Below are positions 1 through 64,000 of a stretch of DNA of 64,000 nucleotides, one piece after another. The position numbers were made by a program, and so were the translations under genes. The notes below the pieces were generated by a model. That model was not told the origin of the DNA and did no database searches. It worked only from the letters and a program-made list of their open reading frames with translations. This stretch comes from Candidatus Kuenenia stuttgartensis (GTDB taxonomy: Bacteria; Planctomycetota; Planctomycetia; Gemmatales; Gemmataceae). The stretch lies in NCBI GenBank assembly GCA_945875585.1, contig CAMCLK010000013.1:1-64000 (forward strand), read 5' to 3'. Each line of letters starts with the position of its first letter. The first letter of the stretch is position 1.

Positions 1-225
1 ATAATCCACCCCACAACGCTCATCCATTGGCTGTTTTTGGGATTGGGTGGAGCCATAGTCGATACTCCAAAAAATTGAAACCGGGTGGGAGGCTTATCAT
101 AAACCATGGCCCGTGGCCGTGCTTGATCGCGAGATGAAAATCCAGACAGGATTGGCCTGCCTTGACACCGATTGCCCGAAGTTTCGACGATAGGCTCTGG
201 ATTTTGGCAAGACATGGAGGTTGAC
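1..225. other. Left-edge non-coding stretch
   Basis: No recognisable gene was found here. The only open frame is a short leftward one with no family resemblance. A clear Shine-Dalgarno sequence (GGAGG at about 216-220) at the right end belongs to the gene starting at 226. Any upstream gene lies outside the window. Confidence 0.5.
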
Positions 226-1098
226 ATGACGTGCGCATGGATGGCGGCTGGTTTATTGCTGAGTTGTTTGGTTTCTGCGGATCCGACCGGGCCGCTGGAA
301 GGATCGTGGGAAATCATTTCCGTCATCGATAATGGCGAAGTCCAGCCATCACGTGTGGTGTTCGAGAAGTTTGCCGAGGATGGCAGGCTTTCAGTAAAAG
401 GGAATGTCATCCGTTGCAAGAACCCCGGTCACAAGGATTTGCAGGAAATGGCATGTGTGGTGGATACCACCAAAAACCCTAACACGATCGACCTTGCTGG
501 TGCTGAACGGGTCAATACTAAGGGCATTTTTTCCGTTCAGGGCGACATGCTGACCCTTTGCTTTGGCAGTCCTGATGTCGTCACACGTCCCGACCGGTTT
601 TCCGCAGCGGTAGGTAGCAAACGATTGTTGATCATGCTGCACCGGGTTCCAGATCTGACCCCGCCCATGACTCCAATTCTTGTTCAACCATCGGCTATTG
701 CAGCACCTCAACCAGTGCGCCAGCCACCGCCACCTCAGGTTGCCTTGGTTCCGGTAGTACCTGTGCCCGAACCGGTCATGTTGAATCGGGACAAAATCGT
801 GGGTACCTGGGGGCATCAGGATGAGCAGAAAATCTCGTACACCACCTTCAACCCGGACGGCACGTTCAGCGCGCTGACTACTTACAAAAACGGTTTTCAG
901 AAGGTTTTTCACATTGAAGACAGGCGCAGCGGGACCTGGAATTTGTCCGAAGGCGTTATCGCTTTACGCTACACAGCCAGTACCGATAAAAAAGATGTGA
1001 ATCAGGTGTATTCCATGCGTATTCAGCGGGTAGCTGATACGGACATGATTTATCGTGACGCCCAAGGGATGGAGCGCATCGAATGGCGGGTACGCTGA
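226..1098 (+). CDS. Secreted TIGR03067-type / lipocalin-like protein
   Basis: This is a 290-residue exported protein of unknown function. The ATG at 226 is preferred over an upstream in-frame start because GGAGG lies 5 bases before it and a hydrophobic signal peptide follows (residues 1-19, ending near VSA). Residues 23-130 carry the opening LEGSWEIISV, the hallmark of the TIGR03067 domain common in planctomycetes. A proline-rich linker (about 150-190) joins a second lipocalin-like domain with KIVGTWG and FNPDGTFSA. Such domains are beta-barrels thought to bind small ligands, but no ligand is known. The gene converges with a lipoprotein gene only 6 bases downstream. The signal peptide and domain type are fairly sure; the role is unknown. 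Confidence 0.75.
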   Translation: MTCAWMAAGLLLSCLVSADPTGPLEGSWEIISVIDNGEVQPSRVVFEKFAEDGRLSVKGNVIRCKNPGHKDLQEMACVVDTTKNPNTIDLAGAERVNTKGIFSVQGDMLTLCFGSPDVVTRPDRFSAAVGSKRLLIMLHRVPDLTPPMTPILVQPSAIAAPQPVRQPPPPQVALVPVVPVPEPVMLNRDKIVGTWGHQDEQKISYTTFNPDGTFSALTTYKNGFQKVFHIEDRRSGTWNLSEGVIALRYTASTDKKDVNQVYSMRIQRVADTDMIYRDAQGMERIEWRVR

Positions 1099-1104
1099 TC
1101 GCGT

Positions 1105-1503
1105 TCAGGGTGTGGTCAACGTAATATCGTGGGTGTTCGCTCCGGGCTTGATGTTCAGCCGGAGCGTTGTCTTGTCTTTGGAAAAGACGTTCTTAAACTG
1201 ATCAGTCATTTTGCCTTTGGTCATAGCCGCCGGGTCGGCTGCCATGATGGCAACTTTGTAGTCTCCCGGAGGCAGTGTGCCTGCTGCTGAAACCGGACTG
1301 ATCAACCCTTTTTTGTCGACTCCAAGCATGACAGGGCTTTCGGCGGAATTGTTGGGAAGCAATTGGATTTGCACCATTTGGCCTTCTGTTGGAATGAATA
1401 GCTTGCCATCCACCATAAGTCGGCCTCTGTAAGTGGTAGCATTTGATCCGCAACCAATCAGATGTGCCGTTATCAATGCCAAGGCAAGTCCCAAGCGGTT
1501 CAT
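1105..1503 (-). CDS. Small lipoprotein with carboxypeptidase-regulatory-like fold
   Basis: This 132-residue lipoprotein starts with a short signal peptide and a lipobox-like end (HLIGC, Cys18), so it is probably lipid-anchored. The rest resembles the small beta-sandwich proteins (TYRGRLMVDGK, PPGDYKVAIMA) that often follow DUF1559 genes in planctomycetes; these are related to carboxypeptidase regulatory domains. An AAGGGA ribosome site precedes the ATG. It lies 27 bases downstream of the DUF1559 gene on the same strand, so the two are probably co-transcribed. It has no catalytic motifs, and a structural or surface role is inferred. Confidence 0.7.
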   Translation of the reverse strand: MNRLGLALALITAHLIGCGSNATTYRGRLMVDGKLFIPTEGQMVQIQLLPNNSAESPVMLGVDKKGLISPVSAAGTLPPGDYKVAIMAADPAAMTKGKMTDQFKNVFSKDKTTLRLNIKPGANTHDITLTTP

Positions 1504-1530
1504 ATCCCGATTCCCTTCAGATCTGATTTG

Positions 1531-2553
1531 TCAATCAAGGTTCGTGGTTTGCGCGTCAGCGCGTGAATGAATGAGCTGGTAATTGCGCTGGGAAATGCTG
1601 TTGCTGATGAAACGAATGCTTCCATCGGCCAATGCTGTTTGCACCCCGCCCGAATGCATGCTCTTGGAAGTAACTTGCCAAGAACCGCAACCTGAGCAAC
1701 AACCCATTCCTTTGGCAGGGTCGTCTGTGCAACCGAGGATATCGTCGTAGCCACTGAGGCCGACGTTGGGCCCTGGTGTATCGCCCCGGCCACTGGCAGC
1801 CGTAATGCTTGCGCCGACCTGCCCCAAAGCCCATGTGCCACGGAGGTCTGTGTCTGTTGTGCCTACACGCAATTCATCCACCATCACGGTGTTGCTGGTG
1901 CCGTCTGTGATGTCTGTTAAACGGGTACGGCTATTGGCAGACATAACGCCAAGGGAAGAGACGCCATTCATGCCATAGCTGTAACCGCCAATAGTGGATG
2001 CGGCTTCGACTATTATTCCGCCCGAGACCATTAAACCCTGTTCGCCACCGCCACTGGTCCAGAACATGCCGGTTCCAGAATTGGCACCGTAATTCCCGCG
2101 AGCCCAACTACCACCGATTCGTGAAAACTGAAGAGCGCCATTGGCTTCAGATGGACACTTGATGGTTTTGATTTCCGTGGATCGGATCGAACGCCATGTT
2201 GCATCTCCCGTGCTGGGATAGGCCATCATGCTTGCGGAAGCCGTCTTGTATAGGGCTTCCTGTTCAATGAAAGGCAGTATAAGTGCAATCCAGTTCGGGC
2301 CTACATTTTGGTTATAGTCCGCAGGATTGGTCACGCTGGAATGCATCATTACAGCGGCTGGTAGTCCACCATTGGTGTCGTGGTAGGAATGACAGGCGAT
2401 GGCGAGTTGCTTGGCGTTGTTGCCGCAACTCATGCGATTGGCGGCTTCGCGCACTTTCTGGACAGCTGGCACCAGTAGGCCAATAAGAACAGCGATGATG
2501 GCAATAACCACCAATAGCTCAATCAGGGTAAATCCTGAACGCTTGCGAAGCAT
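1531..2553 (-). CDS. DUF1559 pilin-like protein
   Basis: This 340-residue protein opens with a type IV pilin/pseudopilin methylation motif (RSGFTLIELLVVIAIIAVL), so the leader is expected to be cut before Phe by a prepilin peptidase and the hydrophobic helix to drive assembly or anchoring. It continues with the DUF1559 (SBP_bac_10) core (REAANRMSCGNNAKQLAIACHSYHDTNGGLPAA) and ends with the characteristic H-x9-DG motif (MHSGGVQTALADGS). Planctomycetes carry many copies of this family, and their function is not settled; pseudopilins or envelope surface proteins are the usual suggestions. An AGAGGTG site precedes the ATG. The small lipoprotein gene follows directly. Confidence 0.92.
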   Translation of the reverse strand: MLRKRSGFTLIELLVVIAIIAVLIGLLVPAVQKVREAANRMSCGNNAKQLAIACHSYHDTNGGLPAAVMMHSSVTNPADYNQNVGPNWIALILPFIEQEALYKTASASMMAYPSTGDATWRSIRSTEIKTIKCPSEANGALQFSRIGGSWARGNYGANSGTGMFWTSGGGEQGLMVSGGIIVEAASTIGGYSYGMNGVSSLGVMSANSRTRLTDITDGTSNTVMVDELRVGTTDTDLRGTWALGQVGASITAASGRGDTPGPNVGLSGYDDILGCTDDPAKGMGCCSGCGSWQVTSKSMHSGGVQTALADGSIRFISNSISQRNYQLIHSRADAQTTNLD

Positions 2554-2824
2554 GCGGCACCTCTGAATTGAAAAGAAAGAATGATGAAGATCAGGTGGGC
2601 AGAGCTAGAATCGCCGATTTTTTGAGGCAAGTCAAGAAATCGGATGTGAATCAGAATGATTTTTCAAGAAACATCCGGCTGAATGGTATGGATTGAAGCG
2701 AAATACATCGAGATTGAAGGAAGAGAACTATTCACCAACAGACGCACGACAGCGATTTCCAAGAGTTACCTCAGGACAGGGTTCGGGCGATGCCGTTCCC
2801 TGTCCCCGGCGTCGTTCGCTTTCT

Positions 2825-3829
2825 TTACGCGGCACGCCGGCTGGGTGCTTCTTCTACGTTCAGGGCCTCAGAAACGGCATAGCTGCGCTTGCCTTGGCTT
2901 TCAAAATAAGTACGCGACAGCACTTCTCCGAGGAGTCCCATGCCAATGGACTGAGTCCCGATCAGCACCAGAAGGGCTGAAAGCAGCAGGAATGGATTGC
3001 CTGTCATCCAGATTCCCGATGTCCATTTCATGATCACTGTGGCAGCAAGGCTGGTCATTCCTAAGCCGATACAGCCAAGACCAAACATGCCCATGGCGTG
3101 CATGGGACGGGCCAGATACGTGTGCAAAAACTGTACGGTAATCAGGTCTAGAACAACCCGGAATGTGCGTGTCAGATTGTACTTGGTAACCCCGGCTACA
3201 CGGGCATGGTGGCGCACGGGTACCTGTATCATCCGAGCACCGTGCATCTGGCACAGCACCGGGATGAATCGATGCAATTCGCCATACAACGGCAGTTCAC
3301 GAGCGACGTCGGCGCGCATCACGCGGATGGTGCAGCCCATGTCGCGAATAGTGCAACCAGTCACTCGGCGGATTAGACCGTTGGCAATAAGGCTGGGAAC
3401 CTTACGGAGGAAAAGGCCGTCTTGCCGGCTGGCGCGTTCGCCAAATACAGCATCGTGTCCTTCGTCGAGGTGGCCCAGAAGCACTGGCAGGTCGGCCGGA
3501 TCGTTTTGAAGGTCGCCATCCATGGTGGCGACAAGATCACCAGACGCGTAATCGATACCTGCTTTCAGGGCAGGGGTTTGTCCGTAATTGCGGCGCAAGC
3601 GAATCACTTTCACGCGGTGGTCTGCCGCTGCGATGTCACGCAGGACTTCCATCGACCTGTCCCGGCTGCCATCGTCCACCAGAACAATTTCGTAGTCTGA
3701 AAGGCTTGGACTGGCGCCCGGCCGAGTTAATGGTTCCAGCGCGGCAGTAAGGCGCTCATGCAGCGGACGCAGGTTGTCCTGCTCCTCTTTGATCGGAATG
3801 ATTACCGACAGCTTCCGTGCTTGCGTCAT
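2825..3829 (-). CDS. Family 2 glycosyltransferase (polyprenyl-phosphate type)
   Basis: This 334-residue membrane glycosyltransferase probably moves a sugar from a nucleotide donor onto polyprenyl phosphate at the inner face of the membrane, as DPM1/GtrB/ArnC-type enzymes do. The GT-A domain has KLSVIIPIKEE, VDDGSRDRS and the metal-binding MDGDLQNDP. Two C-terminal membrane segments (about 235-260 and 270-300) match the GtrB layout. The ATG at 3829 is preferred to more upstream in-frame starts because GGAGA lies 6 bases before it. The gene overlaps the 3' end of the flippase-like gene by 74 bases, which implies translational coupling. The sugar and acceptor cannot be told from sequence. Confidence 0.88.
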   Translation of the reverse strand: MTQARKLSVIIPIKEEQDNLRPLHERLTAALEPLTRPGASPSLSDYEIVLVDDGSRDRSMEVLRDIAAADHRVKVIRLRRNYGQTPALKAGIDYASGDLVATMDGDLQNDPADLPVLLGHLDEGHDAVFGERASRQDGLFLRKVPSLIANGLIRRVTGCTIRDMGCTIRVMRADVARELPLYGELHRFIPVLCQMHGARMIQVPVRHHARVAGVTKYNLTRTFRVVLDLITVQFLHTYLARPMHAMGMFGLGCIGLGMTSLAATVIMKWTSGIWMTGNPFLLLSALLVLIGTQSIGMGLLGEVLSRTYFESQGKRSYAVSEALNVEEAPSRRAA

Positions 3830-4805
3830 CGCTTTCTCCGATCGATCCATTCCTGCTGCCGGGGATTCCTTCCACCAGCAATACCGGCAAACCAACCAGC
3901 GCTACCAGCGATGTCGCTGTGAACGCCAACAGGCTCAGGGCAACTGCCTGAGTGGCTGTAACACCCAACGGGGCCAGCAGGCCCACGTAACCAGCCTCCC
4001 GTAACCCCATACCGTTCAGGCTAACGGGCAATAGTGTCAATAGACTTACAAGCGGTACGATGCAACCGTAGAAGGTCCACGGTAGGTCGATACCCAGTCC
4101 CATGCCGATCAATACAACCTGAGCGATTCCGCCCAATTGCACCACCACGGAACAAGCAGTGGTGGTGACAAGCAATACCGGATCCATCAGCACGCCGTCA
4201 ACGCCCCCGATAAGCGGTGTGAAACGTGGGGCGATACGGCGACCAGCCCGAGAAATCAGCGGCCAAGACATAAGCCCGCACAGCATCGAAGAAACAGCGA
4301 CCCACACGGGAGCTGTCACACGGGAGGGCAATCCTTCGGGGGCAACACAAGCTGCTACGCCTGCCACACCAATCAGAACTCCCAAGCCAGTCGCGCGATC
4401 CAGAAGAACACTGGCCAACGCTGCTTGCCGACGCGCCAATACAGCACCTCGTCCATCGCGTGCCAGATACCAAGCACGCACGACATCGCCACCTACCGAA
4501 CTGGGTAGGGCCAGATTGCAGAACATTCCCGCAGCGTACCACTTAGAGAACGATGTGATGGTGTCGCGGAAGCCTTGAGCGTGGGCCAAAGCGCGCCACC
4601 GTAATGTGCTGGCAATTTGGGCAAGAATGTAAACAGCGATCGACGCCAAAAAGAATCGCAGGTCCATACCCATGAAAGCTTGGCCAAGCCCCGGCCAATC
4701 GACCCTAGTCGCCAAATAGCCCAGAAGACCCAAGGTCCCGGTCCATCGTGCAACGAGAAGCCATCGACTGCGTCCCGACGTTGGGGTCCCGTTTTGACCA
4801 GTCAT
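3756..4805 (-). CDS. Flippase-like (UPF0104/LPG-synthase TM-region) membrane protein
   Basis: This 349-residue polytopic protein has about eight hydrophobic segments and matches the lysylphosphatidylglycerol-synthase transmembrane region family (UPF0104, TIGR00374) without the aminoacyl-transferase domain. Recognisable parts are LRWRALAHAQGF, the FCNLALPSSVGGDVVRAWYL stretch and GMGLREAGYVGLL near the end. Relatives flip lipids or act in glycolipid export and often sit beside glycosyltransferases, as here. Its ATG overlaps the stop of the phosphatase gene (ATGA, 4802-4805), and it overlaps the glycosyltransferase downstream. A GGAGG site lies 7 bases before the start. A role in moving a lipid-linked sugar is an inference from this context. 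Confidence 0.85.
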   Translation of the reverse strand: MTGQNGTPTSGRSRWLLVARWTGTLGLLGYLATRVDWPGLGQAFMGMDLRFFLASIAVYILAQIASTLRWRALAHAQGFRDTITSFSKWYAAGMFCNLALPSSVGGDVVRAWYLARDGRGAVLARRQAALASVLLDRATGLGVLIGVAGVAACVAPEGLPSRVTAPVWVAVSSMLCGLMSWPLISRAGRRIAPRFTPLIGGVDGVLMDPVLLVTTTACSVVVQLGGIAQVVLIGMGLGIDLPWTFYGCIVPLVSLLTLLPVSLNGMGLREAGYVGLLAPLGVTATQAVALSLLAFTATSLVALVGLPVLLVEGIPGSRNGSIGESDDASTEAVGNHSDQRGAGQPASAA

Positions 4806-5788
4806 GGCTTTGCCTCCCGCACCATGAACGTTCCTTCCAGCAGTTCACCACCTGCTTGAAGGAAGGTTGCATGTTGAGGATCGACCAGATCGACCTGCAG
4901 TCTGTATGGGCCACCTGTTGGAAGTCCCGGTAATGGCACGTCGATACGCAACGATTCTCCCGGTTCCACCATGCGGTCCATCAATCCGGATATACCGCCA
5001 CCGATGGACTGGGCCTTTGCATCGATCAGTCGCCAAGCAAGGTGCACGCCCGCGTTATCGCCAGCAGTCATAGTCCATGGAGCCAATGAAGTATTGGTGG
5101 CGCGCACGGAAATAAGTTTGGGTTGGTTGGGTTGCAGGTGAGGAGGCCAATCAGATTCCCATGCAAGATTGGCTCGCAAGATTCCGGGACAGTAATGGTG
5201 TTCGATGTAGTCGTGCAACTGTGCCGGGGAGTGGACGCGGTTTTCTACCGCTAACCACTCGATGTACATATCGATCGCTTCATCCATATGAGCGGTGCGG
5301 CCGAACCGGAAATGCCCAAAGCGTGGGCTGAGTTGCCAATAGGCTTTGGCGGGAGTGGCGTCGGTTTTCAGTAATTGCCACACTGCCGAAGCCAAGCCAG
5401 TCCTGTCGATTCCTCTGTTGCAATGAATGAGCAGTGGTTCTTCAGCCTGCTCAAGAACGTCTGCCAATTGTTTGAAGGCTTTGCTCGAAGGCAACCTATT
5501 GGCCGAGAACGCCAGATCTTCAAGATTGGCACCCATTTCTTGGCAGATGGTGGCTTCGTCGCGGTACCACGGAGTTGGGTCGCAACATCCACGCAGGTTC
5601 ACCACTGTCTTGATGCCGTAGGTTTTGATCAAACCACGCAGTCGTTCTGGGCCGGGCTGCGAGCAACGGTAAAGCCGTTGAGCGTCAATGGTGTGGAAAT
5701 TGCCACCTACGAATACTCGAATGCCTTCTGCACTCAGTGCGAGGAGTGCGGCAGAAGCAGCCAAAATCAAGGTTCGAACGACCAACAT
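4802..5788 (-). CDS. Protein-tyrosine/dual-specificity phosphatase-like protein with C-terminal Ig-like domain
   Basis: This 328-residue protein has an N-terminal hydrophobic segment (signal or anchor, residues 1-20). A phosphatase domain follows with VVNLRG at about 62-67 and the Cys-phosphatase loop HCNRGIDRT (Cys123, Arg129). The C-terminal 110 residues have the look of a beta-sandwich (VRATNTS, PGESLRIDV, GPYRLQVDLVD) seen appended to glycan-related proteins. The ATG at 5788 is used because the codon before it is a TTG and GGGG lies just upstream. It is the first gene of a coupled three-gene operon with a flippase-like protein and a polyprenyl-type glycosyltransferase, so its substrate may be a lipid or polyprenyl phosphate rather than a protein. 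That is inference. Confidence 0.82.
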   Translation of the reverse strand: MLVVRTLILAASAALLALSAEGIRVFVGGNFHTIDAQRLYRCSQPGPERLRGLIKTYGIKTVVNLRGCCDPTPWYRDEATICQEMGANLEDLAFSANRLPSSKAFKQLADVLEQAEEPLLIHCNRGIDRTGLASAVWQLLKTDATPAKAYWQLSPRFGHFRFGRTAHMDEAIDMYIEWLAVENRVHSPAQLHDYIEHHYCPGILRANLAWESDWPPHLQPNQPKLISVRATNTSLAPWTMTAGDNAGVHLAWRLIDAKAQSIGGGISGLMDRMVEPGESLRIDVPLPGLPTGGPYRLQVDLVDPQHATFLQAGGELLEGTFMVREAKP

Positions 5789-5904
5789 CAATCCCCAGCA
5801 GATGCGTTCATGGCTTCCAATCCGAGCAAGCGTGGCGGATCATGCCACAGACCTGCGTTTGGGTTCCAGACCGGGTCGTTTGCTTCCCGCCAGAGGCCAT
5901 TTCC

Positions 5905-6795
5905 ATGATCATCGGCTTGTCAGGTGTTCTTGCATGCGTCATTGCACATCAAGAGCCCTCTCCGGAAATGGACAGGCGAGTCCGGGCTATCGTGGGTGAG
6001 GTCCGGGGAAAGACGTATCTTTTTGCCAGAAACCTGAAGACGGGATCCAGTTACGGTATCCATGCCGATCTGCCGGTCCGCACAGCTAGTACTATCAAAC
6101 TCCCTGTTTTTGTGGCTTTACATGAAGAGGTTCGCGTTGGCCGGCTTAAGTGGGATGAGAAACTGGTGCTTCATGAAAAGTCCAAGGTATCGGGGTCAGG
6201 AGTACTTCACGAATTGGGGTCAGGCCTGTCGCTCACGGTGCGTGATGCAGCGCGGTTGATGATTGTTGTCAGCGACAACACGGCGACCAATCTGGTTCTG
6301 GATCGAGTGGGAGCGGATGTCGTCAACGGCCATTTAGAGTCGTGGGGATTCAAGCAAACCCGGTTGATGCGCAAAATTGGCGGGGTAGGAGAAAGCAAAG
6401 CCTTTTCCATGCCAGACAACAAACGCCCAGATGGCTCAACGTTTGGTATCGGTAGGTCAACAGCCCGCGAAATGGTGGACATTCTGTCGCAACTCGATGC
6501 GGGTACCCTTGTTGGCAAGGAAGAATCTCAAGAGATTCTGAAAGTTCTGGGCCGCCAGCAATTCCGCGATGGTCTGGCGCGCAACAACATGAATGTGCGT
6601 CTGGCCAGTAAACCTGGGGCGTTGGACCGATTGCGGTCGGAAGTGGGAATTGTCAGCACACCCAAGGCAAAGCTGGCGATTGCGGTTGTTGTTGATGACA
6701 TACCAGAAACGAATTGGTCTATAGACAATCCAGCGCTGGTGATGATGGGATCGATCACCAGCGTGCTTTTGGATGGATTGGCTGATCAGCGCTAA
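5905..6795 (+). CDS. Class A beta-lactamase-like serine hydrolase
   Basis: This 296-residue protein starts at an ATG preceded by AGAGG and a short signal peptide (MIIGLSGVLACVIA). It has the class A signatures: the nucleophile motif STIK (about residue 66), the SDN loop (SDNTATNLVL), and a KPG triad in place of the usual KTG. A clear ExxLN general-base motif in the omega loop was not found; that region reads GGVGESKAF. It may therefore be a beta-lactamase relative with esterase- or peptidase-like activity rather than a true drug-hydrolysing enzyme. It is transcribed away from the phosphatase operon and converges with a DUF1080 gene 10 bases downstream. Confidence 0.82.
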   Translation: MIIGLSGVLACVIAHQEPSPEMDRRVRAIVGEVRGKTYLFARNLKTGSSYGIHADLPVRTASTIKLPVFVALHEEVRVGRLKWDEKLVLHEKSKVSGSGVLHELGSGLSLTVRDAARLMIVVSDNTATNLVLDRVGADVVNGHLESWGFKQTRLMRKIGGVGESKAFSMPDNKRPDGSTFGIGRSTAREMVDILSQLDAGTLVGKEESQEILKVLGRQQFRDGLARNNMNVRLASKPGALDRLRSEVGIVSTPKAKLAIAVVVDDIPETNWSIDNPALVMMGSITSVLLDGLADQR

Positions 6796-6805
6796 GGCTA
6801 ACTAA

Positions 6806-7498
6806 TCAGGGCATTTCGCGCAGCTTGATATTGCGGAATTCAATAGGTGAGCCTTCCGATTCCAAGCAGAGGTAGCCTGTTTTCGGGTCGCACTGGGCTC
6901 CGCCGGATACTTCTTCGCCATTCACGGTTAACCGGATTTCGCCGTCTACTGCTTTGATGTAGTAGTGGTTCCACTCACCGAAAGGTCTGGTGGTTTCATT
7001 TTTGGGGAAACTACGCTGTCCGTTGGGGGATACTGGTGCAAAGGGCTTCATTTTGCTGGAACCCACGGGGAAAACGTCGCCGTGGCATGTGAACCAGTCG
7101 GCCTTTTTCTTGGTCTGGGTTTCGTAGTTAGTTTTGTAGCCCAGATCGAGCACCTGAACTTCAATGCCATGAGGAAGGGCATTGCGTTTGAGTTCCAGCA
7201 GTGGTTTTTCAGGTGCCCAGACAAAAACGCCTGAGTTGCCTGCTGCCTTGAGGTGTTTCCACTCGAGTACCAGTTCAAAGTTGGTATAGGTCTTGGCACT
7301 CATGAGCACGCCGACGGGAGTGCCGGTGCAGTGAAGAAGTCCGTTTTCCTTCCAGACAAAGGTGTTTTCGTCGCAGTTAGCGCGTTTGAAATCCGCAGGC
7401 CCAAGGTTTTTCCAACCGGGCCCAGTGCCGGGTTTGTCTTGGGCGGACAGGGCTAGCGTGAAAGCGCACGCTGCCAGAGTTGTGATCGCAAATCGCAT
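6806..7498 (-). CDS. Secreted DUF1080 (3-keto-disaccharide hydrolase-like) protein
   Basis: This 230-residue exported protein has a signal peptide ending near LSAQ and a DUF1080 concanavalin-like jelly-roll: GPGWKNLGPADFKRAN, the LVLEWKH strand, AGNSGVFVWAP and a closing EFRNIKLREMP. The family is now linked to 3-keto-glycoside hydrolysis and is heavily expanded in planctomycetes, usually in the periplasm. A GGAG site is 6-7 bases before the ATG. The gene stands alone, converging with the beta-lactamase-like gene. Substrate is unknown. Confidence 0.88.
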   Translation of the reverse strand: MRFAITTLAACAFTLALSAQDKPGTGPGWKNLGPADFKRANCDENTFVWKENGLLHCTGTPVGVLMSAKTYTNFELVLEWKHLKAAGNSGVFVWAPEKPLLELKRNALPHGIEVQVLDLGYKTNYETQTKKKADWFTCHGDVFPVGSSKMKPFAPVSPNGQRSFPKNETTRPFGEWNHYYIKAVDGEIRLTVNGEEVSGGAQCDPKTGYLCLESEGSPIEFRNIKLREMP

Positions 7499-7631
7499 GG
7501 TTGGCTCCGCGGTAGTGAAATAAGGGGCTGGTTCTTCTGTACCACGGATGCCATCGATTTGCGAACGGGTTTCTGGTGGAGTGCCAAGGAACCATCAATC
7601 CATGGGTTGCTTCTGTTCATACAATTAAAAG

Positions 7632-8597
7632 ATGGACATTTTTGTAGACCATGATCAACGGTTCAAGGAATTGCTGCGCGAATTTTTCGCAGATTTTCTT
7701 CATTTGTTTTTCGGGGAATGGGCGAAACGATTTGATTTGACGCGGATCGATTGGCTGGATCAGGAATTGCAACCAGAACCACCAATTGGCCCTCGATTCC
7801 GTATTGATCTCTTGGCGCGCCTCACTGCCACCGAGCCGATCGATCTGGAAGGTGGCGGATCAACTGATCATTGGCTGGCGTTGATACATGTGGAAATTGA
7901 ATCACCTGACAGAACCACACGTATCAAGCCCCGATTGCCAGAGTATTACATCCATCTTCGTAGTCGCCATAAAATACCAGTGTTACCGATAGTGGTTTAT
8001 TTGAATGTTGCGATGGATGGAATCGGTGTTGATGAAATCGTCGAAAAGTTCTGGGAATTCCCGATACACACCATGAAATATTTGTACGTGGGGCTTCCAG
8101 GGCTGGATGCCGAGCGATACGTACCGGGTAATAATTGGCTGGGGGTGGCGTTATCGGCGTTGATGAAGATTCCCGCGGGGCGTGCCGCGGAATTGGGTGC
8201 TGAGGCACTTCGGCGGTTAGTTGATGCTCCGCTAACAGACCATCAACGGTTTTTGCTGGCTGAATGCGTTCAGGCCTACCTTCCTCTGGATGACTCGCAA
8301 CAAACCGTTTTTGAGCGTATTATTCAGGGGAGCGATTTTCAGGGGGTACGAGCCATGAACAAGACCGTTTTTGAGAAGGGCCTAGAACGGGGAATGGAGA
8401 AGGGCCTAGAACGGGGCAAGCGCCTTGGTGCCCGAACGGGTTATTTGGGTATGTTGGCCAAAATTTTGGAGAAGCGGTTTGGAGTGGTATCCCCACAGCT
8501 CATGGAACGGCTAGAACTTCTCACCGAAGACCAATTGATGACCATGGCCCAGACGGCGCTCGATGCCAAGTCCATCGACGAATTGAAGCTGAACTGA
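7632..8597 (+). CDS. Rpn/PD-(D/E)XK nuclease-family transposase-like protein with DUF4351-like tail
   Basis: This 321-residue protein belongs to the Rpn family (recombination-promoting nuclease / putative transposase). It shows the PD-(D/E)XK core as RIDLLARL followed by LALIHVEIES and a typical RLPEYYIHLRSRH helix, then VLPIVVYLN. A charged linker near residue 247 contains two tandem copies of an EKGLERG unit, and the end (LEKRFG ... ERLELLTEDQL) looks like DUF4351. No inverted repeats or target duplications were seen around it, so it is probably a resident gene and not a mobile element. It converges with a PQQ-type gene 15 bases downstream. DNA cleavage activity is expected from the family but unproven. 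Confidence 0.82.
   Translation: MDIFVDHDQRFKELLREFFADFLHLFFGEWAKRFDLTRIDWLDQELQPEPPIGPRFRIDLLARLTATEPIDLEGGGSTDHWLALIHVEIESPDRTTRIKPRLPEYYIHLRSRHKIPVLPIVVYLNVAMDGIGVDEIVEKFWEFPIHTMKYLYVGLPGLDAERYVPGNNWLGVALSALMKIPAGRAAELGAEALRRLVDAPLTDHQRFLLAECVQAYLPLDDSQQTVFERIIQGSDFQGVRAMNKTVFEKGLERGMEKGLERGKRLGARTGYLGMLAKILEKRFGVVSPQLMERLELLTEDQLMTMAQTALDAKSIDELKLN
8373..8420 (+). repeat. Two tandem 24-bp units inside the Rpn-like gene
   Basis: Positions 8373-8396 and 8397-8420 are the same 24 bases apart from the last few, so the protein has EKGLERGM followed by EKGLERGK. An in-frame repeat of this kind can gain or lose units without breaking the gene, giving a linker of variable length between the nuclease core and the C-terminal domain. 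Confidence 0.9.
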
Positions 8598-8612
8598 TTG
8601 CTAGTTTGATGA

Positions 8613-9938
8613 TCAGTTGCTGCCGGCAATGGCGTACAGATACTTTTCGCCCCGCAGGAATAGTGTCTTCCCACTGAAGACAGGTGAGGCGTCAATCGGG
8701 TCATTCAGAGAATTTACCGAAACAACAAGCGGTTTGTCCCCATCTTTCAGCACTACGGTGGTCCCATTGCGATCCACCAGATACACGTGGCCGTTTGCCG
8801 CGGCGGGAGAGGCGTAGAAACTGGTCGCTTTTGGCAGGCGTTCGTCCTCGAGAATCGGCTTACCGGATTTCGCATCGAGTACGGTTAGCAATTGGGTGTT
8901 TCCTTTTGTCATGTACAATCGGCCATTCAGCAACAATGGCGATGGCACGTAGGGTGTACCTTTGCTGTATTTCCATGCAACTTTTCCAGTTCCGTCGCCC
9001 AGATCACCTTTTGAATCAAGCGGTATAGCAAGCGCCGCCGCGCCTCTGTACCCGCTGGTAACATAAGCGAAGCCACCATGAGTGAGGGGTGAAGGGATGG
9101 CATTGGTCGTCATACCACTCACTTCCCAGATTGGTTTACCTGTGGCCAGATCATAGGATCGCACCCGGTTGGTGCCATTGACAATTATCTGGACCGAGTC
9201 GCCATGCTTGACAACTATCGGCGTGTTCCACGATGTTTTTTCATCGCGTTTGACTTCCCAGCGGATGTTTCCAGTGGCGGCATCCAAGGCAACCAGGCGG
9301 GAATCGGTTTCCTGATCAAGATTCAGAATAACACTATCACCATAGACAACGGGCGTGACGGCCTCGCCCCAGCCGAGGCGGGTATGCAAACGGCCGAGGT
9401 CCCGCTTCCACAGCAGTTTGCCAGTCAAGTCGTAGGCATAGGTGCCAAATGAACCGAATGATACATAAAGCCGCTTACCATCGGTGGCAGGTGAACCAGC
9501 GGCATATGAGTGGGTGGGGTGGTGTCCTTCGTGGGGTACCGCTTCGTTGGCGATCTGGCGCCACTTTACTTTGCCTGTGGTTCGATCAAACGATAGGACT
9601 TCGAACTGGTAAAACCGCTTAGGAGCCTCTGTTTTGGTTTCAAAGCGTGTATCGCGAGCTGGCAATTCCTCTGGCTTGGCTTCGCGTTTGGTGGGCGTGG
9701 CGGTAAGCACAAATACCTGATCGTCCCAAACCACCGGTGTGGCGCTTCCTTTGCCAGGCAATTCGACTTTCCATTTGATATTGGTTTTTTCATCCCATTT
9801 GATGGGTGGTCGCGCATGAGCAGGTGCGACGCCATCGCCATTGGCGCCCCGCCATGCAGGCCAATGCTCCACATTTTCGGCGCGCGCAAGCACGATCATA
9901 AGAGACATCGTCAGACCAAGTGCAATTGACTGATTCAC
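8613..9938 (-). CDS. Secreted PQQ-binding-like beta-propeller protein
   Basis: This 441-residue exported protein starts with GTG, supported by AGGAG six bases upstream, and a signal peptide ending near VLARA. Repeated propeller blades follow: HWPAWRGANGDGV, IKWKVELPG, VALDAATGNIRWE, SYDLATGKPIWE and TVLDAKSGKPI, each with the aspartate and tryptophan pattern of PQQ-repeat (YWTD/BamB-like) propellers. No quinoprotein active-site signature was recognised, so it is probably a binding or scaffold protein and not a dehydrogenase. A relative lies at 50407-51672. Confidence 0.87.
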   Translation of the reverse strand: MNQSIALGLTMSLMIVLARAENVEHWPAWRGANGDGVAPAHARPPIKWDEKTNIKWKVELPGKGSATPVVWDDQVFVLTATPTKREAKPEELPARDTRFETKTEAPKRFYQFEVLSFDRTTGKVKWRQIANEAVPHEGHHPTHSYAAGSPATDGKRLYVSFGSFGTYAYDLTGKLLWKRDLGRLHTRLGWGEAVTPVVYGDSVILNLDQETDSRLVALDAATGNIRWEVKRDEKTSWNTPIVVKHGDSVQIIVNGTNRVRSYDLATGKPIWEVSGMTTNAIPSPLTHGGFAYVTSGYRGAAALAIPLDSKGDLGDGTGKVAWKYSKGTPYVPSPLLLNGRLYMTKGNTQLLTVLDAKSGKPILEDERLPKATSFYASPAAANGHVYLVDRNGTTVVLKDGDKPLVVSVNSLNDPIDASPVFSGKTLFLRGEKYLYAIAGSN

Positions 9939-10257
9939 TTTAGGCTCCTGTCACATGGCCAACCCAGAAGATGATAGCGATAACTAAATACCAAAACAAT
10001 CAACCAGTTGGAAACTGGAAATCATGGATTACACAACCAATTCATCACTTTCTTTGTCATGTTGGTAACATATGGACTGTTTTGAATGGAGTGAACCATA
10101 CCGTTCGAGGATTCACTAGATCGCAAGCCAGTTTGTCAAGTCGGAGGGTTCCTAATGAGCGGTTGTCATAAGATTCCTGTTGGTGGGCCGTAATCGTTTT
10201 TGAAAATGAGTCACGGGTAGGACCTGTCTGGCAGAGGCCAAGAGCGGGCATAATTCG
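9939..10257. other. Divergent intergenic region
   Basis: This 319-base spacer separates the leftward PQQ-type gene and the rightward acyl-CoA-dehydrogenase-like gene, so it should hold both promoters. A small inverted repeat (CCAGTT/AACTGG, 10004-10018) is the only structure noted. No convincing -35/-10 pair, small gene or RNA was recognised. Confidence 0.45.
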
Positions 10258-11316
10258 ATGATCCGAATCGATGATTTTTTTCCGGACGCTGAACTGGCAA
10301 ACCTTCAGGTTGGAGCCGGGGTGGCAGACATCAGTCCTGACTGGCCGGCAACTTCGTGGGAAGCTCTTCGTGCAGCCGGGGTTCTTGCTTGGTCAGTTCC
10401 TGTGGAATTTGGCGGCGCGGGATATTCACCAGTCGATCTTCTGAAGGGTGCAGAGTTTCTGGCTGCTAGATGTCTCACAACGGCGTTCATTCTTAGTCAA
10501 CGCGATGCCGCGGTCCGCCGCCTGATGGCGGGTCCGGTCTGCTTGAAGGAAAAATACCTTCCATTATTGGCACTCGGCACAACATTTCTGACGGTAGGCC
10601 TTTCGCAGCTTACCACCTCCCGCCAGCATGGTGGTCCTGCGCTTCTAGCGTCACAGATTTCCAGTGGTTATCGACTGGATGGTGATGTTCCATGGGTGAC
10701 TGCTGCTGATCAGGCCCAGGCGATTATTGTCGGTGCTACGTTGGCTGATGGTATGCAAATTCTAGTGGTTGTTCCTACTGATCGGCCGGGCATTACCATT
10801 CATCCACCCATGAAGCTTGAGGCATTGCTTGGTTCGCGGACTTGTTCTGTTCGTTGTGATGGAGTGGAAATAGAACTCGAACTGATCCTTTCTGGGCCAG
10901 CTGACCACATTCTTGGCAAATCAGGGGGAGGAGGGCTTGAAACGTCAGCCCTTGCCTTGGGTTTAGCCGGTGCCGCAATCGACCATATCAAAAACCAGGC
11001 CAATCAGCGCCCTGAAATTAGAGAAATCGGCGACATTTTTGAAGTTGAACGGGTCGCTGCGCGGCAAGGCCTGCACAAGCTTTCTGTTGCCTCGGTCCAT
11101 CAAGCAGAGGCTGTTCTTGCCGCGCGTGTCGAGTGCACAGATCTGGCACTTCGGGCGACTCAAGCGGCCTTGTTGGTTGCGAAAGGTGCCGGTTTTGTTG
11201 ATTCTCATCCGGTCGGGCGTTGGGCCAGACAGGCCCTGTTCTTTCTGGTTTGGTCTTGTCCATGGTCTGTTCAAGCGGAAATGCTGACGGTTTTGTCGGG
11301 GCGAAAAAAGGGTTGA
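10258..11316 (+). CDS. Acyl-CoA dehydrogenase-like flavoprotein
   Basis: This 352-residue protein resembles the acyl-CoA dehydrogenase superfamily. An N-terminal helical part has the GVLAWSVPVEFGGAGYSP loop, the middle has a degenerate beta-domain (TVGLSQLTTSRQHGG ... GYRLDGDVPWVTAADQAQAIIVGA), and the C-terminal helices contain AALLVAKGAGFVDSHPVGRWARQALFFLVWS. The protein is slightly shorter than classical members (about 380), and no clear catalytic Glu was identified, so it may act on a non-CoA substrate or be inactive. It is not next to other beta-oxidation genes. It converges with the 11370-11894 gene across a hairpin. Confidence 0.75.
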   Translation: MIRIDDFFPDAELANLQVGAGVADISPDWPATSWEALRAAGVLAWSVPVEFGGAGYSPVDLLKGAEFLAARCLTTAFILSQRDAAVRRLMAGPVCLKEKYLPLLALGTTFLTVGLSQLTTSRQHGGPALLASQISSGYRLDGDVPWVTAADQAQAIIVGATLADGMQILVVVPTDRPGITIHPPMKLEALLGSRTCSVRCDGVEIELELILSGPADHILGKSGGGGLETSALALGLAGAAIDHIKNQANQRPEIREIGDIFEVERVAARQGLHKLSVASVHQAEAVLAARVECTDLALRATQAALLVAKGAGFVDSHPVGRWARQALFFLVWSCPWSVQAEMLTVLSGRKKG

Positions 11317-11322
11317 GCTGAG

Positions 11323-11355
11323 GCTGGCAATCGAATGTGATGATCGACTGCCAGC
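11323..11355. terminator. Hairpin between convergent genes
   Basis: GCTGGCA-A-TCGA (11323-11334) pairs with TCGA-C-TGCCAGC (11344-11355), with one mismatch and a 9-base loop. It lies between two convergent stop codons, a position suited to a bidirectional terminator. There is no strong T-run on either side, so intrinsic termination is uncertain. Confidence 0.4.
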
Positions 11356-11369
11356 GTGATTTCACCAAC

Positions 11370-11894
11370 CTATTTTTCATTTCCTAGCTTCAGTTTGCTG
11401 ATGCTCACCCCTTTTCTGGGAGCGTCGTCAGCGATTCGTTTATCGACAATAAACGCATATTCTAGAAGCCCGCGGCTATCCGTCTTCACATATCGTTTTT
11501 CAAAGGGCTGGAGTTTTTGCTCCGCAGCCTTTTCCGCTTCGTCGTACAGTTGCTCCATCGTCCGCGCTGGAGCTCCATCCTTGTGTTTGCCTATGCTATC
11601 TGTCATTTCAACCCAGTCGGGTTTTGGTTCGGTTTTTTCGCCAGGCGTCACCGCCATGGGCCGCATCCACGAGCGATACCGGCGTTCGGTAACCTTGCCG
11701 TTATGCACGACAATAACCGTTTCTGAACCAAAACCAAACGCGCTCACAACAGTCACTGAATAACGATAACTGTCGCCATGTTTTCCCTTGGCTTCATCCC
11801 ATGCCTTGCGGCTGGATTTGACGATATCAATATCTGCTTTTTCAGCATATGCCGGAAAATATGTCAAACCCAGCAACAATGGGATGGCCAACAT
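11370..11894 (-). CDS. Secreted protein, DUF6174-like
   Basis: This 174-residue exported protein has a signal peptide ending near AYA. The body (SRKAWDEAKGKHGDSYRYSVTVVSAFG ... VIVVHNGKVTERRYRSW) resembles DUF6174, a small cystatin-like family in which an N-terminal helix carries a W-x-Y pattern and a strand ends in a DG/NGK turn. The function is unknown. The start is supported by AGGA nine bases upstream. It begins one base after the stop of the 11896-12303 gene, so the two form a tight operon. The domain match is tentative. Confidence 0.65.
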   Translation of the reverse strand: MLAIPLLLGLTYFPAYAEKADIDIVKSSRKAWDEAKGKHGDSYRYSVTVVSAFGFGSETVIVVHNGKVTERRYRSWMRPMAVTPGEKTEPKPDWVEMTDSIGKHKDGAPARTMEQLYDEAEKAAEQKLQPFEKRYVKTDSRGLLEYAFIVDKRIADDAPRKGVSISKLKLGNEK

Positions 11895-11895
11895 G

Positions 11896-12303
11896 TCATC
11901 GGGTCCTTTCGGGTTTCATGACAAAGCTCATCCCGTGGGCCGCTGGTTCAAAGGCGGGTCCACTGGGTGATTTTTTCAGATATGCCGGCACGATGGATCT
12001 GTCTGTCAATACCGGTATAGGACGCGGGCCAGGAACAGATGTGTTGGACCGCGTGTAGATGATTTCGATGTTGGAACCAGCACGCAATCTGGACACCGTG
12101 TGCTCCACATAAAGCACCTTGGCTATCACCATGACTTCTGTCTGATTCTGTTTTTCAGCCTTGGTTTTCACCTGCATCACTTCAATGATCAGCACCTCGG
12201 GTGCTTCGGCGCGCAGCGTATCGTAACTACCCGGAGGCAGTTCGGCATACACTGCCAACGGAGTTATCAATGTCATGCAGCAAATAAGCGCTAAACGATT
12301 CAT
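11896..12303 (-). CDS. Secreted protein of unknown function
   Basis: This 135-residue protein has a signal peptide (MNRLALICCMTLITPLAVYA) and a single predicted beta-rich domain (EVLIIEVMQVKTKAEKQNQTEVMVIAKVLYVEHTVSRLRAGSNIEIIYTR is one stretch of strands). The ATG at 12303 has GGAG six bases upstream; the preceding GTG is unlikely. The phrase ranging from AGSNIEIIY to SIVPAYL is reminiscent of small secreted planctomycete proteins in which a tissue-inhibitor-of-metalloproteinase (OB-fold) type domain has been suggested, but I cannot confirm this. It is the first gene of a two-gene operon with the DUF6174-like gene. Confidence 0.6.
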   Translation of the reverse strand: MNRLALICCMTLITPLAVYAELPPGSYDTLRAEAPEVLIIEVMQVKTKAEKQNQTEVMVIAKVLYVEHTVSRLRAGSNIEIIYTRSNTSVPGPRPIPVLTDRSIVPAYLKKSPSGPAFEPAAHGMSFVMKPERTR

Positions 12304-12326
12304 CACGATCTCCAGAGTTTGTTATC

Positions 12327-13481
12327 TCAACCAATTAAAGGATGACTGCGTTCCATCAATGGAAAAACCACCCGGCTGTGTGACAACGCTGATTGGTACA
12401 CACCCATCACCATTTCTATGGCCTTCATGGCGTTTTGGCCCGAACACTCCGGTTCGCGGCGTTCCTCGATCGCCACAATCAGGTCGTCCACCAAACGCGC
12501 ATTAGCCAACGCGAATGAGCTGGGTACCACAGGACCTGCTGGTCGCTTCCATGTGTCGGTATGCCCTTCGGCATTCCAAGGCGTTATATTCTTGACGAAG
12601 ACTTGGGCAGGAACGTTCGTTAGCACACGCGCTGATCCCTTGGTGCCGATGATTTCCAACCCCCATGGCCCTGCTGCCTCGCGAAGTTTCGCCCGGCTAT
12701 TGAACGTGCCAACCACGCCATGATCAAATCCAAATTGAGCGGTCACTTCATCGCCTGCAACAGGCCCGACCAGATCTTTGGTGAGGCGGGCATTGGCCTT
12801 GGTGATTTCCTTACCACTCTGGGTTACTCCGGCTTGGCACCATTTCACGTTTCCGCCGAACAATCGCATCAGGTCAAAAAGGTGGGTTCCCAGAACGATC
12901 ATGTCTTCACCACCAGCACGCGCGTTGTCTTGTTTGCCCCAGGCGTGGATTTCAAGCAGGTCACCAAGTTGTCCAGCCCCGATGGCCTTCTTCAATGCTG
13001 TCACGGAGGGTTCCATGCGCATCTGGTGAGCCACGGCAATTTTCAAGCCTTTTTCATGCGCTGCTTTTAGAAGGCCGTCGGCTTCCACCAAAGTGGGCAT
13101 GAAAGGCTTTTCCATGTAAATGTGAGCACCAGCATTCACCGCAGCCATGCCCATGGAAAAATGCTGGTCCGAATGCCTGGCAGCCACATCAACAAGTTCC
13201 GGTTTTTCTACTTCCAGCATTTTTCGATAATCTGAATATGAATTAGGAGACTTTAGCCGCTCTGTTGCCTTCTTCAAGCCCGCAGCATTGGCGTCGGCCA
13301 CAGCAACCAGTTCGACATCGGTCCGGTGGGCAAACGCTGTATCTAGGCCGTGGCCGTAGTCACCCCGGCCCGTGGCGCCGATCACGCACAGGCGCCGTTT
13401 CTTTGCGGGTGGCTGAAGAAGTGTTGCTGCGGCCAGTAAACTTTGCTGATGGAATTGGCGGCGGTCTTGCGGACTTATCAT
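12327..13481 (-). CDS. Gfo/Idh/MocA-family oxidoreductase, Tat-like leader
   Basis: This 384-residue protein is an NAD(P)-dependent oxidoreductase of the Gfo/Idh/MocA family, which oxidises or reduces sugars and related polyols. The Rossmann start is RRLCVIGATGRGDYGHG, the EKP motif is EKPFMPTLVEADGLL, and the catalytic region has AVAHQMRMEPSV. The leader (DRRQFHQQSLLAAATLL) has a twin-arginine, suggesting export, as is common for planctomycete members. The ATG at 13481 is chosen because the frame before it is non-conserved and AGAGGA precedes it. It is divergent from the SGNH hydrolase gene. Confidence 0.87.
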   Translation of the reverse strand: MISPQDRRQFHQQSLLAAATLLQPPAKKRRLCVIGATGRGDYGHGLDTAFAHRTDVELVAVADANAAGLKKATERLKSPNSYSDYRKMLEVEKPELVDVAARHSDQHFSMGMAAVNAGAHIYMEKPFMPTLVEADGLLKAAHEKGLKIAVAHQMRMEPSVTALKKAIGAGQLGDLLEIHAWGKQDNARAGGEDMIVLGTHLFDLMRLFGGNVKWCQAGVTQSGKEITKANARLTKDLVGPVAGDEVTAQFGFDHGVVGTFNSRAKLREAAGPWGLEIIGTKGSARVLTNVPAQVFVKNITPWNAEGHTDTWKRPAGPVVPSSFALANARLVDDLIVAIEERREPECSGQNAMKAIEMVMGVYQSALSHSRVVFPLMERSHPLIG

Positions 13482-13687
13482 GGCATGAATTCCTCTGGAT
13501 TGAAGATGATTGATTGTTGCTGAAAACCGATGCCGAGACAATCGTCTGCTGATCAATTCGGGTCGTGACGCGGCAGGTTGAACGAAAAGCTGGAAAGACG
13601 ACCCGGCCAGCGGTAGTCTGTGTTGCTGTTGGAAAAGATTCTCCCCAATTGCTGTTTGTTGTCTCATTTCCACCCCAAGGAACACGC

Positions 13688-14929
13688 ATGCGATATGTCT
13701 TTGCCTCGTTGGCCTGTTTGGCTGCAACCCGTCTGGTTCTGGCTGCGGAACCCGCACCTGACTATTTCTTCCAGCCCAAAGATCGCATCGTCTTTTTGGG
13801 TGACAGTATTACCGAACAGTACCAGTACAGCACCTATATGGAGCTTTACTTGACTACACGGTTCCCCAAGGCGGATTACTTTTTCCTCAATGCTGGCATT
13901 GGTGGTGATACGGCGCAAGGAGGAGCCAACCGTTTCCGCTCGCAGGTCCTTGCCGAAAAACCGAACAAAGTCACGATCAATTTTGGTATGAACGATGGTG
14001 GCTATGGCAAATTCAATCCACAAGCCAACAAAGTGTTCATCGAACGTACTCGCGACATGCTGCGCATGGCCAAAGAGGCTGGCGTGAAGGTTGCGTTGGT
14101 TTCGCCCAATGCCGTCGATCCCCGCAATAAAAGCAATGGGGCTGAATACGTTGAAACGCAGAAACTTTTCTACGCGCCACTTGCGGGTGCTGCCAAGGAG
14201 TTTGGAGTTCCGTTTGTAGACCAGTACGCCATTACCCGCGCCGCACAGGACCTGATGGCCAAGGACGATCCGAAAGCTGAAAAAGCCAAACCCTACCCCG
14301 ACGGCTTCCACACGGCAGGACCGGGTGGCATGTTGATGGCCCATGCCATTTTAACGGGTCTGGGTTCTCCAGCCGTTGTAAGCGAAGCAACTATCGATGC
14401 CGCACAGGCAAAATCAATTGGCAAGGATTGCGAAATCACAGACCTTAAGGCCAATGAAACCGCTGTCTCGTTTCAGCGACTCGACGCGGCTATGCCATGG
14501 CCCATTCAGAAGGATTGGTTGCCCATGTTGCCCTATACAAATCAGTTGAAAGACCTCAATTGGTACGGATTGAAGGTGGCTGGTCTCAAGGAAGGCAATT
14601 ATGCTGTGAAAATTGATGGTGAGGAAGTGGCGCGTTTCACTGCCAGCCAGCTTGCCGAAGGCGTTAATTTAGGCAATGTGACTTCCGGCAATGTATGGAA
14701 GCATGGGACAGCACTGCTGCAAGCGATTGACGCGAAAAACCGGGTGGTGCACGGCCGGTTTCGTGGCGTACATCTGGCGCAGATTCCGGATTGGCTCGCA
14801 GATGTGGCTAGCGAACGCAAGCCAGTTGAACTGGAACAGCGGATGAAGCAGATTACAGAAGCACAGGCCAAGGTGAACGAATTGGCCAAACCCAAGGCTC
14901 ACACTTTTTCAGTCGTTTCGGTTAACTGA
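13688..14929 (+). CDS. Secreted SGNH/GDSL hydrolase with C-terminal extension
   Basis: This 413-residue exported hydrolase has a signal peptide (SLACLAATRLVLAAEP) and the four SGNH blocks: FLGDSITEQ (Ser), GIGGDTAQGG (Gly), NFGMNDGGY (Asn) and DGFHTAGPGG (Asp/His). About 150 further residues follow the catalytic domain (YGLKVAGLKEGNYAVKIDGEEVARFTA looks like a beta-sandwich). The family cleaves ester bonds, often acetyl groups on polysaccharides. The ATG at 13688 is supported by AAGGA and by the signal peptide. It is followed 34 bases later by a DUF1501 gene on the same strand. Confidence 0.88.
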   Translation: MRYVFASLACLAATRLVLAAEPAPDYFFQPKDRIVFLGDSITEQYQYSTYMELYLTTRFPKADYFFLNAGIGGDTAQGGANRFRSQVLAEKPNKVTINFGMNDGGYGKFNPQANKVFIERTRDMLRMAKEAGVKVALVSPNAVDPRNKSNGAEYVETQKLFYAPLAGAAKEFGVPFVDQYAITRAAQDLMAKDDPKAEKAKPYPDGFHTAGPGGMLMAHAILTGLGSPAVVSEATIDAAQAKSIGKDCEITDLKANETAVSFQRLDAAMPWPIQKDWLPMLPYTNQLKDLNWYGLKVAGLKEGNYAVKIDGEEVARFTASQLAEGVNLGNVTSGNVWKHGTALLQAIDAKNRVVHGRFRGVHLAQIPDWLADVASERKPVELEQRMKQITEAQAKVNELAKPKAHTFSVVSVN

Positions 14930-14963
14930 TTTTTGAATTTTCAGGGCTAGATGGGGGACTCGG

Positions 14964-16418
14964 ATGATCCGAATTCTGGGTTCTCCCAAACGCCTATGCG
15001 ATGGAATCACGAGACGTGACTGGCTGATGGCTAGTAGTCTCTCCCTTGGAATTTCTGCCAACCCATTGAAGGCCGCTGCTCCTGCCGTGCGCCAGCGTGG
15101 ATTTGGCGCCGCCCGGAATGTCATCCTGCTTTATCCGTTTGGTGGCCCAAGCCATATCGATACTTTTGACACAAAACCGGATGCGCCTACCGAGATCCGG
15201 GGCAGTTTCAAGACCATTCAGTCACGGTTACCAGGTTGCAATATATCGGAGTATTTACCGCTCACGGCTGGCATCATGGATCGTGTCACGGTACTTCGTT
15301 CACTGACCCATCCATGGAATTTTCATGGGATGCAGTGGGCCACCACCGGTTTGCCAGCCGGTTCGATTCCGCACGAGGAAACGCAGTTCCGGCCAGACCA
15401 TTGGCCTTTTGTGGGATCTGTTGTTCACCGGCTATCCCAGCATAAACAATCAGGCATACCCAACAATGTAATGCTTCCTTGGATGTTGAGTAAAAATCGT
15501 ACCAAGATTCCCTATGCGCGCCCCCATGCCGCCTGGCTTGGCAGTGCCTACGAGCCCGTGTGGGGTGAATTCGCAGGCGAGGCTACCCGCGAAGTCGTGC
15601 GCACGTCTGATGGCCCTGCTGAATCGGTACGCGACCCTTACCTTGGCATCACTCCATCTGGTCGGTTTTCGATTGCCCCGAATACAGAGTTGCCTTCTGA
15701 AATGACTCTCGATCGGCTGAATGGCAGAAAATCGCTTCTGGAGCAGTTTGATGCAAACTCTCGCCGGGCAGAAACTCGTTTGGCCAGAAACCACGAGGCG
15801 AATCAGGCGCACGGTTTTGGCCTGCTGCAATCACCCCGGGTGCGCGCGGCGCTGGATCTGGGGCGCGAACCGGATCGATTGCGCAATGCCTATGGCATGA
15901 CACTCTTTGGTCAGGGCTGCCTGCAGGCGCGGAGATTAGTTGAAAGCGGATGCCAGTTTGTTACTGTTATCTGGGACGAATTCAAACAATTGAATACTGG
16001 TTGGGATACCCACGTTGACCATGTCAATCGTATGAAAAATGAATTGTTGCCTGGCTTCGACTCGGCTTTTTCAAGTTTGGTGATTGATCTTGAAGATCGC
16101 GGCATGCTGGCTGATACCCTTGTATTGGTCCTTTGTGAAATGGGCCGTACACCGCGGATGGAAGGCAACGGCCGAGGCCATTGGGGAAGAGCTTATACCA
16201 ACCTCATGGCGGGTGCAGGTGTTGCGAGTGGACGTGTCATTGGCAAGACCGACAAAATTGGAGCAGAAGTTATCGACCGGCCGTTATCTGCCAAAGATGT
16301 GTTGGCAACAACGTACCACCTGTGCGGTTTCGATCCGCACACCATGCTGCCTGATAGCCAGAATCGGCCAGTCGCATTGCTGCCTTATGGTGAGGTTATC
16401 AAGGAAGTGCTGGCTTGA
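14964..16418 (+). CDS. DUF1501 protein, Tat-exported
   Basis: This 484-residue member of DUF1501 is related to the sulfatase/alkaline phosphatase superfamily and typical of planctomycetes. The leader has a twin-arginine (ITRRDWLMASSLSLGIS), then FPFGGPSHIDTFDTKP, the metal-site region ILLYPFGGPSHID, GWDTHVDHVNRMK and a C-terminal LCEMGRTPRMEGNGRGHWG. Its activity is not established. GGGGGA lies before the ATG. It has no DUF1549/1553 partner here, unlike the copies at 26340 and 40063, and instead follows an SGNH hydrolase. Confidence 0.9.
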   Translation: MIRILGSPKRLCDGITRRDWLMASSLSLGISANPLKAAAPAVRQRGFGAARNVILLYPFGGPSHIDTFDTKPDAPTEIRGSFKTIQSRLPGCNISEYLPLTAGIMDRVTVLRSLTHPWNFHGMQWATTGLPAGSIPHEETQFRPDHWPFVGSVVHRLSQHKQSGIPNNVMLPWMLSKNRTKIPYARPHAAWLGSAYEPVWGEFAGEATREVVRTSDGPAESVRDPYLGITPSGRFSIAPNTELPSEMTLDRLNGRKSLLEQFDANSRRAETRLARNHEANQAHGFGLLQSPRVRAALDLGREPDRLRNAYGMTLFGQGCLQARRLVESGCQFVTVIWDEFKQLNTGWDTHVDHVNRMKNELLPGFDSAFSSLVIDLEDRGMLADTLVLVLCEMGRTPRMEGNGRGHWGRAYTNLMAGAGVASGRVIGKTDKIGAEVIDRPLSAKDVLATTYHLCGFDPHTMLPDSQNRPVALLPYGEVIKEVLA

Positions 16419-16534
16419 AGTAGCCGATGGTCTTGCTGGATCTTGATGAATGCTTGACTCGTGACAAGACATATGGGAAAATTTAATTCTGCCCTTAATC
16501 GAAGCCGCTAGTTCATGCCTTCAGGAATTTCCTT

Positions 16535-17110
16535 ATGAAATGGTTTATTCTTACGGTAGCCTTTGCGTTTACTTCCATGGGCATTTGTCAGGCAGCAGAC
16601 CAACCTGCTCCCAAGAAAGCTAATGCGGCCCCTGCCAAGACCGTCGATATCGGCAAGCAGGCTCCGGTTTTCAAGTTCAACGATGCATCCGGCAAGGAAG
16701 TGGATCTGGCTCAACTCACCGCCAAAGGTCCTGTCCTTGTTCGGTTGACCTGTGGCTGCTCGGGTTGCGACAAGGAATTGGCATACTTCCAGAAGATCAA
16801 TGAGGCCTACAAGGCTCAGGGCCTGACAAGTGTTCTGGTCTTCCGTGAACCAGATGCCAAGATGGCTAAGTATGCTGCCGACAAAAAGCTCGACATGCTT
16901 TACTCCGTCGATGCCAAAGGCTCTGCTTGGAAGGTCTTTGAAACATCAGCTATGCCCGTGAACTTCCTCATTGAAAAGGGCGGCAAGATCATTTCCATTG
17001 CTTCCGGTTGTGAACCCAACGGTCTGATCGCCAACATTGTCTCAGAAAAGGCTGCGAAAACCGTTGGTGTTGCAGCGGTAGACGTTCAGGCGAAAAAAGC
17101 TGTGAAATAA
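16535..17110 (+). CDS. Secreted redoxin (AhpC/TSA-like) with CGCSGC motif
   Basis: This 191-residue exported thioredoxin-fold protein has a signal peptide (FAFTSMGICQAAD) and a redoxin domain beginning IGKQAPVFKFNDASGKEVDL. The active-site strand ends LTCGCSGCDKELAYF, so three closely spaced cysteines (C-x-C-x2-C) replace the usual CxxC; Pro at AMPVNFLIEK is the expected cis-proline. It may be a thiol-disulfide exchanger or peroxidase in the periplasm. AGGA precedes the ATG. A hairpin follows at 17146-17173. Confidence 0.85.
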   Translation: MKWFILTVAFAFTSMGICQAADQPAPKKANAAPAKTVDIGKQAPVFKFNDASGKEVDLAQLTAKGPVLVRLTCGCSGCDKELAYFQKINEAYKAQGLTSVLVFREPDAKMAKYAADKKLDMLYSVDAKGSAWKVFETSAMPVNFLIEKGGKIISIASGCEPNGLIANIVSEKAAKTVGVAAVDVQAKKAVK

Positions 17111-17145
17111 CACAACTCTCGGGCCTGTTCGCGCATCTTGATTCA

Positions 17146-17173
17146 AGGGGCACCTCATTTTAGGGGTGCCCCT
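17146..17173 (+). terminator. Hairpin after the redoxin gene
   Basis: AGGGGCACC (17146-17154) pairs perfectly with GGTGCCCCT (17165-17173) around a 10-base loop, 36 bases after the redoxin stop. The strong GC stem suits a terminator, but no T-run follows. Confidence 0.5.
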
Positions 17174-17296
17174 GTCAATTGATGGGTCGCGGCGCAATAA
17201 TCAAGCAACCTCGGTGGCACGGAGACTCCCTTCCACCGATTGTCTTCAATACATTGATCATTCGGGAAATCCCGACACTCCTCCTAAGGGTTAGCC

Positions 17297-20200
17297 ATGA
17301 AACTTTTCCGGATCGTGACCCCCATTCTTGCGTGCGCATGGGCTGGTCTTGCCACAAATGCTTTCGCCCAGGGTGTGGTCACCCAAATTCCGGAAATTAT
17401 AGAGTCTCAATCTCCCGACAAGGCGCCTGATGCGCCTGCCGCCAAAAACACCAAGGCAGATTTTGGCAAAGGTGAAGTGCCTCGCTGGATCTGGGGTGCC
17501 AGCCCTGCCTTGCAGTACGCCATGACACGCGATTTCGATGTTGCCTTGCCTGCAACCGCTGTTTGCAGATTCACATGCGATAACGAGGTCAAATTGTTCA
17601 TCAACGGCAAGGAAGTCGGACGCAGCTCGGAATGGCAAGCCCCGGTTACCAAGGACATTTCATCCTTGCTGAAAACCGGCAAGAATTCCATCCGCGCTGA
17701 AGTCGCCAATGAAGGTGGTACTGCCGGATTTGCTTTCAAGCTAATCTTGTCCACGGATAAAGGTGCTAATCAGTTTGTTGTTTCCGATGACTCATGGAGC
17801 ATTTCCGAACTGAAGAAGCCTGCTAATGTACAAAAGCCAAAGATTATCGGCAAAATGGGTGATGGCCCGTGGGGTAATGTGTTCAGCAATTCGGGCGGTG
17901 CTACCGGCAATCAGGTCTTTCAGCTTCCCAATGGATTCCAGATGGAACGGCTTTTCACGGTAAACAAAGAAACCCATGGATCGTGGGTTTGCATCACCAC
18001 TGATAACAAAGGCCGACTGATTGCCAGCGATCAGGATGGCAAAGGCCTCTACCGAATCACTCCTGGTGCTGTAGGTACCAAGGAGCCTTCAAAGGTTGAA
18101 AAACTTAATGTCAAAATGACAAGCGCACAAGGTATGCTGTTTGCGTTTGGCAGCCTGTATGTCTGCGCCAATGGTGGACCCGGCAGTGGCCTGTACCGCC
18201 TGCGCGATACCAATGGCGATGATCAATTCGATGAAGTCACCAAACTGAAGGATCTTCAGGGCGGCGGCGAACATGGCCCCCATGCATTGAGGCTTTCGCC
18301 AGACGGCAAAAGCATACTGGTTTCCTGTGGTAACCACACATTGCCACCCAAAGGATTCCAGAAAAGCCGTGTTCCTTCGAATTGGAATGAAGACCATTTG
18401 CTGCCCCGCCAGTGGGATGCCAATGGGCATGCCCGTGGTATTTTGGCACCCGGCGGTTACATCGCTAAAACCGATCCCGAAGGCAAGGAATGGGAAATTG
18501 TCAGCATCGGGTACCGCAACCAGTACGACTTTGCTTTCAACCCAGAAGGCGAAATGTTTGTCTATGACGCTGACATGGAGTGGGACTTTGGCATGCCATG
18601 GTATCGCCCCACACGTGTGAACCACGCCACCAGCGGTAGCGAACTTGGATGGCGCAGTGGTACAGGCAAGTGGCCACCCTACTACGTGGACAGTTTGCCT
18701 GCCATGGTCAATATCGGTCCTGGTTCACCTGTGGGTGTTGAATTCGGAACGGGTGCCAAATTCCCAGCCAAATATCAGCAGGCCCTGTTCATTTGCGACT
18801 GGACCTTTGGCACCATGTATGCCATCCACACATTGCCATCCGGAAGCACCTATTCCGCGACCAAGGAAGAGTTTGTTTCCCGCGCGCCGCTGCCTCTTAC
18901 CGATGTCGTGATCGGCAAAGATGGCGCCATGTACTTCACCGTTGGCGGTCGCGGTACACAATCGGAACTGTACCGGGTCACGTATGTTGGTAAAGAATCA
19001 ACCGCTCCTGCCGTGCAGGGCAACGACAAAACCGATGAAGCTTCTGCCCTGAGGCAATTGAGGCGGAAACTCGAAGTCTTCCACGGTGGTACTAAAGCAG
19101 GCAATGAAGATATCCAGTTCATCATCAGCAACCTGTCCCATTCCGACCGCTTTATCAGGTATGCTGCGCGTGTTGCCCTTGAACATCAACCGGTAACGCA
19201 ATGGCAGGATATCGCTCTTGCTTCCAGCAAGCCATTGGCAGCCATTCAGGGTGTTGTCGCATTGGCTCATCAGGCAGACAAGTCGCTGGAAAGTAAAACA
19301 ATTGCGGCCCTTCTGGGCATCGATTATTCATCGCTTGACGAGGCTACCAAGCTCGATTGGCTCCGCGCGATGCAATTGGTGTTTGTTCGCATGGGAATGC
19401 CCGACAAGGCCGATACGGCGAAGGTATTGGCACTGCTCGATCCTCTGTTTCCTGCCTCGGGGGATTTTGTGAACAGGGAGCTGATCAACCTGCTCGTGTA
19501 TCTCCAATCGCCTACAATTGCAGCCAAAACAGCAAAATTGTTCGCGGCACCTTCCGCTGCCGCACAGGATGATCCATTGGATAATTTGCTGGCCCGTAAC
19601 CGTGGGTATGGCGGAGCGGTTTCTCAGGTGATTGCCAACCGTCCGGATGCGCAGAAGATTCACTATCTCTTCGCGCTTCGGAATCTCAAGGACCATTGGG
19701 GCAATGATTCCAGAAAAGCGTACTTCGTCGCGCTTAACGATGCCCGGACCAAGTCTGGCGGTGCCAGCTACCAGGGCTTCCTGAATAACATTGAAAAAGA
19801 AGCTTACGATAACGCGAAAGATACAGACCGACTGGCCATCGAGGCTCTTGGGCTCCGCAAGCCCGTGAAGCTGGCAGCGTTGCCTAAACCAACCGGTCCG
19901 GGCAAGGCGTGGACGCTCGATGAGTTGGCTGCTCTTACCAAAGACGGTTTCAAGGGCCGCAACTTTGCCAACGGGAAGAAAGCATTCGCGGCTTCGCGTT
20001 GTATTGTCTGCCATCGCTTCAATGGCGAAGGTGGCGCGACCGGTCCCGATCTCAGTCAGGTTTCGGGCCGATTCAGCCCGAAGGATCTGGCTGAATCTAT
20101 TGTTGATCCCAATAAGATTATTTCCGATCAGTACCGCGCCTCTACCATTGAAACCAACTCGGGTAAGCTGATCTCTGGTAAAATTGTGAGTGAAACAGCA

Positions 20201-20404
20201 ACCGTGCTGGTGGTTGTCACCGATCCTGAAGATTCCACCAAAGTTGTTGAAGTCAAGAAGTCGGAAGTGGCTGAGGTGAAACCTTCACCTGTATCGCTCA
20301 TGCCCGCCAAGCTGATCGACACGTTGAACCAGAACGAGGTTCTTGACATGCTTGCATACATGCTCTCCAAAGGCGATTCTGGAAGTCCGTACTTTGCCAA
20401 GTAG
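17297..20404 (+). CDS. Large PVC-type heme-binding beta-propeller/cytochrome protein
   Basis: This 1035-residue exported protein has, in order, a signal peptide (ending near NAFAQ), a lectin-like beta-sandwich (about 50-155, with FTCDNEVKLFINGKEVG), a glucose/sorbosone-dehydrogenase-type propeller (about 205-575, with YRNQYDFAFNPEGEMFVYDADMEWD), a helical HEAT-like region (about 600-860), and a heme domain with CIVCH near residue 902 and the TIGR02603 tail (GPDLSQVSGRFSPKDLAESIVDPNK). Family members are presumed periplasmic dehydrogenases that pass electrons to the covalent heme, with carbohydrates the likely substrates. AAGG precedes the ATG. Two hydrolase genes follow on the same strand. 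Confidence 0.9.
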   Translation: MKLFRIVTPILACAWAGLATNAFAQGVVTQIPEIIESQSPDKAPDAPAAKNTKADFGKGEVPRWIWGASPALQYAMTRDFDVALPATAVCRFTCDNEVKLFINGKEVGRSSEWQAPVTKDISSLLKTGKNSIRAEVANEGGTAGFAFKLILSTDKGANQFVVSDDSWSISELKKPANVQKPKIIGKMGDGPWGNVFSNSGGATGNQVFQLPNGFQMERLFTVNKETHGSWVCITTDNKGRLIASDQDGKGLYRITPGAVGTKEPSKVEKLNVKMTSAQGMLFAFGSLYVCANGGPGSGLYRLRDTNGDDQFDEVTKLKDLQGGGEHGPHALRLSPDGKSILVSCGNHTLPPKGFQKSRVPSNWNEDHLLPRQWDANGHARGILAPGGYIAKTDPEGKEWEIVSIGYRNQYDFAFNPEGEMFVYDADMEWDFGMPWYRPTRVNHATSGSELGWRSGTGKWPPYYVDSLPAMVNIGPGSPVGVEFGTGAKFPAKYQQALFICDWTFGTMYAIHTLPSGSTYSATKEEFVSRAPLPLTDVVIGKDGAMYFTVGGRGTQSELYRVTYVGKESTAPAVQGNDKTDEASALRQLRRKLEVFHGGTKAGNEDIQFIISNLSHSDRFIRYAARVALEHQPVTQWQDIALASSKPLAAIQGVVALAHQADKSLESKTIAALLGIDYSSLDEATKLDWLRAMQLVFVRMGMPDKADTAKVLALLDPLFPASGDFVNRELINLLVYLQSPTIAAKTAKLFAAPSAAAQDDPLDNLLARNRGYGGAVSQVIANRPDAQKIHYLFALRNLKDHWGNDSRKAYFVALNDARTKSGGASYQGFLNNIEKEAYDNAKDTDRLAIEALGLRKPVKLAALPKPTGPGKAWTLDELAALTKDGFKGRNFANGKKAFAASRCIVCHRFNGEGGATGPDLSQVSGRFSPKDLAESIVDPNKIISDQYRASTIETNSGKLISGKIVSETATVLVVVTDPEDSTKVVEVKKSEVAEVKPSPVSLMPAKLIDTLNQNEVLDMLAYMLSKGDSGSPYFAK

Positions 20405-20436
20405 GTTTCCATGGTCAGTTTTTGAAGGGTGTGTGC

Positions 20437-21258
20437 ATGAGTAACTTCGTCACCACAACGATTCGTATGTGGCTTGTTATTGCCGGGCTAATGCTGGTTT
20501 CAGCGGGATTGGCTTCAGCAGGCGAGCCTGTTGCTCCCATGAAGAACCTGCCGGTGCCCGGCGAGGTCTTTCGTGTCAGCGGGCGCACGGCGTTCCTGAT
20601 TCCAGCCAAGGTTGAACCCGGCAAGGTCAAAGGCTGGGTCTGGTACGCGCCAACGTTGCCAAACCTGCCTGGCAAAGAAGAACGGTGGATGTTTGAGAAG
20701 TTTCTTGCCTTGGGAATATCCATCGCAGGCATCGATGTGGGTGAATCATTCGGCAGCCCGGCGGGGCGTGCCCAGTTTACGGCGCTTTATGATGAAATGA
20801 CGTCGCGACGGGGTTATTCGACCAAACCGGTGCTGCTTGGCCGTAGCCGGGGTGGTTTGATGACATTATCGTGGGCGGCGGAAAACCCTGATAAAGTCGG
20901 TGGATTTGCCGGAATCTACCCGGTTTGCAGTTTGGCGAGTTACCCGGGTGTGGCAAATGCCGCGGGTGCTTACGGACTTAGCTCTGCTCAGTTACAGGCC
21001 CGTTTGAGCGAACATAATCCCGTCGATCGTTTGACGGGTTTGGCAAAAGCCAAAGTCCCGTTGTTTGCCATTCATGGCGATATCGACAAGGTTGTGCCGC
21101 TCGAAGCCAATTCAGGGCTGATGAAGGAACGTTATGCAGCCATGGGTGGTTCCATGGAATTACTCGTGCCCAAGAGTCAGGGCCACAACATGTGGGTTGG
21201 CTTTTTTCAGTGTGAAGAGCTGGTACGGTTTGTGAGGACGCATTCCAGTCGACCGTGA
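20437..21258 (+). CDS. Secreted alpha/beta hydrolase
   Basis: This 273-residue exported enzyme has a signal peptide (LVIAGLMLVSAGLASAGEP) and an alpha/beta-hydrolase domain. The nucleophile elbow is GRSRGG, the acid is likely in HGDIDKVVP and the histidine in KSQGHNMW. This layout is close to prolyl-oligopeptidase-type or esterase-type enzymes. The ATG at 20437 is preferred over an in-frame TTG 15 bases upstream because GAAGGG lies 7 bases before it. It begins 32 bases after the heme protein, so they may share a transcript. Substrate is unknown. Confidence 0.83.
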   Translation: MSNFVTTTIRMWLVIAGLMLVSAGLASAGEPVAPMKNLPVPGEVFRVSGRTAFLIPAKVEPGKVKGWVWYAPTLPNLPGKEERWMFEKFLALGISIAGIDVGESFGSPAGRAQFTALYDEMTSRRGYSTKPVLLGRSRGGLMTLSWAAENPDKVGGFAGIYPVCSLASYPGVANAAGAYGLSSAQLQARLSEHNPVDRLTGLAKAKVPLFAIHGDIDKVVPLEANSGLMKERYAAMGGSMELLVPKSQGHNMWVGFFQCEELVRFVRTHSSRP

Positions 21259-21300
21259 GTGGCGCGGGAATACGGAAATTAATTCAAAGGGAGAGTCATT

Positions 21301-22014
21301 ATGTGGAACGCAGCGCGTGGTTTTTGTGTGTTTATGATATCAGGATTGTTGGTTGGCGCTGCGCATGGGCAGTCGGCACCTGTTGCTCTTAAAGCTGGTG
21401 ACCGCATTGTGTTTTTAGGTGATTCCATCACTCAGGCAGGCGCTGGACCTAAGGGCTATGTCACGATGGTGCGGCAGGAGCTCGACAAGAAACTCGGGGA
21501 CGCGCCAAAGTCAAAATCCATAGAAGTACTGGGCGCTGGGATCAGTGGCAACAAGGTGCCGGATCTGGAAAAGCGGCTTGAACGCGACGTGCTGTCTAAG
21601 AAGCCAACTGTGGTTGTTATTTACATTGGCATCAACGATGTTTGGCACGGAGAATCGGATCCGGCACGTGGTACCGTGCCCGACCGGTTTGAAAGCGGAT
21701 TGGCTGGTATTGTCGATCGCATTCAGGCTTCGGGTGCCAGGGTTATTCTGGCAACACCCACCGTTATTGGTGAGAAGGTGGATGGTGGCAACAAGCTCGA
21801 TAAAAAGCTCGACCAATATGCCGACATCACCCGTGCTTTGGCGAAATCCAAAAAGACAGGGCTGTGCGACCTTCGCAAGGCATTTCAAGACCACCTTCTG
21901 AAAGCCAATACCACCAACAGGGAATCAGGCATTCTCACATCTGACCGTGTGCACCTGAATGATGCAGGTAACCGCTTTCTGGCCGATGAAATGCTCAAGG
22001 CGCTCGGGCAGTAA
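21301..22014 (+). CDS. Secreted SGNH/GDSL hydrolase
   Basis: This 237-residue exported hydrolase has a signal peptide (GLLVGAAHGQ) and all SGNH blocks: FLGDSITQAG, GISGNKVPDL, YIGINDVWHGE and DRVHLNDAGNRF. It probably removes acyl groups from carbohydrates or other esters. A GGGAG site precedes the ATG, 42 bases after the preceding alpha/beta hydrolase, so the two hydrolases and the heme protein may be one transcription unit. It is the last normal-GC gene before the AT-rich island. Confidence 0.88.
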   Translation: MWNAARGFCVFMISGLLVGAAHGQSAPVALKAGDRIVFLGDSITQAGAGPKGYVTMVRQELDKKLGDAPKSKSIEVLGAGISGNKVPDLEKRLERDVLSKKPTVVVIYIGINDVWHGESDPARGTVPDRFESGLAGIVDRIQASGARVILATPTVIGEKVDGGNKLDKKLDQYADITRALAKSKKTGLCDLRKAFQDHLLKANTTNRESGILTSDRVHLNDAGNRFLADEMLKALGQ

Positions 22015-22075
22015 GACTATAAAAGCGTTATATTGTTAAAATTTTTGGCCATTGTTTTTATAGTTTATGATGTCG

Positions 22076-23056
22076 TTATTGTTTTAGTAAAGTCTCGTAT
22101 TCGGTTTTTAAGTTTGGAATTGTTGCAACATCTTCAGGAGATAGTTTTGGTGTTAGCTTTGCCAAATCGACAAGGGCCCGTTTGATACCATTTCTGGCAG
22201 CAGTTTGGTTAGGCGAAGGTTTTTCTGGGTCATCACTGGAAATTGCTTTCTTAAAAGTTGATTCCAGTGATGCCAGTTTTTCTAAAATTACCATATATTC
22301 GTCATGTGCTTTCTTTTTTTCATCAATCACTTCGATTTTTTTTATTGAATCGACCTCAATGCTTGGCTTGCTTTTTTCAGGTTCCATATTTTTTTCAGGA
22401 TTTGTTTTTGGCTTAGACAAATATAAATCAAACAAAGGCAAATATTTCTTTTCATAATGATTTCTGATGGCGAGAATGTCTTGTGCAAATTTGCCAGATA
22501 ATCGGGGAGCAATATTGTCGAGCTCTTTTATGCCACCTTTTATTCCACCAAGAGCTACAATTTGAAGGTCAGTAGGTTTTCCTTATACTATTGGAGACTT
22601 TAAAAAACCATCCAATTTCCCAATATTTACAACAATTTCACGGGCTTCTAATATCGCTGCATCATTTTTATTTAATACGGGCTGCACATGCTTTTGATCA
22701 ATGATTTCATTTTTTAATTCTTTTGCTGGATTGGCAGCCATATTTGGTTCTGGTTTTGGTTCTGGTTGTGCTTGTATTGGGATTGTGGGTAAATTGTTAA
22801 TAGGTGTAGGTTTTGACATAAATGGGAAACAGCAGGCAAATGGAATAGCAAGGATGAAAAGCCATTTAATGCCTGAGTAAAATAATGACATATTTTTTTG
22901 TTCATCTATTTGTTTGAAATAATAGTTTTCTTGCCTTTGCGCTTCACTTGCATCAATTGGATTTTTACATATAGAGCATTTGCGTTGTGTAACCGTAATG
23001 GCAGTCCGCAACTGATATTCGTTTTGGCAGAAGGGGCATTTGTATATAAAAGCCAT
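22076..23056 (-). pseudogene. Zinc-ribbon membrane protein split by one in-frame TAA
   Basis: One leftward frame runs from ATG 23056 to the TAA at 22076-22078 and is broken only by a TAA at 22583-22585. The first part (157 residues) has a zinc ribbon (CPFC and CSIC, residues 8-33), a membrane segment (about 63-85, LFYSGIKWLFILAIPFACC) and a proline/glutamate-rich linker (EPKPEPN). The same frame continues after the stop for 168 codons without an ATG (IVALGGIKGGIKELDN ... YEKKYLPLFDLYLSKP), rich in lysine and probably helical. The two halves together look like one anchored protein of about 325 residues. The DNA is much richer in A and T than its neighbours, suggesting foreign origin. It could be a decayed gene, a sequencing error, or stop readthrough. 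No function is known. Confidence 0.7.
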
Positions 23057-23265
23057 TATAAAATCCTCGAGAAATAATAATAATTATATTAACATCATTT
23101 GGTTTTTCGTCAACATGCAGATTTGCAGATGTAGAAATTGTATTAGTTTATTGTGGATTTTAGGTTAATCAGCATGGTTGTTACTGACCATAAGTGTTTG
23201 TGGTGTAATCATCCACGCAGTTCATTGATATGATTTGGTATCCAATTATATGGAGGGTGCTGCGC

Positions 23266-23832
23266 TTACCGCTGGTATTTCCAGCTGAGCGTGCTTTCCG
23301 CCAGAGTGATGTCTTTGATACTTCTCAAGAGGTCGACCCGCGTTACGTGCTCATGTGTGAACGCGGGTTCAGCGGATAGGGCATAAAGGGTCAGGTGGTA
23401 TTCCTTCATTCCCGGCCCTTTTGATTTCATAGGCATGTAATCCGATTTTCTGTGGTCGTTGTACCCTGGACTGCCAATACCCGTGGCTGCCTTGGGTAGG
23501 CTCCTGATATTGGACGGGATGTTGTAAACGACCCAGTACGATTTTTCAGTTCCCGGTCCTGGGACATGCCAAACCGACAACGCGAAACAGCGGGTGCCTT
23601 CGGGAACTTCCTTCCACTCAAGGGGCGGCGAGATTCCGTCGCCATCGCCGGTGAATTCAACTGGCAACAATCCACCATGTTCAAATGCTGGGCTGGTTAC
23701 CAAGAATCCGCCCGGTGTGCTGCTGCGAACGGGTGCTGGTGCCGCTTCGTGCGGATGCCCATGCCTGATTCCGCACCCTATGGCAAAAGCTAAGATCAAG
23801 CAGCCGGGTAGTTTGAAAACAAAGGTGCGCAT
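23266..23832 (-). CDS. YbhB/YbcL-type PEBP lipoprotein
   Basis: This 188-residue protein is a phosphatidylethanolamine-binding-protein (Raf kinase inhibitor-like) family member. Its core has SPAFEHGGLLPVEFTGDGDGISPPLEW, followed by YWVVYNIPSNIRSLP and YHLTLYALSAEP. The start at 23832 is chosen because a signal sequence follows at once and ends in a lipobox-like IGC; no ribosome site is evident and starts up to 23907 remain possible. Bacterial homologues are small ligand-binding proteins of unclear role. It is divergent from the large DUF1553 gene. Confidence 0.82.
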   Translation of the reverse strand: MRTFVFKLPGCLILAFAIGCGIRHGHPHEAAPAPVRSSTPGGFLVTSPAFEHGGLLPVEFTGDGDGISPPLEWKEVPEGTRCFALSVWHVPGPGTEKSYWVVYNIPSNIRSLPKAATGIGSPGYNDHRKSDYMPMKSKGPGMKEYHLTLYALSAEPAFTHEHVTRVDLLRSIKDITLAESTLSWKYQR

Positions 23833-24009
23833 GCCGCTTGGTCCAAGATTTCCAGCGAGAGGCCTTATCGGCATCCTTGAAGGCATATCGCAATACTTCG
23901 GTTGCATAAACCGGTAGATATCGCAGATTTCTGGCGCATCTTGCGGAATTTCTTGCGCATCGATTCTCGCACAGGTAAACTAACATACCCTCCTGCGGAG
24001 AATCCGCTT

Positions 24010-26319
24010 TTGATTCAGTCTATTTTAAGTTTGATCCTTATTGCGTGTATGGGGCTTTTTGCTTCCCAAGGACGTGCTTCTTCGCCTGCTGATGTGGCTT
24101 TCTTTGAACAGAAAGTTCGGCCATTGCTGATCGAGCGATGCCATGCCTGCCATTCCGTGGCTTCCGACAAGAAAAAGGGTGGTTTACTTCTCGATTCCCG
24201 TGCAGCCATTCTCCTTGGGGGCGACAGTGGCCCTGCCGCGGTTGCGGGTGACCCGTCCAAAAGCCTCATAGTTCAGGCGCTGCACTACACGAACACCGAT
24301 TTGCAGATGCCGCCCAAGGGCAAACTGGCTCAGCGGGAGATCGAAACCCTGACAGAATGGGTTCGCCGTGGACTTTACTACCCTGAATCAGCAGGCACTG
24401 CCAAGCGCGAGCGTCGTATCGACATTGTTGCAGGCAAACAGTTCTGGTCGTTTCAGCCTGTGCGCGAAGCTGCTGTGCCTCAAGTGAAGCACAACGATTG
24501 GCCCATCAGGCGCATCGACCACTTCACGTTGGCGGCCATGGAGTCGAGAAACCTACTTCCCACTGGTCCGGCGGCAAAGGCAACGCTGATCCGTCGGGCC
24601 AAATTCGACCTGTTGGGACTTCCACCCACGCCAGAAGAGGTGGACCGGTTCGTTTTGAATAACCGGCCGAATGCTTATGGGGAACTCATCGAAGGCTGGT
24701 TGAAATCGCCCCATTATGGAGAAAGATGGGGTAGGTATTGGCTGGATTTGGCGCGCTATTGCGATATTGGCGAAGTTTGGATGGAAACCAAAGGATTGCC
24801 TTACCGCTACCGCGACTGGGTTGTTCGTGCCCTCAATGAAGATATGCCTTATCAGCAATTCGTCAGGCTGCAACTGGCTGCCGACCAGATGAACGGTGCG
24901 CGCCCCGAGGACCGGGCAGCCCTTGGTTTCATTGGTTTGAGTCCCACCTACTGGAAAGAGCTGCAACTGCCGGTGGAGATCATCAAGACGATAGTGTCAG
25001 ACGAGTACGAGGAGCGTATTCATACTTTATCGAGCACGTTTTTAGGCTTGAACATGGCGTGCGCTCGTTGCCATGACCACAAAAACGATCCGATCACGGT
25101 GGAAGACTACTACGCGCTTCTGGGTGTTTTCGCCAGCACCAGACAGGCCGATCAGGCTCTTTCAGCCGGGGTGAATGGATTGGCTGTCGCCACGGCGTGG
25201 GAAGAGGTAGGCAAGCTGGAGGCGGAGATCAAGAAATTGTCGGCCGACAAGGCCGCTGCTTCTGCTGCCAAAATGGAAGAGCTGAAAAGGAAAGTCGCTC
25301 AGTTGAAGAAAACCCCGGGTTACGATGCGCCGCTGGTTCCTGGCGCAGTCGATTCGACCCTGACCGTGGTTGCTGCCAAGGGGACACATGGCAGTCAGGT
25401 GGTGTACCAAGACAAACCGCAGGACATGCCGATTGAGATTCGTGGAAATCCCAACAAGCCCGGTGCGTTGGTGCCTCGCCGATTTGTTTCGGTACTGTCG
25501 GCTGGCGAGCCCCGCCGGTTTGAGCATGGAAGTGGCCGTGTTGATTTGGCGAATGCCATGGTGGATCAGGCTGGTCCTTTGATGGCACGAGTGATGGTCA
25601 ATCGGGTTTGGAAGTCGCACTTTGGAACAGGTCTTGTGGAGACCACTAGCGATTTTGGTAGTCAGGGAGAGCGCCCCAGCCATCCGGAACTTCTGGAAGA
25701 TCTGGCTGCCCGTTTCATGTCCAATGGTTGGTCGCTCAAGTGGTTGCACCGGGAAATCATGCTTTCCGCCACATACCAGCAAGCCAGCGGCACACCGCCA
25801 GCGGGTGATGAGTCGTTGCGTTATTACACCCGATTTGGCCGCCGCCGCCTCGATATTGAAGCATGGCGCGATGCGTTGCTGATGGTAGGTGGTACCTTCG
25901 ATGCCACTGTGGGTGGTCCACCTCAGGAATTGAATCTTGAAAGTAACCGCAGGCGGACTATCTATGGCACCGTGAAACGTCGGGAGCTGACCGATTTGCT
26001 GCGCCTGCACGATTTTCCAGACCCCGTGACCCACAGCCCATCTAGGCAGCCCACCATCACGCCACTGCAGCAACTGTTCATTCTCAACAGTCCGTTGCTG
26101 ACTCAGCAGGCCGTCCTTTTGGCCCAAAGGCTGAAGCGGGAAGCAGGAGCAGCGCCAGCAGCGCGTATTGATCTGGCATACAGGCTTCTTTTTGGGCGTA
26201 TTCCTACGCCGGAAGAGCGGAATACAGGTCTCGATTTCGTGGGTGGTAATCAAGACAGCACATGGCGCGATTATGCCCACGTGCTACTGGCAAGCAACGA
26301 ATTCCAGTTCATCGACTAA
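24010..26319 (+). CDS. DUF1549/DUF1553 cytochrome protein (PSCyt1-PSCyt2-PSD1)
   Basis: This protein of about 769 residues has a signal peptide, a planctomycete cytochrome c domain with CHACH at about residue 46 (KVRPLLIERCHACHS), DUF1549 (RIDHFTLAAMESRNLLPTGPA ... GERWGRYWLDLARYCD) and DUF1553 (FGTGLVETTSDFGSQGERPSHPELLEDLA ... GRRRLDIEAWRDALL). A further CARCHDH motif lies near residue 355. A TTG at 24010 is used because GGAG lies 9 bases before it and a signal peptide follows; ATG 24049 would cut the signal. These proteins pair with DUF1501 proteins, and the one here begins 20 bases downstream. Role is unknown; periplasmic redox chemistry is presumed. Confidence 0.88.
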   Translation: MIQSILSLILIACMGLFASQGRASSPADVAFFEQKVRPLLIERCHACHSVASDKKKGGLLLDSRAAILLGGDSGPAAVAGDPSKSLIVQALHYTNTDLQMPPKGKLAQREIETLTEWVRRGLYYPESAGTAKRERRIDIVAGKQFWSFQPVREAAVPQVKHNDWPIRRIDHFTLAAMESRNLLPTGPAAKATLIRRAKFDLLGLPPTPEEVDRFVLNNRPNAYGELIEGWLKSPHYGERWGRYWLDLARYCDIGEVWMETKGLPYRYRDWVVRALNEDMPYQQFVRLQLAADQMNGARPEDRAALGFIGLSPTYWKELQLPVEIIKTIVSDEYEERIHTLSSTFLGLNMACARCHDHKNDPITVEDYYALLGVFASTRQADQALSAGVNGLAVATAWEEVGKLEAEIKKLSADKAAASAAKMEELKRKVAQLKKTPGYDAPLVPGAVDSTLTVVAAKGTHGSQVVYQDKPQDMPIEIRGNPNKPGALVPRRFVSVLSAGEPRRFEHGSGRVDLANAMVDQAGPLMARVMVNRVWKSHFGTGLVETTSDFGSQGERPSHPELLEDLAARFMSNGWSLKWLHREIMLSATYQQASGTPPAGDESLRYYTRFGRRRLDIEAWRDALLMVGGTFDATVGGPPQELNLESNRRRTIYGTVKRRELTDLLRLHDFPDPVTHSPSRQPTITPLQQLFILNSPLLTQQAVLLAQRLKREAGAAPAARIDLAYRLLFGRIPTPEERNTGLDFVGGNQDSTWRDYAHVLLASNEFQFID

Positions 26320-26339
26320 ATAACAGCCACGGGTGGCCC

Positions 26340-27698
26340 ATGAAGACTCAACCGCAACCTTCACGCCGCCGGATGATCCAGTCCACTGGTGGCGGGCTTG
26401 GCCTGCTGGCCCTGGCCGACATGCTGCAAGCAGCGCCCGAGCGTACGCCGCAGTACGCCCCCAAGGCTAAACGTGTCATCCAATTGTTCATGAACGGTGG
26501 CCCGTTCCAGTGCGATCTGTTCGACCCGAAGCCGGATTTGAACAAGTTTGCTGGCCAAAGACCCCCGGCTGCCGACCTTCGCACCGAACGGCCTACAGGC
26601 GAATTGATGGCGGTGCCGTTCAAATTTTCCAAGCATGGGCGCAGTGGTCTGGAAATCAGCGAATTGTTGCCCAATACGGCCAAGTGCGCCGATGATTTGT
26701 GCGTTATACGATCGATGTACACGGACAATCCCAACCATGGGCCAGCGCTGTTCATGATGAATAACGGTACGCTGACGCCCAACCGCCCGACGCTGGGTGC
26801 GTGGCTCTCGTACGGTCTGGGGTCGGAAAATGCCAACCTACCCAATTATGTTGTTTGCTGCCCGGGTCGGCCGGTCCGCTTCTCTGAACTTTGGTCGAAT
26901 GGATTTCTGCCGGGTGAACATCAGGGGATGTATGTCAATCACACCAACCTGAGCCCGCAAAAAATGATTCCGTTTTTGGAAAACACCACTCGTTCTCCCG
27001 AGCGGCAGGGTAAGCAACTGGAACTCATGCGTCGGCTGAACAAGGGGCATCAGGCGGAACGGGTGGGCGATCCTAATCTGGAAGCTCGCATTCGTTCCAT
27101 GGAAACGGCCTACCGCATGCAGATTGAGGCATCAGACGCCTTTGATATCAGCCGCGAACCTTTAAAGGTGCGCGAAAGTTATGGGCAAGGACATTTTGCC
27201 AACGGTTGCCTGCTGGCCCGTCGTTTGGCTGAGCGCGGTGTGAGGTTCACTCAGGTTTACTACGGCAATGGCCAACCGTGGGATACGCATTCCAACCACA
27301 CGGCTTCCACGCGCAACCTGTGCCAAGATATCGATCAACCTGTAGCTGCCTTGCTGACTGATCTTAAGCAGAGAGGTTTGCTAGAAGACACGCTGGTGAT
27401 TTGGGGAGGAGAATTCGGCCGCACCCCTACTACCGAAAATGCCGATGGCCGCGATCACAATCCGTGGGGATTCACCACGTGGATGGCGGGTGGGGGTGTG
27501 CGTGGCGGTATGGCATACGGCGCCACCGATGAATTTGGATTTCGCTCGGTAAACGACAAGGTGCACGTGCATGACCTGCACGCCACCATTCTTCACTTGA
27601 TGGGTTTTGACCACGAAAAACTGACGTACCGCTATGGTGGCCGCGATATGCGCCTGACCGATGTCAGCGGCACCATTGTCCGCAAAATACTGGCATAA
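26340..27698 (+). CDS. DUF1501 protein, Tat-exported, paired with DUF1553 gene
   Basis: This 452-residue DUF1501 protein has a twin-arginine leader (SRRRMIQSTGGGLGLLALADM) and the usual blocks: VIQLFMNGGPFQCDLFDPKP, FSELWSNGFLPGEHQGM, NGQPWDTHSNHT and WGGEFGRTPTTENADGRDHNPWGF. DUF1501 is remotely related to the sulfatase/alkaline phosphatase fold. It follows the DUF1549/1553 gene by 20 bases, the classic planctomycete pair. A GGGTGG sequence is just before the ATG. A hairpin follows the stop. Confidence 0.9.
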   Translation: MKTQPQPSRRRMIQSTGGGLGLLALADMLQAAPERTPQYAPKAKRVIQLFMNGGPFQCDLFDPKPDLNKFAGQRPPAADLRTERPTGELMAVPFKFSKHGRSGLEISELLPNTAKCADDLCVIRSMYTDNPNHGPALFMMNNGTLTPNRPTLGAWLSYGLGSENANLPNYVVCCPGRPVRFSELWSNGFLPGEHQGMYVNHTNLSPQKMIPFLENTTRSPERQGKQLELMRRLNKGHQAERVGDPNLEARIRSMETAYRMQIEASDAFDISREPLKVRESYGQGHFANGCLLARRLAERGVRFTQVYYGNGQPWDTHSNHTASTRNLCQDIDQPVAALLTDLKQRGLLEDTLVIWGGEFGRTPTTENADGRDHNPWGFTTWMAGGGVRGGMAYGATDEFGFRSVNDKVHVHDLHATILHLMGFDHEKLTYRYGGRDMRLTDVSGTIVRKILA

Positions 27699-27728
27699 TT
27701 TCGAGTGGCGTCACTAAAATCCTGTTTG

Positions 27729-27757
27729 TTTCCAGCCAGCATAATGCTGGCTGGAAA
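27729..27757. terminator. Perfect hairpin between convergent genes
   Basis: TTTCCAGCCAGC (27729-27740) pairs with GCTGGCTGGAAA (27746-27757) around ATAAT, 12 bp perfect or 14 bp with a tight loop. It lies between the DUF1501 stop and the DUF1080 stop, fitting a bidirectional terminator. No U-tract is present on either side. Confidence 0.55.
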
Positions 27758-27775
27758 TTGCTGGGCTCAATATTG

Positions 27776-28489
27776 TTACTTGATTTCCTGAATGCGGATG
27801 TTGCGCCAGCGCACTTCCATGGGTTCTTCCTTTTTACCAACGCCATGAACCTGCAAGGCGATGAATCCCTTCGGTGTCATTGCGTCGGTTAGTTCGACCG
27901 CGGGAATATCGTTGATCCATGTCTTGATGGAATCGCCCTTGCAGACGATTTTGAATTTGTTCCAGTCGTTGGCCTTGAAGGCTTTGCGGCCCGCTTCGTT
28001 GTTTTTGAGGTCTGCAAGCCAACCGCGGCGGCTTTCATCGTAGATGCCGCCACTGTAGGCGCGCGGCGAAGGATCGATTTCGACCTGGTAGCCGTGAACT
28101 CTGCCTGCGGGGATCTTGATGGTTTTGCCAGAGGCTTCAACCTGTTTCGGCTCATCGAAATGTTGGCTGCGGATTTGCACACCGGAATTGAGGGCTGGGT
28201 CTACTTTGAATTCCAGTTCCAACGTGAAATCGCCATATTCCTTCTTGGTGCACAGGAACGAGTTGGGAGTGTTGGGTACCGACGACCCAACAATGGTGTC
28301 GCCCTCAATACGGTACTTGGCTTTGCCGCCGCGCTGCACAAAGTTATCGAGATTCATGCCGTTGAATAATGGCACCCAGCCGTTTTCCGCGGCCTTTGTC
28401 TGCTGGTTGAAAACCACAACCATGAGTGTTGCTGCCAGAAAACCCAATGCAAGCGGAACGCGAACCATAGGACTTGCGATACCGTTCAT
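27776..28489 (-). CDS. Secreted DUF1080 protein
   Basis: This 237-residue exported protein has a hydrophobic leader (VPLALGFLAATLMVVVF) and a DUF1080 jelly-roll: GWVPLFNGMNLDNF, YRIEGDTIVGSS, FTLELEFKVDPALNSGVQIRS (a typical NSG-V-x-R strand) and a closing EVRWRNIRIQEIK. GGGAG lies seven bases before the ATG. It is the second DUF1080 gene in the window and differs clearly from the one at 6806 (this one has the standard NSGVQIRS turn). A carbohydrate-hydrolase or 3-keto-glycoside role is suggested for the family. Confidence 0.9.
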   Translation of the reverse strand: MNGIASPMVRVPLALGFLAATLMVVVFNQQTKAAENGWVPLFNGMNLDNFVQRGGKAKYRIEGDTIVGSSVPNTPNSFLCTKKEYGDFTLELEFKVDPALNSGVQIRSQHFDEPKQVEASGKTIKIPAGRVHGYQVEIDPSPRAYSGGIYDESRRGWLADLKNNEAGRKAFKANDWNKFKIVCKGDSIKTWINDIPAVELTDAMTPKGFIALQVHGVGKKEEPMEVRWRNIRIQEIK

Positions 28490-28590
28490 GCTTCAACTCC
28501 CGATAGACGGCTTGTGCTGCCAACGAAGTTTATGTTGTCTCATGGACCGTTGATGTCCGCAAGCATGGTCTGACTGTCTGATGATGAATA

Positions 28591-29895
28591 TCAACCTAGC
28601 AGCGACCTGATGGGCGTACCTTCAGCAAGTGGTGCTGGCCGGCCATCTGCGGTCGTGAAGAAGATGCCATGGGGATCGTATCCAAGTGCAGAAAGCACGG
28701 TAGCGTTCAGGTCGCCCGGCGTGACTGGGAAATCGCGGGGAGCGGCACCGGTGCGGTCGGAAGTTCCAATGATGGCACCTGAGCGCAGGCCACCTCCGGC
28801 CAGAACGCCGGTGTAGCAATAGGGCCAATGGTCTCGGCCAGTATCTTTGTTGATGACGGGTGTGCGGCCAAAGTCACCCAGCCAAAGGACGATGGTGTCT
28901 TCCAACATGCCACGGTCGGCTAGATCGTCGATCAAGGCAGCGAAAGCCTGTTCCATGGGTGGGACCAGACGGTTTTTCAGGCTGTTGAAATTATCTTTGT
29001 GCGTGTCCCACGTGATGCTGGGGCCGTTGACAGTAGTGACGAACCGGCAACCGGCTTCGATCAACCGTCTAGCCAGCAGGTGTGACTGGCCCCATGGGTG
29101 TTTTCCATAACGTTCGCGCACACGTTCCGGTTCCTGATCCAAATGAAACGCATCGCGCAGGGCAGGGCTGGAAACCAGCCCCATGGCCCGTTCACGCAGG
29201 GCTGTTTGTGCAGGTTCATGGGAACCCAGACGCGATAGTAGTTGGCTTCGCTCCGCAAGACGGGCCGTATTTAAGCCCTCGGCGGGTTCAAGAGCCCTGA
29301 GACGGAATCCCGGGCGTGACGGATCATCGCCCACCACGAGCGGGTCGAACCGCCTGCCAAGGCATCCACCGAACTGGCCGGGAGACAAGTAGGCAAAGCT
29401 GTCGCAATGCGGGTGTGGCGTAATCACGTAGGGAGGAACCGCAGTAGCACCTTCCCGGGCCGCCAGCCAGCCAACGAGTGTACCCAAGGACGGATTATCG
29501 GTTGGTCCGGGGTTAACCAGCGTGCTGTCCATGCGATAGGGACGGCCCGTAATGGTCCAAGTCATACCGGAATTATGCGATGAGTGTTTGTGGTGCAGGG
29601 TACGGATCAGGGATAGGTGTTTGGCCCGAACTGCCAACCGGGGCAATAGTTCGGTGAATCGCATACCCGGCACGGCAGTGCTGATGGGTTTGAAGATACC
29701 GCGAATGTCTTCGGGGGCATCGGGTTTGGGGTCGAACAGGTCAATGTGGCTGGGCGCGCCAGCGTTGAAGATGCAAATGACCCTTTTAGCACCCGTTCCC
29801 TTGGAACCGGATTCTGCGGAACGTGATTTGCCAGCCCACCAAGCCGTAACGATGGCCGGTGCAGATTTTAACCAACCTCGACGCGATGGCGTCAT
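28591..29895 (-). CDS. DUF1501 protein, Tat-exported, solitary
   Basis: This 434-residue DUF1501 protein has a twin-arginine leader (PSRRGWLKSAPAIVTAWWAG), then VICIFNAGAPSHIDLFDPKPDAP, a central LRTLHHKHSSHNSGMTWT and a C-terminal WLGDFGRTPVINKDTGRDHWPYCY. It is shorter than its paralogues at 14964, 26340 and 40063 and has no DUF1553 partner. GAGG precedes the ATG. It is leftward, in the same direction as the DUF1080 gene 101 bases downstream. Function is unknown for the family. Confidence 0.9.
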   Translation of the reverse strand: MTPSRRGWLKSAPAIVTAWWAGKSRSAESGSKGTGAKRVICIFNAGAPSHIDLFDPKPDAPEDIRGIFKPISTAVPGMRFTELLPRLAVRAKHLSLIRTLHHKHSSHNSGMTWTITGRPYRMDSTLVNPGPTDNPSLGTLVGWLAAREGATAVPPYVITPHPHCDSFAYLSPGQFGGCLGRRFDPLVVGDDPSRPGFRLRALEPAEGLNTARLAERSQLLSRLGSHEPAQTALRERAMGLVSSPALRDAFHLDQEPERVRERYGKHPWGQSHLLARRLIEAGCRFVTTVNGPSITWDTHKDNFNSLKNRLVPPMEQAFAALIDDLADRGMLEDTIVLWLGDFGRTPVINKDTGRDHWPYCYTGVLAGGGLRSGAIIGTSDRTGAAPRDFPVTPGDLNATVLSALGYDPHGIFFTTADGRPAPLAEGTPIRSLLG

Positions 29896-30096
29896 GCGGA
29901 TGACCTCGGAGCCGGTTGGGGTCGAGCGATTCGTTTAGGGAGGGTCAAAAGAATCTAACCCGTACCAGCCACCGGGTCAAGAAAGAGGTGATTCATGGGC
30001 CTGCAAGCAGAATTCATTCCCGGTAGCGGATGGGATTACGTTAGGGCATAGTGTTCTGTGATGGAAAGCCTTATTGTTCACCACGGAATACTATCG

Positions 30097-31317
30097 ATGT
30101 CCACGTGCCATTACCTGTCGCGCAGAAATCTGCTGGCAACCGCGGCGAGCGCGCCCCTTGCGGTTTCCGCGAATCTGTCCAGTCATGCGGGACATTTTTT
30201 GCCTGATTCGAATCCAGAGGACATCGGTCTAGATCCTAAAAGGCTGAAAAAGGTCTACGATCTGATGGAACAATGGACTGAAGGAGCCAAAGCTCCCATT
30301 CCTGGTGGCGCCATTCTGGTTGGCCGATTTGGTAAAATAGTGGCACCGCGATTCTTCGGCAAGCAAGGCCCAGAACCCGATGCGGAACCTATTCGCAACG
30401 ATGCCATGTTTTACATGGCCAGTGTTACCAAACCGATCATCTACGCATGTGGTATGATTCTGGTGGAGCGAGGGCTTTTGAACCTGTCCGACAGAGTATC
30501 CCGTTATCTGCCGGAGTTTGCTGGCAAGAATAAGGATGCCACTCAAATTCTGCACTTGTTCACGCATACCTCAGGATTGGCCGACGAACTGCCCAATAAC
30601 GCCGAGCTTCGCAAGGCACATGCGCCATTGAGCCGTTTTGTTGTGGAAGCCATAAAATCTCCCGCAGCATTCGCACCCGGAACCAGTCAGAGTTATTCCA
30701 GTTTGGCCACAATCCTTACAGCTGAAATCATTCAGCGCATTTCTGGTATGGGTATCCGGGAGTTTGTCAAAAAAGAGTTTACAAGTCCATTGGGCATGAA
30801 TTCCACCGGCCTTGGCTCCCAAGGGTTTGACCGCAAACGAATTGTGCGCTGCACCGTACCGGAATATCAGGTGGGTTCAAATTTTGGTTGGAACAGTACC
30901 TACTGGCAGGAATTCGGATCCCCCACGGGTGGTTTGTTCAGTACTCCATCCGATTTCGCTATGGTATGTGCGATGATGCTGAATGCTGGCAAGGCGCGTG
31001 GCTTACAACTTCTCTCGCCGGCCACAACACGAATGATGATTACCAACAGGATGAACGACATGCCGGATATGCCTGAACCAATCCGGCGGACGCAGCCGTG
31101 GGGTTTGGGCTGGAAACTCAATCATCTGGGGCAAACGGATAGTTGGGGAGATCTTCTCGACCGAAATGTCTTTGGCCACACAGGATCGTCGGGCAACGTG
31201 GTGTGGATGAACCCGGACACCCAAGGATTCTGTATCCTGTTCACCAATTACTTGAGGTCTCGGGCGCCATGGCGGCTGGTACATCTCTCGAATATGATCG
31301 CTTCGTCGTTCGTCTGA
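30097..31317 (+). CDS. Class C beta-lactamase-family serine hydrolase
   Basis: This 406-residue exported protein has a Tat-like leader (SRRNLLATAASAPLAVSA) and a class C beta-lactamase/penicillin-binding fold: nucleophile motif SVTK (about 110), tyrosine motif YSS in QSYSSLATILTAE and an HTG triad (FGHTGSSGN). Relatives in environmental bacteria are mostly esterases or D-amino-peptidases. The ATG at 30097 is chosen for the leader; ribosome site weak. It converges with the BrxL-like gene 85 bases downstream. Confidence 0.85.
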   Translation: MSTCHYLSRRNLLATAASAPLAVSANLSSHAGHFLPDSNPEDIGLDPKRLKKVYDLMEQWTEGAKAPIPGGAILVGRFGKIVAPRFFGKQGPEPDAEPIRNDAMFYMASVTKPIIYACGMILVERGLLNLSDRVSRYLPEFAGKNKDATQILHLFTHTSGLADELPNNAELRKAHAPLSRFVVEAIKSPAAFAPGTSQSYSSLATILTAEIIQRISGMGIREFVKKEFTSPLGMNSTGLGSQGFDRKRIVRCTVPEYQVGSNFGWNSTYWQEFGSPTGGLFSTPSDFAMVCAMMLNAGKARGLQLLSPATTRMMITNRMNDMPDMPEPIRRTQPWGLGWKLNHLGQTDSWGDLLDRNVFGHTGSSGNVVWMNPDTQGFCILFTNYLRSRAPWRLVHLSNMIASSFV

Positions 31318-31402
31318 TGCCATGAAAATGACAAAAGAGTGAATGGTTGTTGGCGGCGGCACTATATTCCTTAGTTATCAAAGCTGCTGACAGCTTAACT
31401 GA

Positions 31403-32869
31403 TCAGACAGTGGATGTTTTCACTACCATGTCGGCTGCTGTGTGGCTGGCAAGGCCTGCCCGCCCGATGATGATCGGTTTGAATTCACCGGGCGCCATTT
31501 TTACCAACTGGTTGTGCATGCGCTGCCGCATTTCACTGGCCAGATCCGTGACTTCCTCCAATTCCTCCTGCGTCATCACGCCGTGGGGATAGAGAATTTT
31601 GATGAGCCCGGATCCAATACGTTCTATGGCGGTCATGTCGCGTTTGGTCATGCCGGTGTGGAACGACTGGGAACGAATCTTGTCGATGAACGATTCCTCG
31701 CGCATCTTGACCATGATTTCACCGAAGTGATCCGTTACGAATCCCGCGCCAGTGGCCATCGATTCCGGACCGATCTTTGGTATTTCCCAGCCGGGAAGAT
31801 ACGCATGGATGCGGTCCAGAAATGCCGTGTCTTCCAAAACATTAGGCAGCGGATCTACATAAGTTTTGTAGCGTATATGAGGCATTCCATCTGTTACATC
31901 AATATTGCCACTGAAAACCACGCCCGCATCGGAAGCGAATGAGAGTGATCCGCGCGTGAAGGTTCCGCTTTCCATGTAATCTTTCAGCATGGTGACGGTG
32001 CTGTCCTCTTCCGGGAAGACCGCGTGGGCGATTTCGTCGAACACAACCACCTTCCGTGTGCCGAGAATCCCAACGGCACGGGTCGCCAGATTCACGAACA
32101 GATTGGCTGGTGTGGTCTTTCCTTCGGAAAGAGTGAACACGCGGGGTGACAGGTTGCGCAGCAGGAATGTCTTTCCCGTTTGCCGCGGTCCTAGCTCCAA
32201 AAGGTTGATGTTTTTTTCGACCAGTGGAACCAGACGTGTGAGCAACAACAATTTGACGCGACGCGAAGCGAATACCGACGGATTGTAGCCTGATGACGTG
32301 AGGATCAGGTCGATCCATTCATCGGTGCCGAACAGCGCGCGTGCCTGACGGTGGGCCGCCAAGTCGGGTGGCCCAATCTGAAACGGGGTGAATTTTGTAA
32401 TTTCATTGGGAGCTTTGCTGTCAGCCTCCGGGTTGTATTTCACAACCACCGTGCCCCACAGCCCACCCAGCAATAGACCCACGTTCTTTTCAAGCACAGT
32501 GGCGTCGATCCGCGCTTTGGTTTCGTTAAGCGCGGGAATGGTTGCCCATCGTTGGCCCTTGTTCAGATCAACGCGCACCTCGATCTGGTCGATTATTGTG
32601 AGTTCACCGCTGCTTAGTAGGCGCTCTTTTAGTAATTCACGTTCTTCAAAGGAAGGCAGTAGGAGTTTGATTCGCTCCTGCAGTTCTGCAAGGTCCGTCT
32701 TCCAGGTATCGCGGCGAACCTTCTTGGCCACAAGGTATTCGCTCACATACCGAGGCAGGCGGTCCAGCGCGTTCTGACGCGCCAGTGCTTTGATGACCAC
32801 GCGGTCGCCCAGATTTTCGAGAACCTTGTTATCGAGTGGTGTGAGAGGGAAATCAGCAAACTGGGACAT
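31403..32869 (-). CDS. brxL-like: BrxL-like AAA+ protein, without a Lon protease domain
   Basis: This 488-residue protein matches BrxL of BREX phage-defence systems. The N-terminal part has LPRYVSEYLVAKKVRR and GLLLGGLWGTVVVKYN, then ALFGTDEWIDLIL and the AAA+ core: Walker A GPRQTGKT (227-234), Walker B VVVFDE (274-279) and a sensor-1-like FSGNIDV (about 319-325). Classical BrxL is about 670-700 residues and ends in a Lon-type (S16) protease domain; here the protein stops about 65 residues after a conserved GAGFVTDHFGEI segment, so no Ser-Lys dyad is present. Short forms are known in this family. No other BREX gene (PglX, PglZ, BrxC) is in the window. BrxL binds and translocates DNA in known systems. 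AAGG precedes the ATG. Confidence 0.85.
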   Translation of the reverse strand: MSQFADFPLTPLDNKVLENLGDRVVIKALARQNALDRLPRYVSEYLVAKKVRRDTWKTDLAELQERIKLLLPSFEERELLKERLLSSGELTIIDQIEVRVDLNKGQRWATIPALNETKARIDATVLEKNVGLLLGGLWGTVVVKYNPEADSKAPNEITKFTPFQIGPPDLAAHRQARALFGTDEWIDLILTSSGYNPSVFASRRVKLLLLTRLVPLVEKNINLLELGPRQTGKTFLLRNLSPRVFTLSEGKTTPANLFVNLATRAVGILGTRKVVVFDEIAHAVFPEEDSTVTMLKDYMESGTFTRGSLSFASDAGVVFSGNIDVTDGMPHIRYKTYVDPLPNVLEDTAFLDRIHAYLPGWEIPKIGPESMATGAGFVTDHFGEIMVKMREESFIDKIRSQSFHTGMTKRDMTAIERIGSGLIKILYPHGVMTQEELEEVTDLASEMRQRMHNQLVKMAPGEFKPIIIGRAGLASHTAADMVVKTSTV

Positions 32870-33075
32870 GGTGGATGCCTTGGGAAAAGTGCCGAATCCA
32901 TGGTGTTCTCTTCAGAATACACAGTTCGGCTTAAATATCGAGGGGGTGGTGGAAGGCAAACCGACTGGCAGTCCAAGAAGATTGTCGCAATTCGAGCCCA
33001 TTATGCCCTTCGTTCCTTGTAACTCGGAAACCCCATCACCTAAAGTCAGGTAGATGAATTGAAAAGGAGACGGCC

Positions 33076-34830
33076 ATGACGCCCACGCTTATTGCTGCTG
33101 TTTGTCTTTTTTTGAGTCCATGTGCCGAGACCAAGGCGCCCCTTGGTGCCCAGCTCACCGATCTTATGCTGCCCGAGGTTGTCTCAGGCAAGCCATGGCG
33201 CTTGGCAGACAAGGCGCACGGTGCCAAGGCCACAGTGTTGGCTTTTATCGACAGCTCATGCCCGGTCTGCCAGAACCACCTTGCTGGTTTGAACAAACTG
33301 AAGCTTGAGTTCGAAGAAAAAGGCCTTCAACTGGTTGGAATCAACAGTCACCCAGCAGACACGCTCGAGGAAGCCGCGCAGCATGCGTTGCGCGCCAAAC
33401 TGAATTTCCCGGTTTTGAGGGACGAATGCGGAGTTTGGGCCCGCAAGTTGGCGGTCGATCGACTCCCGTGTGTGCTTGTTCTCGACCAAGGGTTTGTAGT
33501 GCGCTACCGCGGGCGGATCGATGATCAATTTGCTCCGGGTGTGGCACGGTCGAAACCCACCACCCGCGACCTGCTGGATGCTGTCACTGCGGTTCTAGAT
33601 AACCGACAAGTTGCTCGCTCATGGACTGATACCTTGGGTTGCTTGCTGACATTCCCCGCTCAGCGTCCCGGTCCTGTTGCTGCTAATGCCCCTACTTGGA
33701 ACGGCGAAGTAGCTAGCATCGTTCAACGTGCTTGCCAAGATTGTCATCGCCCCGGAGAGGCAGCACCCTTTTCACTTCTTGCCCACGACGATGCTGCTGC
33801 CTGGGCCGACATGATCCGTGAAGTCATCAATGCCGGTCGTATGCCACCATGGCATGCCGATGCCCCTGCGGGTCATTTTGCCAATGAGCGCATTTTGAAC
33901 AGCAAGGACAAGGCAACGTTGCTCTCTTGGCTGGATGCTGGTTGCCCCAAGGGCACGGGCAGTGAACCCAAACCACGGTCGTTTGTAGAAGGATGGCGTA
34001 TTGGCCAGCCCGACAAAATCATCAAGATGGGCAAGCCCGTGAATGTACCGGCCCAGTTCCTCTTGGGTTTGGCAGGCATGCCCTATCAGTATGTGCCGGC
34101 TGATACCGTCATGGACGAAGACCGCTGGGTGAGTGAAATTGAAGTTCGACCCCAAAGCCGGGCACAGATTCACCACATCATTGTTTACATCATTCCAGAG
34201 GGGAAAAAGTTCCCCGACTTCTTGCGCGGCAACAGCGATGGCATTGGTGGTGGCATGCTTTCCGCTTATGTGCCGGGAGATCTGCCGGTGATCTACCCCG
34301 AAGGCCAAGCCAAAAAGCTACCCAAGGGTGCCAAGCTGCTGTTTGAGGTGCACTACACGCCCAACGGCACCCCGGTGACAGATTGCTCTTCTGTCGGTCT
34401 GAAATTTGCCAAAGGCCCGGTCAAGCACGAGGTTCGCACCCGTGCTGTTATGAATCGCAGGTTTGCCATTCCTGCCGGCGACTCGAATCACGAAGTGAGG
34501 TCGTCCAAGGTTTTTGAAAAAGGCGCAGTCATAATTACCATGAGCCCGCACATGCACCTGCGTGGCAAGGATTTTGCCTTCGACCTGACGGTTCCTGGCC
34601 AACCAACTGTCCCGTTGTTGCGCGTGCCGCATTACGATTTCAACTGGCAGGAAACCTATACGCTTGTGAAGCCTCTGCAGGTTCCTCCAGGCAGCAGAAT
34701 CGATTGCCTCGCCCATTTTGACAACTCATCAGGCAACCCCGCCAACCCCGATGCCACTAAGGAAGTGCGTTGGGGCGATATGACTTGGCAGGAAATGATG
34801 ATTGGATTTATGGACTACTATGTACCATAA
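33076..34830 (+). CDS. Redoxin-cytochrome c-copper monooxygenase-like fusion
   Basis: This 584-residue exported protein combines three redox modules. After a signal peptide, a redoxin domain (about 20-170) has SSCPVCQNHL. A cytochrome c-type segment carries CQDCHRPGEAAPF near residue 219. The C-terminal 300 residues resemble copper type II ascorbate-dependent monooxygenase (PHM): IHHIIVYI, FEVHYTPNG, SPHMHLRGKDF and TWQEMMIG supply plausible His and Met copper ligands. Such fusions are common in planctomycetes, but their substrate is unknown. A strong AAGGAG site precedes the ATG, and a terminator with a T-run follows at 34862. Confidence 0.88.
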   Translation: MTPTLIAAVCLFLSPCAETKAPLGAQLTDLMLPEVVSGKPWRLADKAHGAKATVLAFIDSSCPVCQNHLAGLNKLKLEFEEKGLQLVGINSHPADTLEEAAQHALRAKLNFPVLRDECGVWARKLAVDRLPCVLVLDQGFVVRYRGRIDDQFAPGVARSKPTTRDLLDAVTAVLDNRQVARSWTDTLGCLLTFPAQRPGPVAANAPTWNGEVASIVQRACQDCHRPGEAAPFSLLAHDDAAAWADMIREVINAGRMPPWHADAPAGHFANERILNSKDKATLLSWLDAGCPKGTGSEPKPRSFVEGWRIGQPDKIIKMGKPVNVPAQFLLGLAGMPYQYVPADTVMDEDRWVSEIEVRPQSRAQIHHIIVYIIPEGKKFPDFLRGNSDGIGGGMLSAYVPGDLPVIYPEGQAKKLPKGAKLLFEVHYTPNGTPVTDCSSVGLKFAKGPVKHEVRTRAVMNRRFAIPAGDSNHEVRSSKVFEKGAVIITMSPHMHLRGKDFAFDLTVPGQPTVPLLRVPHYDFNWQETYTLVKPLQVPPGSRIDCLAHFDNSSGNPANPDATKEVRWGDMTWQEMMIGFMDYYVP

Positions 34831-34861
34831 ATGCTGTGTCGATAAGCTTCCTGGCTGATTC

Positions 34862-34901
34862 AATCGCCTCGCATCGTTAAGGTTGCGGGGCGATTCTTTT
34901 T
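34862..34901 (+). terminator. Intrinsic terminator
   Basis: AATCGCCTCGCA (34862-34873) pairs with TGCGGGGCGATT (34884-34895) with a single G-U wobble and a 10-base loop, followed by CTTTTT. It is the most canonical intrinsic terminator in the window and closes the redoxin-fusion gene. Confidence 0.8.
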
Positions 34902-34915
34902 AGCCTGACTGAGTT

Positions 34916-35491
34916 ATGATAATGAAAGATCTTCACATGCTTGATCTCAATATGCTTCGAAAACGTTGCGCCCAAGGTGAGGTGTTTGATTATCTCCACT
35001 TCTGGGGCCATGCGAAGCAACCAGGTTCAGCTATGACCAAAGCCTGCTTGAGCCAGTGGTTCGACGCGCCATTTGTCGTTGACGGAATCACCTACGCCAC
35101 GGCTGAACACTGGATGATGGCTTCCAAAGCGAATCTTTTCAATGACGACGAAACCCGCTTGCGGATTGTGGCCTCAAAAGACCCTGCTGATGCCAAGGCA
35201 TTGGGGCGGCGGGTACGGAATTACGTTGAAAACCTATGGAAGGATGCTTGCAGGCGCATCGTTACCGAGGGAAACGTCGCTAAGTTCAGTCAGAACGAAA
35301 CCCTGAAGGATTTTCTGCTCTCTACGGGTTCAGCTGTTCTGGTGGAAGCCAGTCCTTACGACCGCGTCTGGGGCATTGGTTTGAAGGAAGACGACCAAGG
35401 CGCAACCCATCCAGATACATGGGAAGGTGATAACCTGCTAGGGTTTGCACTCATGGACGTTCGCGAGATTCTTCGCCAAGCCCAAGGCTGA
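34916..35491 (+). CDS. NADAR (YbiA-like) family protein
   Basis: This 191-residue protein has the NADAR signature: LHFWGH near the N-terminus, CLSQWFDAPFVVDGITYATAEHWMMASKA, ANLFND, VWGIGL and NLLGFALMDVREIL. Family members bind ADP-ribose-like ligands; YbiA-type enzymes cleave N-glycosidic bonds of riboflavin intermediates, and other NADAR proteins remove ADP-ribose from DNA or act in phage conflicts. Which applies here is unknown. No clear ribosome site is seen, so the start could be one of several in-frame ATGs (34916, 34922, 34937). It stands alone between a terminator and a small transporter gene. Confidence 0.87.
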   Translation: MIMKDLHMLDLNMLRKRCAQGEVFDYLHFWGHAKQPGSAMTKACLSQWFDAPFVVDGITYATAEHWMMASKANLFNDDETRLRIVASKDPADAKALGRRVRNYVENLWKDACRRIVTEGNVAKFSQNETLKDFLLSTGSAVLVEASPYDRVWGIGLKEDDQGATHPDTWEGDNLLGFALMDVREILRQAQG

Positions 35492-35493
35492 CA

Positions 35494-35943
35494 TTACAAA
35501 AATTTGATGCAGGCCACTCCGGCGATCACCATCAGGGCTCCAAGAATCCGCCCCGGCGTGATCGATCTCGGTTCGAGTCCAAGCAGGGCGAAATGGTCCA
35601 AAAGCACCGATGACAGCAATTGACCGCCTACCACGGCGGCAATGAATGCGGCAGCGCCCAGTCTTGGTGTGAGTGCGGCGCCTGCCAGTACGATCATGGC
35701 GCCCAAAGGCCCACCGATCCAGTTCCACCAAGGCGTGGCGCGGATCACTGCTAGGGGTGGAAAAGTCGGCCTGAACAGCACCATGAGGGCTACCGCGGTC
35801 ACAATTGTCCCGCAGATGCTGAAAAACGCCGCAATGCCCGGGTCGCCAAGGTTCCGTCGGAATGAACCGTTGGCCGAGGCCTGCATGGAAATGCAAACGC
35901 CTGTGAGAGCTGCAAGGCCGAGTAAAAACAACTGATCGAGCAT
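35494..35943 (-). CDS. DMT-family membrane protein (DUF606/YdcZ-like)
   Basis: This 149-residue protein has about five hydrophobic segments and the DUF606 pattern: GVCISMQASANGSFRRNLG near the N-terminus, WNWIGGPLGAMIVLAGAAL in the middle and GRILGALMVIAGV at the end. It is a small member of the drug/metabolite-transporter superfamily; half-size members usually work as dimers. It converges with the NADAR gene, the stops being two bases apart. The substrate is unknown. Confidence 0.87.
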   Translation of the reverse strand: MLDQLFLLGLAALTGVCISMQASANGSFRRNLGDPGIAAFFSICGTIVTAVALMVLFRPTFPPLAVIRATPWWNWIGGPLGAMIVLAGAALTPRLGAAAFIAAVVGGQLLSSVLLDHFALLGLEPRSITPGRILGALMVIAGVACIKFL

Positions 35944-36125
35944 GGTGAGTATCCGCTAGGGTCTTCCAGTGGTTCTATGAGGCCAGAGCCGTTCCGGCTG
36001 AAACTCGTTTGGGTTGCATTTAATTTCAGATTCCAAACCTCGAGCTTGTATCTTTGATCAAATGGTGGCTAAGTGTCTTGGGCCAATTGCGCCTCATCAG
36101 GTCTATTTCTATTTCGTTATTAAAA

Positions 36126-36158
36126 CACCTAGATCATCGCTCTAGGTGCCTGTATAAT
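36126..36158 (+). promoter_or_regulatory. Inverted repeat next to a -10-like TATAAT
   Basis: CACCTAGA (36126-36133) and TCTAGGTG (36141-36148) form a perfect 8-bp inverted repeat, and TATAAT follows at 36153-36158, 55 bases upstream of the HEPN-like ATG. The spacing suits an operator overlapping a promoter for the MNT/HEPN pair. No good -35 element was seen. Confidence 0.35.
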
Positions 36159-36213
36159 CACCCTCATAGGGTTGTTGTGGAGCTGCATACCCGGTTTCTC
36201 GGATCCGGCCAAA

Positions 36214-36450
36214 ATGAATCTGAATACTGACCACCTCAAACGTTGCATCGAAACTTTGTGTTTGTCGCTCATAATGTCAATCGATGCCGTGGAACGCTGG
36301 TTTGCTTACCGTGACAACCGCAACAACACCGCCCACGACTACGGTGAAAACTTCGCCAAGGAAACGCTGTGTTTGATTCCAAGCTTCATTGATGATGTGT
36401 CGCAAGTCGAAGCCATCCTGCGCCAACGCTTCAACGAGGGAAACAACTAA
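36214..36450 (+). CDS. HEPN-like (HI0074-type) partner, apparently internally shortened
   Basis: This 78-residue protein is related to HI0074-family nucleotidyltransferase substrate-binding proteins (HEPN). It begins LNTDHLKRCIETLCLSL, the usual first helix, and jumps directly to AVERWFAYRDNRNNTAHDYGENFA, the usual last helices, with the Rx4-6H-type motif RNNTAH. Typical members are roughly 130-145 residues, so the middle two helices appear to be missing without loss of frame. The stop overlaps the ATG of the nucleotidyltransferase gene by one base. It may be inactive or a minimal variant. The start at 36214 is the only ATG that gives the family N-terminus; the ribosome site is weak. Confidence 0.75.
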   Translation: MNLNTDHLKRCIETLCLSLIMSIDAVERWFAYRDNRNNTAHDYGENFAKETLCLIPSFIDDVSQVEAILRQRFNEGNN

Positions 36451-36788
36451 TGCCCGAACAACCGCTGCAAACGCTGAATTTACGACCTAAGCACTTGCAA
36501 ATGGTGCGTGCACTGCTTCAACAGCACTTGCCCCTTGCCGAAGTCTGGGCCTACGGGAGCCGTGTCAACGGCAACGGCCATGAAGCCAGTGATCTTGATC
36601 TGGTGGTTCGTCAGCCTACCGGCTTGAATATGGCCGAAATCCGCGAAGCATGTGTGGAAAGCAATCTGCCCATACGGGTGGAAATCGTGGACTGGGCATG
36701 TGTTCCAGCCAACTTTCATAACGAAATCGAACGATCATATGTGGTGGTGCAAAAAGCGCAAATCCATGGCGCGCACCTTGAACCATGA
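36450..36788 (+). CDS. MNT-type minimal nucleotidyltransferase
   Basis: This 112-residue protein is a minimal nucleotidyltransferase of the MNT family. The catalytic loop is GSRVNGNGHEASDLDLV (GSx10DxD) and the third acid is likely in VEIVDW. In MNT/HEPN toxin-antitoxin modules this enzyme adds AMP groups to the HEPN partner and blocks it. It looks intact, while its partner upstream, overlapping by one base, is shortened. Homologues are common in aquatic and soil bacteria and often transferred. No other defence gene is adjacent. Confidence 0.87.
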   Translation: MPEQPLQTLNLRPKHLQMVRALLQQHLPLAEVWAYGSRVNGNGHEASDLDLVVRQPTGLNMAEIREACVESNLPIRVEIVDWACVPANFHNEIERSYVVVQKAQIHGAHLEP

Positions 36789-36989
36789 TTGCCAACTCCC
36801 CAACAGGGCGTCATGTGAAAGTTCAGGGCACTGCACCTATATGGCAGGCGCGGTGCTGTTTGCAGACGTCATCTGGCGTTGGACAAGCAAACAGGTGAGA
36901 ATAAAAGCCACAACGGCAAAGTATTGGTCTGGGATGCAATCGCCCTTGCGGTTTGTGGCAGCACCCGGATTGGCAGGGGAACACCCATC

Positions 36990-39900
36990 ATGCTCGGAAT
37001 CGTGCTTCTTGCGTGCGGTGCGCCCCAGGCAACCGTGGATTTTAACCGCGATGTGCGTCCTATTTTGACTGAACATTGCATAGCCTGCCACGGTCCCGAT
37101 GAAAAGGCGCGCAAGGCCGATCTTCGGCTCGATGGTATCGATCTGGCCAAGGTTGTTACTTCTTCCGGGCGTTTGGTGGCACCCGGGCAAACAGATACCT
37201 CGGACCTGCTTGTGCGTGTGCGGGAAACCCGCCGCGACAAGGTTATGCCCCCTCCGCGGCATGGTAAGCCGCTTTCAACCGCTCAAGTGGCCATACTCGA
37301 CGCCTGGGTGAAAGAAGGAGCCAAGGGTGCGGCCCACTGGGCCTTTATCCCCCCACAGAGGCCCGTGGAACCCAAAGTGCGTGATGTGGGTGGGCGTCGC
37401 CGCAACCCTGTTGATGCGTTCATTCTTGCGCGCCTTGAACGGGAAGGTCTGGCATTTTCACCGGAAGCGGGGAAGCCAACGTTGTTGCGGCGCGTCAGTC
37501 TCGACCTGACCGGGTTGCCGCCAACTCCCGAAGAGATGGCAGCGTTTCTGGCCGACACGCGCCCGGACGCTTACGAACGTCAGGTGGATCGTCTTCTTGC
37601 ATCGCCTCGTTACGGGGAACGGATGGCGCTAGAGTGGCTCGATCTAGGACGTTTTGCCGACAGCAATGGATTTCAGACGGATACCGGCCGGCAGATGTGG
37701 CCATGGCGCGACTGGGTGATTCGTGCTTTCACGAACAATATGCCTTTCGATCGTTTTACCATTGAACAAATTGCCGGTGACATGCTTCCCGGGGCAACCC
37801 GTGACCAGATCGTGGCAACCGGATTCCAGCGCAACCACCGGCTCAATGGAGAAGGTGGGCTCATTGCTGAAGAGTGGCGTATTGAAACGGTCATCGATCG
37901 GGTGGAAACCACGTCGCTGACATGGATGGGCCTGACGGCTGGTTGTGCTCGGTGCCACGATCACAAATATGATCCATTCACGCAGAAAGAGTTTTACGGG
38001 CTTTTTGCCATATTCAACAACGTTCCTGAATCGGGCACGCTGACATCCAATCGCACAGGAGGCAACAGCGACCCGGTGATTGAAGTTCCCGGGCCTGAGC
38101 ACGATGCCGAACTCGCCCGACTGAACGGTGTTCTTGCCAAGGCCACAGCGGATGCCGCTTTACAGTCGAAGCGGTTGCCCGAACTGATGGCCGCATGGGA
38201 AGCGGGAGAAAAGGTGCGGTTGGGAGAGGTGCTGTGGGCGCACTTGGAACCCACGCGGGTGAAGGGAGTATCAGGATCTCACTATACCAGACAGGCCGAT
38301 GGCACATGGTTGGCCTCTGGCAATAACCCGGTGCATGAAACCACGGAGATCGTGGCGCCGCTGGTTGCCGGGCCTTTGGGTGGTATTCAGTTGGAATGCC
38401 TGCCTGATCCATCGCTTCCTGTTGGCAGCCTTGGCCGGTTTTCCAATGGCAATTTTGTACTCTCACGAGTGGAGGCCGATATTGTTGGTGCCGATGGCAA
38501 ACGGACGCCCGTGAAATTCGTGCGGGCAGAAGCTGATTATTCGCAAAATGGCTGGCCGATTACCGCCACGGTTGCCGGGAACCCTGCCCAAGGCTGGGCG
38601 GTGGATGGCCCCACGCGCAAACTGCCTGTCAAGGCGATATTTTTGCCTGAAAAGGCGGTCGCTGTTCCGCAAGGTAGCACGGTCGCGGTTCGCTTGGTGC
38701 AGGCCACGCTTGGCAATCACAATATTGGCCGGTTCCGATTGTCCCTTTGCCGGTTTGAACCAGGGCGCGCATCGCTCAAGGGCGAAGTCATCAGTGCCCA
38801 AGTTCGGGAAGCTCTGCTGGCCGAGCCTGCGAAGAGGTCGCCTGCACAGAAGTCAGCTCTTGAAACACATTTCCGTGCTACCGCCGATAGTCCGTTGCGA
38901 CAAGCGGATATGGCAGTTGTCAATGCGCGCAAAGCGGTAGATTCATTTCAGGCCAATTTGCCCACGGTGATGGTGATGAAGGAAGGCCCGGTGCGCCCGG
39001 CGAATGTGCTGATTCGAGGTCAATATGATCGCAAGGGCGAAGTGGTAACAGCAACGTACCCCTCAATGTTGCCCAACCCCGGCCTTGCGGCCAAACCCGA
39101 TCGTTTGGCTTTTGCCCGGTGGATGGTCAGTCCGGAAAATCCACTCACTGCCCGGGTATGGGTGAACCGCGCATGGGAGCGGTTCTTTGGCGTTGGCTTG
39201 TCACGCGACTCGGGCAACCTTGGAACCCAAGCCGAGTATCCTGTGCATCCTCAACTGTTCGATTGGCTGGCTGTGGAGTTTCGCGAGTCTGGCTGGGACA
39301 TGAAACGGTTGCAGCGCTTGCTGGTGACAAGTACGGCATATCGCCAACAGGCAAAGGTAACGTCTGATTTGCTGTCGAAAGATCCGGAAAATCGTCTGTT
39401 GGCGCGTGGACCACGGTTCCGCCTGACAGGGGAGGTGTTGCGCGATCAGGCGCTTTATGTGGGTGGGCTGCTGGTGGAAAAGGTAGGTGGTCCTTCCACA
39501 CGTCCTTACATGCCTGATGGTGTGTGGGACGAGACGTCTGTCTACGGTGACCTGCGAGGTTACAAGCACGACAAAGGCGATGGATTGTATCGACGGTCTC
39601 TGTATACAGTTTGGAAGCGAACCGCGGCGCCACCCACCATGCTGCTGTTCGATGCCCCGTCGCGGGAAACGTGCGCTGTGCGCCGTAGCCGCACCAATAC
39701 CCCGCTTCAGGCTCTGGCGCTTCTGAATGAAATCACCTTTGTTGAGGCTGCGCGCGGTCTTGCCGAACGGATGATGGTCGAGGGTGGTGATCAGATCCGT
39801 TCACGTTTAGACAGGGGTGTGCGCCTAGCCTTGGGTCGTCCAGCCACGGATCGGGAACTCGATATTCTTGAAAGTGGCTTAAAAGCTGATCTTCAAAGGT

Positions 39901-40046
39901 CTCGTGCTGATGTGGCATCGGCCACCCGGTTGGCATCGGTAGGTGAAAAAGCTCGGCGAGCAGGCCTCGATCCTGCTGAAGTGGCTGCCTACACCCTTGC
40001 AGCCAATGTGGTTTTAAACCTCGATGAATTCGTAACACGTGAGTGA
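36990..40046 (+). CDS. DUF1549/DUF1553 cytochrome protein, large form
   Basis: This 1018-residue exported protein has a short signal peptide (LGIVLLACGAPQA), a planctomycete cytochrome domain (DVRPILTEHCIACHGPDEKA, heme site CIACH), DUF1549 (RRNPVDAFILARLEREGLAFSPEA ... GERMALEWLDLGRFADSNGF), a second CARCHDHKYDPF site, a middle insertion of about 300 residues that looks like a carbohydrate-binding beta-sandwich plus a helical linker, and DUF1553 (FFGVGLSRDSGNLGTQAEYPVHPQLFDWLA). The ATG at 36990 has AGGGGA about ten bases upstream. It is the first of three co-directional genes with a DUF1501 and an unknown Tat protein. Substrate is unknown. Confidence 0.9.
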   Translation: MLGIVLLACGAPQATVDFNRDVRPILTEHCIACHGPDEKARKADLRLDGIDLAKVVTSSGRLVAPGQTDTSDLLVRVRETRRDKVMPPPRHGKPLSTAQVAILDAWVKEGAKGAAHWAFIPPQRPVEPKVRDVGGRRRNPVDAFILARLEREGLAFSPEAGKPTLLRRVSLDLTGLPPTPEEMAAFLADTRPDAYERQVDRLLASPRYGERMALEWLDLGRFADSNGFQTDTGRQMWPWRDWVIRAFTNNMPFDRFTIEQIAGDMLPGATRDQIVATGFQRNHRLNGEGGLIAEEWRIETVIDRVETTSLTWMGLTAGCARCHDHKYDPFTQKEFYGLFAIFNNVPESGTLTSNRTGGNSDPVIEVPGPEHDAELARLNGVLAKATADAALQSKRLPELMAAWEAGEKVRLGEVLWAHLEPTRVKGVSGSHYTRQADGTWLASGNNPVHETTEIVAPLVAGPLGGIQLECLPDPSLPVGSLGRFSNGNFVLSRVEADIVGADGKRTPVKFVRAEADYSQNGWPITATVAGNPAQGWAVDGPTRKLPVKAIFLPEKAVAVPQGSTVAVRLVQATLGNHNIGRFRLSLCRFEPGRASLKGEVISAQVREALLAEPAKRSPAQKSALETHFRATADSPLRQADMAVVNARKAVDSFQANLPTVMVMKEGPVRPANVLIRGQYDRKGEVVTATYPSMLPNPGLAAKPDRLAFARWMVSPENPLTARVWVNRAWERFFGVGLSRDSGNLGTQAEYPVHPQLFDWLAVEFRESGWDMKRLQRLLVTSTAYRQQAKVTSDLLSKDPENRLLARGPRFRLTGEVLRDQALYVGGLLVEKVGGPSTRPYMPDGVWDETSVYGDLRGYKHDKGDGLYRRSLYTVWKRTAAPPTMLLFDAPSRETCAVRRSRTNTPLQALALLNEITFVEAARGLAERMMVEGGDQIRSRLDRGVRLALGRPATDRELDILESGLKADLQRSRADVASATRLASVGEKARRAGLDPAEVAAYTLAANVVLNLDEFVTRE

Positions 40047-40062
40047 TGACGGGAGACGATAG

Positions 40063-41502
40063 ATGAACAATTCATCTTTGCTGGCGATGGGCGACCGTCT
40101 GAACAGGCGGCTGTTTTTGGGCTCTTCTGCCGCAGGCTTGGCAGGTTCAGCAGCCTTGGCTGACATGGTGGCTACGGACCGTGCAGATCGGCCATGGCTG
40201 GCGGGGACGCCCAAAGCCAAGCGGGTGATTTACCTGTTTCAGTCTGGTGCTCCCTCGCAAATGGATCTGTTTGATCCAAAGCCAGGTATGGTGAAGCATC
40301 TGGGCGAAGACCTTCCCGATTCCATACGCAAGGGCCAGCGCCTGACCACCATGACTTCAGGCCAGTCGAAGTTTCCCATCGCACCCTCGATGTTCAAGTT
40401 TGCGCGCCATGGAAACTCTGGAACATGGTTGAGCGAACTCTGGAAATACCTGCCACGTGTAGCCGACGAACTGTGCATGGTGCGTACCATGCACACCGAA
40501 GCAATCAACCACGATCCCGCCATCACATTTGTGCAGACGGGTAACCAGCTTCCGGGCAGACCGAGCATTGGGTCGTGGGTGAGTTACGGTCTGGGAAGTC
40601 CCAATCGCGACCTGCCTGCTTACGTTGTGCTCACTTCCTTTGGTAGTGGCCGACCTGATGATCAGCCGTTGTACGATCGCCTATGGGGATCGGGTTTTCT
40701 GCCATCGGTGCATCAGGGAGTGAAGTTCCGGAACAAGGGTGATGCGGTCTTATATCTCTCCAATCCTCCCGGGGTTGATGCGATGGCGCGTCGTGCCACG
40801 CTCGATAGGCTTTCGGTGCTGAACCGCGAACATTTTGGTGCCGTGGGCGATCCGGAAATTGAAACCCGGGTAAGCCAATACGAAATGGCGTTCCGCATGC
40901 AGTCGAGTGTGCCTGATCTTCTGGATACCAGCAAGGAATCGAAATCGACCCTCGACATGTACGGAGCGGATGTGAAGCGCCCGGGAAGCTATGCGGCCAA
41001 CTGCCTGCTGGCCCGTCGCCTAGCTGAACGAGATGTGCGCTTTATTCAGTTATTTCACATGGGCTGGGACCACCATGGTGGCCTTCCCAACGCAATCCGT
41101 GGCCAGTGCCGCGATACCGACCAGGCTACCGCGGCACTTCTAACAGATTTAAGGCAACGCGGGTTGCTGGAAGACACGCTTGTGGTATGGGGCGGTGAAT
41201 TCGGCCGGACCATCTATTCGCAGGGAGGCGTATCGGCAGACAATTACGGCCGCGACCACCACCCGCGCTGCTATTCGATTTTCATGGCTGGCGCCGGGGT
41301 GCGGCGCGGTTACACCCATGGTGTGACTGATGACTATTGCTACAACATCCTCGAGGGTGCTGTGCATGTGAACGAGCTGAATGCCACCATTTTGCACCTG
41401 ATGGGCATCGACCACGAACGCCTGACCTACCCCTATTTAGGTCTTCAGGCTCGCCTGACGGGTGTCGAGTCTGTCAAGCCGGTCAAGGCCTTGCTGGCCT
41501 GA
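40063..41502 (+). CDS. DUF1501 protein, Tat-exported
   Basis: This 479-residue DUF1501 protein has a twin-arginine leader (LNRRLFLGSSAAGLAGSAAL), then VIYLFQSGAPSQMDLFDPKP, MVRTMHTEAINHDPAI, a metal-site region MGWDHHGGLPN and WGGEFGRTIYSQGG...NYGRDHHPRCYS. It follows the DUF1549/1553 gene by 16 bases with GGGAG before the ATG, so the pair is one transcription unit. It is more divergent from the 26340 copy than the pair layout would suggest. Function unknown for the family. Confidence 0.9.
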   Translation: MNNSSLLAMGDRLNRRLFLGSSAAGLAGSAALADMVATDRADRPWLAGTPKAKRVIYLFQSGAPSQMDLFDPKPGMVKHLGEDLPDSIRKGQRLTTMTSGQSKFPIAPSMFKFARHGNSGTWLSELWKYLPRVADELCMVRTMHTEAINHDPAITFVQTGNQLPGRPSIGSWVSYGLGSPNRDLPAYVVLTSFGSGRPDDQPLYDRLWGSGFLPSVHQGVKFRNKGDAVLYLSNPPGVDAMARRATLDRLSVLNREHFGAVGDPEIETRVSQYEMAFRMQSSVPDLLDTSKESKSTLDMYGADVKRPGSYAANCLLARRLAERDVRFIQLFHMGWDHHGGLPNAIRGQCRDTDQATAALLTDLRQRGLLEDTLVVWGGEFGRTIYSQGGVSADNYGRDHHPRCYSIFMAGAGVRRGYTHGVTDDYCYNILEGAVHVNELNATILHLMGIDHERLTYPYLGLQARLTGVESVKPVKALLA

Positions 41503-41525
41503 CCAGTCGCCACGGGGATTCTGTT

Positions 41526-42782
41526 ATGCTATCACGCCGGGAATGCCTTGTTTCGTCAATGGCCGCAACGATGGCTGGTGCGGCCCGATCTGGCCAACAG
41601 GGGCGCCCCAAGATTGCTTTTTTGGGCACCGTGGTTCGAAACCTTTCGCATTCCCAGCATTTTCTCGACAGGTTTGCCATGGGTTATGCCTGGGCTGGCC
41701 AGTGGCAAAAGCCACGGGTTGAATTAGCTGGTGTTTACATCGATCAGTTTCCGGAATCGGATATAGCCCGTCAGCGCGCTGGCAAGTACGGAATCAAGCT
41801 GGAGCGTTCGGTGGAAGACGCCCTAACTCTGGGTACAGGCACGTTGGCTGTCGATGGCGTGGTCATTATTGGTGAGCATGGAAACTATCCGGTCAACGAA
41901 AAAGGCCAAACGCTTTATCCCCGTCATGCTTGGTTCAAGCGGATTGTGAAAGTCTTCGAGCAATCGGGCCGGTCGGTTCCTGTTTTCAACGACAAGCACC
42001 TGTCCACCACATGGAATGAATGCGCGGAAATGGTGGCGGACAGTAAGCGTCTCAAATTTCCATTTCTGGCCGGATCGTCATTGCCTGTGACATGGCGAAT
42101 GCCGCAGGCAGATTTGCCTCTGGATGCCCCTATTCGCGAAAGTGTCTGCGTGGCTTACGGATTTGTCGACAGTTACGATTTCCATGCCTTTGAGTCGGCT
42201 CAATGTTTTGCTGAACGCCGCAAAGGCGGCGAAGTGGGTATCAAGTCGGTGCATGCCTTGCGGGGTGCCAACCTCTGGAAAGTTCTCGATCGACCTGACC
42301 GTGCCCGAACCCGTGAACTCTTCCTGGCCGCACTCTGCACCAGCCATACTCTTCCTGTGGAATCGGGATATCCAACGGCACCTGTCACTTGGGAATGGCT
42401 GAAGAAAACCATGCCTGATACAACGGGTTTCCTTGTGGAACATCGCGATGGTTTCCGCTCGGCATCGTTCCTGACTGGCATACGTGATTTCACATGTGCG
42501 GTAGATGTTGAAGGGCGCGACACGCCATTCACCTGCCTGCTGCACCTGCCCATGCCCAACAGAGGATCCACCACGGCAGACTTCTTTAATCCATTGGTAC
42601 GTCATATCGAAGAAATGGTGCTGACAGGCAAAGCGCCTTACCCCGTCGAACGCACGCTTCTAACCTCTGGCATGGTGATTGCGGGTGTCGATTCGCTTCA
42701 TGCCGGGCAAGTGCCTGTGGCCACACCGGAAATGGCAGTGCGTTACCGGTCGGTTGAAGACGCCGGATATGCGCGGAACTGA
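41526..42782 (+). CDS. Tat-exported protein of unknown function
   Basis: This 418-residue protein opens with a twin-arginine leader (LSRRECLVSSMAATMAGAA), so it is probably exported folded. A Rossmann-like first part (KIAFLGTVVRNLSHSQHFLDRF ... DGVVIIGEHGNYPVNE) resembles Gfo/Idh-type folds, but no nucleotide-binding GxGxxG or EKP motif was found. A second part has CTSHTLPVESGYPTAPVTWEWLKKTM. The ATG at 41526 has GGGGA upstream. It starts 23 bases after the DUF1501 stop and is the third gene of that operon, suggesting work with the cytochrome and DUF1501 proteins. The family is not recognised and no catalytic residue can be assigned. Confidence 0.75.
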   Translation: MLSRRECLVSSMAATMAGAARSGQQGRPKIAFLGTVVRNLSHSQHFLDRFAMGYAWAGQWQKPRVELAGVYIDQFPESDIARQRAGKYGIKLERSVEDALTLGTGTLAVDGVVIIGEHGNYPVNEKGQTLYPRHAWFKRIVKVFEQSGRSVPVFNDKHLSTTWNECAEMVADSKRLKFPFLAGSSLPVTWRMPQADLPLDAPIRESVCVAYGFVDSYDFHAFESAQCFAERRKGGEVGIKSVHALRGANLWKVLDRPDRARTRELFLAALCTSHTLPVESGYPTAPVTWEWLKKTMPDTTGFLVEHRDGFRSASFLTGIRDFTCAVDVEGRDTPFTCLLHLPMPNRGSTTADFFNPLVRHIEEMVLTGKAPYPVERTLLTSGMVIAGVDSLHAGQVPVATPEMAVRYRSVEDAGYARN

Positions 42783-44075
42783 TCAGTCGGCCAAATTCAC
42801 TTTGACGGCTGCCCGTTCGATTCCGTCGGTAACCAATAACGATTTCTGTTTCAAGCCCGCAAGCCAGGCTATGAGTCCTTCGGGAAACCGCTCGGTGCGG
42901 GTATTGGCATAGGTGACGGTATCGTTGCGGTAGTCGCGTGCCATGGCAATGCGTTGTTCCGTGTCGGCCAGTTCCTGTTGAAGTTTCAAAAATATCTCAT
43001 TGGCCTTGAGATTGGGATAGGCCTCGGCAATTGCCCGGACATCACCAGTGATACCTGAAAGTTGCTCCGCAGAGGCTTCTGCCCGCAGGTGCGCCAGTTC
43101 CAGGTTCACATCAGCCTCGTGCGCCCTTGCTGCTTCGACCACGCGTACCAGTTCCGGGATCAGGTCGTTGCGTCGCTTCAGTTCGATGTCCACCAACGAT
43201 TCCGCTTGCCTGACCCGGTTTCTTAATTCTGTCATGCTGTTAAAGACTTGGTACAACCACGCCAACAAAATCATGTCGAGCGAGCCGAGCATGAACCAAC
43301 CGGCGGGAAGATAGTCCGCAGGCAGCATGGTTCCCTGCTGGTTGCGGTCGATAGCCCAGCCTCCGCCGGGCAGAGACAGTATCAGGAAACCCGTCAGCCA
43401 GATGATCCACCCATGTCCATTGGCCACCTGTTCTTCGGTGCGCGTGCTGATGAGGTAGAGGGGCGCATCGGGGCTGGCGGCTATCTCGGGCGCGACAATG
43501 TCTTCGCGTTGACGCGCCCTGCCGATGATGAAGATCGGTGCGTGCAACGGAATGGCGGTTTCGGTAAACATCCGCTGGCCTGTGGAATCCGGAATGGATC
43601 CGCCCGGCCCTTTGCCGTAATAAAGTGGACTCAGCATAGTGACATTTTGGCTGAAGACGCTGGCGCCCTCGATATTGGCGCCATTGGGACGAATCAGGAT
43701 CGTGCCAGTGTCATCCTGCAGGTAAAACAGTGAGGCGTCGCCACCGGACGCTACCGATATCCAACCACTTTCTATCCGTGTTTTGGTAGTAGTGTTGCCA
43801 TCTTTGTCTGTTTCGGTGTAGGTGACAATTCTTTGCCAATGTTCGGAAACATTCCAAGAGTATTGAACGCAAACGGTTTCCGCCAGATAACTGGTGAGCG
43901 GGGCTTCTATTTCTGCGGTTCCTTTCAGTTCCACCAGCCCAATAAAGACGCCCCGGGTTTTAGAAGTGGGCAGGTCTTGCAGCAAACGACGCAACCGCAA
44001 GGCCCTTACCCAGAAGTAAAGGGCCACAAGCGCGAATGCGGTTCCCAGGCCGGAGTACAGCCACGTGATGGCCAT
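42783..44075 (-). CDS. GIDE-LemA fusion membrane protein
   Basis: This 430-residue membrane protein joins two domains. The N-terminal segment (helix LGTAFALVALYFWV) and residues 40-190 resemble the GIDE domain of MUL1/MAPL-type mitochondrial E3 ligases (TRGVFIGLVELKGTAE ... AETVCVQYSW ... DDTGTILIRPNG), which in bacteria is not a ligase. Two membrane segments follow (about 220-275), and the C-terminal 150 residues are a LemA domain (VDIELKRRNDLIPELVRVVE ... IAEAYPNLKANEIFLKLQQEL). ATG 44075 is used because GGAG lies 8 bases before it; the GTG nine bases upstream overlaps that site. A separate LemA gene lies 22 bases upstream on the same strand. Function is unknown. Confidence 0.83.
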   Translation of the reverse strand: MAITWLYSGLGTAFALVALYFWVRALRLRRLLQDLPTSKTRGVFIGLVELKGTAEIEAPLTSYLAETVCVQYSWNVSEHWQRIVTYTETDKDGNTTTKTRIESGWISVASGGDASLFYLQDDTGTILIRPNGANIEGASVFSQNVTMLSPLYYGKGPGGSIPDSTGQRMFTETAIPLHAPIFIIGRARQREDIVAPEIAASPDAPLYLISTRTEEQVANGHGWIIWLTGFLILSLPGGGWAIDRNQQGTMLPADYLPAGWFMLGSLDMILLAWLYQVFNSMTELRNRVRQAESLVDIELKRRNDLIPELVRVVEAARAHEADVNLELAHLRAEASAEQLSGITGDVRAIAEAYPNLKANEIFLKLQQELADTEQRIAMARDYRNDTVTYANTRTERFPEGLIAWLAGLKQKSLLVTDGIERAAVKVNLAD

Positions 44076-44097
44076 GGTGCCCACTCCAACGTGTCTG

Positions 44098-44697
44098 TTA
44101 GAACTTCACCCGAACATTTTGCCGCTCTTCCGGATTGTCGATTTCAAAGAGCGAAGCTGTCGTGAAACCCATCATTCCGGCAAAGGCGATGGCGGGGAAC
44201 GTTTCACGCGATGTGTTGTAGAGGGTTACCTTGTCGTTGAAATCTTGCCGAGCCATGGCGATACGGTTTTCGGTTTCGCCCAACTCACCCTGCAACTGAA
44301 GCATGTTTTGGTTGGCCTTCAGGTCTGGATAGGCTTCGGCAAGCGCGAACATCCGGCCCATGCTGCCCCGCAGCACTGCTTCGGCTTCGCCGACCTTTTT
44401 CATGGCATCCGGGTCGCCCGGGTTGTCGGCAGCCTTCTGGCTTACGGCAAAGGCTGTGTTGCGCGCCTGAATGACGGCGTCGAGCGTTTGGCGTTCGTGT
44501 GCCATGGCACCTTTAACGCTTTCCACCAGATTGGGGATCAGGTCGTAGCGGCGTTTCAGCTGGACATCAACCTTGGCGAATGAGTTCTTGTACTCATTCC
44601 GGCGGCTTACCAGATTGTTGTAAATGGAAATAGCCATCAACGCTATAACAGCGAAGCAACCGGCAGCGGCCAGCAGGCCGATCAGAACACCTCCCAT
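44098..44697 (-). CDS. lemA: LemA family membrane protein
   Basis: This 199-residue protein has an N-terminal membrane anchor (VLIGLLAAAGCFAVIALMAI) and a LemA domain with RRYDLIPNLVESVKGAMAHERQTLD, LAEAYPDLKANQNMLQLQGEL and NRIAMARQDFNDKV. The ATG at 44697 is supported by AGGGGGA 7 bases upstream. LemA proteins have a three-helix outside domain; their role is not settled. The GIDE-LemA gene follows 22 bases after its stop, so the two are almost certainly one operon and may form a hetero-oligomer. A TPM-domain gene, a frequent LemA neighbour, is not present nearby. Confidence 0.9.
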   Translation of the reverse strand: MGGVLIGLLAAAGCFAVIALMAISIYNNLVSRRNEYKNSFAKVDVQLKRRYDLIPNLVESVKGAMAHERQTLDAVIQARNTAFAVSQKAADNPGDPDAMKKVGEAEAVLRGSMGRMFALAEAYPDLKANQNMLQLQGELGETENRIAMARQDFNDKVTLYNTSRETFPAIAFAGMMGFTTASLFEIDNPEERQNVRVKF

Positions 44698-44896
44698 GAC
44701 TCGATTCCCCCTTTTGGAACGGTGAAGCTGCAACAGAGCATCATTCTACGAAAAAATGGCATGTTGATTTCCGCCGATGAAAGGTGATCTGACGTGTAGG
44801 GGCATTTCCGGCTTGTTGGGTCGTGACATTCAGGAATTGATGGTACATTCGGGTTCGTGCCTACCTGTGTCAACCATTGTGAATGGGGTTCCCCAC

Positions 44897-45772
44897 ATGA
44901 AGCATTCATGCCGTTTCTTCACTATTTTTGCTCTTATTGCTGTATTGGCGTCTGTGGCTGAGGCCCAAACCGTCAAGCGCAATATCCCGTATGCCCAGCC
45001 TGAAAACGAACGGCAGATGGTTGATATCTTTGCCCCGGAGAATGCCAAAAACCTTCCAGTGATTTTCTGGATTCATGGTGGTGGTTGGCAGGTAGGGGAT
45101 AAGACCAGCGTGCAAGCCAAACCAAAGGCTTTTGTGGACCATGGGTTTGTATTTGTGTCCACAAACTATCGTTTTCTCCCCGTGGTCGATATGGGAACCA
45201 TTGTGCGCGATATCGCAAAATCGATTCGTTGGGTTCATGACCACATTTCAGAATTTGGCGGCGACCCGAAACGGATTCTTGTCATGGGGCATTCCGCCGG
45301 GGCTCAATTGGCAGCGTTGATTTGCACCGACGAACGTTACCTAAAAGCGGAAGGTCTTTCCTTGGCCATCACCAAAGGATGTGTGTCCGTGGATGGAGAT
45401 ACCTACGATGTGCCGCTAATGATTGAGACAAGCGCCGCACGCCGCAAGGCATTGGGCCAGCCCGATCCGAAGTTTGGCCACTACCAGAAATTCGGCAACG
45501 ATCCTGTGAAACACCGTGACTTTTCTGCGGTCAACCATGTGGCCCGAGACAAAGGTATTTGTCCATTCTTAATGCTGCACGTGGCGGCTCATGCCGATAC
45601 CACAGCCCAGGCGAAACGACTGGGTGCGGTGCTTTCGGAGGCCGGTATTCCTGCGACGGTTTTTGGTGCCACGGGCACAGACCACACAAAGATCAACGAC
45701 AATCTTGGGTTGCCAGACGATCCGTCCACCAAGGCACTGTTCGCGTTTTTGGGGGATGCTTTGAAGAAATAA
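44897..45772 (+). CDS. Secreted alpha/beta-hydrolase esterase (HSL-like)
   Basis: This 291-residue exported enzyme has a signal peptide ([17 protein letters not shown]) and an alpha/beta-hydrolase fold with the HGGGW oxyanion motif, the GHSAGA nucleophile elbow and a GTDHTKIN histidine loop. This set is typical of hormone-sensitive-lipase-type carboxylesterases and BD-FAE-type feruloyl/acetyl esterases. The ATG at 44897 is taken because it begins the signal peptide. It is divergent from the LemA operon. Substrate unknown. Confidence 0.87.
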
Positions 45773-45909
45773 GTGTTGCCGCATTCGTGTGTCACATCAC
45801 CAGGGCTTGGCTCCAATCCGTTGAGAAGTTCATCTTCTTCAGTATTTCATCATGTTGCTTGGTGGTTTCGGTATGCTGAATCACCAACCTTAGGCTGCCA
45901 GAGGCCCAA

Positions 45910-47631
45910 ATGCTGTACTTCACGCGAACCGTAACTGTGTTTCTGCTGTTGATGACCCCAATGGTTGCGATGGCGCAAACACCTGCACCCGCCAACAAGC
46001 CGGTTAAGCTTGCTGTTTTGCTGGTGTTCGACCAGTTTCGGGGTGATTACCCCCTGCGCTGGAAAGCCCAGTTCGGGCCAGATGGTCTGAACCGTTTTCT
46101 GGACAAAGGTGCTTGGTATGCCAACGCCCACTATCCGTATGCACTCACGGTAACCGGTGCGGGCCATGCCAGCCTTGTGGCGGGTGCAAGCCCATCCGTT
46201 CATGGCATTATTTCCAATGACTGGCACAATCCGGTCAACGGGGAAGAAGTCTATTGCGCCACAGCAGAACGGTACCAACGGGTACCCGCTGCTTCGGTGG
46301 TGGAACAGAAGCCATCTGTGACTGGAGCGGTGGTGAAGAAGCGAAGCGGATCCGGCAGCCCTGAACGGCTTCTGGCTCCAACTTTGGGTGATTCCCTTAG
46401 GCCTAAATCCGACAGCCCGTCAAAAATAGCGTCTTTTTCGCTGAAGGATCGGGGTGCCATTCTGCCGGGCGGGATTCATGGCAATATTATTTACTGGTGG
46501 GATAGCGAAACGGGTGAATTTGTCACGTCTAACTACTACCGCGACAGTGTTGCTGGCTGGGTATCAGAATTCAATGCTGGCAAGCCTGCCAACCGTTGGT
46601 TTGGCACGACATGGGAGCGTTTGCGGCCTGATCTGGATTACAACCAACTGGCAGGCCCGGACGATGCTCCTGGTGAAGGAACAGGAACATTGAAGAAGCA
46701 GGGCCGGGCCTTCCCGCACCCTTTCCCATCAGAGAAAGCAACGCCCGACAAGTCGTATTACAGTGCCCTTTACAACTCTCCATTTTCCAATGAACTTCTG
46801 GCAGACTTCGCCATGGAAGCGGTTCGTCGGGAAAAGCTGGGTCAAAGGGATGTGTCCGACCTGCTCTGCATCAGTTTCTCCGCCAACGATGTGGTTGGTC
46901 ACACATGGGGACCAGACAGCCATGAAGTGCTGGATATAACCTTGCGAACCGATCTCTTGTTGGCTCGAATTTTCAAGGATCTCGATTCTCTGGTAGGCAA
47001 AGATAACTACGCTGTGGTGCTGTCGGCGGACCATGGTGTTTGTCCTTTGCCGGAGCGGGCCCGAACACGGGGCGAAATGACTGCCATGCGCGTCGATGCC
47101 GTGAAGCTGTCGCTTGGTTTGGTTTCACATCTGAGGAAAACATTTAAGCTTGACGAAAAAGCCAAACCGTTGATCAACACACTGGATGAAAATCTTTACC
47201 TCAATGCCAAGGTTTTTGCGGCAGCGGGAACCACTGTTGAAGTCGCGCGGGAGGAAGCAGCACGTTGGCTGCGCACCCAAGAAGGCATTGGCCGTGTGTT
47301 CACACGCGATCAGCTTGAGTCGACGGCGGCTACCGACGATGGTTTGCTACGTCAGGCGCGCCTGAGTTTTCATCGTGCCAGTTCGGGCGATCTGGTGGTT
47401 CTTCCAGCCTATGGTTGCCTCTTCGGCGCATCACCGACTGCGACGGGCACGTCGCACGGCACGCCTTATCATTACGACACCCATGTGCCATTGCTGGTTT
47501 ATGGTCCTGGTGTGAAAACCGGCCGCCGCGATCAGCGTGTTTCATGCTTGGCCAGTTCAGCCATTCTGGCGGATTTCTTGAAAGTGCCGGCACCGCCGGC
47601 TGCCGAACCTGTGCCGAGTGATTTGAAGTAA
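45910..47631 (+). CDS. PafA-like alkaline phosphatase family phosphohydrolase
   Basis: This 573-residue exported protein has a signal peptide (VFLLLMTPMVAMAQ) and the PafA-type alkaline phosphatase/phosphodiesterase pattern: metal site VLLVFDQFRGDYP, nucleophile region ALTVTGAGHASLVAGASPSVHG with Thr, NDWH, second metal sites SANDVVGHTWGPDSHE and LSADHGVCPLP, and a closing GTSHGTPYHYDTHVPL. PafA-like enzymes release phosphate from monoesters outside the inner membrane. AGAGG lies 5 bases before the ATG. A perfect hairpin follows at 47641-47677. It faces another phosphatase-superfamily gene at 47802-50234. Confidence 0.88.
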   Translation: MLYFTRTVTVFLLLMTPMVAMAQTPAPANKPVKLAVLLVFDQFRGDYPLRWKAQFGPDGLNRFLDKGAWYANAHYPYALTVTGAGHASLVAGASPSVHGIISNDWHNPVNGEEVYCATAERYQRVPAASVVEQKPSVTGAVVKKRSGSGSPERLLAPTLGDSLRPKSDSPSKIASFSLKDRGAILPGGIHGNIIYWWDSETGEFVTSNYYRDSVAGWVSEFNAGKPANRWFGTTWERLRPDLDYNQLAGPDDAPGEGTGTLKKQGRAFPHPFPSEKATPDKSYYSALYNSPFSNELLADFAMEAVRREKLGQRDVSDLLCISFSANDVVGHTWGPDSHEVLDITLRTDLLLARIFKDLDSLVGKDNYAVVLSADHGVCPLPERARTRGEMTAMRVDAVKLSLGLVSHLRKTFKLDEKAKPLINTLDENLYLNAKVFAAAGTTVEVAREEAARWLRTQEGIGRVFTRDQLESTAATDDGLLRQARLSFHRASSGDLVVLPAYGCLFGASPTATGTSHGTPYHYDTHVPLLVYGPGVKTGRRDQRVSCLASSAILADFLKVPAPPAAEPVPSDLK

Positions 47632-47640
47632 AGATTTAAT

Positions 47641-47677
47641 CATTCAGCCGTATGCCGTTTCGGCATACGGCTGAATG
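47641..47677. terminator. Perfect 17-bp hairpin after the PafA-like gene
   Basis: CATTCAGCCGTATGCCG (47641-47657) pairs perfectly with CGGCATACGGCTGAATG (47661-47677) around TTT, beginning 10 bases after the stop. There is no T-run, so it may act with a factor, or protect the transcript end. Confidence 0.7.
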
Positions 47678-47741
47678 GCGCGAATCCCAATTCCTCCATA
47701 CGGTTATCTGATAGGGTTGCTGCAAAATCATCGACATCAAT

Positions 47742-47782
47742 AAAGCGATCCAGACATGATAGTGTCTGGATCGCTTTGTTTT
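47742..47782. terminator. Second strong hairpin, bidirectional terminator candidate
   Basis: AAAGCGATCCAGACA (47742-47756) pairs with TGTCTGGATCGCTTT (47763-47777) around TGATAG, then GTTTT on the + strand. The stem ends in A-T pairs that give T-runs in both directions, matching a terminator for the two convergent genes. Confidence 0.75.
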
Positions 47783-47801
47783 CAGATTGATATTCCGACC
47801 C

Positions 47802-50234
47802 TTATCGCGCCAAGAAGAATGCGGCCCTTACAGGCGCTGGCATCGGGCTTTCCGCACCCTTCACCGAACGCCAGATCACTTCATTGAAGGCCAAGTCATC
47901 GGCAGCATCTTCCTTTGATAGGTCGAAGGCCAACGATTGCTTCGCACCCCAAGCTTTGGCTGTATTCAGCTCACCCAGGTCAGTACCGGCTGCGCGGGCT
48001 TTGTAAGGTGTCGTATCGGCCTTCGGAAGGAATGCGTTGTACATCGGCCGTGCAGCGGCATCGAACTGGCTCATTGGCTTCAGACCAAGCACCAGTTCCA
48101 TGGTCCGCAGCATGGAGCTTGTTGAATAAAGTGTGGAATCAAGCCCGCGACCACGCGTGAACGGGCTGATGCAGAGCGCAACAGACCTGTGGGCATCCAC
48201 ATGGTCGGGGCCGTTCTGGGCATCGTCTTCAATAACGAAAATCGCTGTTTCTTTCCAGAACTTGCTTTTGCTCAGTCCTTCCACCACGCGACCCAATGCC
48301 AGATCGTTGTCTGCCACCATGGCGGTGGGCGTTGGCTTGCCTGGGCGGGTTCCGGAGGTGTGGTCATTGGGTAAACGCAGGATGGTCAGACGGGGGAAAT
48401 CGCCTGTTTTCTCGAAGCCTGCAAGCTCTTCAAGGAAGCGGTCGGCGCGTTTCTGGTCTGTCACATCGAGGTTGTAAGAGGGGAAGAACGGATCGAAATG
48501 GCCCTCGAGTGCCTTGACGCGTGCCTTGGCCGGCTTGCCCGCACCTCCGCCTTCAACCCATTCGCCGTAGCTGCGGTAGCTGATACCCGCTTCGGCGGCA
48601 CGATCCCACAAATAACCACCCGCGGGACGGGCCACGTGATCTTTGGTACCTTCAGCGGGATAGAAACCGAACTTTTTCAGGGGGCTGCCTCGGTAGCCCA
48701 AGGGCCATACCTTTTCGACAAAGTCTGTCGCATAAGCGCCCATTGACCATTCGTGGCCGTCGGCTGAAACCTCGCCATCGACATAACAATTATCAAGTTG
48801 CACGTATTCGCGTGCCAAGGCATGGTGGTTGGGGGTGATCTTCTCCGGGAAGAGGCACAGGCTTTTTTCGCCGTTACCGGGAACCATGTCTCCGAACACC
48901 TGATCGTAGGTGCGGTTTTCCTTGATAATGTAAATGCAATGACGGATAGGTGATGTATCACCCACACGCGCGGGAATCGGGTTGCCTTTCGGCTGTGACT
49001 GGATCGAGCCAAAGTCTGCGCGCAGTGGACTGCAGGCGTAGGCTTTGGGAGTCCACTCGGCGAGGCGCTCGGGGGTGGGGGCGTCAATGACTTCAAGCGT
49101 TCCTTGGAACAGGCCGCCAATGTACTGACGCACGGGCTGGTTTTTCACCAGTGGATTCGGACCCTGAGGATTGGCACGGGAGCTTACTCCCTTGCCGTTA
49201 GTTACCAGCAATCGGCCATCTGGATGAAAGCGGACCGAGGTGGGATACCAACCGGTGGGAATGAACCCGAGCGCTTTGGGTTCTCGAGGTTGTTCCAGAC
49301 CGAAAAGCGCCAGATTGTTCGCATCAGCATTGGCTACGGCGAGCAATTTGCCATCGGAAGACAAGGCAAGGCTACCGGGAGTGTTCCCATTGGGCGCTTT
49401 TGGGTACAGGGCACAGTTGAGCGATTTGAGAACCTTGCCTGTTGCCATGTCAACGATGGCAACCATGGTGGAATTGGCGCAAGCCACGAATAGAGTGGAA
49501 CCATCCTTGGTGAGTGCCATTTCTGCGGGGTGTGCGTGGCCCATGTCCCAGGTGGCTTCAACCTTCATCGCGTCGACATCGACCAGTGCAACAGATGTCT
49601 TGCCCCAAAGGGAAACCAGAACCTTGCCATTATTGAGTGCCAATACCCCAAATGGATAGGAACCTTCGCCGAGGTCAAGAACTCTGGCCGACTTCCCGCC
49701 TGCCAAATCCACGACGGCCATGGCATTGCCCAGCATCCCGGCTGTTGCCAAGCGTTTGCCATCGGGCAGCATGGCAATACCGGCTGGTACAAATGTTTTG
49801 GCTTTGTCCACCACTTTCAGTTCGGTGGGTTTGCCTAATTGGCCATTCGTGAAGGGATAGGAGCGGACGACTTCAAATTCGCCACCGCTTACGAACAGGT
49901 TTTCCCCCGCGGCGTCGAACGAGAGCCCGTGGAATGCCTGAGGCATGGCGACACGGCTGACGATTTGTGTGGTGTCGCCTTCGATTTTGGCGACCACAAC
50001 CTCGTGCGTGCCGTAACCGCAATGCAAGGCCACAACGTAAGGGCCTTTCGGGTGCAGTGCGAGGGTGACTGGCAAGTCGCCAAGGGTGGTGTGTTTTCCT
50101 GTTGGCATCAGGCGCCACTGGTTGGGCAGTTGTACCGATCCGTCTGGTTTGGGGCCTGGGAAATTGGCGGCGGTTTGCGCGTACGCCGCAGACGAACCAA
50201 GGCATAAAACTAGTGAAAGCATTAGTCGTTGCAT
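47802..50234 (-). CDS. YncE-like propeller fused to phosphoesterase
   Basis: This 810-residue exported protein has a signal peptide (LSLVLCLGSSAAYA), a YncE-type seven-bladed propeller (about 40-390, e.g. VALVDVDAMKVEATWDMGHAHPAEMALTKDG and VAIVDMATGKVLKSLNC) and a PF04185-like phosphoesterase domain (about 420-780) with HCIYIIKENRTYDQVFGDM, GHEWSMGAYATDFVE, FVIEDDAQNGPDHVDAHRS and FTRGRGLDSTLYSTSSMLRTMEL. The metal-ligand residues Glu, Asn, Asp and His are all visible. GGAG lies 9 bases before the ATG. It is a typical planctomycete enzyme, and the exact phosphoester substrate is unknown. Confidence 0.88.
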   Translation of the reverse strand: MQRLMLSLVLCLGSSAAYAQTAANFPGPKPDGSVQLPNQWRLMPTGKHTTLGDLPVTLALHPKGPYVVALHCGYGTHEVVVAKIEGDTTQIVSRVAMPQAFHGLSFDAAGENLFVSGGEFEVVRSYPFTNGQLGKPTELKVVDKAKTFVPAGIAMLPDGKRLATAGMLGNAMAVVDLAGGKSARVLDLGEGSYPFGVLALNNGKVLVSLWGKTSVALVDVDAMKVEATWDMGHAHPAEMALTKDGSTLFVACANSTMVAIVDMATGKVLKSLNCALYPKAPNGNTPGSLALSSDGKLLAVANADANNLALFGLEQPREPKALGFIPTGWYPTSVRFHPDGRLLVTNGKGVSSRANPQGPNPLVKNQPVRQYIGGLFQGTLEVIDAPTPERLAEWTPKAYACSPLRADFGSIQSQPKGNPIPARVGDTSPIRHCIYIIKENRTYDQVFGDMVPGNGEKSLCLFPEKITPNHHALAREYVQLDNCYVDGEVSADGHEWSMGAYATDFVEKVWPLGYRGSPLKKFGFYPAEGTKDHVARPAGGYLWDRAAEAGISYRSYGEWVEGGGAGKPAKARVKALEGHFDPFFPSYNLDVTDQKRADRFLEELAGFEKTGDFPRLTILRLPNDHTSGTRPGKPTPTAMVADNDLALGRVVEGLSKSKFWKETAIFVIEDDAQNGPDHVDAHRSVALCISPFTRGRGLDSTLYSTSSMLRTMELVLGLKPMSQFDAAARPMYNAFLPKADTTPYKARAAGTDLGELNTAKAWGAKQSLAFDLSKEDAADDLAFNEVIWRSVKGAESPMPAPVRAAFFLAR

Positions 50235-50406
50235 CGAATGAATCTCCGTAACTGCGGTAGGCAGATAATCTATTCAACACGAACAAGGGCTTCATGAAGT
50301 GGAAGATTTGATGAAAACGTTCCGGTTGGTATCTTCTGGCCGTGGTGATCAAGAGCCGTTACACTTGGCCACGCGGTTCCTTTTATGGTTCTCGAGGGCG
50401 GCAACG

Positions 50407-51672
50407 ATGCGCGGATTGCTGGTAATGGTATCGATGGGGCTTGCGGTGGTGGCTGTGCAGGCGGAGCCTTGGCCCACTTGGCGTGGTCCGAAGGGCGATG
50501 GCCATTCCTCGGAAAAGGGCCTGCCTACCATGTGGAGCGACAGCAAGAACCTGCTGTGGAAAGCACCGTTGCCGGGTATGGGTTGCTCGACCCCTGTTGT
50601 TTGGGGCGATGCCATTTTCCTGACATGTGTCGAAAACCAGAATCTGCTGCTGCTGGCTCTCGATACCAAAGGCAAGGAAAAATGGCGCGCCAAACTGGGC
50701 GAGGGGAACGTTCCGGCTCGCACAGACGAAGGCAACTGGGCCTCGGCGTCGGCGGTTACCGATGGCAAACATGTTTGGGCTTATGTGGGTTCCGGCGACA
50801 TTGCCTGTTACACCGTGGCAGGTGCCAAGGTGTGGGCCTTCAACCTGCAGCAGAAATATGGAAAATTCAACATCCAGTTTGGCATGCATTCAACGCCAAT
50901 CCTGCACGATGGCAAACTGTATCTCCAGTTGTTCCACACGGGGGCTCAACTGGTTATCTCTCTTGAAGCTGCCACCGGCAAAGAATTGTGGAAGGTGAAC
51001 CGAACCAGCGATGGAACCGACGAATGCCCCCATTCTTATGCTTCGCCAGTACTCTGGCAGGCTGGCGAAAAGGCTTACCTCATCACCCATGGAAATGATT
51101 ACGCTGTGGCGCACGATCTTGCAGATGGCCATGAATTATGGCGACTAGGGAACCTCAACCCAAAGGATAAGTATAATAAGACGCTCCGGTTTGTTGCTTC
51201 GCCAGTGGCTGCTCCCAATCTGATCGTTGTTCCTACAGCAAAGAATGGGCAGGTCGTTGCCTTGAAACCTGATGCTACTGGAATGGTTGGACCGGGCTCC
51301 AAACACGAACAGTGGCGCAAGCCCAGCAATACGCCCGATGTCCCCTCTCCTCTTGTGGCTGATGGCCTTGTTTACCTTTGCCGCGAAAACGGCACGCTGA
51401 TCTGCCTCGATGCGGTAACGGGCGAAGAATATTACCAAGAGCGCACCACTGCTGGGCGCTTCCGCGCATCGCCAGTACTTCTCGATGGTCATCTGCTGCT
51501 GACGAACCGCGACAAGGGCACAGTAACGGTGGTCAAGGCAGGCAAGAAATTTGTCCGCGTTTCCGACAACACGGTGCCCGATGTGCTGGCGGCATCCCCT
51601 GCAGTTGCTGATGGCAAAATCTACCTGCGCGGGTTTAAGTACCTGTGGGCCATCAGTGCTTCGGCACAATAA
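50407..51672 (+). CDS. Secreted PQQ-binding-like beta-propeller protein
   Basis: This 421-residue exported protein has a signal peptide (VMVSMGLAVVAVQAEP) and a PQQ-type propeller: PWPTWRGPKGDGHSSEKGLP at the start, LLLALDTKGKEKWRAKLG, GKELWKVNRTSDG and ICLDAVTGEEYYQERT. The ATG at 50407 is chosen because it begins the signal peptide and GAGG precedes it. It is a paralogue of the 8613-9938 protein. It ends 12 bases before the ComEC gene, though a functional link is doubtful. Confidence 0.87.
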   Translation: MRGLLVMVSMGLAVVAVQAEPWPTWRGPKGDGHSSEKGLPTMWSDSKNLLWKAPLPGMGCSTPVVWGDAIFLTCVENQNLLLLALDTKGKEKWRAKLGEGNVPARTDEGNWASASAVTDGKHVWAYVGSGDIACYTVAGAKVWAFNLQQKYGKFNIQFGMHSTPILHDGKLYLQLFHTGAQLVISLEAATGKELWKVNRTSDGTDECPHSYASPVLWQAGEKAYLITHGNDYAVAHDLADGHELWRLGNLNPKDKYNKTLRFVASPVAAPNLIVVPTAKNGQVVALKPDATGMVGPGSKHEQWRKPSNTPDVPSPLVADGLVYLCRENGTLICLDAVTGEEYYQERTTAGRFRASPVLLDGHLLLTNRDKGTVTVVKAGKKFVRVSDNTVPDVLAASPAVADGKIYLRGFKYLWAISASAQ

Positions 51673-51684
51673 AGGCACCCTGAG

Positions 51685-54198
51685 GTGTCTGCAGGTTCGG
51701 GGTTTTCCAACCTGTCGGGGCCTTTGCTGGCTATTGTTGGCTCATTACACAATGTTTGGCGGTCGGCGCCTTTGGCCCCGGCCGCCATTGCATTTACTGT
51801 TGGGGCAACAGCAGACAGGGTGCTGGCTCCCCAGCCATGGATGGTGGCGCTGGCGCTTCTGGCGGTCATCACATCTGCTGCCTTTCATGCTTCTGGCAGG
51901 CCGTTGTGGCTGCTGATACTAGTGGCACTTGTCGGGGCAGGCCGCAACGGCGCTGCTGTTTCTTGGACCATGGAACACGATCTGGCTTCACTACTGGGCG
52001 ATGACCCTATTCCAATGCGTATCGAGGCCGTTGTTCTGGAAGGGCCAGACATAACCCCTGCGGGAAAAACCGATCCCTTGCGGACATCGCCCCTTCCGCC
52101 CCGTTACGAGGCGATTGTGGCTGTAAAAAAAATCTGGATAGCGGGCGATCCAACACCAGCTTCAGGAACCATGCACGTGTCGGGTTCCGGGATGGCGCCT
52201 TTGATTGTTCCGGGAGACTGTATCGACGCTGTCGGGCAAGCGCAATTACCACAAGCTCCATCCAATCCGGGTGAAACAGACTCTCGGGAGGCATGGTGGG
52301 CCAAAGGAGTGCATGGGGAATTACGCGTTGCGGATCGCCCGGGCGATCTGGTTCCACTAGGCCCATCGAATGACTGGGATCTCCGTATTCTGTTATCACG
52401 TGTGAGACGCTGGGCCTCGTCGAGACTGGCTGCTGCTGTGGACCCGACGATTGAACCACTGGCTGCGGCATTGCTTTTGGGCGAAACGAATCGCCTTTCC
52501 CGTGAAAACTGGGATCAGTACCGACGTACAGGGGTGGTTCATGTTCTCGCCATTTCAGGGCAGCATCTGGTGTTGTTGGCACTGTTTCTGGCCATGGCGG
52601 GGCGGGTTTTCGGATGGCGTAAAACAGCACTGGCAGTTCCTGTAGCGTGCACGGTGCTGATCTATGCGGGAATGACCGGTGCCCGACCGGCAGCATTGCG
52701 TGCGGCAGCAACTGTTGGCGCCTTGGCGTTTGCTGACATGCTCAGGCGTCCGCGTCATTTGCCTTCAGCCATTGCGCTGAGCTGGATTGTGGTTGGACTG
52801 ATTGATCCGGGTGATTTATTCAGCACCGGATGCCTTTTGTCGTTTTTGGCGACTATGCTTCTGTACTGGGCAACAACGGGTTGGTCCGCCCCACCCACTG
52901 AGCAGGAAGATGCCTTGGCTCGGGCCCGCGACATGGGGCGGTCGTTACCTTGGCGGTGGACACGTACCGTACTGCTTGGAATCGCAGGTGCTTATGGTGC
53001 CAACCTCGTGATCTGGATTGGATTGGCACCTATGGTGGCTGCCCGCACCCATCTGATCAGCCCGGCGGCACTGCTGGTTGGCCCGCCCTTGGCGATTCTT
53101 GGATCTTTGGCACTTCTGCCAGGGTTTCCTCTCCTATTGATAGGAAACAGTATTCCATTAGTATCGGCTGGCTTGGGCTGGTGCGTTGCCATGGCTTTGG
53201 GAGGGTGTTCGCATCTGGTGGCATGGGCGTCTACCTGGCCGGGCGGAAGTCTTTGGGTTGGTGATATCACAATTCCTTGGCTTGTGGTCTGGCACCTGCT
53301 TCTCATTCCCATAATTGCGGCGCAAGGTAGTGCGGAACGACTGCGTGCCGCTACGCCAGCACTCGCATGGTTGGCACTGGGGCTGGCAATAGCCCTGGCC
53401 CCACCCAAGCGCACAGATCCGTGGCGTTGCACATTTTTGTCGGTTGGCCATGGCGGCTGCACTGTTATTGAATGGGCCGATGGCACCACCACCGTTTACG
53501 ATGCCGGTTCTCTGGCAGGCCCAGGCGTGGGCCGTCGGGTTCTTGTTCCATTTTTGTGGTACAGAGGCATCGACAAGATCGATGAGCTGATACTTTCCCA
53601 CGCTGATTTGGATCATTTCAACGGTGTTCTCGATCTTGTGGAACGTATTCCGGTCGGAAAAGTAATCACTTCGTCGTGGTTTGCCCGCAAGGACCAGCCT
53701 GGGGTGCATTACGTGCTCGATGGCTTAGTGCGGAACAATATTCCCATCGAAACGGTAGATGCGGGCGCCATTGTTGAACACCAAGGTAATTCTCTGGAGT
53801 TTCTCCATCCACGGCATCAATTTGTGGCGACAACGCAGAATGAGGCGAGTGTTGTGGTTGTGCTGCGAAGTCCAGCTGGGTCTGTTCTGCTTACGGGCGA
53901 TCTCGAAGGTGCCGGGCAGTCCGCTATGTTGCGCTTGCAGCCAATTCCAAACGTCACGGTACTTCAGGCACCACACCATGGTGGCGCCGCTGCCAATAAC
54001 AGTGCATTCCTAGCTTGGACGCGGCCATGGTTGATTGTGGCCCAGCAAGATGGCCGCCGAGCAACAGCAAGTGGGCCCAACGGAACGGGTTGGTGGAACA
54101 CCCATACCCATGGCGCGATTACAGTTCGCCCAGCAGGAAATTCCATAATTGCCGAGAGCTTTCTTACAGGCCAGCGCTTGGTGCACATTTCCCGATAA
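51685..54198 (+). CDS. comEC: ComEC/Rec2-type DNA uptake channel protein
   Basis: This 837-residue polytopic protein matches ComEC/Rec2, the inner-membrane channel for single-stranded DNA in natural transformation. The N-terminal OB-fold region (about 110-200) is followed by the competence domain (LAAALLLGETNRLSREN ... RRTGVVHVLAISGQHLVLLALFLAM ... GARPAALRAA), then further membrane segments. The C-terminal metallo-beta-lactamase domain has LSHADLDHFNGV (HxDxDH near residue 638) and a later LLTGDLEG and QAPHHGGAAANN, which would be the nuclease-like part. A GTG at 51685 with AAAGG ten bases upstream is the start. Other competence genes were not seen in the window. Confidence 0.92.
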   Translation: MSAGSGFSNLSGPLLAIVGSLHNVWRSAPLAPAAIAFTVGATADRVLAPQPWMVALALLAVITSAAFHASGRPLWLLILVALVGAGRNGAAVSWTMEHDLASLLGDDPIPMRIEAVVLEGPDITPAGKTDPLRTSPLPPRYEAIVAVKKIWIAGDPTPASGTMHVSGSGMAPLIVPGDCIDAVGQAQLPQAPSNPGETDSREAWWAKGVHGELRVADRPGDLVPLGPSNDWDLRILLSRVRRWASSRLAAAVDPTIEPLAAALLLGETNRLSRENWDQYRRTGVVHVLAISGQHLVLLALFLAMAGRVFGWRKTALAVPVACTVLIYAGMTGARPAALRAAATVGALAFADMLRRPRHLPSAIALSWIVVGLIDPGDLFSTGCLLSFLATMLLYWATTGWSAPPTEQEDALARARDMGRSLPWRWTRTVLLGIAGAYGANLVIWIGLAPMVAARTHLISPAALLVGPPLAILGSLALLPGFPLLLIGNSIPLVSAGLGWCVAMALGGCSHLVAWASTWPGGSLWVGDITIPWLVVWHLLLIPIIAAQGSAERLRAATPALAWLALGLAIALAPPKRTDPWRCTFLSVGHGGCTVIEWADGTTTVYDAGSLAGPGVGRRVLVPFLWYRGIDKIDELILSHADLDHFNGVLDLVERIPVGKVITSSWFARKDQPGVHYVLDGLVRNNIPIETVDAGAIVEHQGNSLEFLHPRHQFVATTQNEASVVVVLRSPAGSVLLTGDLEGAGQSAMLRLQPIPNVTVLQAPHHGGAAANNSAFLAWTRPWLIVAQQDGRRATASGPNGTGWWNTHTHGAITVRPAGNSIIAESFLTGQRLVHISR

Positions 54199-54318
54199 TC
54201 ATTAATTCCATAATTCCAACCGACTGCGGACAGTTGGTCGAGCGTAATGTTTTTATAGGGCTGACTTAAAACGCCCCCTGTGTCAGAAGATTCTCATGGT
54301 GTACGGGAGGGTTTTGTC

Positions 54319-54900
54319 ATGATGCGATCCTTGCGATGTGCCGGATGGGTGGTCATGGCCCTACTGGCAGCGAATGGAGTTGGTCTCCAGGCCGACCATA
54401 TGGCTGGTGGCCAAGGGGGAGGGGGCGGTGGCCCCGGTGGTGGCGGCCAGGGCGGCGGAAAAATGGGTGGCGGCGGTGGTGGTTCAGGTAAAATGGGTGG
54501 CGGCGGCGGCCAATGCGATAAAGGCGGCGGTGGCGGCAAAGGTGGCGGAAAGATGGGTGGCGGTGGCCCTGGCGGTCAAGGTGGGCCAGGTGGTGGCGGC
54601 CAAGGTGGTGGGAAAATGGGCGGCGGCGGAAAAATGGGAGGCGGCCAGGGAGGCCCAGGTGGCGGTGGTCAAGGTGGTGGGAAGATGGGCGGTGGCGGCT
54701 TTGGTGGGCCCGGTGGCGGCATGCAAAATAATGCAATCGCTGCTCAAAACATGATGGCCATGCAAAATGCGCGTGCGGTGCAGGCGTCTCAAGCGGCCCA
54801 TGCGGCTTATATTGCTAACCTCAATGCCCGTGCTGCTCAGTCAGCAGCCGTCCAAAGTGCAGCCAAGCGCATTGCCGCTGGCGATGCTCTGAGTCGATGA
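54319..54900 (+). CDS. Glycine-rich secreted low-complexity protein
   Basis: This 193-residue protein has a signal peptide (MRSLRCAGWVVMALLAANGVGLQA) and a long run (residues 30-145) made of GGGKMGGGG-like and GGPGGGGQGG-like units. The C-terminal 50 residues are alanine-rich with no repeats (AAQNMMAMQNARAVQASQAAHAAYIANL). CGGGAGG lies 8 bases before the ATG. Lysine-methionine steps at regular distance inside glycine suggest a flexible, cationic surface or extracellular protein, perhaps binding polyanions or metal, but that is conjecture. Many planctomycete proteins of this kind are unannotated. Confidence 0.7.
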   Translation: MMRSLRCAGWVVMALLAANGVGLQADHMAGGQGGGGGGPGGGGQGGGKMGGGGGGSGKMGGGGGQCDKGGGGGKGGGKMGGGGPGGQGGPGGGGQGGGKMGGGGKMGGGQGGPGGGGQGGGKMGGGGFGGPGGGMQNNAIAAQNMMAMQNARAVQASQAAHAAYIANLNARAAQSAAVQSAAKRIAAGDALSR

Positions 54901-54914
54901 TTATTAAGCTGAAC

Positions 54915-54946
54915 CGTCATCCCTTGTGATTGAACGAGGGATGACG
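54915..54946. terminator. Hairpin between convergent genes
   Basis: CGTCATCCCT (54915-54924) pairs perfectly with AGGGATGACG (54937-54946) around a 12-base loop. It overlaps the last codons of the universal stress protein gene and lies after the glycine-rich gene, a place for a bidirectional terminator. No T-run. Confidence 0.5.
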
Positions 54947-55378
54947 AACTGTTAGAACCGGGCAAGGCGCCATGCGCAGGATTTTTTCAGCAACGCTCCC
55001 TAGCAGCATGTGGGCCATGCCCGATCTGCCATGAGTTCCTAGTACCAATAAATCGCAATGCCGTTTCTGTGCTTGTCCCAGAATCGACTCCAACGGCGAT
55101 CCTTCCAGCAGCAATGTGGCTACAGACAAACCACGTGAACGCAACTCATCGGCGTGGTTTTCTAGGCATGCCCGGGCTTCCACCAAGTGTGCTTCGCCCG
55201 GGTTCGAGAAAAAGGGCGGCGCGCACCCTGCTGGCATGGGCGGGACGAGGGGTGTTACAACATGCACCAGATCCACAGCTGCGCCAAATTGACGAGCTAA
55301 AAGCTCTGCATATTCGAGTGCGAGACGTGAAGATTCAGAAAAATCGAGGGCGACGAGAATGTGTTGAATGCTCGCCAT
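54917..55378 (-). CDS. Universal stress protein
   Basis: This 153-residue protein is a UspA-family nucleotide-binding protein: HILVALDFSESSRLALEYAELLA at the start, VDLVHVV, and the ATP-binding LGTHGRSGMAHMLLGSVAEKIL (G-2x-G-9x-GS) near the end. Such proteins often bind ATP and protect cells under stress. AGGAG lies seven bases before the ATG. It follows the aminotransferase gene by 21 bases on the same strand. Confidence 0.93.
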   Translation of the reverse strand: MASIQHILVALDFSESSRLALEYAELLARQFGAAVDLVHVVTPLVPPMPAGCAPPFFSNPGEAHLVEARACLENHADELRSRGLSVATLLLEGSPLESILGQAQKRHCDLLVLGTHGRSGMAHMLLGSVAEKILRMAPCPVLTVRHPSFNHKG

Positions 55379-55399
55379 GGGCAGACTCCTGGTGGATAC

Positions 55400-56266
55400 T
55401 CAGGAATTCCCTGCATTCCTGACAAGGTCATGATACTTCCCGCGTAGGCTGCGTGTTACCGGTCCGGGCAAACCATTTCCGATGGGACGACCATCTACTT
55501 TCGTTACCGGAATAATCTCGGCTCCCGTGCCTGTCAGGAACATTTCGTCTGAAGTATAGACATCGTGGCGGGTTAGGGTTTCTTCTAGGGTCTCAATTCC
55601 TGAGGCGCGTGCCAGATCCAATACGGTGGCTCGGGTAATCCCTGCCAGAATACCAGCGTTGCGCGGCGGGGTGCGCAAGCGCCCTTTCTCGACCACGAAA
55701 ATGTTATCGGCCGTGCATTCAGCCACTTCACCCATGTGGTTGAGCATGATCGCTTCGGGAACACCTGCCTGTATAGCCTCCAGCTTGGCGAGAATATTGT
55801 TGAGGTAGTTCAGGCTCTTGATGCGCGGATTGAGAGCATTGGGATGGTTGCGAATCGTGCTCGCGGTGACGATCTCCATGCCTTTTTCGTACATTTCTAC
55901 AGGGTAAAGGCTGATACCATCCGCGATGATTATCACTTGCGGTACTGGGCAGGAACGAGGATCCAGCCCCAGATTTCCCACACCCCGGGTCACGATAAGC
56001 CGGACGTAACCATCACTCATTCCGCTGGCAAGCACTGTCGCTTCAACATCGTTGGCCAAAGTCTCTAGCGTGCCGGGAATAACCAAATGAATATGGCGGG
56101 CGCTCTCCTCGAGCCGTTCCAGATGCTCGCGCAACTTGAAGACGCGGCCAGAGTAAAATCGCAATCCCTCGAATACGCCGTCCCCGTACAGGAACCCGTG
56201 ATCGTATACAGAAATGACAGCACGTTCACGCGGGACGCGCTCACCGTTGAGGTAGATGGCCGACAC
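55400..56266 (-). CDS. ilvE: Branched-chain amino acid aminotransferase-like (class IV PLP)
   Basis: This 288-residue protein is a fold-type IV PLP aminotransferase. It has IYLNGERVPRERAVISVYDHGFLYGDGVFEGLRF at the N-terminus, the catalytic lysine in IKSLNYLNNILAKLEA, and MLNHMGEVAECTADNIF and TGTGAEIIPVTKVDGRPIGNG. It probably transfers amino groups between branched-chain amino acids and 2-oxoglutarate; D-amino acid or aminodeoxychorismate lyase activity is possible. The start is a GTG at 56266 with a strong GGAGG six bases upstream, lying inside the end of the ABC ATPase gene (26-base overlap). Confidence 0.9.
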   Translation of the reverse strand: MSAIYLNGERVPRERAVISVYDHGFLYGDGVFEGLRFYSGRVFKLREHLERLEESARHIHLVIPGTLETLANDVEATVLASGMSDGYVRLIVTRGVGNLGLDPRSCPVPQVIIIADGISLYPVEMYEKGMEIVTASTIRNHPNALNPRIKSLNYLNNILAKLEAIQAGVPEAIMLNHMGEVAECTADNIFVVEKGRLRTPPRNAGILAGITRATVLDLARASGIETLEETLTRHDVYTSDEMFLTGTGAEIIPVTKVDGRPIGNGLPGPVTRSLRGKYHDLVRNAGNS

Positions 56267-57119
56267 CGAACACCTCCGGACGCCCGGGATTTGAGCTCCC
56301 TGCGCCATTTGAAACAAACAAGGCGTCGCGCCTGTCCAGATGGACAGACTGGTCTTCGCCATGCGGAAGATGATAACCACCACCCACGGACTTCAATCCG
56401 ACAATCGGCGAGGATAGGTCCACCCGGCCATGGGTCAGGCGGACCACCCGGTCCGTGGTTCGGGCCATCTCCAGATTATGGGTGACCATGATGATAGTCA
56501 GGCCTTCTTCGGTGTTCAAGGCGCGCAGCAGGCGGGCAATGTCTGCTCCGGCATCTTCATCAAGGTTACCTGTGGGTTCATCAGCCAGAAGCACCCTGGG
56601 ATTGTTGATGAGCGCCCGGGCAATAGCGGCCCGTTGCATTTCACCTCCAGACAGCTCGCAAGGACGGTGGTCGAGGCGATGTCCCAGACCTACTCGTTCG
56701 AGTAGTGCTCGGGCTCGCTGGATGGCATCGGCCCGTCGGAAGGGCCAGGCCCAAATCGACGAGGCAATGTAAAGCGGTGCGAGCACGTTCTCGAGTGCCG
56801 AAAGTTCCGGCAACAGGTGGTAAAACTGGAAAATGAACCCGAACGACTTGTTGCGCAACTTGTCGCGTCGCCTCGCACCCGCCTGATCAATCCGTTCGCC
56901 ATCCAGCCAAACCTCTCCGGCATCCGCTTGGTCGAGCGTGCCCAGAAGGTGAAGCAAGGTGCTTTTGCCCGATCCCGAGGCGCCCACAACGCTAAGAAAT
57001 TCTCCAGCTTCCACGGTCAGGTCAACACCTTTGAGAACTTCCGTGGCAATGGCTCCACGCATGTAGGTCTTCCGCACCTGCCGTGCTTGAAGAACCGGCG
57101 TGTTGATTGTGGTTGGCAT
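56241..57119 (-). CDS. lolD: LolD-like ABC transporter ATPase
   Basis: This 292-residue ATPase has Walker A GASGSGKST, signature LSGGEMQRAAIARAL, Walker B VLLADEPTG and a His switch MVTHNLEMA. It is the ATP-hydrolysing subunit of a LolCDE/MacB-type exporter, probably releasing lipoproteins from the inner membrane together with the permease gene just upstream. Compared with LolD (about 230 residues) it has a C-terminal extension of about 55 residues that overlaps the start of the next gene. GGAG precedes the ATG. Confidence 0.9.
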   Translation of the reverse strand: MPTTINTPVLQARQVRKTYMRGAIATEVLKGVDLTVEAGEFLSVVGASGSGKSTLLHLLGTLDQADAGEVWLDGERIDQAGARRRDKLRNKSFGFIFQFYHLLPELSALENVLAPLYIASSIWAWPFRRADAIQRARALLERVGLGHRLDHRPCELSGGEMQRAAIARALINNPRVLLADEPTGNLDEDAGADIARLLRALNTEEGLTIIMVTHNLEMARTTDRVVRLTHGRVDLSSPIVGLKSVGGGYHLPHGEDQSVHLDRRDALFVSNGAGSSNPGRPEVFGVGHLPQR

Positions 57120-57143
57120 GTCCCGTCGTCTCCGTGTTGTTGA

Positions 57144-58550
57144 TCACTCGAAACGCAGGGCCCGCACAGGGTGCAGGAACGCTGCTCTCAAAGCTGGCAG
57201 GATGCTGAAGAGGACCGCGATTCCAACCGAACCAAGGTTGACCAAGGCGATGGCCATGGGCTGGATTTCAGTGGGGATACGGTCGAAATAGTAGACATCG
57301 CGAGGAAAGATATCCTGCCCGGTGGACCGTGCCAGGAACTGCTCGATCTCGTTGATGTTGACGGTGATCGCCAAGCCCATCAGCGTGCCAATTCCGGCGC
57401 CGATCATGCCCAGAAGAAGGCCATAAGTGAGGAAGATCTGCAAAACGCCCATGTTGGAGGCGCCAAGAGACTTCAATATTCCGATATCACGTGTTTTTTC
57501 AACAACAATCATCGAGAATATGGCAAGAATTCCGAATCCAGCCACCGCGATGATGAGAAACAGCAGGATGTTGAGAATGCCCTTTTCAACGCGGATGGCC
57601 GCGAGAACGGCGCCTTGTTTCTCTTCCCAGGTCTGGACATCAAGACTGTCCTGCACAAACAACTCTTTCAGTCGGGCCACGACAGCCGGCGCCTTGTTGT
57701 AGTCGCGCAGGCGGATTTGTATCGACGTTACCCGGCCTTCCATGGACCGCAGCTTTTGCAGGTGTTCAAGCGGAACGAATATGAATTGGGAATCGTATTC
57801 GCTCATCTCAGACTTAAAGTAGTCTACAACTGCGAATCGGTCATATACTGGCGCGAGTTTCGCTCCCGAAACCGTGGTTAATACCACTTCGTCCCCGGGT
57901 TGAAGCGTCCGCCGATCGCGGGTCGATCCATCCTCCGCTCGCGCCTGCCTATCGCGGAAATGCGCGATGGCATACCCGAGAATCGCCCCTTGGGTGGTGC
58001 GTGGAGTGGGCTTCGGAGCTTCTGGCGGCGGTGGATCATCCGGGTGCCCAAGAGGCGTGAACACCAATGGCTCTGGGCGTTTCTGGCGGTCGAACCGTTC
58101 CTTGGCTGTGGCATCCATCTGGAAATTGGGCTTCTCGCGCCTTTCCGGATCTGTCAAATATTCGGAAAATCCGCCAACAGCGGATCTGCTCGCGGGATCG
58201 ACTCCAACCAATCTGACCGTCTTCGTCACAGGTGTGTCGCGGAACTGGAACTGCAGCATGGCGAATATCTCGAGGGTTGGCGACATCGCCACCACCTCCT
58301 TCGCCAACAACGGATCATCTTTGATCCGTTTCATTTTGCCTTCCGGATCGGCAAACCCGTCGAAATCGTATGCCTCAAGCATTACGTCGCTCAGCAACCC
58401 GTGCAACCGGTCGCGTAGCTTAGCTGAAAAGCCACCCATGACACTGTTCACCACAATCAGCGTGGCAACGCCCAGCATCACGCTGACCACGCACACAATG
58501 GCAAGGTAACGGGTCTTCAGGTAACGCCAACACAGAATCAGCTTGTACAT
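57144..58550 (-). CDS. lolC: LolC/E-like ABC transporter permease
   Basis: This 468-residue permease has the LolC/LolE layout: one N-terminal membrane helix (YLAIVCVVSVMLGVATLIVV), a large outside domain of about 300 residues, and three C-terminal membrane helices with FtsX-type signatures (MIVVEKTRDIGILKSLGASNMGV and FLTYGLLLGMIGAGIG). It should pair with the ATPase gene downstream by 24 bases and move lipoproteins towards the outer membrane. GGGAG lies five bases before the ATG. Only one permease gene is here, so it would act as a homodimer. Confidence 0.9.
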   Translation of the reverse strand: MYKLILCWRYLKTRYLAIVCVVSVMLGVATLIVVNSVMGGFSAKLRDRLHGLLSDVMLEAYDFDGFADPEGKMKRIKDDPLLAKEVVAMSPTLEIFAMLQFQFRDTPVTKTVRLVGVDPASRSAVGGFSEYLTDPERREKPNFQMDATAKERFDRQKRPEPLVFTPLGHPDDPPPPEAPKPTPRTTQGAILGYAIAHFRDRQARAEDGSTRDRRTLQPGDEVVLTTVSGAKLAPVYDRFAVVDYFKSEMSEYDSQFIFVPLEHLQKLRSMEGRVTSIQIRLRDYNKAPAVVARLKELFVQDSLDVQTWEEKQGAVLAAIRVEKGILNILLFLIIAVAGFGILAIFSMIVVEKTRDIGILKSLGASNMGVLQIFLTYGLLLGMIGAGIGTLMGLAITVNINEIEQFLARSTGQDIFPRDVYYFDRIPTEIQPMAIALVNLGSVGIAVLFSILPALRAAFLHPVRALRFE

Positions 58551-58559
58551 GCACGCTCC

Positions 58560-60020
58560 CTAGGAGGGTCGCTCGGGTCTGAGAAGCGGAAACAAAATAA
58601 CATCGCGGATGCTCGTTGTTTCAGTCAGAAGCATTGCCAAACGATCCACGCCAATTCCAAGGCCACCTGCCGGTGGCATGCCATGGCGTAATGCGCGAAC
58701 GAAATCGTCGTCCATGCGCGCCATGGAATCGTCTTCCGGCAATCCAGCCAATTGCTGGCGGAATGTGGCTTCCTGAAGCACAGGATCGTTGAGCTCGCTG
58801 TAGGCGTTCGCCAACTCCATGCCGCGCACAAAAAGCTCAAATCGCTCTGCGATGGCGGGATTATCACGCTTGCGACGTGTTAACGGACACAGGCTGGCTG
58901 GGTAATCGTGTACAAATACGGGTCCAATCAGTCTGTGTTCTACTTCCTGTTCGAACAACAACTGCGCCAGTACGTCTGGATGCTTGCCAGCCGGGTTGAT
59001 GCCGTGCTTGGCCGCGGCCTGCTCGAGGGAAGCGGGGTCTGCCATGTCGGCCCCTGCATGCCTTGCCAGCAACTCGGCATAGGTGGCGCGTTCGAATGGA
59101 GGGGTGAAATCAACTTCTGCGCCGCCGTAGGTGACTTTGGGAGAGCCACGCAGTGCCATGGCGCACGCATGAAGGAGGCCTTCGGTCAGCTCCATCATCC
59201 CGCGGTAATCGGAATATGCCTGATACAGTTCAAGCATTGTGAATTCAGGATTGTGCCGCGGACTGATCCCTTCATTGCGGAATACCCGACCAATCTCGTA
59301 AACCTTTTCCATGCCACCCACCAAAAGGCGCTTCAGTGGCAACTCCAAAGCGATGCGCAGCACCAAGGGGATGTCGAGAGCGTTGTGATGCGTCGTGAAC
59401 GGCCGGGCAGCTGCTCCACCGGCAATCGCGTGGAGTGTTGGGGTCTCAACTTCGAGGAATTCCTGATCGTCGAGATGCCTGCGCATCGTGCGCACCAGCA
59501 GAACCCGCTGCTTGGCTCGCTCCATGGTCTCTGAATGGTATGTCAGGTCCAGATAACGATGACGCAGACGGAATTCCGTGTCTGACATGCCGGAGTGTTT
59601 GTCAGGATGCGGAAGCAAAGATTTTGCTTGAATGAGGATTTCCCGGGCAAAAACGGTCGGTTCCCCGGTCTTGGTATTTCCAAAAGTTCCATCGACCGCG
59701 ACCAGATCACCCAGATCCAACTCTTGAGCCAATTTCCAGCCTAATTCTCCGATTTGTTTCTTGCCAAGCATGACTTGGACGCGGCCACTCGCATCTTGAA
59801 GATGCAAAAAATGAACATTTCCCATCACGCGACGCAACACCACACGACCTGCAAGCCGTGCGGGAGAAGGAGCTTCCGGATTCACGGGCAGTTCGCGCAC
59901 ACGGGCAATAGCCATATGGTTGTCAAATCGACCGCCCCACGGATCAATGCCTAAAGCCTCGATTGCATGAAGCTTGGCCAAGCGTGCAGCTTCGTGATTA
60001 TTTTCCCCTGTTTCTGTCAC
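58560..60020 (-). CDS. lysS: Lysyl-tRNA synthetase (class II)
   Basis: This protein of about 486 residues joins lysine to tRNA-Lys. The N-terminal OB-fold has LAGRVVLRRVMGNVHFLHLQDASG, then the class II motif 1 region (YLDLTYHSETMERAKQR), motif 2 (VFRNEGISPRHNPEFTMLELYQAYSDY) and motif 3 (GLGIGVDRLAMLLTETTSIRDVILFP). Its length is standard. GTG at 60020 is preferred because GGAG lies 8 bases before it; a TTG at 60038 is the alternative. It heads the leftward run of LolC, LolD, aminotransferase and stress-protein genes. Confidence 0.95.
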   Translation of the reverse strand: MTETGENNHEAARLAKLHAIEALGIDPWGGRFDNHMAIARVRELPVNPEAPSPARLAGRVVLRRVMGNVHFLHLQDASGRVQVMLGKKQIGELGWKLAQELDLGDLVAVDGTFGNTKTGEPTVFAREILIQAKSLLPHPDKHSGMSDTEFRLRHRYLDLTYHSETMERAKQRVLLVRTMRRHLDDQEFLEVETPTLHAIAGGAAARPFTTHHNALDIPLVLRIALELPLKRLLVGGMEKVYEIGRVFRNEGISPRHNPEFTMLELYQAYSDYRGMMELTEGLLHACAMALRGSPKVTYGGAEVDFTPPFERATYAELLARHAGADMADPASLEQAAAKHGINPAGKHPDVLAQLLFEQEVEHRLIGPVFVHDYPASLCPLTRRKRDNPAIAERFELFVRGMELANAYSELNDPVLQEATFRQQLAGLPEDDSMARMDDDFVRALRHGMPPAGGLGIGVDRLAMLLTETTSIRDVILFPLLRPERPS

Positions 60021-60147
60021 GCCATCATCTCCAGACAAACCGTCCCAATTTCATGAATGCAAAGACTAGGGCAGCTTTGCATGGCGAATCAATCGCAAGG
60101 AACCGGAACAAGACGACGGACACCCCGTCCGGTAGCATCGATAGCAC

Positions 60148-61104
60148 ATGATGCTCATATGGTTATATCCACTGATTCTCATTCTGGTGCCTTTGGCGCT
60201 GGCAGCGGCATGGTTTCGATCGAAGCAACCCGGGCGCGCCGTGTATGTGCCAGCTACCCATTTCTTTCCCCCGAGTCGTGGATGGCGCATGTCATGGAGC
60301 GCGGTTGCTCTGGTGATTGGGTCTGTTCTGGCGGTTATGGCAGCAGCGGTACCCGCATTGGTGCTTCCGACATTAATGCCAACCAGAGCAGTACTTATGG
60401 TTGTGCTCGACAACAGCGCAAGCATGGCTGAGGTAGATGTACCGAGTCTGGAAAACCAACTGCTGAAACGATGGGACGTTGCCACCAATGAGCTAATGAA
60501 TGTGTTGCAGGATAGAGCCAATGGAACGGAGTGGACCGTCGGCTTGGTTCTGTGTGCAGGTCATGCGGAACTGGTGTGCCTACCGGTTCAAGGTTTGGCA
60601 AGCCTCGAACCGTTCATTCGTGGTGCTGGGCCACAGCAACAATCCGGTTTGAGCGGAACAGATTTATCATCAGGATTGGTGGTGGCACTTGAAGCAGCAA
60701 TGGCTTCCGACGCTCCCGCTCGGGCGGTTCTTCTGATTTCAGATGGTGAAAACAACGCAACGCCCCCTGAATCGGGAAAAACCATGCAGCAATTAGGTCA
60801 GGTTGCCAAGGCTCTAAATGTGCCATGTCACAGTCTGGAAGTGGCCAGAGCCTCAAATTCCAACCAGAAAACATCTGTTGCGCGACGAAATTTAAAAGAG
60901 TTGGGAGAAATAACGGGCGGAATTGCATTGCAAGCTAATACAACGATGCAAACAAAGGAAGAATTAGACAAAGTAATGAAAGCCGTAGATACAGTGCGCC
61001 AGCAAATAGGTGAGTATAAGCGATGGCCAATGAATGCCGTGGTAGCAATCTCGGCAGCACTATTCCTGACAATGTATCAGTTCTTGAATCGAAACGGGTA
61101 TTAA
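60148..61104 (+). CDS. BatA-like VWA-domain membrane protein
   Basis: This 318-residue protein has BatA-type architecture: two N-terminal membrane segments (residues 1-25 and about 50-78), a von Willebrand factor A domain with an intact MIDAS set (VLDNSASM, SGTDLSSGL and LISDGENN) and a C-terminal membrane segment (VVAISAALFLTMYQFL). Such proteins sit in MoxR/BatABD-type operons; here it stands alone, and no MoxR ATPase is adjacent. Start is the first ATG, with no good ribosome site. A hairpin follows it. Confidence 0.85.
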   Translation: MMLIWLYPLILILVPLALAAAWFRSKQPGRAVYVPATHFFPPSRGWRMSWSAVALVIGSVLAVMAAAVPALVLPTLMPTRAVLMVVLDNSASMAEVDVPSLENQLLKRWDVATNELMNVLQDRANGTEWTVGLVLCAGHAELVCLPVQGLASLEPFIRGAGPQQQSGLSGTDLSSGLVVALEAAMASDAPARAVLLISDGENNATPPESGKTMQQLGQVAKALNVPCHSLEVARASNSNQKTSVARRNLKELGEITGGIALQANTTMQTKEELDKVMKAVDTVRQQIGEYKRWPMNAVVAISAALFLTMYQFLNRNGY

Positions 61105-61112
61105 GGTTTGGC

Positions 61113-61138
61113 CACCATTCCAACAACTTGGAATGGTG
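61113..61138 (+). terminator. Hairpin after the VWA gene
   Basis: CACCATTCCAA (61113-61123) pairs perfectly with TTGGAATGGTG (61128-61138) around CAAC, 9 bases after the stop. It lacks a T-run, so termination is probable but not certain. Confidence 0.5.
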
Positions 61139-61349
61139 CCACAAGCGTATTCCTAATACTGAAAAACTAAGGGAAACAGTTTTGGCAGAATTCTGGATAT
61201 TGATGGGGGATCTTGCGGCTACAGAAGTTGGCACAAAAGTTGCAGATTGATGATTTGGTGAAGGTGCCAAGAGACGCCTTGAAACCAATGCGATCGTGGC
61301 TAAAGTAAGATTTAATCGTTCAGACTGAGCGCATGTCGAGGAAGCGGAG

Positions 61350-62033
61350 ATGGCCCAACTCTTTCCAAGCTACGCCAATACCCTGATCCGTGCAGGGATT
61401 GTTGGTGCTATTTTGGGTGCTCACGGGTTGGCAGCAGCCGCCCTGATTTTTGTTCGCTCACCCTACACCACTGGATCGGAAAACGCGGCAACGCAACCGA
61501 TTCAGTTCAGTCATGCGCACCATGTGAATGGTCTCGGTATTGACTGCCGGTACTGTCACACGTCAGCTGAAGAAGTGGCGCATTCCAATGTACCACCCAC
61601 CAAAACATGCATGAATTGCCACTCACAGATCTGGGTGGGCAGCACGATGCTCGAGCCAGTGCGTGAAAGTTATAAGAACGACCAGTCAATCGAATGGAAA
61701 AGGCTTCACCGCCTTGCCGATTTCGCATATTTTGACCACAGCATTCACGTGACCAAAGGTATTGGGTGTGCCAGTTGCCATGGTCGCATCGACCACATGC
61801 AGGCGGTTTACCAAAAGGGCACACTCCTGATGGAATGGTGCTTGGACTGCCACCGCGCGCCTGAAAAACACCTGCGCCCTAGGGATCAGATCACGAATAT
61901 GGCCTGGACGGCTGACCAGTATCACGATCCAGCGCAACCCGACAAGGTTTGGAGCCAAGAAGAGCTTGGCGCAAAATTGAAAAGCGATCTGAATGTCCGG
62001 AGCCTGATCACGTGCTCCACCTGTCACCGCTAA
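61350..62033 (+). CDS. actA: Pentaheme cytochrome c, alternative complex III subunit ActA
   Basis: This 227-residue membrane-anchored protein has a single N-terminal helix (LIRAGIVGAILGAHGLAAAAL) and five heme sites: CRYCH, CMNCH, CASCH, CLDCH and CSTCH. Its size and heme number match ActA, the pentaheme subunit of alternative complex III, which passes electrons from menaquinol/ubiquinol towards cytochrome c or oxidase in place of the bc1 complex. GAGGA precedes the ATG. ActB follows 35 bases later, as in known act operons. A longer act operon is expected beyond the window edge. Confidence 0.92.
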   Translation: MAQLFPSYANTLIRAGIVGAILGAHGLAAAALIFVRSPYTTGSENAATQPIQFSHAHHVNGLGIDCRYCHTSAEEVAHSNVPPTKTCMNCHSQIWVGSTMLEPVRESYKNDQSIEWKRLHRLADFAYFDHSIHVTKGIGCASCHGRIDHMQAVYQKGTLLMEWCLDCHRAPEKHLRPRDQITNMAWTADQYHDPAQPDKVWSQEELGAKLKSDLNVRSLITCSTCHR

Positions 62034-62068
62034 GGCCGCGACACAAAGCACAAGCCCAGGATGATTCC

Positions 62069-64000
62069 ATGAGCATCAATACAACGCCAACCGCTCCAAT
62101 CACTTCTGCTGAGGCTCCGCTATGGCGTAGCTTGGAAGAGTTGTTGGAAACTCCTGGTTATCAGGACATGCTTCACCGGGAATTTCCTTCGCAAGCAGGC
62201 GAATGGACCGACCCAGTGAGCCGAAGGTCTTTCCTGTCGCTGATGGGAGCATCATTGGCATTGGCAGGCTTGTCCGGTTGCCGGCAGCCATCGGGCACGA
62301 TTGTGCCCAACGTACGCGAAGCTGATGGAAGCCAGCCCGGCCTTCCGCTCTACTTTGCATCCGCAATGACTTTGTCCGGCTATGCGACACCCGTGCTTGT
62401 CAAGAATTATGAAGGTCGGCCGATCAAGATCGAGGCCAACACGACGCACCCATCATTCAAGGGTGAGAACCCCGACAGTAACCCGGGCGTCGATATGTTC
62501 GCCTTGGCGTCTATTTTGGGTATGTACGACCCAGATCGCCAATTTGCACCCAACAACAAGGGTGCTGCCCAAACTTGGGAAGACGCTTTTAGAGCACTCA
62601 ACACCAGAATCAGCGAATTAAAGAAGGCAGGAAAAGGCGCGTCGGTAAGATTGCTGACGGGTCAAATCACATCGCCAACCCTTGCATCATCGATTGGTCG
62701 GTTCCTCAAGGAAGTTCCAAACGCTCGTTGGCACCAATATGAGCCACTTGCCAATGATCCCAACTATGTGGGAACTGCATTGGCTTATGGTAAGCCACTG
62801 GAAACGGTCCACCAAATTCATGGTAAGGGTGTTCGGGCAGAGGTGATCGCAACCTTCGATTGCGATCTTCTCTATCAAGGGCCAGCAGCGCTTGCTCTGG
62901 TACGCCAATACTCCGAATTGCGCGATATCACAAAATCAGAAGAAATGACTCGCCTTTATGCCATAGAGTCGGCATTGAGTGTCACTGGAGCGAAAGCCGA
63001 CCATCGTCTGGCTGCCAAACCTAGCGAAATACCAGCATTGGTTCAGCATCTGGCCGCAATATTAGGTGTTGTTGGCGGAACGGAACAAACAGGTCTGTCG
63101 GCCGATCAGGCTGCTTTTATCAAGGCATTAGCAGCCGATCTGCTACAATCAACCCACACAAACGGGAAAAAACTGGAAAAGCCGGTGGCCCGCAAGGCAA
63201 CACTTGTCGCGGTTGGCATTGGCCAACCACCAGAAGTGCACGCTCTTGTCGCAGCAATCAATGAAAAGCTTGGGAACACTGGTAAAACAGTGCGTTATCT
63301 GGAGCCACTGGCTCAGCATAGGCCCTTGGCAACCACAGAGTCTTTGGCGGTTCTGGCAGCAGACATTAAAGCCGACAAGGTCGATCTTCTTTTGGTAATC
63401 GATACCAACCCGGTCTATTCCGCCACCGGGGATATCGATTTCAAATCACTTCTGGAAGCAATGTCTCTGAAACCGGGCAAGACAACTGTCGCGGTGGCTC
63501 AGTACGAAGATGAAACAGCCATTCAATGCCAATGGCGTCTACCGCTTGCCCACTATCTGGAACAGTGGGGCGATGCGCTAACATATGACGGCCGCGCTGT
63601 GATTATCCAGCCGATGATCGCCCCTCTTTACCATGGCAAATCTGCGGAAGAATTTCTTGCGGGCCTGACGGCGCATGAATCGGATCCTATGGCCACTGCT
63701 GGTTCATCCAGTGAGAGGGAAGGCCACGATCTGGTTAAATCGCATTGGAAAAATTGGTACGAAAGCGCCCGCGGAACTTCACCAGACCTTTTGAAGTTCA
63801 AGACATTCGATGAGTTTTACACAATAAGCCTGCATGATGGTTTTGTTCATGGCTACACAACAAAGGAACAAACCGGCCTGAAATTGACGGATGAAGTAGC
63901 GAAGATCGCTCGTGCCGCCACGCTTAAAACCTCTGGCTCAGGCCTTGAAGTTGTCTTCACGCAAGACGACACCGTTTATGACGGTCGATTTGGCAATAAT
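62069..64000 (+). CDS. actB: Alternative complex III iron-sulfur/molybdopterin-like subunit ActB (truncated by window end)
   Basis: This frame is open from ATG 62069 to the window edge (644 codons visible; the ActB family is usually about 1000). After a short N-terminal part comes a twin-arginine leader (SRRSFLSLMGASLALAGLSGC) marking it as the Tat-variant molybdopterin-oxidoreductase-like subunit. The molybdopterin-like domain has YATPVLVKNYEGRPIKIEANTTHP but lacks a typical cofactor-binding Cys in the visible part; ActB is in fact thought not to bind molybdopterin. The C-terminal iron-sulfur part lies beyond 64000. AGG precedes the ATG. It is co-directional with ActA 35 bases upstream. Confidence 0.92.
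   Translation, partial: MSINTTPTAPITSAEAPLWRSLEELLETPGYQDMLHREFPSQAGEWTDPVSRRSFLSLMGASLALAGLSGCRQPSGTIVPNVREADGSQPGLPLYFASAMTLSGYATPVLVKNYEGRPIKIEANTTHPSFKGENPDSNPGVDMFALASILGMYDPDRQFAPNNKGAAQTWEDAFRALNTRISELKKAGKGASVRLLTGQITSPTLASSIGRFLKEVPNARWHQYEPLANDPNYVGTALAYGKPLETVHQIHGKGVRAEVIATFDCDLLYQGPAALALVRQYSELRDITKSEEMTRLYAIESALSVTGAKADHRLAAKPSEIPALVQHLAAILGVVGGTEQTGLSADQAAFIKALAADLLQSTHTNGKKLEKPVARKATLVAVGIGQPPEVHALVAAINEKLGNTGKTVRYLEPLAQHRPLATTESLAVLAADIKADKVDLLLVIDTNPVYSATGDIDFKSLLEAMSLKPGKTTVAVAQYEDETAIQCQWRLPLAHYLEQWGDALTYDGRAVIIQPMIAPLYHGKSAEEFLAGLTAHESDPMATAGSSSEREGHDLVKSHWKNWYESARGTSPDLLKFKTFDEFYTISLHDGFVHGYTTKEQTGLKLTDEVAKIARAATLKTSGSGLEVVFTQDDTVYDGRFGNN

What the first reader, a model, noticed from the sequence alone, without database searches (positions are those of the whole stretch)
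31403..32869. Lone BrxL-like AAA+ protein without a Lon protease domain and without other BREX genes
The N-terminal and AAA+ parts are intact (Walker A, Walker B, sensor 1), yet the protein ends where the S16 protease domain of long BrxL should begin, and no methylase PglX, phosphatase PglZ or ATPase BrxC is seen in 64 kb. Known BrxL forms DNA-binding ring assemblies, so a stand-alone short form could be a defence or DNA-handling protein in its own right.
Basis: partly seen in the sequence, partly recalled or inferred. Interest (0 to 1): 0.6.

Follow-up and report, generated by a model that had tools for sequence, protein, structure and literature searches.

The report
BREX-free BrxL paired with membrane partner
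A gene that looks like a stray part of a bacterial anti-virus system (BREX) belongs instead to a separate two-gene module: its ATP-driven ring protein is inherited with an undescribed, apparently membrane-anchored partner, and many of its relatives also carry what looks like a working protease that this copy has lost.

Summary
Window 31403-32869 (minus strand) encodes an intact 488-aa protein with BrxL N-domain and AAA+ ATPase that stops at the linker where an S16/Lon domain would begin; no BREX gene was found on its contig. The short form alone is not new (TIGR02688 is a full-length 449-aa BrxL model). The new part is what it belongs to. In 102 genomes of the order, this protein falls in a BrxL clade separate from BREX-encoded BrxL. 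The clade is inherited with a second gene ("gene A": N-terminal hydrophobic helix, HhH-containing coiled coil, TerB, J-like domain, C-terminal motif RxNPDLDxxFG): 30 genomes have both, 70 neither; one exception each way is at a contig end. Usually gene A lies directly upstream of brxL; in the window's genus it sits elsewhere (G000:C9, beside rpsL-rpsG-fusA). Many clade members keep a Lon domain with Ser and Lys aligned to E. coli Lon S679/K722; Type-1 BrxL lack them. The window lineage lost that domain. The gene is syntenic in three species and under purifying selection. The genome also holds a separate Type-1 BREX island, cut by a contig end. Function is inferred: a membrane-tethered AAA+ machine, ancestrally a Lon-type protease, ATPase-only here.

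The parts
31403..32869 (-). brxL-like gene, 488 aa, short member of a BREX-independent BrxL clade
32435..32809 (-). BrxL_N domain (PF20442, residues 21-145; DNA-binding HTH/OB region in BrxL literature)
   Evidence: PMC12839542
31478..32401 (-). BrxL_ATPase AAA+ domain (PF13337, residues 157-464)
   Evidence: fold match to BrxL 8EMC/8EMH, E about 3e-33
32168..32191 (-). Walker A GPRQTGKT (residues 227-234), invariant in 24 clade members
32027..32053 (-). Walker B region KVVVFDEIA (residues 273-281); E279 aligns with the Walker B Glu (E280) of Acinetobacter BrxL
31904..31906 (-). Sensor-1 Asn322, invariant in the clade
31403..31477 (-). C-terminal tail ending at the linker (AxDL region) where the Lon/S16 domain starts in long relatives

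Best explanation
The gene encodes the AAA+ ring subunit of a BREX-independent two-gene module found mainly in one planctomycete order (probably Gemmatales; name inferred). The second subunit, gene A, has an N-terminal hydrophobic helix, a long coiled-coil hairpin carrying a helix-hairpin-helix, usually a TerB domain, a degenerate J-like three-helix domain and a conserved C-terminal motif RxNPDLDxxFG. SHOWN (computed): the clade, the co-inheritance, the operon layout, the intact ATPase motifs, the Lon-type Ser and Lys in long members, and the clean absence of the Lon domain in the window's lineage, where gene A lies unlinked beside rpsL-rpsG-fusA. INFERRED: gene A anchors the ring at the membrane and presents DNA or protein to it through its HhH, TerB and J-like parts and its C-terminal motif; the ring uses ATP to load on DNA and/or unfold substrate; long members then degrade it (a Lon-type protease in genomes that otherwise mostly lack canonical Lon), while short members act as ATPase-only unfoldase, translocase or clamp. 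The genes sit in ordinary chromosomal context, so I favour a cellular maintenance or stress role over dedicated phage defence, but weakly.
For: Separate clade: phmmer scores above 600 bits for clade members against at most 367 for BREX-linked BrxL in the same order; tree support 99 SH-aLRT, or 94/84 with phage sequences added as sister. No clade copy lies beside a BrxC or PglZ hit, and four genomes (G034, G035, G040, G112) have a clade copy and a BREX-linked BrxL at separate places. Partner: gene A immediately upstream, same strand, in 15 of 24 loci by BLAST clustering and in more by HMM; genome-level co-occurrence 30 both / 70 neither / 1 + 1, Fisher p 1.6e-23, or 4e-11 at genus level. Outside the order the clade's two f91 genomes also have a TerB protein ending RRDNPDLDAIFG 15 bp upstream. 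In the window genome gene A is G000:C9:78784-80250, 263 bits, with the tail DPRYNPDLDAALGL, next to rpsL-rpsG-fusA. Lon residues: Ser and Lys of long members align with E. coli Lon S679/K722, 35% identity over 194 residues, while a Type-1 BrxL has E and P there; no Type-1-like BrxL has the GPSAG motif. No canonical Lon and no separate Lon_C protein in short-form genomes, including single-contig G003 and 100%-complete G030 and G012. Constraint: 81-82% aa identity and conserved gene order in two congeners; dN/dS 0.085 (NG86) or 0.038 (YN00) between the two closer species. Gene A model pLDDT 86.8; TerB fold match 2h5n, prob 1.0; J-like: hhalign score 28 against at most 12.9 in 20 column shuffles.
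Against: No experiment and no predicted complex: physical interaction of the two proteins is inferred from co-inheritance and operons only. The HhH matches are mostly below Pfam cut-offs. The J-like assignment rests on one profile comparison; Pfam gives no DnaJ hit. The membrane helix is read from sequence and the model only. Gene A evolves fast (47-48% identity within the genus), and the short-form genomes lack the protease, so proteolysis cannot be the shared function. Distribution within the order is patchy (31 of 102 genomes), which a defence module would also show.
Confidence: 0.5

Rival explanations
1. A two-gene anti-phage defence system derived from BrxL: gene A senses or binds invading DNA at the membrane and recruits the ring, with or without proteolysis.
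For: BrxL is a restriction factor in BREX (PMC10164562); patchy distribution in the order (31 of 102); other relatives of the protein are in defence loci.
Against: Chromosomal context is housekeeping-like (rpsL-rpsG-fusA next to gene A; syntenic neighbours of brxL in three species); strong constraint on brxL; no neighbour family other than gene A is common across the 24 loci; gene A gives no relevant PADLOC hit (best DpdE, E 0.015).
Confidence: 0.25
2. A DNA-handling (MCM-like) factor acting in replication, repair or chromosome organisation, with gene A tethering DNA to the membrane; the protease domain is ancillary.
For: Model matches BrxL first and MCM helicases next (E about 1e-5); BrxL assembles on dsDNA with ATP (PMC10164562); sister branch is a stand-alone short BrxL in phage-like contigs of 260 and 350 kb near ParB-like genes; the Lon domain is absent in several lineages.
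Against: Helicase activity of BrxL has not been demonstrated (PMC10164562); long members keep both Lon residues over long divergence, which argues that proteolysis matters in them.
Confidence: 0.2
3. The protein serves in trans as the BrxL of the Type-1 BREX island on contig C48.
For: It is the only BrxL in the assembly and that island is real: BrxA, BrxB, BrxC full-length.
Against: The island is cut by the contig end inside pglX, so its own brxL may simply be missing; G001 and G002 keep the gene without any BrxC hit (both about 81% complete); the clade is distinct from Type-1 BrxL and co-occurs with gene A, not with BrxC.
Confidence: 0.04
4. A decaying leftover of a lost BREX locus.
For: The protein lacks the C-terminal domain of its long relatives.
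Against: Purifying selection, invariant ATPase motifs, conserved synteny, co-retained partner.
Confidence: 0.01

Closest known systems
BrxL of Type-1 BREX (TIGR02653; Acinetobacter BrxL, PDB 8EMC/8EMH)
   Same: N-domain and AAA+ domain, about 32% identity in the fold match; Walker B Glu aligns with E280
   Different: Type-1 BrxL has a Lon-like domain without the catalytic residues and sits in BREX operons; this clade is BREX-free, has gene A, and either keeps Lon Ser/Lys or lacks the domain
TIGR02688 short BrxL model / Type-4 BREX BrxL
   Same: Full-length match above the TIGR02688 cut-off; PMC12839542 describes Type-4 BrxL as lacking C-terminal extensions
   Different: No brxC or pglZ nearby. 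In this order a distant BrxL group of 740-777 aa includes one locus with SspBCD-like genes and branches far away
LonA / LonB proteases (S16)
   Same: C-terminal domain of long members: Pfam Lon_C about 140 bits; Ser and Lys aligned with E. coli S679/K722
   Different: The AAA+ and N-domains are BrxL/MCM-like, not Lon; the window protein has no protease domain
DjlA (membrane TerB + J-domain co-chaperone)
   Same: Gene A has the order N-terminal hydrophobic helix, TerB, J-like C-terminus
   Different: Gene A adds a coiled coil with HhH and an RxNPDLDxxFG tail, and has no clear HPD motif
MCM replicative helicases
   Same: Fold of N-domain plus AAA+ (PMC10164562)
   Different: Low sequence identity (10-14% in the fold matches)

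Membership tests
BrxL protein family (TIGR02688) | Score above curated cut-off over the whole model | tested here: met
   428.3 vs 329.3 bits, model 5-449 of 449
BrxL protein family (TIGR02688) | Intact Walker A/B and sensor 1 | tested here: met
   Invariant in 24 clade members
BREX system | brxL encoded with brxC and pglZ (and usually pglX) | tested here: not met
   None on the window contig; no BrxC or PglZ hit lies beside clade members in the order
BREX system | Phage restriction with site-specific methylation | not testable with these tools
   Needs experiment
Type-4 BREX BrxL | Association with brxC/pglZ (and brxP) | tested here: not met
   BrxC and PglZ absent on the contig and around relatives; brxP itself was not searched
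Lon (S16) protease | Lon_C domain with Ser-Lys dyad | tested here: not met
   Not in the window protein; present in long clade members
BrxL - gene A module (proposed here) | Gene A present in the same genome | tested here: met
   G000:C9:78784-80250, 262.7 bits, model 11-513 of 514
BrxL - gene A module (proposed here) | Gene A directly upstream of brxL | tested here: not met
   Unlinked in the window genus and its nearest sister genus; adjacent in most other members

The most novel reading that the evidence does not exclude
A previously undescribed two-component, membrane-anchored machine: a BrxL/MCM-like ring fused to a Lon-type protease with intact catalytic residues, working with an HhH-TerB-J-like partner, wholly outside BREX. 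In several lineages, the window's included, it has become an ATPase-only version. BrxL in BREX and in large phages would then be relatives of a broader DNA- or protein-remodelling family.
Probability: 0.5. Interest if true: 0.78.

Novelty: new variant of a known kind. Interest (0 to 1): 0.62.

Why it matters
The curated model names such proteins 'BREX system BrxL' (TIGR02688 hits), so they would be counted as BREX fragments, yet this clade is inherited with a different partner and without BREX. It gives BrxL, whose role in BREX is unresolved, a simpler two-protein relative in which its action could be tested. Its long members are predicted active Lon-type proteases where Type-1 BrxL are not, which bears on where the inactive Lon-like domain came from. 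No paper in the held open library mentions BrxL together with TerB or a stand-alone/orphan BrxL; subscription papers and preprints were not searchable.

Tried and rejected
Split protease (Lon domain encoded as a separate gene in short-form genomes): PF05362 search found only weak partial hits, mostly in about 520-aa ORFs of RadA-like size, so rejected. Lon remnant around short genes: none. Gene A remnant in the window: none. Link between loss of TerB in gene A and loss of the Lon domain (3 of 12 short against 0 of 13 long pairs): not significant, p 0.096 (counts compiled by hand). J-domain by Pfam on C-terminal fragments: no hit, so the J-like label rests on hhalign only. Close relatives in named genomes: only the two congeners. 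Plasmids and phages: only BrxL below 40% identity.

Full report
WHAT IS THERE. The ORF at 31403-32869 lies on the minus strand and encodes 488 aa. It carries BrxL_N (PF20442) and BrxL_ATPase (PF13337) and passes the NCBIfam TIGR02688 cut-off over the full 449-position model. The closest solved structures are Acinetobacter BrxL 8EMC/8EMH, and its predicted fold matches these first (E about 3e-33) and MCM helicases next.

THE GENOME. The window is part of contig C13 of a 4.66-Mb, 113-contig, 93.7%-complete assembly. Two congeners found by search are planctomycete MAGs. Only one BrxL is in the assembly, and no PglZ by PF08665. But contig C48 ends inside a Type-1 BREX island: a HEC-05 protein, an integrase-like protein, a HTH regulator, BrxA, BrxB, BrxC and the first ~190 residues of PglX. 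Whether that operon has its own brxL cannot be told.

NOT A BREX FRAGMENT. In the 102 genomes of the order, BrxL homologues fall in two score classes against the window protein: above 600 bits, or at most 367 bits. No member of the high class lies beside a BrxC or PglZ hit, and in four genomes it coexists with a BREX-linked BrxL at another place. A maximum-likelihood tree makes the high class one clade (99 SH-aLRT; 94/84 when phage sequences are added as its sister). In the phylum at large only three of 392 sampled genomes, apart from the window's own, have it.

A PARTNER GENE. Clustering neighbours of 24 clade members showed one family directly upstream on the same strand in 15; an HMM added others. 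Gene A has an N-terminal hydrophobic helix, HhH motifs, TerB (PF05099; absent in a few) and a very conserved C-terminus DxRHNPDLDDVFG. Searching the order with its HMM gave 30 genomes with both genes, 70 with neither, and two exceptions, G019 and G042, in which the single gene lies at a contig end. In the window genome gene A is full-length but unlinked (G000:C9:78784-80250), between rpsL-rpsG-fusA and an RNase-D-like gene (named by eye), with a similar place in both congeners. Gene A is also unlinked in the sister genus g25 and in G027. Two genomes of another family have a TerB protein with the tail RRDNPDLDAIFG 15 bp upstream of the clade brxL, so TerB and the tail, not HhH, are the most widely shared features.

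STRUCTURE OF GENE A. AlphaFold2 gives mean pLDDT 86.8: helix 2-32, a coiled-coil hairpin to residue 212 holding the HhH, TerB 272-377, and a three-helix domain 401-465. Foldseek matches a protein of unknown function over the TerB-sized stretch (2h5n, prob 1.0; I take it to be TerB-like) and HhH-containing Y-family polymerases. The three-helix domain aligns with DnaJ/DjlA J-domains (hhalign score 28; 20 column shuffles at most 12.9), the HPD loop reading xDPxK in the consensus. Pfam did not call it, so J-like is tentative. The overall layout recalls DjlA.

A LON PROTEASE THAT WAS LOST HERE. Long clade members (about 680-725 aa) have Pfam Lon_C at about 140 bits. Their Ser and Lys align with E. 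coli Lon S679 and K722; a Type-1 BrxL has E and P there, and no Type-1-like BrxL carries the GPSAG motif. Short members end at the linker, with no remnant. Basal branches are long; parsimony needs at least three changes of this state. Short-form genomes have no canonical Lon and no separate Lon_C protein, so the protease has not been split off. In most long-form genomes tested the BrxL-type proteins are the only strong Lon_C proteins (G041 has a true Lon).

CONSTRAINT. Gene order around brxL is conserved in two congeners at 81-82% identity. dN/dS between G001 and G002 is 0.085 (NG86) or 0.038 (YN00) for brxL and about 0.2 for gene A. dS against the window species is saturated.

HOW IT LIKELY WORKS. 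Inferred: gene A tethers the ring to the membrane and offers it DNA or protein; the ring assembles with ATP as BrxL does on dsDNA (PMC10164562); long members degrade what they unfold, short ones remodel only. The C-terminal motif is the best guess for a docking site. None of this is shown.

PHAGE RELATIVES. The sister branch of the clade is a short stand-alone BrxL (493-496 aa) on viral contigs of 350 kb (same locus on a 55-kb contig) and 260 kb, beside a polysaccharide deacetylase, an HNH protein and ParB-like genes; gene A was not found in the 5 kb on either side, and no BREX-like gene was evident there by eye.

LIMITS. Most genomes are draft MAGs; co-occurrence counts were compiled from tool tables and are not phylogenetically independent (genus-level test p 4e-11). 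The literature check covers open-licence papers only.

Noticed in passing
G000:C48:18000-36625 (L024): Type-1 BREX island with HEC-05, integrase-like protein, HTH, BrxA, BrxB, BrxC and pglX cut by the contig end; a broken PglX C-terminal fragment lies at C48:22586-22876.
   Followed up: partly
L166 4890-6371, L167 4890-6371, L168 4926-6416: Stand-alone short BrxL on phage-like contigs of 55-350 kb, sister to the window's clade, next to polysaccharide deacetylase, HNH and ParB-like genes.
   Followed up: partly
window 36172-36788 and 34916-35491: A nucleotidyltransferase pair (NTase_sub_bind + MNT-like) and a NADAR-domain gene near brxL give no match at the syntenic place in the two congeners; likely species-specific insertions.
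   Followed up: partly
L085 8811-11060, L086 2806-5028: A distant BrxL group of 740-749 aa; in L085 it sits after SspB/SspC/SspD-like genes, which suggests a phosphorothioation-linked Type-4-like locus.
   Followed up: partly
L037 9183-11222, L039 9076-11106: BREX-linked BrxL (beside PglZ and, in L037, a PglXI-like methylase) that keep GPSAG and the Lon Lys, unlike Type-1 BrxL.
   Followed up: partly
genomes: Most genomes of this family tested appear to lack canonical Lon protease.
   Followed up: partly
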